DNA from: Syntrophomonadaceae bacterium
Lineage (GTDB): Bacteria; Bacillota; Dethiobacteria; DTU022
Direction of reading: 5' to 3'
DNA length: 36,820 nucleotides
NCBI GenBank assembly: GCA_007119965.1
Contig: SKOR01000049.1
Span: forward strand, 1 to 36,820
Below are positions 1 through 36,820 of the stretch, one piece after another (the stretch's first letter is position 1; each line of letters starts with the position of its first letter). A model generated the notes under the pieces. That model was not told the origin of the DNA. It ran no database searches and saw only the letters and a list, made by a program, of their open reading frames with translations. The translations under genes were made by a program, and so were the position numbers.

Positions 1-161
1 TCTTTCCCCCGGCCGGGGAAAGGAGGGATGCGCTGCTTTTATTTAAGCAGCGAGTGCGTAATTAGGTTTGGCGTTTATAGCCGTTCCATGTTTTATCCAG
101 GGCATGGTCCTGGACTTGCCGCTCCTGCTTCCAAAACCCCCGTCGAATCCAAAACGCCCCC
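1..161 (-). ncRNA. ssrA: tmRNA (ssrA), 5' half; 3' half lies beyond the left edge
   Basis: Transfer-messenger RNA rescues stalled ribosomes together with SmpB, adding a degradation tag to the unfinished protein. The minus strand at 161 begins GGGGGCGTTTTGGATTCGAC, which is the diagnostic 5' end of tmRNA (half of the tRNA-like domain). About 90 bases downstream a short frame, 72 to 43, reads GCC AAA CCT AAT TAC GCA CTC GCT GCT TAA, giving the tag AKPNYALAA with the usual YALAA end. The stop codon falls in a hairpin (CGCTGCTT/AAGCAGCG, about 52 to 31), as expected of helix 5, and a GC-rich CCCC/GGGG stem of the pseudoknot region follows at the window edge. The 3' tRNA-like half is not in the window. 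Its position just after smpB and its own promoter agree with the call. Confidence 0.95.
43..72 (-). other. tmRNA tag-peptide reading frame (AKPNYALAA, stop TAA)
   Basis: This is the internal message of the tmRNA. The resume codon is inferred to be GCC at 72-70, after the sequence ATAAAC. The encoded tag has nine residues plus the alanine carried by the tmRNA itself. The YALAA tail is the type recognised by ClpXP-like proteases in other bacteria. The exact resume codon is an inference from alignment in memory, not something the sequence proves. Confidence 0.8.
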
Positions 162-200
162 GAGGCTTTGTACTCTTTTCTCAAACTTCCTTACACCTAC

Positions 201-229
201 AGTATACAGGAATAGCGGTCTATTTTCAA
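201..229 (-). promoter_or_regulatory. Sigma-A promoter of ssrA
   Basis: On the minus strand TTGAAA (229-224) and TATACT (206-201) are separated by exactly 17 bases, each one base from consensus. Transcription would start near 195-193, about 30 bases before the mature tmRNA 5' end at 161, leaving a short leader for RNase processing. It is the best sigma-A promoter match in the window. Confidence 0.85.
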
Positions 230-238
230 CCTCGCGTC

Positions 239-284
239 CTGCGGTCAGAAGTGCTGCCCGGGTCGGAGCCCGGGTTTTCCGCAG
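239..284 (-). other. Nested inverted repeat between smpB and ssrA
   Basis: Immediately after the smpB stop, CTGCGG (284-279) pairs with CCGCAG (244-239), enclosing a perfect CCCGGG/CCCGGG hairpin (274-257, six-base loop). No T-tract follows, so it is not a standard intrinsic terminator. It may protect the smpB mRNA 3' end or weaken read-through into ssrA. Confidence 0.5.
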
Positions 285-286
285 GG

Positions 287-745
287 TTACTCCTGCTTTT
301 GCCTTTGGCGAAATTCTCTTTCCACTTCTCGCTTGCTGTCCCTTTCGGCTATGTCCCGCCTTTTGTCATAAAGTTTTTTGCCACGGGCCAGGCCGAGTTC
401 AATCTTGATCAGGCTTTTCCTGAAGTATATTTTCAAAGGGATCAGGGCATAGCCCTTTTCCTGGATCTTGCCGGTCAGCCGCCCGATTTCGCTTTTATGC
501 ATCAACAGTTTCCTGACGCGCAGCGGTTCATGATTAAAACGGTTGCCGGGATCGTAAGGGCTGATATGCATGTTATACAAGAATAACTCGCCATCTTCAA
601 CCTTCGCAAAACTATCTTTAAGGTTGACCCTCGTATTTCGCACAGACTTAACCTCGGTGCCGGTTAACACGATACCGGCTTCATAGGTTTCTTCAATGTG
701 ATAGTCGTGCCATGCCTTGCGGTTTTTGCTGATCACTTTTTCCAC
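287..745 (-). CDS. smpB: SsrA-binding protein SmpB
   Basis: SmpB binds the tRNA-like domain of tmRNA and delivers it to stalled ribosomes. The 152-residue length is typical. The family signatures are visible: [11 protein letters not shown] near residues 5-15, [13 protein letters not shown] near 24-36, LYNMHISPY near 56-64, and [15 protein letters not shown] near 122-136, followed by a basic C-terminal tail ([14 protein letters not shown]) that enters the mRNA channel. Translation starts at GTG (745-743), ten bases after a GGAGA site. It lies directly upstream of ssrA, its functional partner, and downstream of rnr; this rnr-smpB-ssrA order is common in Bacillota. The nitroreductase gene separates it from rnr by one gene. 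Confidence 0.97.
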
Positions 746-840
746 GATAGCTGCTTCTCCATTAACCGGATTTTTTCAACACTGTAAGGCAAGTATGTTT
801 CTGTTTAACGTACAGAAAATGAAACTGCCCGGAACTGATG

Positions 841-1380
841 TTATTTAACCGCGTTCCCCCACTGCTCCGTGTAGGCGATCTCCTCTAAATCCTTGCGGGG
901 CCGCGCGGAAGGCTGTTTTTGCGGCACACCCAGCGGTGTTAGGGCTACTACCCGGTAATTATTTGGAACTGCGCAGGTTGAGCGGACCTTTTCTTCATTA
1001 AACCAGGCTACCCAGCAGGTACCCAGGCCCTCGGCATGGGCAGCCAGCATCAACTGCTGCAGGGCCAAACCTGCATCCAGCAGGTAATAATCTTTGCCGT
1101 CCTGTTTGCCCGATGCCTCCGGGTCGGCACATAAGACTAAGACGATCGGGGCCGTTTCACCAACAGCCCTTTTTGCCGGGTTATTATCTGGCATACTGTC
1201 AGCAAGCTGCTTTTTTCTTTCCGGCTCACGGACAACAATAAATCTCCAGCACTGCTGATTTTTCCAGGAAGGAGCAACCCGGGCCGCATCCAGTAGTTTC
1301 TCCAAAACCTGGTCAGATACCTTGTCCGGCTTATACTTACGAACACTGCGCCTGTTCTCTAAAATTTCATAAATGCCCAT
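841..1380 (-). CDS. Nitroreductase-family FMN oxidoreductase
   Basis: A small flavoprotein of the nitroreductase family, likely cytosolic and dimeric, with FMN as cofactor; the physiological substrate cannot be told from sequence. Family marks are the N-terminal ENRRSVRKY segment (FMN phosphate binding), APSWKNQQCWRFIVV near residue 35, a central LLDAGLALQQLMLAAHAEGLGTCW block, and the conserved ending around ALTPLGVPQKQPSARPRKDLEEI. The length, about 179 residues, is at the short end of the family. I chose ATG at 1380; GTG at 1386 is in frame and also possible, because the AGGA ribosome site lies 10 bases from the ATG and 4 from the GTG. It sits between rnr and smpB and probably shares their transcript, although its chemistry is unrelated. 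Confidence 0.9.
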   Translation of the reverse strand: MGIYEILENRRSVRKYKPDKVSDQVLEKLLDAARVAPSWKNQQCWRFIVVREPERKKQLADSMPDNNPAKRAVGETAPIVLVLCADPEASGKQDGKDYYLLDAGLALQQLMLAAHAEGLGTCWVAWFNEEKVRSTCAVPNNYRVVALTPLGVPQKQPSARPRKDLEEIAYTEQWGNAVK

Positions 1381-1426
1381 GATCACTACATCCTGTCTAA
1401 ACTCTGTAAAAACGGCAGTTCAAGCT

Positions 1427-3580
1427 TTACTCAGATTCTACAGGGGCAAAGGTAACTTTGCCTTCTTCACGGTTGGCCCGGACAACCTGAACATCAATCA
1501 TGTCACCCAGCCGATAGGTTTTACGGGTTCTCTCCCCGACCAGGGCTGCTGCTTTTTCATTATAGAAGTAATAATCGTCACCGAGATCACTGATCGGGAT
1601 CATCCCTTCGACGGTGTTATCCAATTCGACAAAAATACCAAAGTTGGCCACTCCGTTGATAATACCCGTGTACACTTCACCCAGTTTTTGTTCCATGTAC
1701 TGGGCTTTTTTAATCTCAATACTGGCCCTTTCTGCTTCAACTGCAGCCCGCTCTCTTTCAGATGATTGAACGGCAATACCGGGAAGGCGAGATTCCAGGC
1801 GCTTTATTCTCTCTGCCGAGAACCCCCCGCCTGCAACCTGCTGCTTTAATATGCGGTGCACTACCAGGTCGGGGTAACGTCTGATTGGTGAAGTAAAATG
1901 GCAATAACTCCCGGAAGCCAGTCCATAATGCCCTTCGTTAGCGGCGCTGTAGCGGGCCTGGGGCAGGGATCGCAGGACCAGGTAACGGACCAACCTTTCT
2001 GTTGGTTCACCCCTGGTTTGCTCCAGCAGACCTTTAAGATGTTTCGGCTTGAGGACTTTTATATTTTTAGCTGCCTCAACGTTCATCAGGGTCAGCGTTT
2101 CCCTTAACAGCAATAATTTTTCTTCGGTAGGGACAGCATGCACGCGGTAGAGGCAGGGCAGTTCCTGCTCACCGAGGTACTCAGCCACTGTTTCGTTACA
2201 ATAGATCATAAACTCTTCAATCAGCGATTCGGAACGCCCCATAGTCCTTTTTTCGATCGATACCGGAATGCCATCATCGTCTACTTTAATCTTTGCTTCC
2301 GGGAGGTCAAGATCCAGGGTGCCCCGTTCCAGGCGCCGTCTGCGCAGCACATCGGCAAGAAGATCCATTTGATCAATCATTTCCGGAACCGCGTCTTCCC
2401 CAAAAGTTTTGCTCTCCTTTTTATCGGCAAGGTAGGCTTCAACCTGCTGGTAGGTTAGGCGCTCAGTCACTTTAATCAGGCTGGGGAAAAATTGCGCATC
2501 GGTTAATTCGCCCTGCGCATCAAGTTCCATGATCACGCTCATTGCCAGACGGTCCCTGCCTGCCTGCAGGCTGCATAAATGTTCCGAAAGAGCGGGAGGC
2601 AGCATATGGATAACCCGGTCAACAAGGTATATACTGGTTCCCCTCTTTAGCGCTTCACGGTCGAGGGGCTTCCCTTCGCGCACGTAGTGTGAAACATCGG
2701 CGATATGGACTCCCAGGCGAAAGCCCCCCCGATCCAGAGGCTCTATAGAAACGGCATCGTCGAAATCACGGGCTGTCTCGTCATCAATTGTTACCATTTT
2801 CAGGTCACGCAGGTCTTTCCGGCCCGGTTCATCGACTTGTTGTGAAATTTCTTCTTCGCCGGGCAGCGCTTGAACTTCTTTTAAAACCTGGGGAGGGTGT
2901 TTCCCGGGCAGTTCAAAACGGTGTTTAAAGGTTAACCGCTCGGTCTGAATGCTGCCTGGTGCGCCGATATGCTCAACTACTTTCCCCCGGGAGGGCATTT
3001 TGCCATGAACCCATTCTTCAACATCAACGATAACCTTGTCCCCGCTGTCGATATGTTTCATATTCTTCAGCGTAACCTGGACATCCCCGGGAAACCGCTG
3101 GTCATCTGGCGTGACATAATATTTTTTCCCTTCACGCCGCAGGGTCCCTACCAGGCGCCTCTTGCCGCGCTTGAGGATGCCCATTACCGTTCCTTCCCTG
3201 CGCCGCTTGCCTCTTTTCTGATCAAGACGGACGACAACCCTGTCACCATGGGCAGCATCTTTCAGGTTACCCGAGCTGACGAATATGTCCTCATCCTGCA
3301 GATCGGGGCGCAGGAAAGCAAACCCACGCCTGTTACCCTGAAGGACCCCGGTCAGGTAACCTAGTCTGTCAGGCAAACCGTACCGGCCGCTGCCCGTCCT
3401 GATCAGCAGGCCTTCCTGCTGCATTAACTTCATTTCATCAAGCAAGATGTTTTTATCATGCTTCTGCATGTCCAGGGCACTCAGAATCTGCGGCAGGGCA
3501 AGTGATTTCTGATTGCTTTCCCTCAACAACTTTTCAATTTTTGGCCGCAGGTGCGCGGCTGCATTTTTTCGTTTTTTCAA
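1427..3580 (-). CDS. rnr: Ribonuclease R (3'-5' exoribonuclease)
   Basis: RNase R degrades structured RNA from the 3' end and works with tmRNA-SmpB in clearing defective messages. The 717-residue protein shows the expected order: an N-terminal winged-helix region (about 1-70), cold-shock OB folds (about 80-230), the RNB catalytic domain with TIDDETARDFDDAVSI (metal-binding aspartates, near 264-280), and a C-terminal S1 domain with GEVYTGIINGVANFGIFVEL. The start is TTG at 3580; an in-frame TAA lies just upstream, so no earlier start exists. Its ribosome site is weak, since AAGGAG is 13 bases away. The basic Lys-rich tail seen in some homologues is absent; the protein ends soon after the S1 domain. 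A terminator lies between secG and this gene, so some separate transcription is likely. Confidence 0.96.
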   Translation of the reverse strand: MKKRKNAAAHLRPKIEKLLRESNQKSLALPQILSALDMQKHDKNILLDEMKLMQQEGLLIRTGSGRYGLPDRLGYLTGVLQGNRRGFAFLRPDLQDEDIFVSSGNLKDAAHGDRVVVRLDQKRGKRRREGTVMGILKRGKRRLVGTLRREGKKYYVTPDDQRFPGDVQVTLKNMKHIDSGDKVIVDVEEWVHGKMPSRGKVVEHIGAPGSIQTERLTFKHRFELPGKHPPQVLKEVQALPGEEEISQQVDEPGRKDLRDLKMVTIDDETARDFDDAVSIEPLDRGGFRLGVHIADVSHYVREGKPLDREALKRGTSIYLVDRVIHMLPPALSEHLCSLQAGRDRLAMSVIMELDAQGELTDAQFFPSLIKVTERLTYQQVEAYLADKKESKTFGEDAVPEMIDQMDLLADVLRRRRLERGTLDLDLPEAKIKVDDDGIPVSIEKRTMGRSESLIEEFMIYCNETVAEYLGEQELPCLYRVHAVPTEEKLLLLRETLTLMNVEAAKNIKVLKPKHLKGLLEQTRGEPTERLVRYLVLRSLPQARYSAANEGHYGLASGSYCHFTSPIRRYPDLVVHRILKQQVAGGGFSAERIKRLESRLPGIAVQSSERERAAVEAERASIEIKKAQYMEQKLGEVYTGIINGVANFGIFVELDNTVEGMIPISDLGDDYYFYNEKAAALVGERTRKTYRLGDMIDVQVVRANREEGKVTFAPVESE

Positions 3581-3655
3581 TGTTTATGTCCAACTCCTTC
3601 ACTCTCTTCTCTGCAGCCCCCGGGATCGCATACCAGTTTACCGGAAACCTCAAAG

Positions 3656-3671
3656 ATTATACTACTGTCAA
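3656..3671 (-). promoter_or_regulatory. AT-rich promoter-like region upstream of rnr
   Basis: Downstream of the secG terminator the minus strand holds TATAAT (3661-3656) inside a very AT-rich run (about 3700-3656). A perfect TTGACA (3671-3666) lies only four bases before it, so the two cannot form one promoter. The TATAAT may act as a -10 with a poor -35, making rnr-nitroreductase-smpB a unit of its own. Weak evidence. Confidence 0.3.
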
Positions 3672-3703
3672 CTATATATTATAATTATAAGTCCTTTTTC
3701 GCT

Positions 3704-3739
3704 AAATTAAAAGGCAGGGTTGCTTTTCGCTCCCCTGCC
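3704..3739 (-). terminator. Intrinsic terminator after secG
   Basis: GGCAGGG (3739-3733) and CCCTGCC (3719-3713) form a perfect 7-bp stem with a 13-base loop holding an inner GC/GC pair. The stem is followed by TTTTAATTT. This is a good rho-independent terminator 30 bases after the secG stop, separating secG from rnr. Confidence 0.8.
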
Positions 3740-3768
3740 GGTTGAACTTGTTCTGTGAAATTATTGTT

Positions 3769-3993
3769 TTAATTGATCACTACAAGGACAATCGTAAACA
3801 GCATAAAACCCACGGCCACAAAAGTAGTTACCTTACTTAACTTTTCATCCAACCCCTTCTTTTTGCCAACCAGGGACTGCGCGCCGCCGGCAATAGCACC
3901 GAGGCCTGCGCTGCGTCCTGACTGCAAGAGCACACTGGCTATCAGAATAAGGCATACTACCAAATAGATAATTGTTAAAACAGTTCCGACCAT
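3769..3993 (-). CDS. secG: Preprotein translocase subunit SecG
   Basis: SecG is the small third subunit of the SecYEG channel and aids SecA-driven export. The 74-residue length and layout fit: a first membrane helix at about 3-22 (LTIIYLVVCLILIASVLLQS), the conserved cytoplasmic loop SGRSAGLGAIAGGAQSLVGKKKGLDE, and a second helix at about 54-73. It starts at ATG after GGAGGT with an 8-base gap. It follows eno and is headed by its own promoter and closed by a terminator, so it may be largely monocistronic. The secG next to eno and rnr arrangement is common in Bacillota. Confidence 0.95.
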   Translation of the reverse strand: MVGTVLTIIYLVVCLILIASVLLQSGRSAGLGAIAGGAQSLVGKKKGLDEKLSKVTTFVAVGFMLFTIVLVVIN

Positions 3994-4039
3994 GAGTGTC
4001 TACCTCCAATAGATCATCAATAAAAGCTTAGCAACCGAT

Positions 4040-4068
4040 ATTTTAACACATAAAAGCAAGTTTGTAAA
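4040..4068 (-). promoter_or_regulatory. Sigma-A promoter of secG
   Basis: TTTACA (4068-4063) and TAAAAT (4045-4040) on the minus strand are 17 bases apart, and TGT just before the -10 makes it an extended -10 promoter. The start site would be near 4033, about 40 bases before the secG ATG. The rest of the eno-secG interval (4069-4185) shows no clear terminator. Confidence 0.7.
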
Positions 4069-4185
4069 ATCGGGGCCGGTTATATTTTGTTAATCATTGT
4101 ATCTGCCCGGTTAAGCTACAGGTGGTTTCAGGCAGCTAAAAGCGGTAACCCTGAGCCCCCCGGAGACGCGAACAGGTACTATTCA

Positions 4186-5460
4186 TTAAAGTTTCTTCAC
4201 TATTTCACCGGCATAGTGGGCAGAACGGCCCATTTGTTCCTCAATCCTAAGCAGCTGGTTATACTTTTCCACCCTGTCAATGCGGGAAGGCGCCCCGGTT
4301 TTAATCATCCCGGCGTTGGTGCCAACAGCAAGGTCGGCGATAAAGCTGTCAGCCGTTTCGCCTGAGCGGTGCGAGACCATGCAGCTGTATCCCGCCTGGC
4401 GAGCCATAGCCATGGTATCGAGCGTTTCGCTTAATGATCCGATCTGGTTCAACTTAATCAGGATAGAGTTCGCCGTTGCAGATTCTATACCCTTTATAAG
4501 CCGACGCGTATTTGTTACAAAAAGATCATCACCAACCAGCATGGTTTCCTGCCCCATCGCTTCGGTCAGCGTTTTCCAGCCAGTCCAGTCGTCTTCATCC
4601 AGCCCGTCCTCAATGCTGATCAGGGGAAAGCGTGCCACAAGCTGACGGTAATAATCTGTCAGCTCCGCAGGTGAATATGAACTGCCTTCCAGGTGATACG
4701 AACCGTCGCGGTAGAATTCGCTTGCGGCACAGTCGAGGGCCAGGCTGATATCTTCGCCGGGCCGGTAGCCTGCTTTCTTAATCGCCTCGACAATCAATTC
4801 CAGCGCCGCTTCGCTTGATTCGATGTCGGGGGCAAAACCTCCCTCATCACCGACATTTGTATTCAGGCCGCGGTCCTGTAAAATCGCCTTGAGGTTATGA
4901 AACACCTCGGTCCCCATTTGCAGCGCTGCACTAAAGCTGTCCGCGCCATGCGGGACAATCATAAATTCCTGGATATCCATGTTGTTATCGGCATGTTCAC
5001 CGCCATTCAGGATGTTCATGAAGGGAACCGGTAACATAGAGGCGCCAAGGCCTCCTATATAGCGATAGAGGGGCAGATCAAGCATTGCCGATGCTGCCCG
5101 CGCTGCAGCAAGGGAAACCCCCAGTATGGCATTTGCTCCGATCCGCGATTTATTATCGGTGCCGTCAAGTTCAATCATCAGGCGATCAAGGCCGCTTTGT
5201 TCAAGCACATTCTGATCTCTCAGTTCTGGGGCCAGGATCTCGTTAACATGTCGAACAGCCGATTTAACTCCCCTGCCCATGTAGCGCTTTTCATCTGCGT
5301 CCCGCAGCTCGACTGCTTCGAAAACCCCGGTCGAGGCACCTGAAGGAACAGCAGCACGGCCGGTCCAACCACCCTGCAGCTGAATATCTACTTCCAGGGT
5401 CGGGTTGCCGCGCGAGTCAAGGATTTCCCTCGCTTTGATTAATTCAATTCTTTCTTCCAT
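4186..5460 (-). CDS. eno: Enolase (phosphopyruvate hydratase)
   Basis: Enolase interconverts 2-phosphoglycerate and phosphoenolpyruvate in glycolysis. The 424-residue protein matches the family from end to end: [16 protein letters not shown] at the start, the mobile loop PSGASTG near residue 40, NGGEHADNN near 152, metal ligands in [21 protein letters not shown] and VGDDLFVTN, the catalytic lysine in [10 protein letters not shown], and the signature [23 protein letters not shown] at 5460 follows a GGAGGG site. It is 14 bases downstream of gpmI, so the two are cotranscribed as the end of the pgk-tpiA-gpmI-eno operon. Confidence 0.98.
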
Positions 5461-5474
5461 CCTTATCCCTCCCT

Positions 5475-7007
5475 TTACTTCTTAACCAACATGCTTTTTC
5501 CGGTCATTTCAGGCGGGGGGGCAATCCCGGCCAATTCCAAGATGGTAGGGGCGACATCAGCAAGGATGCCCTTTTCCCGCAGCTGGTGTTTTTCACTGTC
5601 GAGCAGCAGAAACGGCACGGGGTTTGAGCTGTGGGCAGTAAGGGTTTCACCGTCCCGATCTTTCATTTCTTCTGCGTTGCCGTGATCGGCGCAGATCAGT
5701 ACGGCCCAGCCGTGGGTTAGGGCTTCGGCCGCTACCGCCCCTACTCCCCTGTCTACAGCTTCAACGGCTTTAACAGCAGCGCTGATGAACCCAGAATGCC
5801 CGACCATGTCGGCATTGGCATAGTTGGCAACAATCAATTGGTGCTGATTTTTCTTTATAGTGTCTATGATCCGATCGGTTAGTTCAGGAGCGCTCATCTC
5901 GGGCTGGAGATCATAAGTTTTCACATGCGGAGATGGAACCATAATCCGATCTTCACCGGCAAATTTTTTCTCGCGGCCCCCACTGAAGAAAAATGTAACA
6001 TGAGCATACTTTTCAGTTTCGGCAATTCTTATCTGGGCCAGGTTGTTCCCGGCATATACCTCTCCAAGAGTCATTTCCAGGTCATCAAGGGTAAAGGCCA
6101 CAGACAGCGGGAGTTTCCTGTCATATTCTGTAAGGGTTACCAGGCGGGGGCGCGGCGGTTCCGCTCCGCGATCGAAATGGTTAAATACTTCCTCGGCAAA
6201 AGCACGTGTGATCTGGCGGGTCCTGTCTGGCCTGAAGTTGAAGAATATCATACTATCCTCGGAACGAACAGCGGTTACCGGCTGCCCTTCCCTGTCGACG
6301 ATTACAGTTGGCTGAACAAATTCATCCCCTTCTCCGCGGTCGTAGGCAGCTTCCAGTGCTTCGATCGGATCGGCAGCCTGCAGCCCCTCTCCCCTGGCAT
6401 AAGCTTTGTAAGCCCTTTCAATCCTGTCCCAGCGCTGATCGCGATCCATGGCATAATAACGACCGCATATTGTGGCCACGCAGCCGTTCTGATATTCCCT
6501 GCAGAGTTGCTCCAGTTTTTCAAGAAAAGGCCTGGCCCCATAAGGAACTGTATCGCGGCCGTCTAAAATAGCATGGACGAAGACTTTTTTAATTTTTTCG
6601 CGGCGGCCCATCTCCAACAGGGCCAGCAGGTGATCAAAATGACTGTGCACCCCCCCGTCAGATACAAGGCCGATTAGGTGCAGGGCACTGTCATCTTCCC
6701 TGACCCGGGCCATGGCTTCTGATAAGACAGGGTTCTTATAAAACTCGCCGGACTCGATACACTGACCGATCCTGGTCAGTTCCTGGGGGACAATCCGGCC
6801 GGCGCCAAGATTGAGGTGGCCTACTTCCGAGTTGCCCATCTGACCGGGCGGCAGACCAACTGCTTCACCAGCAGCATCGAGCAGCGCCGAGGAGTGTCCT
6901 TCATAAAGACGGTCCATATGCGGTGTATGCGCCATACGGATTGCATTGCCTGTTTCATGCTCACTGCAGCCCCAGCCATCGAGAATAACCAGAAGAACTT
7001 TTTTCAA
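5475..7007 (-). CDS. gpmI: 2,3-bisphosphoglycerate-independent phosphoglycerate mutase
   Basis: This Mn-dependent mutase interconverts 3- and 2-phosphoglycerate. The 510-residue length is typical. It has the alkaline-phosphatase-fold metal site DGWG (10-13), the phosphoryl-accepting serine in [15 protein letters not shown] (Ser60), [35 protein letters not shown] and the second metal site [10 protein letters not shown]. The start is TTG at 7007, overlapping the tpiA stop as TTGA, with AAGGCGG seven bases upstream; the overlap suggests translational coupling to tpiA. Confidence 0.97.
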
Positions 7008-7771
7008 GTGATAACCGCCTTTCGGGCAGCCTGGATGAGTGAGCTAAAAGACTCAACCTCCAGGCTTGCTCCGCCGACCAGGGCACCATGCACTGAAGGC
7101 AGCACTGTAAAAGAACCGATGTTTTCTGCTTTTACACTGCCGCCGTAGAGGATGCGGGTACTTTCCGCTAATTTGGCCCCAAGCTTATCTTTTAAATATG
7201 AACGGATCAGGACTGCTGCTTCTTGCGCATCTTCAACTGAGGCAGCTTTACCGGTTCCTATCGCCCAGACCGGTTCGTAAGCCAGAACCAGGCCGGAGAG
7301 TTTATGCGGATCCTGGTCTTCCAGGGCTCCTGAGAGCTGTTTTTCAATTACTTTTTTTGTGATTCCCTGCTCCCGCTCTGCTTCAGTTTCACCGACGCAG
7401 AGTACTGGCTTCAAACCGTTATCCAGGGCTGCTTCAAGTTTACGGCGCACCTGGGAATCGTCTTCGCCCATCAGATGGCGCCTCTCGGAATGACCGATAA
7501 TCACATACTCGACCCCGAATTCAAGCAGCATATTCGCCGAGACTTCACCTGTCCGGGCCCCCTGCGATTCCCAGTGCATGTTCTGGGCTCCCAGTTTTAT
7601 AGAACTAGCCTCCAGTGCGATTGCCGCAGCCGACAGGGCAGTAAATGGAGGGCAGATCAAAACTTCCACCCCTTCAAAGTCAGCTTCCATTTGGCGGATA
7701 GCGCGGCAGTACTCAGTAGTTTCAACTGCTGTTTTATGCATTTTCCAGTTGGCAGCAATGATTTGCTTCAT
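7004..7771 (-). CDS. tpiA: Triosephosphate isomerase
   Basis: TIM interconverts dihydroxyacetone phosphate and glyceraldehyde 3-phosphate. The 255-residue protein has the N-terminal AANWKMHK with catalytic Lys10, the electrophilic histidine in IIGHSERRHLMGE, the catalytic glutamate in LAYEPVWAIGTGKAAS (this also holds the mobile loop 6), and the phosphate-binding ILYGGSVKAEN. ATG at 7771 is preceded by GGGAGG. The gene follows pgk after a 57-base gap with a strong hairpin and overlaps gpmI by four bases. Confidence 0.98.
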   Translation of the reverse strand: MKQIIAANWKMHKTAVETTEYCRAIRQMEADFEGVEVLICPPFTALSAAAIALEASSIKLGAQNMHWESQGARTGEVSANMLLEFGVEYVIIGHSERRHLMGEDDSQVRRKLEAALDNGLKPVLCVGETEAEREQGITKKVIEKQLSGALEDQDPHKLSGLVLAYEPVWAIGTGKAASVEDAQEAAVLIRSYLKDKLGAKLAESTRILYGGSVKAENIGSFTVLPSVHGALVGGASLEVESFSSLIQAARKAVIT

Positions 7772-7791
7772 TATTGTATCCTCCCTGCAGG

Positions 7792-7820
7792 CCGGCCGGG
7801 GTTAGCGCTCCCCCGGCCGG
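7792..7820 (-). other. Perfect 10-bp hairpin between pgk and tpiA
   Basis: CCGGCCGGGG (7820-7811) and CCCCGGCCGG (7801-7792) form a perfect all-GC 10-bp stem with a nine-base loop. The downstream bases are CCTGCAGGGAGG, with no T-tract, so it does not look like a terminator. It sits just before the tpiA ribosome site and may set mRNA stability or processing inside the operon. Confidence 0.7.
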
Positions 7821-7828
7821 TTATTTGG

Positions 7829-9019
7829 CTAACTGTTTTTCTTTTGCAGAACTGATATCCCCGGAAGCTCTTTCCCTTCCCAAAACTCAAGGGTAGCCCC
7901 TCCGCCGGTTGAAACAAAGTCTATGTACTTAGAAAGGCTCAATGCCTCTAGCGCAGCAACGAGATCCCCGCCGCCGATGACGGAATAAGCGCTGCCCTGG
8001 GCAACAGCCTGGGCAACAACATCGGTGCCGTTGTCAAAAGGCGGCACTTCAAACACACCCAGGGGGCCGTTCCAAACAACCATTGCAGATTCTTCAATAT
8101 AAACGGAGTAGATGGCCGATGTTTCCGGACCGATATCGACAGCTTTCCATTCAGGGCCTATTTGATCAGGAGGGACCACTTCTGAGTAGCTGCCCGGGGC
8201 CAGTTCCCTGGTTACGGCCAGATCAATCGGTAAAACAAGGCGGCACCTGCTGTTTTTACTCTCCCTGATCAGAGCTTTAGCTTCTTCAACCTGGTTTTTT
8301 TCATAAAATGAAGCACCGAGGTTATAGCCTTCCGCCGCTAAAAATGTGTTTGCCATGCCGCCCCCGACCAGGAGGTTGTCAGCCAGGCTTAAGAAGCGCC
8401 TGATTACATTGATTTTATCTGAGACCTTGGCCCCGCCAAGTATTGCGGTCAGTGGCCGGCGCGGGTTTTCCAGGCAGGTGGAAAGCTCTTCGATTTCTTT
8501 TTTCATCAGCAGGCCTGCTACGGCCGGAAGGTAGGAAGCTACCCCTGCAGTGGAAGCATGGGCGCGGTGGGCGGTACCGAAAGCATCGTTGACAAAAAGG
8601 TCAAAGGGCTCAGCCAGCCGGCGGGCAAAGTCAGGATCATTTTCTTCCTCGCCTTTTTCAAACCGCAGGTTCTCCAGAAGCAGCAGTTCCCCGTCTTTCA
8701 TCCTGCGCACAGCTTCGCTTAACCCTGTCCCTGCAACAGTATCAAGCTTATGGACTGTTCGTCCGAGGATTTCCGTCAACCTGTCCGCAATGGGATTCAT
8801 CATTAAGTCCGGACTGTATTTCCCGCCCGGACGACCCAGGTGCGAAGCCAAAACAAGCCTCGCGCCGCCGTTAAGCAGCATTTCAATTGTCGGCAGGGCG
8901 GCCCTGATCCGGCTGTCATCACGAACCAGGCCTTCGTTCAGCGGAACATTAAAATCAACCCGCATCAATACATTTTTGCCGTTTACATCAACATCTTGAA
9001 CACTTTTTATCTCAACCAC
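7829..9019 (-). CDS. pgk: Phosphoglycerate kinase
   Basis: Phosphoglycerate kinase transfers phosphate from 1,3-bisphosphoglycerate to ADP. The 396-residue protein shows the substrate-binding MRVDFNVPLN near residue 20, ASHLGRPGGKY near 59, LLLENLRFEKGEEENDP, NDAFGTAHRAHAS, the hinge-region AILGGAKVSDKI, and nucleotide-binding VWNGPLGVFE and VIGGGDLVAAL. It starts at GTG 9019 with GGTGG eight bases upstream. It follows rpoN by 20 bases. The usual upstream partners cggR and gapA are absent from this locus. Confidence 0.98.
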   Translation of the reverse strand: MVEIKSVQDVDVNGKNVLMRVDFNVPLNEGLVRDDSRIRAALPTIEMLLNGGARLVLASHLGRPGGKYSPDLMMNPIADRLTEILGRTVHKLDTVAGTGLSEAVRRMKDGELLLLENLRFEKGEEENDPDFARRLAEPFDLFVNDAFGTAHRAHASTAGVASYLPAVAGLLMKKEIEELSTCLENPRRPLTAILGGAKVSDKINVIRRFLSLADNLLVGGGMANTFLAAEGYNLGASFYEKNQVEEAKALIRESKNSRCRLVLPIDLAVTRELAPGSYSEVVPPDQIGPEWKAVDIGPETSAIYSVYIEESAMVVWNGPLGVFEVPPFDNGTDVVAQAVAQGSAYSVIGGGDLVAALEALSLSKYIDFVSTGGGATLEFWEGKELPGISVLQKKNS

Positions 9020-9039
9020 TCATTTCACCACCAGGCAGT

Positions 9040-10458
9040 TTAGGAATTTCGTCGTTTATAAGATGCGGGAATGGATATTTCTTCCCGGTACTTGGCAACA
9101 GTCCGGCGCGATATATTAATATCCTGCTCTTTGAGCATTTCAGCAAGGCACTGATCACTGAGCGGTTTAGCCCGGTCCTCAGCTTTGACCATTTCCTGGA
9201 TATAGTTTTTGATGCTGTGTGAAGAATAATCAGTCCCTCCGACACCGGTCAGGCCGCTGGAAAAGAAAAACTTCAGGGGGAAGAGGCCCCGCGGAGTCTG
9301 GATGTATTTATTGGCTGTTGCCCTGCTGACAGTCGATTCATGCACCCCGACATTCAGGGCAACATCTTTTAAAGTCAGCGGCTTGAGCTTTTTAATCCCC
9401 TCGTCTAAGAAAGGCTCCTGGATATCAACAATTTGCTGGGAGACCTTGTGCAGGGTTAAGCGCCGCTGTTCGATACTGCGAATCAGCCAGACCGCTTTTT
9501 CAATTTTATTTTTTACAAACGTAGCTACCTGCTCATCATTAGAGCTATTTTTAAGCATTTTCTGGTAAAAAGGGCTGATTGTCAGGTGAGGAACACTGCT
9601 GTCATTCCCCGTAACTGAATATTTGCCGTCAATTTTTTCGACGATCACATCAGGAATGATATAACGGGTTTCTTCCCCTTCACCGAAAACTGATCCCGGC
9701 TTGGGGTTTAGGGTGCGAATATGTTCCACAGCCTCCTGCACCGCTTCTTCCCTGCACTTAAGGCGGGAGGCAATATAACCGTAGCGGCCGTCGGCAGCAG
9801 CGGGCAGGTAGTTCCTGACGACCTCGATCGCCAGGGGCGGCGGGGAACCGTTTTTCCTGAGCTGCAGCATCAGGCATTCCTGCAGGTTACGGCAGCCTAT
9901 CCCGGCGGGCTCGAGCTTGTGGACTATGCGGAGACCCGCTTCAAGTTCCTTTGTGCTGACCCCGAGCGCCGCTGTCAAATCTTCAAGATCACCCTGCAGG
10001 TAACCATTTTGGTCGAGATTTCCAGTCAGGTAAGCAGCAATGCTGTACTGGCGGCTGGTAAGCGAGAGCATGCGCAGCTGGCCAAGCAGGTCCTCTACCA
10101 TGCTGCTTTCCGACCCTGAACAATTCTCTATGGCAGATTGGTACTCAGACCTGTCTGCAGGCTTGCCGGGTGAGGTCATTGCCGAATCAAGGTCCATATC
10201 GCGAAAATATTCTTCCCATGGAAATTCATCTTCAGCGGCCTTTTCCGTAGATGCTTCAGCGGGCGGCTCAGGTTCTTCAGTTTTTTCGGGTTCCTTCGGC
10301 TCCAGAACTTCCAGGGCCGGATTACTCAAAAGCGCCTCCTGGATGTGATCCTGCAGCTCCAGGGAGGAATACTGCAACAGGGTGATCGCCAGCTTGAGCT
10401 CAGGTGTCATGATCAACTTTTGGGTTTGTTCAAGCTTCAGGTTGTAATCGAGCTTCAC
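9040..10458 (-). CDS. rpoN: RNA polymerase sigma-54 factor
   Basis: Sigma-54 (called SigL in Bacillus) directs RNA polymerase to -24/-12 promoters opened by AAA+ activators. The N-terminus is the Gln/Leu-rich activator-responsive region (LKLEQTQKLIMTPELKLAI, LLQYSSLELQ, NPALE), followed by an acidic linker (about 55-100), the core-binding region, a helix-turn-helix (LKDVALNVGVHESTVSRATANKY) and the C-terminal RpoN box SRRTVAKYRE. I chose GTG at 10458, which has GGAGGGAG five bases upstream and gives the family-typical N-terminus and a length of 472; an upstream in-frame start at 10515 lacks a site. It lies 20 bases before pgk, so the two are probably cotranscribed. The 117 bases upstream (10459-10575) show no convincing promoter or terminator. 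Confidence 0.96.
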   Translation of the reverse strand: MKLDYNLKLEQTQKLIMTPELKLAITLLQYSSLELQDHIQEALLSNPALEVLEPKEPEKTEEPEPPAEASTEKAAEDEFPWEEYFRDMDLDSAMTSPGKPADRSEYQSAIENCSGSESSMVEDLLGQLRMLSLTSRQYSIAAYLTGNLDQNGYLQGDLEDLTAALGVSTKELEAGLRIVHKLEPAGIGCRNLQECLMLQLRKNGSPPPLAIEVVRNYLPAAADGRYGYIASRLKCREEAVQEAVEHIRTLNPKPGSVFGEGEETRYIIPDVIVEKIDGKYSVTGNDSSVPHLTISPFYQKMLKNSSNDEQVATFVKNKIEKAVWLIRSIEQRRLTLHKVSQQIVDIQEPFLDEGIKKLKPLTLKDVALNVGVHESTVSRATANKYIQTPRGLFPLKFFFSSGLTGVGGTDYSSHSIKNYIQEMVKAEDRAKPLSDQCLAEMLKEQDINISRRTVAKYREEISIPASYKRRNS

Positions 10459-10575
10459 GGCAACTCCCTCCCTATCAGTATTCAGGCGGCATGCAAGAAA
10501 CAAGTCTGTTATCACATATTTCGCTTTTTTTTCCGGAATTCCTGCTACTTATTGATCAAGATGGCATGATCTTTG

Positions 10576-11520
10576 CTAGGAACGTGGCGAGGTTGCCTTG
10601 TCGAGAAGCTTTTCCAACTGTCTAAAACGGTGGCTCATCCCCGATTTGCTAACCGGTGGATTGACCATTTCGCCCAGCTCTTTGAATGAGGCCTCGGGGA
10701 AGCTTTTCCTGATCAAAGCCGCTTCCCGCAGGGCCGGGGTCAGGTTATCAAGACCAAACAGGCGGTCGACCTGCTCGATCACATCAAGCTGCTGCTGCGC
10801 AGAAGCTACAACTTTTTCAAGATTGGCTGTCTCACAGTTGACCAGCCGGTTAACCTGGTTGCGCATGCTTTTTACTACCCGCATGCTCTCTAACTGCAGC
10901 AGGGTGCTCCCGGCGCCGATGATGCGCAGGTAATCGGCCATGGCTTCGGCATTTTTAAAATAGATAAAAGCGCTGCCATTTCTTATCCGAAGCAGGGGCT
11001 CCAGGTTAAAAGACTGCAGGGTTTTTTGATAGACCTGGGCATCGTCAGCATTGCTGCAGTTAAGTTCGAGATGGTAGCCGGAGCGCCGGGATATGCTGAT
11101 GCTGCCCCCGGCCAAAAAAGCGCCCCGCAAAAAGGCTCTCTTACAGCAGGTTCGTTTCGGCCCTGAAGTAAATAAGCGGGGCAGGCTGAGCTGCCGCCCT
11201 GCTTCTTTGAGATCAAGATAAACCAGCAGGGCATCAACCTGATCATACCCGTAAACGCGAACCAGGAACTGATTTTTATGAAGCCGTTTTTCCTGCTGCC
11301 TGACAATGGTCGGTGAAGCTACACCCGCCATCCTGAGCAGGTTGAAAAGCCTGCGGGCAACAGCATAACCATCAACAGCTATACTTAGAATATGGGTATT
11401 ATGGCGGATGGTGTAATAGCCGTTTTTGAGCAGAAGGGCTTTCAGCTCCCAGGAGCTGCAGCAGGCGAGAGATTCCTCAGATCTGGCCAATTCTTGTTTT
11501 ACCTGACCGGTTAAAGACAA
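10576..11520 (-). CDS. whiA: DNA-binding protein WhiA
   Basis: WhiA is a DNA-binding protein with an N-terminal homing-endonuclease-like fold and a C-terminal helix-turn-helix; in Bacillus it affects division and chromosome segregation, and in Streptomyces sporulation. The 314 residues fit the family, with SLTGQVKQELAR at the start, CCKRAFLRGAFLAGGSIS in the middle, HLELNCSNADDA, and the C-terminal block IRKSFPEASFKELGEMVNPPVSKSGMSHRFRQLEK. Its start is TTG at 11520 with AGGGGGA nine bases upstream. It follows rapZ by 17 bases, with no yvcK in between, and no crh (HPr-like) gene follows. Confidence 0.96.
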   Translation of the reverse strand: MSLTGQVKQELARSEESLACCSSWELKALLLKNGYYTIRHNTHILSIAVDGYAVARRLFNLLRMAGVASPTIVRQQEKRLHKNQFLVRVYGYDQVDALLVYLDLKEAGRQLSLPRLFTSGPKRTCCKRAFLRGAFLAGGSISISRRSGYHLELNCSNADDAQVYQKTLQSFNLEPLLRIRNGSAFIYFKNAEAMADYLRIIGAGSTLLQLESMRVVKSMRNQVNRLVNCETANLEKVVASAQQQLDVIEQVDRLFGLDNLTPALREAALIRKSFPEASFKELGEMVNPPVSKSGMSHRFRQLEKLLDKATSPRS

Positions 11521-11537
11521 TTACAAGGTTCCCCCTG

Positions 11538-12401
11538 TCAGTTTTTATTGATATCCCTGTGCTCAACACTCAGAGTGAAGCGCGAACCCAGGGCTCGGCC
11601 GAGTTCATCGGCAAGGACTACGGAACGATGCTTCCCGCCTGTACAGCCTATGCTGATTATGAGGCTGGTCTTCCCTTCCTTAACATAGAACGGTATTGAA
11701 AACTCCAGCAGATCTTTAACTTTCTTAAAGTAACTGGCGGTTTCCGCCCAGCGCCACAGGTAATCTTTAACCTGTTCTTCTTCGCCGGTTAAAGGCTTCA
11801 GGTGCTCAACATAATGAGGGTTGGGTAAAAACCGCACATCGAATACAAGATCGGAATCGGGAGGCAGGCCGTATTTAAAACCGAAAGACACTATCCGGAT
11901 TTGCATGTTCTTTTCCCGCAGTTCCGGTTCATAGATCTCCACTATCTTTGCTTTTAATTCCCAGGGCTTAAGTGTAGAAGTATCAATTTCACGGCTGGCT
12001 TTGCCCCTGATTTCACTAAGCGCTTCTCGTTCTTTTTTTATCGCTTCCGGCAGGCTCATATTCCCCAGGGGATGGCGGCGGCGGGTTTCTTTGTAACGCC
12101 TGATCAAAACCTGTTCATCTGCCACCAGGTAGAGGATCTCATAGTCTGCGTTTTGCCCTTCCAGCTCCCGAAGAGCTTCAAAAAGATCTTCAAAAAACGC
12201 CGCACCGCGCATATCACATACCAGGGCTACTTTCTTGTTCTCAGACTGAATAAACAGTTCGGTAAATTTAGGGATCAGGGTCGGCGGCATATTATCCACG
12301 CAGTAGTAACCCAGGTCTTCAAAACAGTTCAGGGCATGGCTTTTGCCTGCACCCGACATACCGGTGATTAAGATAATTCGCATGCCATTTGCTTCGCTCA
12401 T
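11538..12401 (-). CDS. rapZ: RapZ/YvcJ-family nucleotide-binding protein
   Basis: RapZ-family proteins bind nucleotides with an N-terminal P-loop domain. In E. coli RapZ is an RNA-binding adaptor for GlmZ decay; the Bacillus homologue YvcJ binds and hydrolyses GTP and affects competence. Visible marks are Walker A GMSGAGKS (residues 14-21), the CVDNMPP segment, RRRHPLG, DTSTLKPWELK, and the C-terminal ligand-binding half with DVRFLPNPHYVEHLKPLTG and SIGCTGGKHRSVVLAD. I place the start at ATG 12401, seven bases after GGAGG, giving 287 residues; a GTG at 12422 would overlap that ribosome site. It forms a tight pair with whiA. Confidence 0.95.
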   Translation of the reverse strand: MSEANGMRIILITGMSGAGKSHALNCFEDLGYYCVDNMPPTLIPKFTELFIQSENKKVALVCDMRGAAFFEDLFEALRELEGQNADYEILYLVADEQVLIRRYKETRRRHPLGNMSLPEAIKKEREALSEIRGKASREIDTSTLKPWELKAKIVEIYEPELREKNMQIRIVSFGFKYGLPPDSDLVFDVRFLPNPHYVEHLKPLTGEEEQVKDYLWRWAETASYFKKVKDLLEFSIPFYVKEGKTSLIISIGCTGGKHRSVVLADELGRALGSRFTLSVEHRDINKN

Positions 12402-12431
12402 CTCGGGTAACCTCCACTTCACCTGACAGGT

Positions 12432-13262
12432 TTATTTGGGGTTGGCAGGCATACCGAGCACGTACTTTTCGATCACTTCAGCCACACCATCTTCCACGTT
12501 GGAAGAAGTAACCAGGTTGGCCGCCTGCAGGACCGCGGGACGGGCATTTGCCACAGCTACCCCTAAACCGGCATAACCAATCATATCCAGATCATTATGG
12601 CCGTCGCCGATAGCAATCACTTCCTCCTGCTTTATATTCTCCTGTTCCGCAAACCAGCTTAAAGCCTGCCCTTTTGTAGCTTTTTGATCAGTAATTTCGA
12701 GAAAATATGGGCGGGACTGGAGAATAGAAAGCTTTTCCCCGAAGATATCAATTAAACCGGTTTCAATCTGATCGATACTTCCATCCCAGCGGATTATACT
12801 CATTTTGCTGGGATTTGCACCGTTATCACTTAAAAAGCTGCTCAGCCTGCCAACCGGTTGCAGCTCTATCTTAGCCAGGGATTGGTAGTAGCGGGAGTAT
12901 TCATTTTCTTCACTGATATAGAGGTTGTCATTAATAAAAACAGAGACGTGACAGTCCCGGTGCTCTGCTTCTTCTGCAACAGCAGTCGCGAGCTTATTGT
13001 CCAGGGGTCGGTGCAGGATAATTTCCCTGCTTTGCGCTTTTTTTATAAGGGCCCCGTGGTAATTAATCAGGGGGTGATTGCCATTCAGCTGCAGATCGTC
13101 CATATAATGAACGCTGGTTTTAAACATTCTGCCGGTGGCGATAATAAACCTAACCCCCATGTCAACGGCTTTCAGAATTGCCTGCCTGTTCCTGGCAGAG
13201 ATCTTCGAATTTTCATCAAGCAATGTATCGTCCAAATCCACAGCAATTAGTCGGTAACGCAT
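12432..13262 (-). CDS. Cof-type HAD-IIB family hydrolase
   Basis: A haloacid dehalogenase-superfamily phosphatase of the Cof/YcsE/YwpJ type, probably acting on small phosphorylated metabolites; the substrate cannot be predicted. Motif I is AVDLDDTLLDE (nucleophile in DLDDT, near residue 9), motif II is in FIIATGRM, motif III includes the lysine of KATKGQALSWF, and motif IV is AIGDGHNDLDMI, followed by GLGVAVANA. The long C2-type cap lies between motifs II and III. The 276-residue length is usual. ATG at 13262 follows GAGGTG. It has its own extended -10 promoter and lies 30 bases upstream of rapZ, so it may head the rapZ-whiA transcript. Confidence 0.94.
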   Translation of the reverse strand: MRYRLIAVDLDDTLLDENSKISARNRQAILKAVDMGVRFIIATGRMFKTSVHYMDDLQLNGNHPLINYHGALIKKAQSREIILHRPLDNKLATAVAEEAEHRDCHVSVFINDNLYISEENEYSRYYQSLAKIELQPVGRLSSFLSDNGANPSKMSIIRWDGSIDQIETGLIDIFGEKLSILQSRPYFLEITDQKATKGQALSWFAEQENIKQEEVIAIGDGHNDLDMIGYAGLGVAVANARPAVLQAANLVTSSNVEDGVAEVIEKYVLGMPANPK

Positions 13263-13312
13263 TGATTAACACCTCAGCATAGTAATTCCCTGTTTTACAT
13301 ACAGTATAGCAT

Positions 13313-13321
13313 AAACACCGC
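13313..13321 (-). promoter_or_regulatory. Extended -10 promoter of the HAD-rapZ-whiA unit
   Basis: TGC TATACT (13321-13313) is an extended -10 element about 50 bases before the HAD start codon. No good -35 is found at 16-18 bases. The remaining part of the 122-base interval up to the uvrC stop shows no clear terminator. Confidence 0.55.
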
Positions 13322-13384
13322 TTACCTTTTAGAGAACAAATACGGCAGCTGGCGGACACCCAATTTACCTTTCAACCTCTTAAG

Positions 13385-15229
13385 TTAATGATCGCGGAGG
13401 TGACGGTAGATTGAGGTAGCAAGGGACTGGTTGATTGAAGGGACTGCTTCAAGTTCATCAACCGTAGCCTTCATTATATTTTCAGCGCTGCCGAAATGTT
13501 TGAGCAGTGCTGTCCGGCGGGCAGAACCGATGCCCGGGATATCTTCGAGAAGGGAATGTATGCTGCTGCGGCTTCTTCGCCTGCGGTGGCCGCTAACGGC
13601 AAAACGGTGAACCTCGTCCCGGATACGCTGAAGCAGCTGCAGCAGGCTGTTATTGGCGGCCAGGCGCATCGGCTCTGCCACCCCGGTCAGGAAAAGCTGG
13701 TCGGGGTTTTTAGCCAGGGCAATTACCGGCACGCCCTCCAGCGGGGTCCCAAGTAAAGCTTCAAATGCTGAGTTCAGCTGGCCCCTGCCCCCATCAATAA
13801 GGATCAGATCCGGCCTTCCCCAGCTGTCCCTGTATGCCCTTCTTTCCAAAACCTCGTGGAGGGCGGCGTAATCATCGCCACTCGGCGCCAGTTTAACATT
13901 AAAAGTTCTGTATTCGGCATGGTGGGGTTCCCCTTCAAGAAACACTACCATTGCACCCACCGTTTCGTCGCCGCGCAGGTGTGAAATATCGTAACCTTCA
14001 ATTCTATCTGGAAGCGCTTCCAGGCCTAACAGCCGGGACAGTTCTCCCAGTGGCTCTTCTGTTTTACGCCTGCGCTGCTCTTCTTCCTGCAGGCGCAAAA
14101 GACAATTGCGTCCGGCCAGTTCAACCATTTTTTTGAGCGCACCCCTTTTTGGGGCCCGCAGGTTTACTTTCCGGCCGGCTTTCCCTTTTAGCCACTGACT
14201 GAGCAGCTCTGTATCGGCAGGCTGATCGGAAACTGCCAGTTCAGGGGGAAGATCTTCTTCACGGTTATAATATGTTTTTAAAAAAGAGGCCATAACCTCA
14301 TCATTTTCGATATCTTCTGCTCCGCTGAGGGGGAAGTAGTCCTGCCGGAGCAGTTTACCATCCCTGATCCGGAAAAGATGAACGGCTGCACGCCTGCCGT
14401 AGCGTGCCAGCGCTATGATGTCACGATCGATACTATTTTTAATTGTAAGCATTTTTTGCTGCTGGCCTGCTACCCGCTGTAACGATAACAGCCGATCACG
14501 TAAAACAGCAGCGGCTTCAAAGCGCTGTTCGAGGGCAGCTTCTTCCATCTGCTGTTTCAATTTTCCTTCCAGTTCGCTGTAGCGGCCCTGTAAAAAAAGG
14601 GCAACCTGGTTTACCATCCTGCCGTAGTCATCGGGGCTTACTGCATCCTGCCCCCGGCAGGGCGCAAGGCAGCGTTTCATCTGGTAATTAAGACATGGAC
14701 GTTCAGCCGCCGGGCTGCCGTTCAGCGGCTGCCTGCAGCGGCGCAGGGGGAAAATAGCGCCTAAAAGGCGCATGGTCTCCCGAACAGCCCTGACATCGGT
14801 GTACGGGCCAAAACGGTGCTCTTCTTTACCCGGTACCGGTCTGTAGCGGCCTCGCCGGCTTCCCCTCTGGGAAAGACGCAGCAGCTCAAGGCGCGGATAT
14901 AGGTCAGCTGTCAGGACCAGGTAGGGGTAGTCCTTGTCATCTTTCAGGTTGACATTAAAACGGGGGCGGTATTCTTTGATCAAGCTGCATTCCAAAATCA
15001 GGGCCTCAACTTCAGTATCGGTAACAACGTAATCCAGATCAACCAGCCTGGCCTGAAGAGATCTCAGGCGCGGCGATCCACTAAGATTATCAACCAGGTA
15101 AGAACGCACTCTCTGACGAAGCGATAAAGCCTTGCCGACATAAATAACCCGATCTTCTTCATCTTTCAGCAGGTAAACACCGGGCTGATCGGGCAGGCGG
15201 CTTACTTTGTCTTTCAAACCTTCTAACAT
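13385..15229 (-). CDS. uvrC: Excinuclease ABC subunit C
   Basis: UvrC makes the dual incisions in nucleotide excision repair. The 614 residues show the GIY-YIG nuclease at the start (GVYLLKDEEDRVIYVGKALSL, with catalytic Arg/Glu further on), a cysteine set CRQPL...PCLNYQMKRCLAPC near 160-195 that in homologues binds an Fe-S cluster, the UVR domain LEQRFEAAAVLRDRL near 212-232, the RNase H-like endonuclease domain (IEGYDISHLRGDETVG and LILIDGGRGQLN), and C-terminal helix-hairpin-helix motifs (DIPGIGSARRTALLKHFGS). ATG at 15229 follows GGGG with a modest gap. Having uvrC next to uvrB-uvrA is convenient for function but not universal. Confidence 0.97.
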   Translation of the reverse strand: MLEGLKDKVSRLPDQPGVYLLKDEEDRVIYVGKALSLRQRVRSYLVDNLSGSPRLRSLQARLVDLDYVVTDTEVEALILECSLIKEYRPRFNVNLKDDKDYPYLVLTADLYPRLELLRLSQRGSRRGRYRPVPGKEEHRFGPYTDVRAVRETMRLLGAIFPLRRCRQPLNGSPAAERPCLNYQMKRCLAPCRGQDAVSPDDYGRMVNQVALFLQGRYSELEGKLKQQMEEAALEQRFEAAAVLRDRLLSLQRVAGQQQKMLTIKNSIDRDIIALARYGRRAAVHLFRIRDGKLLRQDYFPLSGAEDIENDEVMASFLKTYYNREEDLPPELAVSDQPADTELLSQWLKGKAGRKVNLRAPKRGALKKMVELAGRNCLLRLQEEEQRRRKTEEPLGELSRLLGLEALPDRIEGYDISHLRGDETVGAMVVFLEGEPHHAEYRTFNVKLAPSGDDYAALHEVLERRAYRDSWGRPDLILIDGGRGQLNSAFEALLGTPLEGVPVIALAKNPDQLFLTGVAEPMRLAANNSLLQLLQRIRDEVHRFAVSGHRRRRSRSSIHSLLEDIPGIGSARRTALLKHFGSAENIMKATVDELEAVPSINQSLATSIYRHLRDH

Positions 15230-15315
15230 ATCAATACCCCATCGGCTAAAATTTCAGGATCCACTCCATCAGCCTGGCTCTTCGACACTTTGCTGCAGTG
15301 GAAACCGGAATCATG

Positions 15316-15387
15316 ACCTAAAAAAGGTGTTTTGAGAACCGTCCCCGTTACACCTAAAAAAGGTGTTTTGAGAACCGTCCCCGTTAC
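15316..15387 (-). repeat. Two tandem 36-bp repeats carrying GGGGACGGTTCTC, overlapping the uvrA stop
   Basis: Two identical direct copies (15352-15387 and 15316-15351) read on the minus strand GTAACGGGGACGGTTCTC followed by AAAACACCTTTTTTAGGT. Each copy has an inverted repeat: ACACCT and AGGTGT around an A-run in the uvrA-proximal copy, and the shorter ACCT/AGGT in the other. The uvrA stop codon TAA (15386-15384) lies inside the first copy. The remaining spacer to uvrC (15230-15315) shows nothing I can name. From memory, GGGGACGGTTCT-type units are scattered in many clostridial genomes as REP-like elements; this window has only these two copies. Confidence 0.8.
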
Positions 15388-18212
15388 ACTTTTATGTGGT
15401 TTGGGGGGAGGATGCCCGCCAGCCACTGGCCGGTGTACGATTCCGGGCAGAGGGCAACTTCTTCGGGGGTACCCGAAGCGACTACCTTTCCGCCCCTGTC
15501 ACCGCCTTCAGGACCCAGGTCTACCAGGTAATCGGCCCTTTTGAGAACTTCCATGTTATGCTCAATTACCACCACGGTGTTGCCGCTATCAACCAGGCGC
15601 TCCAGGATAATAAGCAGTTTGCTGATATCGTCAAGGTGGAGGCCCGTGGTCGGCTCATCAAGGATGTAGAGACTGCGCCCGTTGCTGCGCCGGGAAAGTT
15701 CAGTGGCCAGCTTGACCCTTTGCGCCTCTCCTCCCGACAGGGTGGTCGCCGGTTGTCCGAGACGGATATAGCCCAGCCCGACATCAAAGAGCAGCTGCAG
15801 TTTGCGCTGTACTTTGGGAATAGCCGAAAAAAATTCGAGGGCTTCTTCCACTGTCATAGCCAAAACATCGGCAATGTTTTCTTCCTTGTAACGCACCTCC
15901 AGGGTTTCCCGGTTATAGCGTTTGCCGCGGCAGACTTCACAGGGCACATAAACATCGGGCAGAAAGTGCATTTCAATTCTTAAGATACCGTCCCCGCGAC
16001 AGGCTTCGCAGCGGCCACCCTTGACGTTGAAACTGAAGCGGCCGGGACGGTAGCCGCGGCGGCGCGACTCCGCCGTTTTAGAAAATATTTCACGGATTCC
16101 GTCAAAAATACCGGTATAGGTGGCGGGATTAGATCTCGGTGTGCGACCGATCGGCGACTGATCGATAACTATTACCTTGTCAAGATGCTCGACGCCTTCC
16201 AGGCTGCTGTGTTCACCGGCCTGCTCGCGGGAGCGATGCAGTTTACGGGAGAGGCTGCGGGCCAAAATCTCGTTAACAAGGGTGCTTTTACCAGAACCCG
16301 ATACTCCGGCCACGCAAACGAAAAGCCCGAGCGGAATACCGACATCAATGTCCTGCAGGTTATGCTCGCGGGCGCCACGGACCCACAGCCACCTGTCATT
16401 GGCGGGGCGGCGCTGGTCAGGCACTGCAACTTCTTTCCTGCCGGCCAGGTAGTCGCCGGTGATTGAATTTTTTGTGCTCATAATTTTATCAACCGGTCCC
16501 TCGGCAACAATCCAGCCGCCACCGGCCCCGGCGCCAGGACCGATATCGACGATATGGTCGGCACTGCGGATAGTTTCTTCGTCATGCTCGACCACCAGGA
16601 CAGTGTTGCCCAGGTCGCGCAGCGCCTTCAGGGTAGTAATCAGGCGGGCGTTATCCCTTTGGTGCAGGCCGATGCTCGGTTCATCAAGGATATAGATTAC
16701 CCCGGTCAAACCTGATCCGATCTGGGTCGCCAGCCTGATCCGCTGTGCCTCGCCGCCTGAAAGGGTCGCCGCTGCACGGTCAAGGTTCAGGTACTGCAGG
16801 CCCACGTTGCGCAAAAAGCGGAGCCGTTCACCGATTTCCTTCAGGACCTGCCGCCCGATATGCTGTTCCCTTTCTGTGAGCTTCAGCTGCTCAAAATAAG
16901 CTGCCGCCTGCTCTACTGTCAGAGCTGATATCTCGGCAATGGTACGGCCGCCGAGCAAAACAGCGAGGCTGGCCGGCTTGAGACGGGCGCCCTTACAGGT
17001 CGGACAGGGTCGGACCTGCATGTAGCGCTCCATATCAGCCCGCATCTCATCTGATGCTGTCGTCTTGTAGCGCCTTTCCAAAAGCTTAAGCACCCCGGGA
17101 AATACTTTGCGGTATGTGCGGACCCTTTTAAACATGTTTACATAACGAAAGTTAACTTTTTCCGGGGAACCATTCAGGATCTTTTGCTGATCCCCGGAAG
17201 GCAGATCCCGGAAAGGGGTTTCAAGATCAACTCCCCATTCCTTCGCTGCCGCCTGCAGGAACTGCTGGTAATAGTTTTGGCCGGACCAGGGGTGGATCGC
17301 CCCTTCACTGATCGAAAGTTCCGGAAAAGGAATAACCAGCTCTGCGGCAAATTCCGCCCTGGTCCCGAGACCGCTGCATTCAGGACAGGCCCCGTAAGGG
17401 CTGTTGAAAGAAAAAATGCGCGGGCTGATCTCTTCGAAGCTGAAGCCGCATTCGGCACAGGCAAAGTTTTCGCTGAAAAGCTGCTCAGCGCCGTCCACTT
17501 CTTCGATTAAAACCAAGCCTTCGCTTAACTTCAACGCTGTCTCCAATGAATCAGCCAGGCGGGCCTGGACCCCTTCACGAATGACGAGGCGGTCAACAAC
17601 TACCTCGATACTGTGTTTCTTTTTTTTATCGAGAGTAATCTCTTCTTCGAGGTCGCGCACCTCACCGTCAACCCTGACCCTGACGTAACCTTTACGGCGC
17701 ATATCTTCAAAAAGACGCGTATACTCGCCTTTCCTGCTGCGTACGAGCGGCGCGAGTACCTGGATCCGGGTTTCAGCGGGCAGGTTCGCCACCTGATCGA
17801 CCATCTGCTGCACTGTCTGCTGGCTGATCTCCTTCTGGCAGGCAGGGCAGTACGGGTTACCGATCCGGGCAAAAAGCAGCCTGATATAATCATATATCTC
17901 GGTCACCGTGCCTACCGTAGAGCGCGGGTTGCGGGATGCAGTTTTTTGATCAATCGATATCGCCGGGGAAAGCCCCTCGATTTGATCGAGATCAGGCTTA
18001 TCCATTTGCCCGAGAAACTGGCGGGCATAGGCCGAAAGGGATTCAACGTACCGCCGCTGCCCTTCGGCATATATTGTATCAAAAGCGAGGGAAGATTTCC
18101 CTGAGCCGCTTAAACCTGTAAAGACAATTAGTTGGTTGCGGGGCAGTGATAAATTTACGTTTTTTAAGTTGTTTTCTCTCGCTCCGCGGATGATAATTTC
18201 TCCTGCCGACAA
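15384..18212 (-). CDS. uvrA: Excinuclease ABC subunit A
   Basis: UvrA is the damage-sensing ATPase that loads UvrB. It has two ABC-type ATPase modules: Walker [17 protein letters not shown] near residue 33 and [14 protein letters not shown] near 640, with signatures [18 protein letters not shown] and [15 protein letters not shown] and Walker B segments [14 protein letters not shown] and [14 protein letters not shown]. Zinc-finger cysteines are visible in [14 protein letters not shown]...CPECSG and in CEACRGDG...CEVCRGKR. I place the start at TTG 18212, eight bases after AGGGAG, for about 942 residues; a GTG at 18221 would touch the ribosome site. The last codons (HIKV, stop) run into the tandem repeat. 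The order uvrB-uvrA is the normal Bacillota pair. Confidence 0.97.
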
Positions 18213-18287
18213 GCTGTTCACTCCCTAGCATATCTTGTAATATGGAACATATTAACAATTTTTCTGCTCACCTTTATGTTAACATTT

Positions 18288-20267
18288 TTACCTTTTCTCC
18301 AGTTCAAAGATCATATCGCGCAGTTCGGCTGCCCTTTCGAATTCAAGGTTCCTGGAAGCTGTTTTCATTTCCTTGCCCAGTTCTTTGATCATTTTGCGGC
18401 GCTTCGCGGGATCCATTTTCTTCAGCTCTTCTTCCAGGTAGCGCTCTTCTTCCTCTGCAACCCTGGTCGCCCCGATCAGGGCGCGGATTGGTTTGACTAT
18501 GGTTGTTGGGGTAACATCGTGTTCCAGGTTATAGTCTATTTGTTTTTGGCGGCGGCGATCGGTTTCGTTTATGGCGCGGCTCATTGAAGGGGTAATTCCT
18601 TCAGCGTACATGATTACAACCCCCTCGGTATTGCGCGCCGTCCGCCCGATAGTTTGAACCAGGGAGCGCTCTGAACGCAAAAACCCTTCTTTATCGGCAT
18701 CCAAAATAGCAACCAGGGTTACTTCGGGAAGGTCGAGGCCTTCCCGCAGCAGGTTGATGCCGACCAGGACATCGAACTCTCCCAGGCGCAGCCCCCTGAT
18801 AATGCTCATTCTCTCAAGGGCGTCTATATCGGAGTGCATGTAGCGCACCTTAAGACCCATATTGCGGTAATACTCGGTTAGATCTTCGGCCATGCGCTTA
18901 GTCATCGTCGTAACCAGGGCTCTTTGCCCTTTTTCGGACCTGCTTCTCAATTCACCGTAGAGATCATCTACCTGTCCCTCAGCCGGCCTGATTTCCACCG
19001 GCGGGTCAATCAGGCCTGTCGGACGGATAATCTGCTCTACCACAGCTTCGCTGCGCTCCAGTTCCCACGGCCCCGGGGTTGCCGAAACAAGGATTGCCTG
19101 GTTAACCAGGGATTCAAACTCCTCAAAACGGAGGGGACGGTTATCGAGAGCCGAGGGCAGCCTGAAACCATGTTCCACAAGTGTGCTTTTACGCGAAAGA
19201 TCTCCACGGTACATGCCGTTAATCTGGGGGATAGTAATATGCGACTCATCAATCACCACCAGCATATCATCCGGAAAATAATCCAGCAGGGTTGCCGGCC
19301 GGCTGCCGGCAGGTCGTCCGTCCAGGTGGCGAGAGTAGTTTTCAATGCCGCTGCAAAAACCTATTTCCTGCATCATCTCTAGATCGAAATTTACGCGCTG
19401 CTCCAGCCGCTGCGCTTCAAGCAGCTTGTTTTCTTTTTGAAACCGAACCAGCTGTTCCTGCAGCTCAGCTTCGATATCGGTAATTGCCCGCTGCAGCTGA
19501 TCGGGAGATGTTACATAGTGGGTAGCCGGAAAGACTGCTGCATGGGCCCTGTCGCCGGTCGCTTTTCCACTGACCAGGTCAATTTCCCGCAGCCTTTCGA
19601 TCTCGTCACCGAAAAACTCCACCCTCAGGGCAGCCTCAGAAAAGGAGGCGGGAATAATTTCTATTACATCGCCCCTGACCCGGAATGTGCCCCTGTGGAA
19701 ATCAATTTCATTGCGCTGGTAGTGGATATCAACCAGTCGGCTGATTACTTCGTCGCGGCCCATCGCGGCCCCCTGGCGCAGGGACAGTACCTGCTCCATG
19801 TATTCTTTCGGCGAGCCAAGGCCGTAAATGCATGAAACGGATGCCACAATGATTACGTCGGACCGCTCCAGGATTGAGCTCGTTGCCGAGTGACGCAGCT
19901 TGTCAATCTCATCGTTAATCGACGAGTCTTTTTCTATATAAGTGTCGCTACTCGGCAGGTATGCTTCAGGCTGATAGTAATCATAGTAGCTTATGAAATA
20001 CTCAACCGCATTATCCGGAAAAAGCTCTTTAAATTCGCTGCACAGCTGCGCAGCGAGAATCTTATTGGGAGCCATTACCAGGGTTGGGCGCTGAACCTGT
20101 TCGATAACATGAGCAATCGTAAATGTTTTCCCGGACCCTGTTACCCCCAACAGGGTCTGGTTAAGGCAGCCCCGGCGCAGTCCTTGCACCAGGGCCCCGA
20201 TAGCTTCCGGTTGATCCCCGGAAGGCTGAAAATCTGCTTTGACTTTCAGGCGATTATTGCCAGCCAC
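18288..20267 (-). CDS. uvrB: Excinuclease ABC subunit B
   Basis: UvrB is the helicase-like core of nucleotide excision repair; it verifies damage and recruits UvrC. The 659 residues show [12 protein letters not shown] at the start, Walker [14 protein letters not shown] near 40, the beta-hairpin region [21 protein letters not shown], the DEAD-like VVIDESHIT, helicase motif [15 protein letters not shown], motif [14 protein letters not shown], and a C-terminal UVR motif ([17 protein letters not shown]) that contacts UvrC. GTG at 20267 has GGGAGGTG five bases upstream. An extended -10 promoter lies 43 bases upstream, right after the preceding gene. No clear LexA box is visible. Confidence 0.98.
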
Positions 20268-20309
20268 GGCAGCACCTCCCGTTCAGCCGTTAACTCGTAA
20301 ACATTATTA

Positions 20310-20318
20310 ATTATAACA
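20310..20318 (-). promoter_or_regulatory. Extended -10 promoter of uvrB
   Basis: TGT TATAAT (20318-20310) is a perfect extended -10 element only four bases after the stop codon of the Gdt1-type gene. No good -35 is present, as can occur with extended -10 promoters. It would let uvrBA be expressed apart from the upstream genes. Confidence 0.6.
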
Positions 20319-20321
20319 CAA

Positions 20322-20888
20322 TTAGAAAAGAAATCCTGCCTCAATAATGATCATAACCAGGCCGATAACAATGAATATCGAAGCTGAGCCGAGCTTTACG
20401 TAGCGGGGGTTTACCCTGGTTATAAATCGGCTGCCCAGGTAAACTGCGAGAATATGGTTGACCAGCATAGCCAGCATGGCCCCGGCAAAAACAGCCAGGG
20501 GGTAGCCGAAGCTGGCAGCCAGGAACATTGCCGCCAGCTGGGTTTTATCACCAAATTCAGCCAGAAAGATCATCCCCAGGGTTTGGAAATAACCTGTTTT
20601 GCCTATCTTTTCTTCTGCACTGTCCTTGCCCCGGAAATAAGTATACAGCCCTACAGCAATGAAGAAAATACCTGACCCGACAGCTACATATGAGTGAGGG
20701 ACCGCCTCGGCAATAATGCTGCCGACACCGACAGCCAGGCCCAGGACAACCGCCATGGCAGTCATCGCTCCGGCAAGGACCTGCAGGGGCGGGTAACGAC
20801 AGGCCATGGTCAGGCAGACCAGCTGGGACTTATCGCCAAATTCAGCAATAAAAACAGTTAGGAAAGCAGCTGTCGCCGCTGCTATCAA
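20322..20888 (-). CDS. Gdt1/UPF0016 family cation transporter (probable Mn2+ exporter)
   Basis: A six-helix membrane protein of the UPF0016/Gdt1/TMEM165 family, whose bacterial members export Mn2+ (MneA in Vibrio) and whose eukaryotic members move Ca2+/Mn2+. The two diagnostic inverted-repeat motifs are present: AEFGDKSQL near residue 14 and AEFGDKTQLAAM near 112. I prefer TTG at 20888 (188 residues), which has AGGTGGT seven bases upstream and the short N-terminus usual in the family; GTG at 20900 is the alternative. It stands between the MinJ-like gene and uvrB, a pair that is close in Bacillus. There is no room for a yybP-ykoY Mn2+ riboswitch in the 63-base upstream gap. Confidence 0.9.
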   Translation of the reverse strand: MIAAATAAFLTVFIAEFGDKSQLVCLTMACRYPPLQVLAGAMTAMAVVLGLAVGVGSIIAEAVPHSYVAVGSGIFFIAVGLYTYFRGKDSAEEKIGKTGYFQTLGMIFLAEFGDKTQLAAMFLAASFGYPLAVFAGAMLAMLVNHILAVYLGSRFITRVNPRYVKLGSASIFIVIGLVMIIIEAGFLF

Positions 20889-20951
20889 TACGGACACCAC
20901 CTATAATTACTGTCAGATGACCGGTGAGTAAGGGCAGATAATGATCGGGCA

Positions 20952-22340
20952 TCAGGCAGATTTATTTATTCTACCCAGGCTGATTATTTTTTCTTTCAGC
21001 TTCCTGAACCGGCCCAGCGGGTCCGGCTTGCGAACCTCAAGGTAGACCGGTGAGTCGGGGTCGGGAACAGGAATTAGTCCAAGACCGGCGCTGCGGTGCA
21101 ATATGGAAACTGAGGAATGTGATTTTAACTGTGCCTGAAACGAATTTTTGGTTTCTGCTTTCGCTGCAGTGCTTTTATTGAGAATTATGGAAAACGGTTC
21201 CTGTTCCCGCATGCCTTCCAACAGGACCATGAAATAACTGTTTTCAATTTTTTGAACCAGCTCCCGGTTATCGGAGATTTCTTCACCGTTAACCCTGAGG
21301 AGCAGGTCATCGCCGAGCAACCCTGCTGATGCAGCCGGCGAATTGGGAAGCACCATCATTAGCGGCACGCCCAGGGCTGGCATTTGAAAACGGGGCGGGC
21401 GCGAGTCTTCGACTTTCTTCCCGTACAGGATCAGCAGCTCATGGCCCAGGGGTGCAAATAATACTCCCGGTAAAACCAGCCAGGAAAGATACTCTGACCC
21501 GACTGCGACAACCAGCAGGACAACACTGTAAAGGGCAAGCCATTTGGCTGAAAAAGCGGTTCTTTCACGGGGCGTCGAAGACATGGCCATATCTGCATAT
21601 CCGAGTCCTGCGGCTACCGGTATAATCATATACTGCAGGCTCTGACCTTCACCGGGCTTCAGGATTGACTGAAGAATCGGCCACCAATCCGGCATGCTTA
21701 CCCCCGCTATTTCTGACTGGGCTACAACTGTAACAAGAAGCGCCACCAGCGGTATAGGCCAAAATCGCTGCAGCGTAAATGCTCCAACTACGTCCCCGTC
21801 TTCTTTTTTCAAATAAATCGGGCTGCTGCCCCGGTGGCCGCCTGCATAGATCAGCAGGGCTTCAACCAGGTGGAGCAAGCCGATTAATACCAGCAGGGCG
21901 GGAATATGGATCCTGAGCAGTGACTCGAAAATGAAATTTTGTTCCAGGACAGGGTAAAGGGGCAGCAGGAGATGGCGGGCGAACAAAACCAGCACGGCAA
22001 CGATACCCCCGGCATATGAAAAACAGAGGTAGCGGGGGTTAACCAGCAGCAATAGAAGGGCTACCGGCCAGATAAAGTAGAGGCCTATTTGTTCCAGTGA
22101 CAAGCCGAGAAAGATTAATGCGGCACTCGCAGCAAAACCGCCCAAAGCCCCCAGGGCAACAGACAATAGCATCTGACGGCCAACATTGTTAATGATCCGG
22201 CCAAAAAGTTTTTCTTCTGTGGCTGCCAGCCGCCTGTACTGGAAGTAGACCAAAAAAAGGACAATCCAAAATATTGGCATAACCAGGGCGATCAAAAAAG
22301 TGGTCAGAAAAATCTGGCTTATTTCCAGGAATGGCTGCAT
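20952..22340 (-). CDS. Polytopic membrane protein with C-terminal PDZ domain, MinJ-like
   Basis: The protein (462 residues from ATG 22340; TTG 22343 is also possible) has about eight hydrophobic segments in its first 290 residues, beginning with LTTFLIALVMPIFWIVLFLVY cut at both ends, followed by a PDZ-like domain at about 310-400 (VLPNSPAASAGLLGDDLLLRVNGEEI) and a basic C-terminal tail. Topology, PDZ position and location next to a C-terminal processing protease and just upstream of uvrBA match Bacillus MinJ (YvjD), which links DivIVA to the MinCD division inhibitor. Sequence identity in the membrane part cannot be judged here, so MinJ function is an inference from architecture and synteny. 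It starts directly at the end of the protease gene, so the two are cotranscribed and coupled. Confidence 0.75.
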   Translation of the reverse strand: MQPFLEISQIFLTTFLIALVMPIFWIVLFLVYFQYRRLAATEEKLFGRIINNVGRQMLLSVALGALGGFAASAALIFLGLSLEQIGLYFIWPVALLLLLVNPRYLCFSYAGGIVAVLVLFARHLLLPLYPVLEQNFIFESLLRIHIPALLVLIGLLHLVEALLIYAGGHRGSSPIYLKKEDGDVVGAFTLQRFWPIPLVALLVTVVAQSEIAGVSMPDWWPILQSILKPGEGQSLQYMIIPVAAGLGYADMAMSSTPRERTAFSAKWLALYSVVLLVVAVGSEYLSWLVLPGVLFAPLGHELLILYGKKVEDSRPPRFQMPALGVPLMMVLPNSPAASAGLLGDDLLLRVNGEEISDNRELVQKIENSYFMVLLEGMREQEPFSIILNKSTAAKAETKNSFQAQLKSHSSVSILHRSAGLGLIPVPDPDSPVYLEVRKPDPLGRFRKLKEKIISLGRINKSA

Positions 22341-22343
22341 CAA

Positions 22344-23831
22344 TCAGTTAATTCCTCCAGTGACATTCATTAAGCCTGTTTTTCTGATCGCTTCCGTCGC
22401 AAAGTTAAGCTGTTCATCATTTTCGCGTGATGCAATATCAAGAGCGTCGCGCAGTTCAACCCAGGTTTTGTCATCGAATTCACCGGTCAGTTCCAACCCT
22501 GCACCATCCTGGAAGTTTCTCAGGGCAAGAGCTGTCTGGCGATCAAAGAAACCGGTAACTTCCACTCTCAGGCCCAGCTGCTCCAGCATCAACTGCAGCA
22601 TTTCCACGTCAGGACCGTAATCGCCTTCTTCGAGGCTGCCCGGGTGGAAATAACGGTAGTAACGCAGTATTTCCGGCATATCTACTTCAAAATCAGGTTT
22701 AATACCATGTTTATCGATATCGTGCCCTGACGGTGTAAAATACTTTGCAACAGTGAGCAGGATGGCGTTGCCGCCTTCGAGATATTCAATCTGCTGCACC
22801 GAAGCCTTGCCGTAGGTTTTCTGACCGACCAGCGCTGCTGCCTCGCGGTCCTGCAGGGCGCCGGCCAGCAGTTCAGAGGCACTGGCTGAATCCTCGTTAA
22901 TTAATACCACGATCGGGTAAGGCCGTTTAACAGCAGTTGAGTTATAAACTCTTCTTACATCTCCGTTGCGCCCGACCAGCCTGACGATTTCTCCTTCGGG
23001 TACAAGCATTTCGCCAATTTTTACGGCAGGGTCAACAAGGCCGCCGGGGTTATTGCGCAAATCTAATATCAGGCCTACAGATAGACCACTTTGTTCTATC
23101 TCGCTAAATTGTTCACTAAATTCATCCGCGGTATTGCTGTCAAAACTGCTGATCCGAACATAGCCGAGGCCTTCCTCGAGCATTTCACTGAATACTGTAG
23201 AGACCTGGATTTGGGCACGCTCGACAGTAAGTTCAATCGGTTCATCTGCGCCGGGCCTTTGGATCAGGATGTCAACATTAGTATCACCGGGTCCACGCAG
23301 CAGTTCAACAGCGCGGCTCAGCCCTGCCCCTGTCAGTTCATGGCCGTCGGCCTCCAGGATGCGATCCCCCGGGCTAATGCCGCTTCTTGCTGCGGGAGAA
23401 CCGGAGAATGTTTCAAAAACGACAATTTTTTCGTTTGCCTCGATAACCCGGATGCCAATTCCTCCATAAGTACCCCTGGTTTCTGACAGGAACTCCTCCA
23501 GGTCTTCCGGATTATAAAAACGGACATGGGGGTCTCCGATATGTTCTATCATGCCCCGAACAGCGCCCTCAATAAGCTCTTCTTTATCAACGCGGTAGAA
23601 ATAATTTTCATTAATGGCATCTACGGTATCCCATAGTAAAGCGGCGCCTTCCCGTTCCGGTTGGCCATTGCCCGATGGTTCGTAGCGAATTACGGTGGAC
23701 GGACTTTCTTCAGCAACCGCAGGATCGGCCTGGGCGCCAAGATAATAGTAGTTGGCCAGGTTAGTGCCGATCAGAAGTATGGCAAAAACAAGCAGGCCGA
23801 TAAAGATACTCTTTCTATTTGATGTCTCCAT
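22344..23831 (-). CDS. S41-family C-terminal processing protease with PDZ and peptidoglycan-binding domains
   Basis: A membrane-anchored extracytoplasmic serine protease of the CtpA/CtpB family. From ATG 23831 (AGGAG nine bases upstream) it has 495 residues: an N-terminal membrane segment (SIFIGLLVFAILLIGTNLANY, about 8-27), a PDZ domain (about 105-190, YGGIGIRVIE and SGISPGDRILEADG), the S41 core with LILDLRNNPGG, the Ser of EDSASASELLAGAL and the Lys of GQKTYGKASVQ forming the Ser-Lys dyad, and a C-terminal peptidoglycan-binding type-1 domain (YGPDVEMLQLMLEQLGL and ALRNFQ). CtpB in Bacillus cleaves SpoIVFA in sporulation signalling; CtpA-type enzymes elsewhere trim cell-wall hydrolases. Location next to an M23 hydrolase activator makes either possible. 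Confidence 0.93.
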   Translation of the reverse strand: METSNRKSIFIGLLVFAILLIGTNLANYYYLGAQADPAVAEESPSTVIRYEPSGNGQPEREGAALLWDTVDAINENYFYRVDKEELIEGAVRGMIEHIGDPHVRFYNPEDLEEFLSETRGTYGGIGIRVIEANEKIVVFETFSGSPAARSGISPGDRILEADGHELTGAGLSRAVELLRGPGDTNVDILIQRPGADEPIELTVERAQIQVSTVFSEMLEEGLGYVRISSFDSNTADEFSEQFSEIEQSGLSVGLILDLRNNPGGLVDPAVKIGEMLVPEGEIVRLVGRNGDVRRVYNSTAVKRPYPIVVLINEDSASASELLAGALQDREAAALVGQKTYGKASVQQIEYLEGGNAILLTVAKYFTPSGHDIDKHGIKPDFEVDMPEILRYYRYFHPGSLEEGDYGPDVEMLQLMLEQLGLRVEVTGFFDRQTALALRNFQDGAGLELTGEFDDKTWVELRDALDIASRENDEQLNFATEAIRKTGLMNVTGGIN

Positions 23832-23862
23832 AACAGTCAACTCCTGTCATACCGGTAATGTC

Positions 23863-23871
23863 ATTATATCA
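23863..23871 (-). promoter_or_regulatory. Extended -10 promoter of the protease gene
   Basis: TGA TATAAT (23871-23863) is an exact extended -10 element 31 bases before the ATG. A second candidate, TGT TATTAT, lies about 40 bases further upstream. Together with the terminator before it, this marks a new transcription unit beginning with the protease gene. Confidence 0.6.
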
Positions 23872-23933
23872 GGCCCTCAAGCTGTGCCTGTTCAATATAA
23901 TAACATAAAACCCCTCCGCTGTATTCCCTGCCT

Positions 23934-23979
23934 TAAACGAAACCGGCCACCCCGCTCTCAGTGATCGCGGGATGGCCGG
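23934..23979 (-). terminator. Intrinsic terminator after the M23 peptidase gene
   Basis: CCGGCCATCCCGC (23979-23967) pairs with GCGGGGTGGCCGG (23955-23943), a 13-bp stem with a single T-G pair and an 11-base loop. It is followed by TTTCGTTT. It closes the ftsE-ftsX-M23 unit 27 bases after the stop codon. Confidence 0.85.
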
Positions 23980-24006
23980 ACAGTTAGCCTCTTGAACAAG
24001 TTTGCT

Positions 24007-25206
24007 TTAAAAGTAATCCATCGGGTTATAACGATGATCCGGCCCGCCCCGGGGGTAGGTGCGTACTGCCGGCTTGTTAAATTCCCTGACTTCGAAGTGA
24101 AGGTGAACCCCTGTGCTGTAACCGGTTGTTCCCGCCCGGGCAATCCGCTGTCCCCTGCTTACAACCTCGCCTTTTTGAACCAGCAGTGTGCTCATATGGG
24201 CATACAGAGTCACCGTGCCGTCGCCGTGGTCAATCATGATGCAGTTACCGTAACCGCCATTCCAGCCGGAATAGATAACTTCTCCGACAGCCGCGGCTAA
24301 AATATAATTGGCTGCGCCGTGATGAGGGGCGAGATCGATGCCCCCATGCCAGGCCTGGGCTCCACTGAAAGGATCTCTGCGCCAACCGTAACCTGAGCTA
24401 ATCCAGGTTGGCGGCTCTATCGGCCAGAGCAGTTCCCCGTCAAGTCCTGAAAACTGGCTGGCAGCTTCGGCAATCAATTGCTTGATCAGTGAATCGAGCT
24501 CCTGGGCTTCTTCCTCGAGATCTTGAATGGCTTTCAGGTTGCTGGCGATTTCACCTTCAAGCTCGCCGAGGAGAATAACCCGATCGCCTGCCGCCCTCTC
24601 CAGCTCAGCTTCATTGGAGGCAACCTGGCGGTGCATGCTTTCCAGTTCCGCTTTCTTTTCCTCCAGTTCATCCTTCCAGGCCTGGATCACATCTCTTTCT
24701 TCCTGGATCTCTTCGATCAAGCGCAGGTCATTTGATGCTATGATACTTAAATTGTGCAATCGGGTTAAAAAATCTGGAAAACTGCTTGATTCGAAGAGGA
24801 CTTCAATATAAGAAACCACACCATGCTGCTGGATCGCCCGCAGGCGCAATTTTAGCAGACCTTCCTGGTAAAGCAGATCTTCTTCAGCCTCAGCCAATTC
24901 TGATTCGGCTTGCTCAATCTCTACTTGGACCAGGGCGATTTCCCCGCCCAACCTTTCCTGCTCAGCGCGCAGCTCATGTATGCGACTCTCCAGCTGCTTA
25001 AGCTCTTCTTTCAGGGCTGCTTCACGGTTCAAACGCTGTTCAAGGGCACTTTTTTCATCCCGCCGCCGTTTCTCAACTTCTTCGAGTTCCTGCTGCCTTT
25101 CTTCAATTTCATCGGTGGTAATTGCCGATACTGGCAGAACAGGAACAGAAGCAATAAACAGGAGCAGGAGCAGACCAATTAGCCAGACGTTTCTCCCGGT
25201 TAACAT
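24007..25206 (-). CDS. Coiled-coil M23 peptidase, EnvC/PcsB-like murein hydrolase factor
   Basis: A secreted protein of 399 residues. A signal peptide (NVWLIGLLLLLFIASVPVLP, cleavage near VSA-IT) precedes a long coiled coil (about 30-250) rich in Glu, Leu and Lys heptads, and a C-terminal LytM/M23 domain (about 275-395) with HGGIDLAPHHG and HLHFEVREF, which hold the zinc ligands. Proteins of this build are activated by the FtsEX ABC complex (EnvC in E. coli, PcsB in Streptococcus, CwlO in Bacillus with a different catalytic domain). The gene follows ftsX by 37 bases and ends in a terminator, so it is the natural partner of FtsEX here. Both metal motifs appear intact, so it may be an active endopeptidase. 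ATG has GGAGGAG upstream. Confidence 0.92.
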   Translation of the reverse strand: MLTGRNVWLIGLLLLLFIASVPVLPVSAITTDEIEERQQELEEVEKRRRDEKSALEQRLNREAALKEELKQLESRIHELRAEQERLGGEIALVQVEIEQAESELAEAEEDLLYQEGLLKLRLRAIQQHGVVSYIEVLFESSSFPDFLTRLHNLSIIASNDLRLIEEIQEERDVIQAWKDELEEKKAELESMHRQVASNEAELERAAGDRVILLGELEGEIASNLKAIQDLEEEAQELDSLIKQLIAEAASQFSGLDGELLWPIEPPTWISSGYGWRRDPFSGAQAWHGGIDLAPHHGAANYILAAAVGEVIYSGWNGGYGNCIMIDHGDGTVTLYAHMSTLLVQKGEVVSRGQRIARAGTTGYSTGVHLHFEVREFNKPAVRTYPRGGPDHRYNPMDYF

Positions 25207-25243
25207 AAATTTTCTCCTCCCTGAAAATTAAACAGTTATCTCT

Positions 25244-26131
25244 CTATACTCTCAGAAAACGACCCATCGAAAAAACACTGCCCAGCACACCAAGCCCTGT
25301 CCCCAGGGGAACCAGGTACCTGGCCAGTTCAACAGTAACCACCCAGGCCGGCAGCAGGGTTAGAAAAGCCAGGTTGTTTGCACTGACCCATTCCAAGGAA
25401 AACTGGTAAAGGTAATATAGGGCCACCAGGGGCATTACTGCACCGGCAAAACCCATCAGGAGCCCTTCAAGGACAAACGGCCAGCGGATAAACCAGTTTG
25501 TAGCCCCCACATACTTCATAATTGAGATTTCTCTTTTACGCATCATAACAGTCAGCTTAATCGTATGTGAGATCAGGAACACGGCGGTGATCGATAACCC
25601 GGCCATCAGGGCCAGACCGACCATCTGGACTACGCCTGTGACAGCAAAAAGGTTCTCCACGTAACCCTGGCCGTAGAATACTGTTGAGACGCCGGGGTAG
25701 GTTTCAAATTCACTGGCCAGGACGGCAACCGATTCGGGAACTACGGTCCTGATTTCGTAAGATGCAAGCAGCGGGTTGTCCAGTTCTGCATCGTAACCTT
25801 CCAGCATACCCCCCAACTGGCGATGCAGGCGGTTCATGTGCTCTTCACTTGATACATAACGTATTCCCGCTACGCCGCTGTGCGCAGAAAGTTTTTGTCC
25901 CAGCTCGTCAAGCATCTCCTGGTCAGCCGTTTCATCTATATAAACTACTATCTCGACCTGTTCTTTAACCGTTTCGGTAATATGGCTGATGTTAAGATTG
26001 ACAAGCATAAACACACCGAGCATTAAAAGCGTCACTACAACAACGCCTGTTGATGTAATGCACATCCACCGGTTACGGTAGAGGCCTTTAAAAGTTTCAA
26101 CGATTATATAAAAAAAGCTGCTAATGGACAT
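25244..26131 (-). CDS. ftsX: Cell division ABC transporter permease FtsX
   Basis: FtsX is the membrane subunit of the FtsEX complex, which couples cytoplasmic ATP hydrolysis to cell-wall hydrolases outside. The protein has one N-terminal membrane helix (about 25-45, ITSTGVVVVTLLMLGVFMLV), a large extracytoplasmic domain (about 46-170, VEIVVYIDETADQEM), and three further helices at about 175-290 with the FtsX signature IKLTVMMRKREISIMKYVGAT. I place the start at ATG 26131 (295 residues), which has AAGGGGA nine bases upstream and overlaps the ftsE end by 11 bases; a GTG at 26158 is less likely. Overlap suggests coupled translation with ftsE. Confidence 0.95.
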   Translation of the reverse strand: MSISSFFYIIVETFKGLYRNRWMCITSTGVVVVTLLMLGVFMLVNLNISHITETVKEQVEIVVYIDETADQEMLDELGQKLSAHSGVAGIRYVSSEEHMNRLHRQLGGMLEGYDAELDNPLLASYEIRTVVPESVAVLASEFETYPGVSTVFYGQGYVENLFAVTGVVQMVGLALMAGLSITAVFLISHTIKLTVMMRKREISIMKYVGATNWFIRWPFVLEGLLMGFAGAVMPLVALYYLYQFSLEWVSANNLAFLTLLPAWVVTVELARYLVPLGTGLGVLGSVFSMGRFLRV

Positions 26132-26810
26132 GGGCGTAAATCCCCTTTTGCTCATCACCGATCAATTTTCCGTTTTCCAGGTAAAGCACACGCTTTTTAA
26201 AACGATCTACTATTTCACGGTTATGGGTGGCCACGAGTACGGTTGTGCCGCGCAGATTAATACTGCGCAGCAGGTTCATAATATCGAGTGTTGTTCCCGG
26301 ATCAAGATTACCCGTCGGTTCATCAGCAATGATCATTGCAGGACGGTTAGCAATCGCCCTGGCCAGTCCGACGCGCTGCTGCTCGCCGCCTGACAAATCG
26401 CAAACCCTTGTTTTTGCCTTGTCATGGAGCCCGACCAGGCCCAGGACATGGGGAACCCGTTTCCGGATTTCCCTGCGGGAAACCCCGATTACTACCATGG
26501 CAAAAGCAACATTGTCATATACAGACCGTTCCTCCATCAAGCGAAAATCCTGAAAAACCATGCCGATATTGCGGCGCAGGTAGGGCAGCCTATGCCGCGG
26601 CAAGCGCCCCACATCCCGCCCGAAAATTTTCAAAACACCGTCAGTAGGCCTGATTTCCCTGATAATTAGCTTTAAAAGAGTCGATTTACCGGCACCGCTT
26701 GATCCGACAAAAAATACAAATTCCCCTCGATCAATATAAAAACTTGCACTTTCCAGGGCGTAGCGCCCGCCTTTTTCATATTTCATGCTCAAATTTTTTG
26801 CTTCGATCAT
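26121..26810 (-). CDS. ftsE: Cell division ATP-binding protein FtsE
   Basis: FtsE is the ATPase of the FtsEX complex. The 229 residues hold Walker A VGSSGAGKSTLLKLI near 36-49, the Q-loop FQDFRLM, the signature LSGGEQQRVGLARAI near 138-152, Walker B MIIADEPTGNLDP near 158-170, and the switch histidine in LVATHNREIV. It begins MIEAKNLSMKYEKGG, typical of FtsE. ATG 26810 follows GGAAGG. A sigma-A-like promoter lies about 30 bases upstream, so ftsE-ftsX-M23 form one transcript ending at the terminator near 23934. Confidence 0.97.
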   Translation of the reverse strand: MIEAKNLSMKYEKGGRYALESASFYIDRGEFVFFVGSSGAGKSTLLKLIIREIRPTDGVLKIFGRDVGRLPRHRLPYLRRNIGMVFQDFRLMEERSVYDNVAFAMVVIGVSRREIRKRVPHVLGLVGLHDKAKTRVCDLSGGEQQRVGLARAIANRPAMIIADEPTGNLDPGTTLDIMNLLRSINLRGTTVLVATHNREIVDRFKKRVLYLENGKLIGDEQKGIYAHVH

Positions 26811-26839
26811 GCAGTCAGACCTTCCTGTTTATACTTAAC

Positions 26840-26868
26840 ATAATGTGATTCATGTAATGTTTCGACAA
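26840..26868 (-). promoter_or_regulatory. Promoter of ftsE-ftsX-M23
   Basis: TTGTCG (26868-26863) and CATTAT (26845-26840) are 17 bases apart on the minus strand. Just upstream is CCTGTTTTGCAGG (about 26896-26884), a small inverted repeat. The 121-base interval holds no clear terminator for the preceding gene. Confidence 0.5.
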
Positions 26869-26931
26869 TAATTTAGATGATCCTGCAAAACAGGGTAATC
26901 AATTTCATTTATTTGGAAAGATGCGGCAGGC

Positions 26932-27810
26932 TTAATGCTGCTGCATCTTCTTAAAGCCTTCCCCGTGAACCTCCGTGGCATTACCGATAATCACAAAAGC
27001 AGTGGGGTCAACTGCGTAGATAATCGATTTCAGGTGCGCTGTTTGTTGGCGGGTAACCACGCAGAGCAGCACCTCGCGCCCTTCACCTGTATAGCCGCCG
27101 TGCCCCTGGATCTTGGTCACGCCGCGGCCCAGTTCATAGAGCAGCTTTTCGTTTATCTCGGCCCCGCAGCGGGTTATGATAATAGCTGATTTAGCCAGAC
27201 CGAGCCCTTCAAGGATCGCATCAATTACCTTAATCGAAACAAACAGGGAAAGAGCGGCGTACATGGCTGCCTCACTTCCGAAAACGAAAACTGCCATGGC
27301 CAGTACAACCAGGTCGCTCCAAAACAGGGCCTGTCCGGGGCTGATCCCGGATGTTTTCGCCAGGATCAGTGAAAGCAGGGCGCTACCACCTGTTGAACTG
27401 CGAAAGCGGAAAACCAGGCCGACTCCCACGCCCATAACCACGCCGCCGTAAACGGCTGCCAGCAGCAAATCATCTGTAGCAGCAGGAAGCAGGGGTGCAG
27501 TTATTTCCACGGCCAGCGAAAACAGCAGGGTGCCGAGCAGACTTTGAATGACAATCCGTGTGCCCAGGATTATAAAACCGGCAATAAAAATCGGGATGTT
27601 GAGAACGATGATCGTCAGGCCGACCGGCATCCCTAAAATATGGTAGAGAAAAACAGAAATGCCGCTTACGCCACCGGGAGCCAGCATGTTCGGCACCATA
27701 AACATATTCATTCCCGCCGCCAGGATTACCGATCCGGCCAGGATACCCAGTGCGTCTATGAAAACAATTTTTAGATCACCCTTTGTGATCTGCGGTTTTT
27801 TAAGCTTCAT
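26932..27810 (-). CDS. YitT-family membrane protein (DUF161/DUF2179)
   Basis: A polytopic membrane protein of the YitT family, function unknown; some relatives are annotated as transporters without proof. From ATG 27810 (AGGAG five bases upstream) it has 292 residues: five or six hydrophobic segments in the first 190 residues, with the family blocks AAGMNMFMVPNMLAPGGVSGIS near 28-49 (shown without claim of function) and SSTGGSALLSLIL, then a soluble C-terminal DUF2179 domain (IITRCGAEINEKLLYELGRGVTKIQG cut short here, VLLCVVTRQQ). An in-frame start at 27855 would overlap prfB and has no ribosome site. The gene begins eight bases after prfB, whose stop codon is next to the AGGAG site, so they are probably cotranscribed. 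Confidence 0.9.
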   Translation of the reverse strand: MKLKKPQITKGDLKIVFIDALGILAGSVILAAGMNMFMVPNMLAPGGVSGISVFLYHILGMPVGLTIIVLNIPIFIAGFIILGTRIVIQSLLGTLLFSLAVEITAPLLPAATDDLLLAAVYGGVVMGVGVGLVFRFRSSTGGSALLSLILAKTSGISPGQALFWSDLVVLAMAVFVFGSEAAMYAALSLFVSIKVIDAILEGLGLAKSAIIITRCGAEINEKLLYELGRGVTKIQGHGGYTGEGREVLLCVVTRQQTAHLKSIIYAVDPTAFVIIGNATEVHGEGFKKMQQH

Positions 27811-27818
27811 GTTAGCTC

Positions 27819-28941
27819 CTATTTTTTCTGCGGAATCTTCCCGCGTACTTTCCATCTCAAAAAAGCTTCGATAAAAGGATCGAGCAGGCCGTTCATTACC
27901 GCATCCACCTGGCCGACTTCCACACCCGTGCGGTGGTCTTTGACCAGGGTAAAGGGGTGAAAAGTATACGTCCGGATCTGGCTGCCCCAGGCTATTTCCC
28001 GCTGGTGCCCGCGTTCGGCACTAATTTCTTCGGCCTGTTCCTGCCTGTGCAGCTCGGCAAGCCTGGCCTGCAGGACGCGCATAGCCTGCTCGCGGTTACT
28101 GTGCTGGGAACGGTCGTTCTGGCAGCTGACAACTATCCCGCTGGGCAGGTGGGTTATACGTACTGCAGAGTCGGTTTTATTGACATGCTGGCCTCCCGCG
28201 CCGCTTGCGCGAAACGTATCAATCTTCAGATCGTCGTTGTTAATAACAAAATCTTCCTCTTCCACCTCAGGGATCACGTCAACAGAGGCAAACGAGGTAT
28301 GGCGTCTTTTTGATGTATCGAACGGAGAGATCCTGATCATGCGGTGGACTCCTTTTTCCGCCTGCAGGTACCCGTAAGCAGCATGGCCGCGAACAATAAT
28401 TGTGGCACTTTTGATCCCGGCTTCATCATCGGGGATCAGGTCCACCAGCTCAACCTGGTAACCTTTTTGCTCGCTCCACCGGTTGTACATCCGCAGCAGC
28501 ATCTCAGCCCAATCCTGAGATTCCAGGCCGCCTGCACCCGGGTGCAGTGACATGATCGCATCACAAAAGTCATAGTTGCCGCCTAGAAGCGTCTCAAGCT
28601 CCAACTTGTCAAGCCGTTCCTTTATGCTTTTCAGAAGTGGCTCTATTTCGCTTAAAGCTTCCGCTTCATCGAGCTCGTTTTCGCCAGCCAGTTCTATAAA
28701 AATGCCTGCTTCTTCAATCATTTTTTCCAGTTCCTGCAGGGGCCGGATCTTTTCACGAAGGGCACCCTGTTTTTTCAGGTACTGCTGGGTCCGGTTACTG
28801 TCTTCCCAAAAACGGGGATCAGCCGTTTTTGCCTCAGCTTCCTGCAGCTGTTTCAGCTTCACATCATATTCAAAGTGAAGCCCTCATTTCATCAAATCTT
28901 TGTTGTTCAATGGCCAGTGCTTCCCTGTATTCTTTTAGCAC
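27819..28941 (-). CDS. prfB: Peptide chain release factor 2, made by programmed +1 frameshift
   Basis: RF2 terminates translation at UGA and UAA. A first frame starts at GTG 28941 and reads MLKEYREALAIEQQ...RASL, then meets TGA at 28872-28870. Shifting +1 at CTT continues as EYDVKLKQLQ into the main frame ending at 27819, for about 373 residues, normal for RF2. The main part has the tripeptide discriminator SPF in RISPFDTSKRRHTSF and the catalytic GGQ in RASGAGGQHVNKTDSAV. Without the frameshift the gene would look like a 347-residue fragment starting at GTG 28862. The gene follows secA by 58 bases, the common secA-prfB order in Bacillota. The ribosome site before GTG 28941 is weak (GGTG, five bases upstream). 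Confidence 0.95.
28870..28884 (-). promoter_or_regulatory. prfB autoregulatory +1 frameshift site
   Basis: The minus strand reads AGGGCTTCACTTTGA. An internal Shine-Dalgarno-like AGGG (28884-28881) precedes the slippery CTT codon and the in-frame TGA. When RF2 is scarce the ribosome slips forward one base and makes more RF2. The base after TGA is A rather than the more usual C. Confidence 0.92.
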
Positions 28942-28999
28942 AATAACACCAACTTTCTTTAAGTTTTAACCTCTATATATTCAATTTCCACATGATTTA

Positions 29000-31984
29000 C
29001 TACCCGCAGCATTTTTTGTGTTTTTTACCGCTGCCGCAGGGACAGGGTTCGTTGCGGCCCACCTTGTCAACCGTCACCGGCTCAGGTTTTGCCCGTTGAC
29101 CCTGTTCAGCACCGCCCTGTCCTGCCCCGGCAGGGGTGGTGGCAGCGCCCCCTCCGACGGCGGCTATACGCGGCTTCAGGCCTGTCGCTCCGGCTGTCAC
29201 AGTTTCTCGCTGGGGTGCAGCGGTAACCCGCACCTGGTATACCGCGCGCACTACATCAGCCTGGATCTGCTGGATCATGTCTTCAAACATATCAAAGCTT
29301 TGGCGTTTGTACTCTACCAGGGGGTTTCTCTGTGCATAGGCCTGGGTATGAATCTCGTGGCGCAGCTGGTGCATGGCATCAATAAAGTGCATCCAGTGCC
29401 GGTCAACCGTTTTCAGCAGAATGACCCTTTCCAATTCGCGCATTACCTCGGGTTTAATCGTTTCTTCACGCTCCTGGTAGAAAGCGTGGGCTTCTTCAAG
29501 CAGTAAATTACGCACATCATCGACCTCTCGATCAACCAAGTCGGCCAGCGTAATTTTACCTCTGCGTACGCTGACATTTTCTGCTCTTTCCAGTAAAGCG
29601 CGGGCATTTTCATCATCAAGAAAGCCTACTTCTGCTGTATATTCATGAATAAGGCGATCGATGACCTCCTCGATCATGCCCTGGATTGGCTCTTTCATGT
29701 TCTCGCCTTCCAGGACCCGGCGGCGCTGGCCGTAAATTACCTCTCTCTGCTTGTTGAGGACATCGTCATAATCAAGCAGGTTGCGGCGGATCTCAAAGTT
29801 GCGCGATTCCACCTTCTTCTGGGCATTTTCGATGCCCCTGCTGACCAGCGCGTGATCAATAGGCATGTCCTCTTCAATGCCGAAGCGATCCATCAGGGAA
29901 GCAATATTTTCACCACCGAAAAGGCGCATCAGATCGTCTTCAAGCGAAACAAAAAACTGTGAGGAACCCGGGTCGCCCTGACGTCCCGAACGGCCGCGCA
30001 GCTGGTTGTCAATCCTGCGGCTTTCGTGCCGTTCAGTCCCCAGTACATGCAGTCCGCCTGAAGCCAGTACTTCTTCACGCTGCTTTTTGGTATCTGCAAC
30101 CGCCTGATCGATCAACTCGGAACGGCGTTTATCCCAGCGCTCCCTGTCCTCTTCAGGAAGCTCTGCTTCCCGGACACCAAACTCTTTTTCCAGCTCCTCC
30201 TTAATCAGGTACTCGGGGTTGCCGCCAAGGATAATGTCTGTTCCGCGCCCCGCCATGTTGGTCGAGATTGTAACGGCCCCTTTACTGCCGGCCTGGGCGA
30301 TAATATAGGCTTCACGGACATGGTTGACTGCATTTAACACTTCATGGGGAATCTCCTGCCTTTTCAGCACCTTGCTCAGCATTTCCGATTTCTCAACGGA
30401 AACAGTACCGACCAGGACAGGCTGCCCTCTCTGCTGACAGTCAATTATTTCTTCCACAGCCGCTTTAAACTTGGCCCGTTCTGTCTTATAGATCAGGTCC
30501 GGCATTTCCTCACGAATCAGAGGCTTATTGGTGGGGATGGCGATAACATCCATGCCGTAAATACTGCGGAACTCGTCTTCCTCGGTCAGGGCCGTTCCGG
30601 TCATCCCGGAAATTTTATCATACATCCGGAAATAATTCTGGAAAGTTATTGAAGCAACCGTGCGGCTGCCGGCCTGGACCTCAACCCCTTCTTTAGCTTC
30701 AATCGCCTGGTGCAGGCCATCAGAATAGCGGCGGCCGGACATCAGGCGCCCTGTAAATTCATCAACTATAACCACCTTGCCATCCTGGACCACATAATCG
30801 ACATCCCTCTCGAAAAGGGAGTAAGCCTTGATCAACTGGTCAAAGTAGTGGCGGTGTTCACTGGCGGAATCAGCTTCCTGCTCCTCGAGTTCATCACCAT
30901 CATCGGCACTGTCTTTATCCAACCTTAAAAGCTGTAAAAGTTGGGGGTTGATCCGTTCAAGCTCGCGGTAGCCTTTATCCTTAATGTCAGCGAGCCTGGT
31001 AGCTTCATCTATGATGTAATAGAGTTCTTCATCTAGTTGGTTCAGGCGCTTTTCTGTCATTAATTGCTGCTTGGTCCTCTCGACCAGCTTTTCCACGCCG
31101 GGTTCTTTGATAATCTTGAGCAGCTTTTTATGTTTGGGTGCGCCGCGGCGGACCAGCAGCAGTTTTTCCCCGGCTTCTTCACGCTGACCAGAGTCAAGAT
31201 CTTCACGTGCGCTGTTAAGCAGCTCATTAATCAGTTTACCCTGCTTGCGGATCAGGTGCTCAACTTCATTTTTCCAGCGGCCGTATTCTTCCTTCGTCTC
31301 GACCCTGCTGCTGATAATCAGCGGCGTACGCGCTTCATCGATTAAAATACTGTCCACCTCATCGATAATTGCGTAATGCTTTTCCCGCTGGACCAGATCA
31401 GACTTATAGATAACCATGTTATCGCGCAGATAATCGAAACCAAGCTCATTGTTCGTGGCATAAGTAATATCCCGGCCGTATTCTTCCCGGCGCTGCGCCG
31501 GTTCAAGCCCCTGGACAACCAGGCCGACATTCAGGCCTAAAAACTCGAAAACCGGGCCCATCCAATCGCGGTCACGGCGGGCCAGGTAATCGTTTACGGT
31601 TACTATGTGCACGCCTTTACCGGCCAGGGCATTGAGGTAGGCTGGCATAGTGGCCACCAGGGTTTTGCCTTCCCCTGTTTTCATCTCTGCAATCCTCCCC
31701 TGGTGCAGGACAAGAGCCCCCATAACCTGCACATCGAAAGGTCGCATCCCGGTTTGCCGCAGGGCGGCTTCCCTGGCCAGGGCAAATGCCTCGGGCAGAA
31801 TGTCATCTAAGCTTTCGCCCTGCTCCAGACGCTCTTTAAACCGTTCGGTCTGAGCCGGAAACTGCCGGTCGGGAAGTTCGGCCGCCCAGGATTCCAGACT
31901 GTTCACCCTGTCAACTATATTTTGCAAACGGCGCACTTCTTTTTCATTTTGATCGCCGAATAGCTTTTGGATAAATGAGACCAT
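29000..31984 (-). CDS. secA: Protein translocase ATPase SecA, with internal insertion
   Basis: SecA drives preproteins through SecYEG. From ATG 31984 (AAAGGAG seven bases upstream) it has 994 residues, longer than the 840-900 usual in Bacillota. Visible parts are Walker [12 protein letters not shown] near 101-111, NDYLARRD, the DEAD-type [16 protein letters not shown] near 206-221, the preprotein cross-linking domain, [17 protein letters not shown] and [14 protein letters not shown] of the second ATPase fold, and a C-terminal zinc motif [19 protein letters not shown]. About 85-90 extra residues occur within the cross-linking domain (about 235-345, with [15 protein letters not shown] and [13 protein letters not shown]), followed by an acidic stretch ([12 protein letters not shown]). 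An upstream in-frame ATG at 32104 lacks a ribosome site and lies in a structured leader, so I reject it. Confidence 0.97.
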
Positions 31985-32186
31985 CGAATAGCTCCTTTCT
32001 TCCTCTTGCAGCCACAAATCCGGATTACAATCAAGCACCAGTAAAACAAATGTCCCGCCGCTGTATTGCCGGTTTTCAGCTTTCCCGCCCGCAGACCGTG
32101 GCATTTGGACAATAGCCGCCGGGTCCTGTGTTTACCGCTCACTGGTAACGGAGAAAACCGGCAGAAAAGCAGTACGCCTGATTAAC
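31985..32186 (-). promoter_or_regulatory. Structured leader of secA mRNA
   Basis: Between the putative promoter and the secA start, TGCCGGTTTTC (32163-32153) pairs perfectly with GAAAACCGGCA (32077-32067), an 11-bp closing stem. It encloses at least two further hairpins, TTACC/GGTAA (32148-32132) and GGAC/GTCC (32126-32107). This multi-branch arrangement looks like a cis-regulatory RNA, but I recognise no known riboswitch class. No T-tract follows the stem. Confidence 0.5.
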
Positions 32187-32195
32187 ATTTTAGCA
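32187..32195 (-). promoter_or_regulatory. Extended -10 promoter of secA
   Basis: TGC TAAAAT (32195-32187) in an AT-rich stretch is an extended -10 element; the -35 region is poor. It would give a secA leader of about 195 bases. Confidence 0.5.
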
Positions 32196-32272
32196 TATTT
32201 ATATTTAAGGTATCCTCTTAAGCTATATTGTCTCATACCTGACGGTGATAATTCAACCGCGGCCATCATGCT

Positions 32273-33406
32273 TTAAAAGCAGGATCTTGTTTTCGGGCTG
32301 CCGGGATCAAGTTCACTGCACAGCGCCCACAGGCTTCCCGATACCAGGGAGTGGCCGCCCAGGACAACCGGTATGGGGCAGCTTACCGCCGCCTTTGTAA
32401 AGTTTCTCAGCCAGGGATCTTTTATTTCTTCCCATAGTCCAAGATCGGACAAAAAGCGGTCCCGATCTGAAGGGTCAAGCCTGTAGTGGTGGATTAAGAC
32501 CCGGCTGTCGATAAAAGCGCAGCGTGCTACCCTGGCCAGGTAGCTGAAAAAATTGTCAAGTCCGGCATGGTCAATAAGCAGGGCGAGCAGGGAAACAACT
32601 TCGTTTGCTTCAATACGGCCGAGGGATTTCATACCGCGCTCTTCAGAAAAAACACGCAGACGCAGTTTAAGGATAGCGTTAAGCCGCCCGATAATAGGCG
32701 CCCCAACCCGGCCAATAAGGGCAACATCTTCGTATTCATCGCTCAGAATCGCCTTGGCTTTTTCCAGGGTACTGTAATCCAGCTCCAGGCTCTCGATCGC
32801 TTCCCTCGTCCGCGGTCCGGCAAAGGGGCCTGCCCCTAAAACAAGCAGGTCGCTGGGGGTGTCAATGTCAAATAAAAGGCCGAGGGAATGCGGCATCAAC
32901 TCCATTTCAAGGCGGAGTTGATCGCGTAAAGTCAGGGCCAGGCTGTTATCCATGGCCGGCAGCTCTACGCTGTCCAGATCCGGGGGCACTGTAAAGGCAG
33001 CGATATCGACAGACTGCGTATTGTTGGTATAAACAAATTTTTCCCGGTTGAGCAGCTTTTGGCAGATCATATCCAGCTCTTCAATTGTGATCAGGGGGGA
33101 GCCTGCTCCGTTAAGGCAGAAAACCCTTGTCAGCCCGTGGTCACGGACAGCAGCCTGCAGAGCTTTTCCATAGTGGAATTTTTCAGGCGCAATGGAGTTA
33201 AGATAGACCTTTGCCCCGAGGCGGGAAGCAGGCTCAGTCAGTTCCGGACGGTTGGTAAACAAGTATATCTGATCTAATGCAGGCACATGGCCCATTTTTT
33301 CAAGATTATCCAAAAGGGCAGCCTGGCGAACCCGGATCATGGCCTCTTCCACGCTGCTTTTTGGTTGCGAACCTTCAAAGATTACGGCGCTTACCCCATC
33401 ATTCAT
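32273..33406 (-). CDS. Uncharacterised protein with nucleotidyltransferase-like N-terminal half
   Basis: A 377-residue protein I cannot assign. The first 190 residues resemble MobA/CofC-type nucleotidyltransferases in layout: a start DGVSAVIFEGS where the usual LAGG-type loop is altered, LDQIYLFTNRPEL, GKALQAAVRDHGLTRVFCLNGAGSPLIT where active members carry an aspartate (GGD-like), and LLFDIDTPSDLLVLG. The second half (about 200-377) is mostly helical with conserved-looking patches: LIGRVGAPI, RVFSEERGMKS, FIDSRVLIHHY, DPWLRNFTKAA and IPVVLGGHSLVSG. There is no signal peptide or membrane segment, so it is probably cytosolic. ATG 33406 follows AGAGGT. It stands between hpf and secA, 53 bases after hpf. 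Substrate and activity are unknown, and the catalytic loop may be degenerate. Confidence 0.85.
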   Translation of the reverse strand: MNDGVSAVIFEGSQPKSSVEEAMIRVRQAALLDNLEKMGHVPALDQIYLFTNRPELTEPASRLGAKVYLNSIAPEKFHYGKALQAAVRDHGLTRVFCLNGAGSPLITIEELDMICQKLLNREKFVYTNNTQSVDIAAFTVPPDLDSVELPAMDNSLALTLRDQLRLEMELMPHSLGLLFDIDTPSDLLVLGAGPFAGPRTREAIESLELDYSTLEKAKAILSDEYEDVALIGRVGAPIIGRLNAILKLRLRVFSEERGMKSLGRIEANEVVSLLALLIDHAGLDNFFSYLARVARCAFIDSRVLIHHYRLDPSDRDRFLSDLGLWEEIKDPWLRNFTKAAVSCPIPVVLGGHSLVSGSLWALCSELDPGSPKTRSCF

Positions 33407-33459
33407 CAGGACAGACCTCTTCCGCGCTGCAGGCAGGTGTTTGTATTAAACAGGATCCT

Positions 33460-33999
33460 TTATTCCGGCTCAATAAGCCCGTAATTTCCATCTTTGCGCT
33501 TGTAAACAACACTGACGCCATCTGTCTCATCATGAGTGAAGACGAAAAAACTGTGCCCCAGCAGATCCATCTGGAGTATAGCTTCCTCGACACTCATCGG
33601 CTTAAGCGTAAACCGCTTGGTTCTGACAACCTGCGGGGAATCGTCTTCTAAACGCTCTTCAGCTTCTTTCGCCGCATGCTTCTCACTAATCGTACGCATT
33701 CCCCTATGACGGAGCGATTTGTTCATGCGGGTCTTATATTTTTTAACCTGGCGCTCCAGTTTATCGACCACCATGTCTATCGAAGCGTACATGTCGCCTG
33801 TTGATTCTTCGCCGCGCAAAATCAAACCATTCAGGTTCAGGGTTACTTCAACAATATGTTCTTCCCGGATTACACTGAGGACAACCTGGACATCTGTCGC
33901 CTGGTCAAAATGCTTATCGAGTTTGCCGAGCTTCTTCTGGGCATAATCAACCAGGGCCGGAGTGGCTTCAATATTTTTACCGCGCACGTTTATATTCAT
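33460..33999 (-). CDS. hpf: Ribosome hibernation promoting factor, long form
   Basis: HPF binds the decoding site of idle ribosomes and pairs them into 100S dimers in stationary phase. From ATG 33999 (AGGAGGT seven bases upstream) the protein has 179 residues: the N-terminal ribosome-binding domain (about 1-100, MNINVRGKNIEATPALVDYA), a linker, and the C-terminal dimerisation domain (about 120-179, VVRTKRFTLKPMSVEEAILQM and GHSFFVFTHDETDGVSVVY, each shown only in part as motif landmarks). The C-terminal domain marks the long form that alone forms 100S dimers in Bacillota. A GTG at 34005 is less likely. A sigma-H-like promoter lies upstream. Confidence 0.96.
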   Translation of the reverse strand: MNINVRGKNIEATPALVDYAQKKLGKLDKHFDQATDVQVVLSVIREEHIVEVTLNLNGLILRGEESTGDMYASIDMVVDKLERQVKKYKTRMNKSLRHRGMRTISEKHAAKEAEERLEDDSPQVVRTKRFTLKPMSVEEAILQMDLLGHSFFVFTHDETDGVSVVYKRKDGNYGLIEPE

Positions 34000-34047
34000 G
34001 TTCACTACCTCCTGCAGTTTAATATAGAAACAATGATACTATAAATA

Positions 34048-34076
34048 CTATTCCCCAGTCCATAACAAATTCCTTC
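34048..34076 (-). promoter_or_regulatory. Sigma-H-like promoter of hpf
   Basis: The minus strand holds GAAGGAATT (34076-34068), an 11-base spacer, and GGGGAATAG (34056-34048). This fits the Bacillus sigma-H consensus RnAGGAwww - N11-12 - RnnGAATww at nearly every fixed position. The start would be near 34041, about 42 bases before the hpf ATG. The Bacillus homologue yvyD is known to be under sigma-H and sigma-B. Confidence 0.55.
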
Positions 34077-34085
34077 CTGAATAAT

Positions 34086-34832
34086 TTACTTAATCAGTGG
34101 ATTATAGGCAATCACGGCCGCATGTACTTCTGCACCACTTTTGTGCAGGGCTTTAGCAGCCTCTTTCAGGGTTGAACCGGTAGAGTAAATATCGTCAATC
34201 AACAGGATCACGGTGCCCGGCGGGAACACAGTGCTGCTGCTAAAAGCACTGCGGATATTTTCGAACCGCTCTGTGCGGGAAAGTGTGGCCTGGGATGCTG
34301 TATCAATAGTTTTAAAAAGGACCGGCAGGCATTGTATTTCTAAAACCCTGGCCGTATAAAGGGCAATCAGGCTACTTTGATTAAAACCGCGTTCTTTTTC
34401 CCGGCTCCTGTACAGGGGAACCGGGACAACCAGGTCCGGCCGGCAAAAGTGTCTTTCGCTTATTTCCAAACCCAGCCACCGGCCCAGCGGACGGGCCAGG
34501 GAACGCCGCCCATGGTATTTTAAGTTTTGCAGCAAAAACCGCCACTGCCCTTCATAAAAAGAAAGAGCAAAAAGTGACTGCAGGTAGGGCAGCGCAGGGC
34601 AGCAGGAGCAGGGACCCTCCCCGGGTGGGATCAGGCTTTCACAGGACGGGCAGATGCTGCCAGCAGGCGTAAAACCTGTTCCGCATGAACAACAGACCGG
34701 CCGCCCTTCGCATGACGGTAAAACCGCCCGGCAGAACAGGCAGCGCTCGGGAAAAATGATCTGCATAAAAGAATCGAGCCAGCGGGGCGGGGTTTTAGGA
34801 GCGCCCAGGTTAACGCCGCTTCCTGCGCTCAA
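34086..34832 (-). CDS. comFC: ComFC-family phosphoribosyltransferase-like protein
   Basis: A 248-residue member of the ComF/GntX family, needed for DNA uptake in naturally competent species. The N-terminal part is a cysteine-rich zinc region with five pairs (CLFC, CCSC, CPSC, CSCC and neighbours, about residues 30-85). The C-terminal half is a phosphoribosyltransferase fold with VPLYRSREKERGFNQS and the PRPP-binding ILLIDDIYSTGSTLKEA near 205-221. The start is TTG 34832, overlapping the recD2 stop as TTGA, with AGGGGA nine bases upstream. The comFA helicase gene that often precedes it is absent; the upstream partner is recD2. Whether the organism is competent is unknown. Confidence 0.88.
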   Translation of the reverse strand: MSAGSGVNLGAPKTPPRWLDSFMQIIFPERCLFCRAVLPSCEGRPVCCSCGTGFTPAGSICPSCESLIPPGEGPCSCCPALPYLQSLFALSFYEGQWRFLLQNLKYHGRRSLARPLGRWLGLEISERHFCRPDLVVPVPLYRSREKERGFNQSSLIALYTARVLEIQCLPVLFKTIDTASQATLSRTERFENIRSAFSSSTVFPPGTVILLIDDIYSTGSTLKEAAKALHKSGAEVHAAVIAYNPLIK

Positions 34833-36820
34833 CTGTCAGAGTCCCCTGATCGCAGGCGTCCGTCCAGAAAGGTATAGCGCTCTTCAGCCTTGTTGTTACG
34901 GACAGCAATGGCCAGGGCTTTTTTACTGCCAACGAGGACAGCCAGTTTGCGGGCGCGGGTGATCCCGGTATACAGGAGGTTGCGCTGCAGCAGCATGTAG
35001 TGCTGCGTAAGTACAGGCATAATAATTACCGGGTATTCACTGCCCTGGCTTTTGTGGACTGAAACGGCATATGATAATACCAGTTCATCAAGTTCGGAAA
35101 AATCATAGATAACGGGGCGGGGTTGGAGCAGGTCTCGAAAAGTAACGACAAGTTCAGTCTCTTCCCTGTCGATTGCTGTAATCAAACCGATATCGCCGTT
35201 AAATACTTCTTTTTGATAGTTATTGCGAATTTGCATTACCTTGTCACCAAGGCGGAAAATTGTCCCTTTGCCGGAGGCTTCCACTTTATCGCGGGACGAC
35301 GGGTTAAGGGCCTGCTGCAAAAGCAGGTTCAGGCGTTCCACACCGGCAGCTGTTTTACGCATTGGGGTCAGGACCTGAAGATCAAGCAGCGGGTCGAAGG
35401 GACCGTAGTTAGGCAGGCGTTCGCGACAAAGCTGAACTATCAACTGGGCGGCCTGCTCGGGATCCTCTTCATGCATAAAAAAGAAATCCTTGCGCTTTAC
35501 ATTCAGGTAGGGCATATCACCCTGATTTACGCGGTGGGCATTGACAACAATCATGCTTTCGCGAGCCTGACGAAAGATGTAGTTAAGGCGGAAACAGGGT
35601 ATATTGCCGGCATTGATCATATCTTTAAGCACATTCCCGGCCCCCACTGCGGGGAGCTGATCAACATCCCCGACCATCACCAGGCGGCAGCCTGATGGCA
35701 GGGCCTTGAGCAGGTTGTACATCAGCATCAGGTCGACCATGGATGCTTCGTCGATGATTACAACCCGGGCATCAACCGGGTTATCTTCATTGCGCTGAAA
35801 GCGAAAACCTTCCCCTTCGGTAAAACTGTATTCGAGCAGACGGTGAATCGTAAAGGCTTCCTGCCCTGTTGCCTCGGTCACCCGTTTAGCCGCCCGTCCG
35901 GTTGGGGCGGCGAGCAGCACTTTTTGTTTCATCAGCTGAAAAGTTGTAAGCAGGGCTTTGATAGTTGTCGTTTTCCCTGTCCCCGGGCCCCCGGTAACAA
36001 CCAGGATACCGTTGTGCAGGGCATACTCCAGGACCCCCAGCTGTTCTTCACTCAAATGAGAGCAATCGTTCCTTACCCTGCCGAGCACATTTTTAATTTC
36101 CAACTGAGCATACGGTTTGGCCAATTTGCTTAACTGCAGGACCAACCGGGCGGCACCCTTTTCAGCATGATAAAACGGGGCATAGTACACAGCTTCGCCG
36201 GACTCCTGCTCTTCGCAAAAGAGGCGCTTTTGTTCGACCATGAGACGAAGCTGCCTCTCAAAAAAAGATTCTCCGAACACTTCACCTGAAACATCAAGCA
36301 GTTCCCTGATCCGCTCAAATAGAACCTCGCGCGGCAGGTAGACGTGCCCCTGCTCGGAAGCCCTGCTGAGGGTATAGGTAATTGAAGCCTGGACCCGTTC
36401 GGGAGCATCTTCAGGAAGGCCCAGCTGACGGGCAATTTTGTCAGCCGTTTTAAACCCGATACCGAAAATATCTTCCGCCATCCGGTAGGGGTTTTCCCGG
36501 ACCTGGTTGATCGTATCGCTGCCGTAGCGGCGGTAGAGGCGCATCGCCTGCCCGACACCGACACCGTAACCCTGGAGGAAAACAAGCACATTTTGCACAT
36601 CTTTGTACTGCCTGTAGCTTCTTAATATCCCGGCCGCCTTTTTTGCCCCGATGCTTTCAACTTCCTGGAGGCGGTGCGGCTCATTTTCCATAATATCTAA
36701 GGTATCCAAACCAAAATAATCGACTATCTTATCAGCTGTTACAGGGCCGATTCCTTTAATCAGCCCTGAAGAGAGGTAGTTTTTTAACCCCCTGGTGGTT
36801 TTGGGAAGAAGGCGCTCCCA
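34829..36820 (-). CDS. recD2: RecD2-type SF1B DNA helicase, N-terminus cut by the right edge
   Basis: RecD2 is a 5'-3' helicase found in bacteria without RecBC partners for it, involved in DNA repair and replication-fork stability. The frame is open to the window edge; the first visible residues, up to SSGLIKGIGPVTADKIVDYFG, are the conserved region after the N-terminal OB domain, so about 60-100 residues are missing. Helix-hairpin-helix motifs follow (GIGFKTADKIARQLG), then Walker A VVTGGPGTGKTTTIKALL, APTGRAAKRVTE, VIIDEASMVDL, MVGDVDQLPAVGAG and the SH3-containing 2B domain, ending with the motif VSVHKSQGSEYPVIIMP and LLYTGITRARKL. A TTG start near 36709 would be spurious. It overlaps comFC by four bases. 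Confidence 0.95.
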   Translation of the reverse strand, partial: WERLLPKTTRGLKNYLSSGLIKGIGPVTADKIVDYFGLDTLDIMENEPHRLQEVESIGAKKAAGILRSYRQYKDVQNVLVFLQGYGVGVGQAMRLYRRYGSDTINQVRENPYRMAEDIFGIGFKTADKIARQLGLPEDAPERVQASITYTLSRASEQGHVYLPREVLFERIRELLDVSGEVFGESFFERQLRLMVEQKRLFCEEQESGEAVYYAPFYHAEKGAARLVLQLSKLAKPYAQLEIKNVLGRVRNDCSHLSEEQLGVLEYALHNGILVVTGGPGTGKTTTIKALLTTFQLMKQKVLLAAPTGRAAKRVTEATGQEAFTIHRLLEYSFTEGEGFRFQRNEDNPVDARVVIIDEASMVDLMLMYNLLKALPSGCRLVMVGDVDQLPAVGAGNVLKDMINAGNIPCFRLNYIFRQARESMIVVNAHRVNQGDMPYLNVKRKDFFFMHEEDPEQAAQLIVQLCRERLPNYGPFDPLLDLQVLTPMRKTAAGVERLNLLLQQALNPSSRDKVEASGKGTIFRLGDKVMQIRNNYQKEVFNGDIGLITAIDREETELVVTFRDLLQPRPVIYDFSELDELVLSYAVSVHKSQGSEYPVIIMPVLTQHYMLLQRNLLYTGITRARKLAVLVGSKKALAIAVRNNKAEERYTFLDGRLRSGDSDS

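Follow-up and report, generated by a model that had tools for sequence, protein, structure and literature searches.

What does the gene between hpf and secA in this Syntrophomonadaceae genome encode, and what might its product do beside a gene for ribosome shutdown? The locus was analysed within a 36,820-nucleotide stretch of contig SKOR01000049.1, here called the window, where a first-pass annotation from the DNA letters had described an uncharacterised two-domain protein encoded between hpf and secA. This position was confirmed, all three genes sharing one strand:

29000–32104, minus strand: secA, the downstream gene in the locus of the studied gene
32273–33406, minus strand: the studied gene, 377 codons from an ATG start with the stop codon inside the coordinates, encoding the two-domain protein
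33460–34005, minus strand: hpf, long form (Pfam S30AE and S30AE_C), the conserved upstream partner gene

The order of transcription is hpf, studied gene, secA, with a gap of 53 bp between hpf and the studied gene. The sequence GGAAGAGG stands 5' of the ATG of the studied gene at a normal distance, and no terminator-like site was found among the three genes on their strand. The gene occurs once in the window genome. Searches of Pfam, NCBIfam and PADLOC assigned its product to no named family (the lack of a PADLOC match also led to rejection of a defence system), and no paper on the gene or on the hpf–secA neighbourhood was found among open-licence papers.

A scan for relatives using one genome per species gave 149 places encoding relatives of the protein, 80 of which were kept, from Bacillota together with MAGs of Syntrophomonadaceae, Dethiobacter and Fermentithermobacillaceae. 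More than 100 homologues were found, the lowest at about 26% identity to the window protein, and the family alignment comprised 101 non-redundant members sharing 26–84% identity with it. The homologues thus extend far beyond one genus, and the possibility of a protein confined to a single genus, raised in the first-pass annotation, does not hold. Across the phylum, 58 of the 299 sampled genomes (about a fifth) had the gene, and at class level 54 of 60; in a whole-genome survey carriers were single-copy save for split fragments at contig ends, and viral contigs held no relative. Two MAGs titled Desulfovibrio (L024 and L044) carry the gene in a Bacillota-like hpf–secA locus and are probably mislabelled. 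The gene is real, and its product represents a widely conserved, unnamed two-domain family: a single-copy gene inherited with its locus and nearly class-wide, yet outside every named family in Pfam, NCBIfam and PADLOC.

The best reading of the product is a cytoplasmic protein that originated from the joining of a CofC-type nucleotidyltransferase domain with a Rossmann-like one, divided as follows:

32795–33406, minus strand: N-terminal domain, residues 1–204, with a predicted CofC/FbiD-like nucleotidyltransferase (GT-A type) fold (AlphaFold2, Foldseek/VIA-align, hhalign, conservation); key residues E11 G12, H78, N128 N129, S132, D134, D153 N154, D180 and D182
32303–32794, minus strand: C-terminal domain, residues 205–368, predicted as Rossmann-like alpha/beta from AlphaFold2 of the domain alone, a family without a name; motifs GR233, SEERGMK 254–260, D300xR302 and GGHSL 350–354

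For the full protein, AlphaFold2 with the family alignment gave a pLDDT of 95 and a pTM of 0.92. Residues 1–204 of this model matched FbiD (6bwg) in Foldseek at an E value of 8e-9. In VIA-align they reached Z 16.3 with 7p97, the 3-phospho-D-glycerate guanylyltransferase (180 residues, rmsd 2.9), and Z 15.8 with FbiD (190 residues, rmsd 2.9). The family profile ranked FbiD first among PDB sequences (E 0.006) and, compared by hhalign with aligned FbiD and six actinobacterial CofC sequences, scored a probability of 75% (E 2.4e-5), with the control alignments CbiC and CofD scoring <1%. The window protein had no match to Pfam or NCBIfam up to an E value of 10, the CofC profiles PF01983 and TIGR03552 included; a PF01983 search of the window genome did not recover it, and TIGR03552 gave weak matches only, in 37 of the 101 members (best E 4e-4). 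As judged from family profiles and the predicted fold, the N-terminal domain is homologous to CofC/FbiD, in agreement with the MobA/CofC-type fold that the first-pass annotation had proposed for this half.

In FbiD, D116, D188 and D190 hold two Mg2+ ions and the phosphate of PEP, the carboxylate of which is bound by S166 and by the T148 and G163 backbone (PMC6450877); K17 and L92 make further contacts to PEP (PMC8764529). Profile alignment and hhalign both placed D188 and D190 on D180 and D182 of the studied protein. The FbiD metal set is incomplete, since D116 aligns with A101 in a GGA-x-x-PL motif, a position occupied by Ala or Gly in 100 of the 101 members. T148 aligns with D134 in the PDB profile alignment, and D165–S166 was placed on D153–N154 by hhalign, where the PDB profile alignment has a gap. 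The loop lysine equivalent to K17 is missing and E11–G12 (EGG) stands instead, as read from the register of strand 1, outside the hhalign coverage. The family consensus of this nucleotide loop is IFEGG (more fully IFEGG-x-P-x-S-x-VE), so that EGS in the window protein is a variant.

These alignments to FbiD confirm that the canonical loop and the first metal aspartate are both gone, as had been noted from the sequence; the motifs then quoted (IFEGSQPKSS, NGAGSPL, DIDTPSDL, SEERGM, DPWLRNFTKAA and VVLGGHSLVSG) are present and are features of the family, not of chance. The description of the site as degenerate, in the sense of decay, does not stand, since the positions that differ from CofC are fixed in their own right across the family: the FbiD-aligned residues D180, D182, N154 and D134 are invariant in the 101 sequences, with residue 101 alone being either Ala or Gly, and the new residues H78, N128, S132, D134, D153 and N154 are almost or fully invariant. 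On this pattern of substitution, the CofC active site appears rebuilt, not eroded.

One alternative would keep the protein as an ordinary nucleotidyltransferase, an NDP-acid or NDP-sugar synthase with another metal ligand, whose C-terminal domain acts as the transferase using the activated product, in a CofC plus CofD-like arrangement. Its nearest folds, which are 3-phospho-D-glycerate and 2-phospho-lactate/PEP guanylyltransferases, and the retained D180-x-D182 pair are in line with this, but the CofC loop lysine is replaced as described, E11 and R27 themselves are gone from the f9 clade, TIGR01819 (CofD) scored over its cut-off in none of 18 carrier genomes, and the C-terminal domain showed no profile similarity to CofD/YvcK (hhalign probability 0.2%), on which grounds a CofD-like transferase was also rejected as an identity for this domain. 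We regard this alternative as unlikely. F420 biosynthesis was likewise rejected on the TIGR01819 result, and PF01933 (the CofD/YvcK family) had no match at all in the window genome.

The C-terminal domain modelled alone was alpha/beta with a pLDDT of 93; the helical domain that the first-pass annotation had expected is thus not what is predicted. Its strands cover residues 226–232, 248–254, 296–300 and 347–350 (protein numbering), each followed by invariant charged residues or motifs. In Rossmann-like enzymes, active-site residues likewise follow strands. The earlier impression that this half belongs to no known family was upheld: comparison with Pfam and PDB sequences gave no convincing match, the PDB profile search returned chance matches only (a spidroin at E 0.4), and the fold search in the PDB found nothing at E <0.001. 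The best VIA-align Z of 5.6 falls inside the noise range (the noise level of the tool being 8), and the list of transcarbamoylases, HydF, CbiC and dehydroquinase, all at Z 4.6–5.6, reflects a common arrangement; the absence of a given family from it proves nothing. A link to tetrapyrroles or B12, considered from weak fold matches to CoaR and CbiC, was rejected, as it had no profile support and no co-occurrence, and carriers without CbiC exist.

Across the 101 members, the residues that never vary are G12, G80, N128, S132, D134, D153, N154, D180 and D182 in the N-terminal half and G232, R233, R251, E255, E256, R257, D300, R302, R317, D321, G350 and H352 in the second half, where the motifs first picked out from the sequence are conserved family-wide; E11, R27, T51, H78, N129, R249, S254, R264, H307 and S320 are altered in one to three members. 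The C-terminal domain is conserved better than the N-terminal domain (mean distance 0.49 versus 0.58). In the most divergent clade (L122 and L123), E11 and R27 are changed, as is G12 in L123, all three being parts of the old nucleotide loop, whereas N128, S132, D134, D153, N154, D180 and D182 are kept, as are the C-domain motifs with few exceptions. This suggests that the acceptor/metal residues and the C-terminal domain, not the old nucleotide loop, form the functional core, perhaps as a single composite site.

Taken with the confident model, the fixed acid-site positions and the charged residues after the C-domain strands, this retention points to a metal-dependent two-domain enzyme whose site is rebuilt or composite, a reading that we favour modestly over a ligand sensor and hold tentatively, at somewhat less than an even chance. 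In such an enzyme, Mg2+ would be held in the acceptor half by D180 and D182, with probable help from D134 or D153. An arginine-rich site in the C-terminal domain (R233, R249, R251, E255, E256, R257, D300, R302 and H352) would bind a phosphorylated substrate or turn it over, and would be a further active site in its own right or else supply the opposite wall of a putative composite interdomain site. Made together with Hpf, as the gene order would predict, the protein would probably be active when growth slows. Against catalysis, the loop that grips the NTP phosphates has no lysine and the first metal aspartate is missing, as in pseudo-enzymes; invariant residues are also compatible with sensing or with contacts to another protein, and no partner enzyme indicates a pathway.

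The gene neighbourhood was then compared across loci, with thresholds of at least 1.5 kb upstream for the hpf count (n = 109) and at least 7 kb for the secA count (n = 82). In 99 loci the next gene upstream, in the same orientation, was hpf, usually 3–130 bp away, an association that adds to the case for the enzyme, and secA was downstream in 79; two members (L134 and L111) were away from both. Relatives of the window have nothing inserted between the studied gene and secA, and many other loci carry there a 215-aa protein, a MASE9-HD protein and DUF5317. The 215-aa protein (L062:9247–9885, similar in 45 loci) is conserved, has no Pfam match and contains the motifs EIHVLxxxxRxPKQIVRDIE and IDHKKISI. 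Dethiobacter relatives (L042:9154–12555 and 12–20 related loci) carry hisD, hisB and a HAD-family protein in this interval. One family of eight loci (L096:131–1489 and L142:1787–3115 among them) has a B12-binding radical SAM gene between hpf and the studied gene, overlapping or abutting the latter.

Genomes without the studied gene often retain hpf and secA, side by side or separated by the 215-aa/HD/DUF5317 set, and no hidden divergent copy was found in the 14 hpf–secA gaps of non-carriers that were read. The old set of hpf, 215-aa protein, MASE9-HD, DUF5317 and secA persists without the studied gene in L187, L190–L195 and L199. The hpf–secA order is older than, and independent of, the studied gene. 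Since non-carriers keep this order, the gene is a non-obligatory component of an old locus, with its place right behind hpf. Of the two neighbours, hpf shows conserved linkage, and the linkage to secA belongs to the older order. Distances for the studied protein tracked those for Hpf (correlation 0.80) and SecA (0.74) much as Hpf and SecA tracked each other (0.77), as expected if the gene and the locus are passed on together by vertical descent. Given this and the older gene order, the linkage to hpf is suggestive of shared function but no proof of it; moreover, Hpf was found in 60 of 61 genomes sampled and the studied gene in about a fifth, so the latter is no universal component of hibernation.

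The same correlations, and the coming and going of other genes between the studied gene and secA, would suit an unrelated housekeeping enzyme carried as a passenger of the locus, whose neighbours say nothing of its function. This we consider improbable, as the gene stays directly after hpf despite insertions around it, with few exceptions in the 109 loci.

Members of three families (L076, L102 and L111) carry a C-terminal TrkA_C (RCK_C) domain, with E values of 3e-10, 6e-6 and 3e-4, only the first exceeding the Pfam cut-off. TrkA_C domains elsewhere bind small ligands, c-di-AMP among them, and by analogy the fusions hint that the studied protein can be under ligand control. The L111 member (L111:7982–9361) is not next to hpf; in its vicinity are genes that, from reading their sequence, we take to be ppk- and ppx-like (polyphosphate metabolism).

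Such fusions in three lineages, the hpf neighbour and the loss of the canonical loop and first metal aspartate are what would be expected of a non-catalytic sensor, in which binding of a nucleotide or metabolite by the nucleotidyltransferase-like domain is signalled through the C-terminal domain to Hpf or the ribosome, tuning hibernation. The pseudo-enzyme or sensor of the first-pass annotation is thus possible, though less likely than not, and ranks slightly behind a rebuilt enzyme: the position need not mean function with Hpf when the older order exists without the gene, L134 and L111 lie elsewhere, the near-universality of Hpf argues against a general hibernation role, and the fixed Asp/Glu/Arg/His pattern in two sites looks catalytic.

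Two further features of the window were recorded. The gene prfB contains its usual programmed +1 frameshift site (28862–28890, minus strand), already known, at which the upstream frame ends CTT TGA and the main frame continues L-E-Y-D-V-K past the site. At 10576–12422 (minus strand) lie adjacent genes that, by their sequences, we take to be rapZ and whiA, without yvcK/glmR between them. The usual order in Bacillota is rapZ–yvcK–whiA, and no CofD/YvcK-family match was found in the window genome or in four other carrier genomes.

The interest of the protein lies in its two strictly conserved site-like regions and in a gene adjoining one for ribosome shutdown. A ligand or activity, once found, would define a new enzyme class in the nucleotidyltransferase superfamily or a new regulator of ribosome hibernation. 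The fullest version of this idea is speculative and, as a whole, has a low probability in our view: a rebuilt nucleotidyltransferase domain and a Rossmann-like domain of a new family would build a single composite site, giving a new class of enzyme or sensor that synthesises, degrades or detects a stress nucleotide or phospho-metabolite and that is tied, by way of the hpf operon, to the hibernation of ribosomes across many deep-branching Bacillota.

Among known systems, proteins with a TrkA_C domain differ from the window protein, which itself has no such extension. The CbiC precorrin isomerase and the tetrapyrrole-binding domain of CoaR may have a loosely similar Rossmann-like arrangement across the whole C-terminal domain; CbiC reached a VIA Z of 5.2, tied with transcarbamoylases and HydF and below the noise level, with an hhalign probability of 0.1%, i.e. 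no profile similarity, and CoaR a Foldseek probability of 0.75. With MobA/MocA/CobY-type nucleotidyltransferases (PF12804, TIGR00454) the family shares the superfamily fold, with weak profile matches in a few members, but it has neither their LAGG-x-S-x-RMG-x-x-K nucleotide loop nor their D-x-P metal motif, in place of which the consensus is GGA-x-x-PL. The closest relationship is to CofC/FbiD (PDB 6bwg, 6bwh and 7p97), from which the studied protein differs in that the window genome has no F420 pathway and in an extra C-terminal domain of 160 residues, and with which it shares the N-domain fold (VIA Z about 16 over 180–190 residues), the LLDNL helix, the Asp pair in FD-x-DTP-x-DL and equivalent positions of the acid-binding site.
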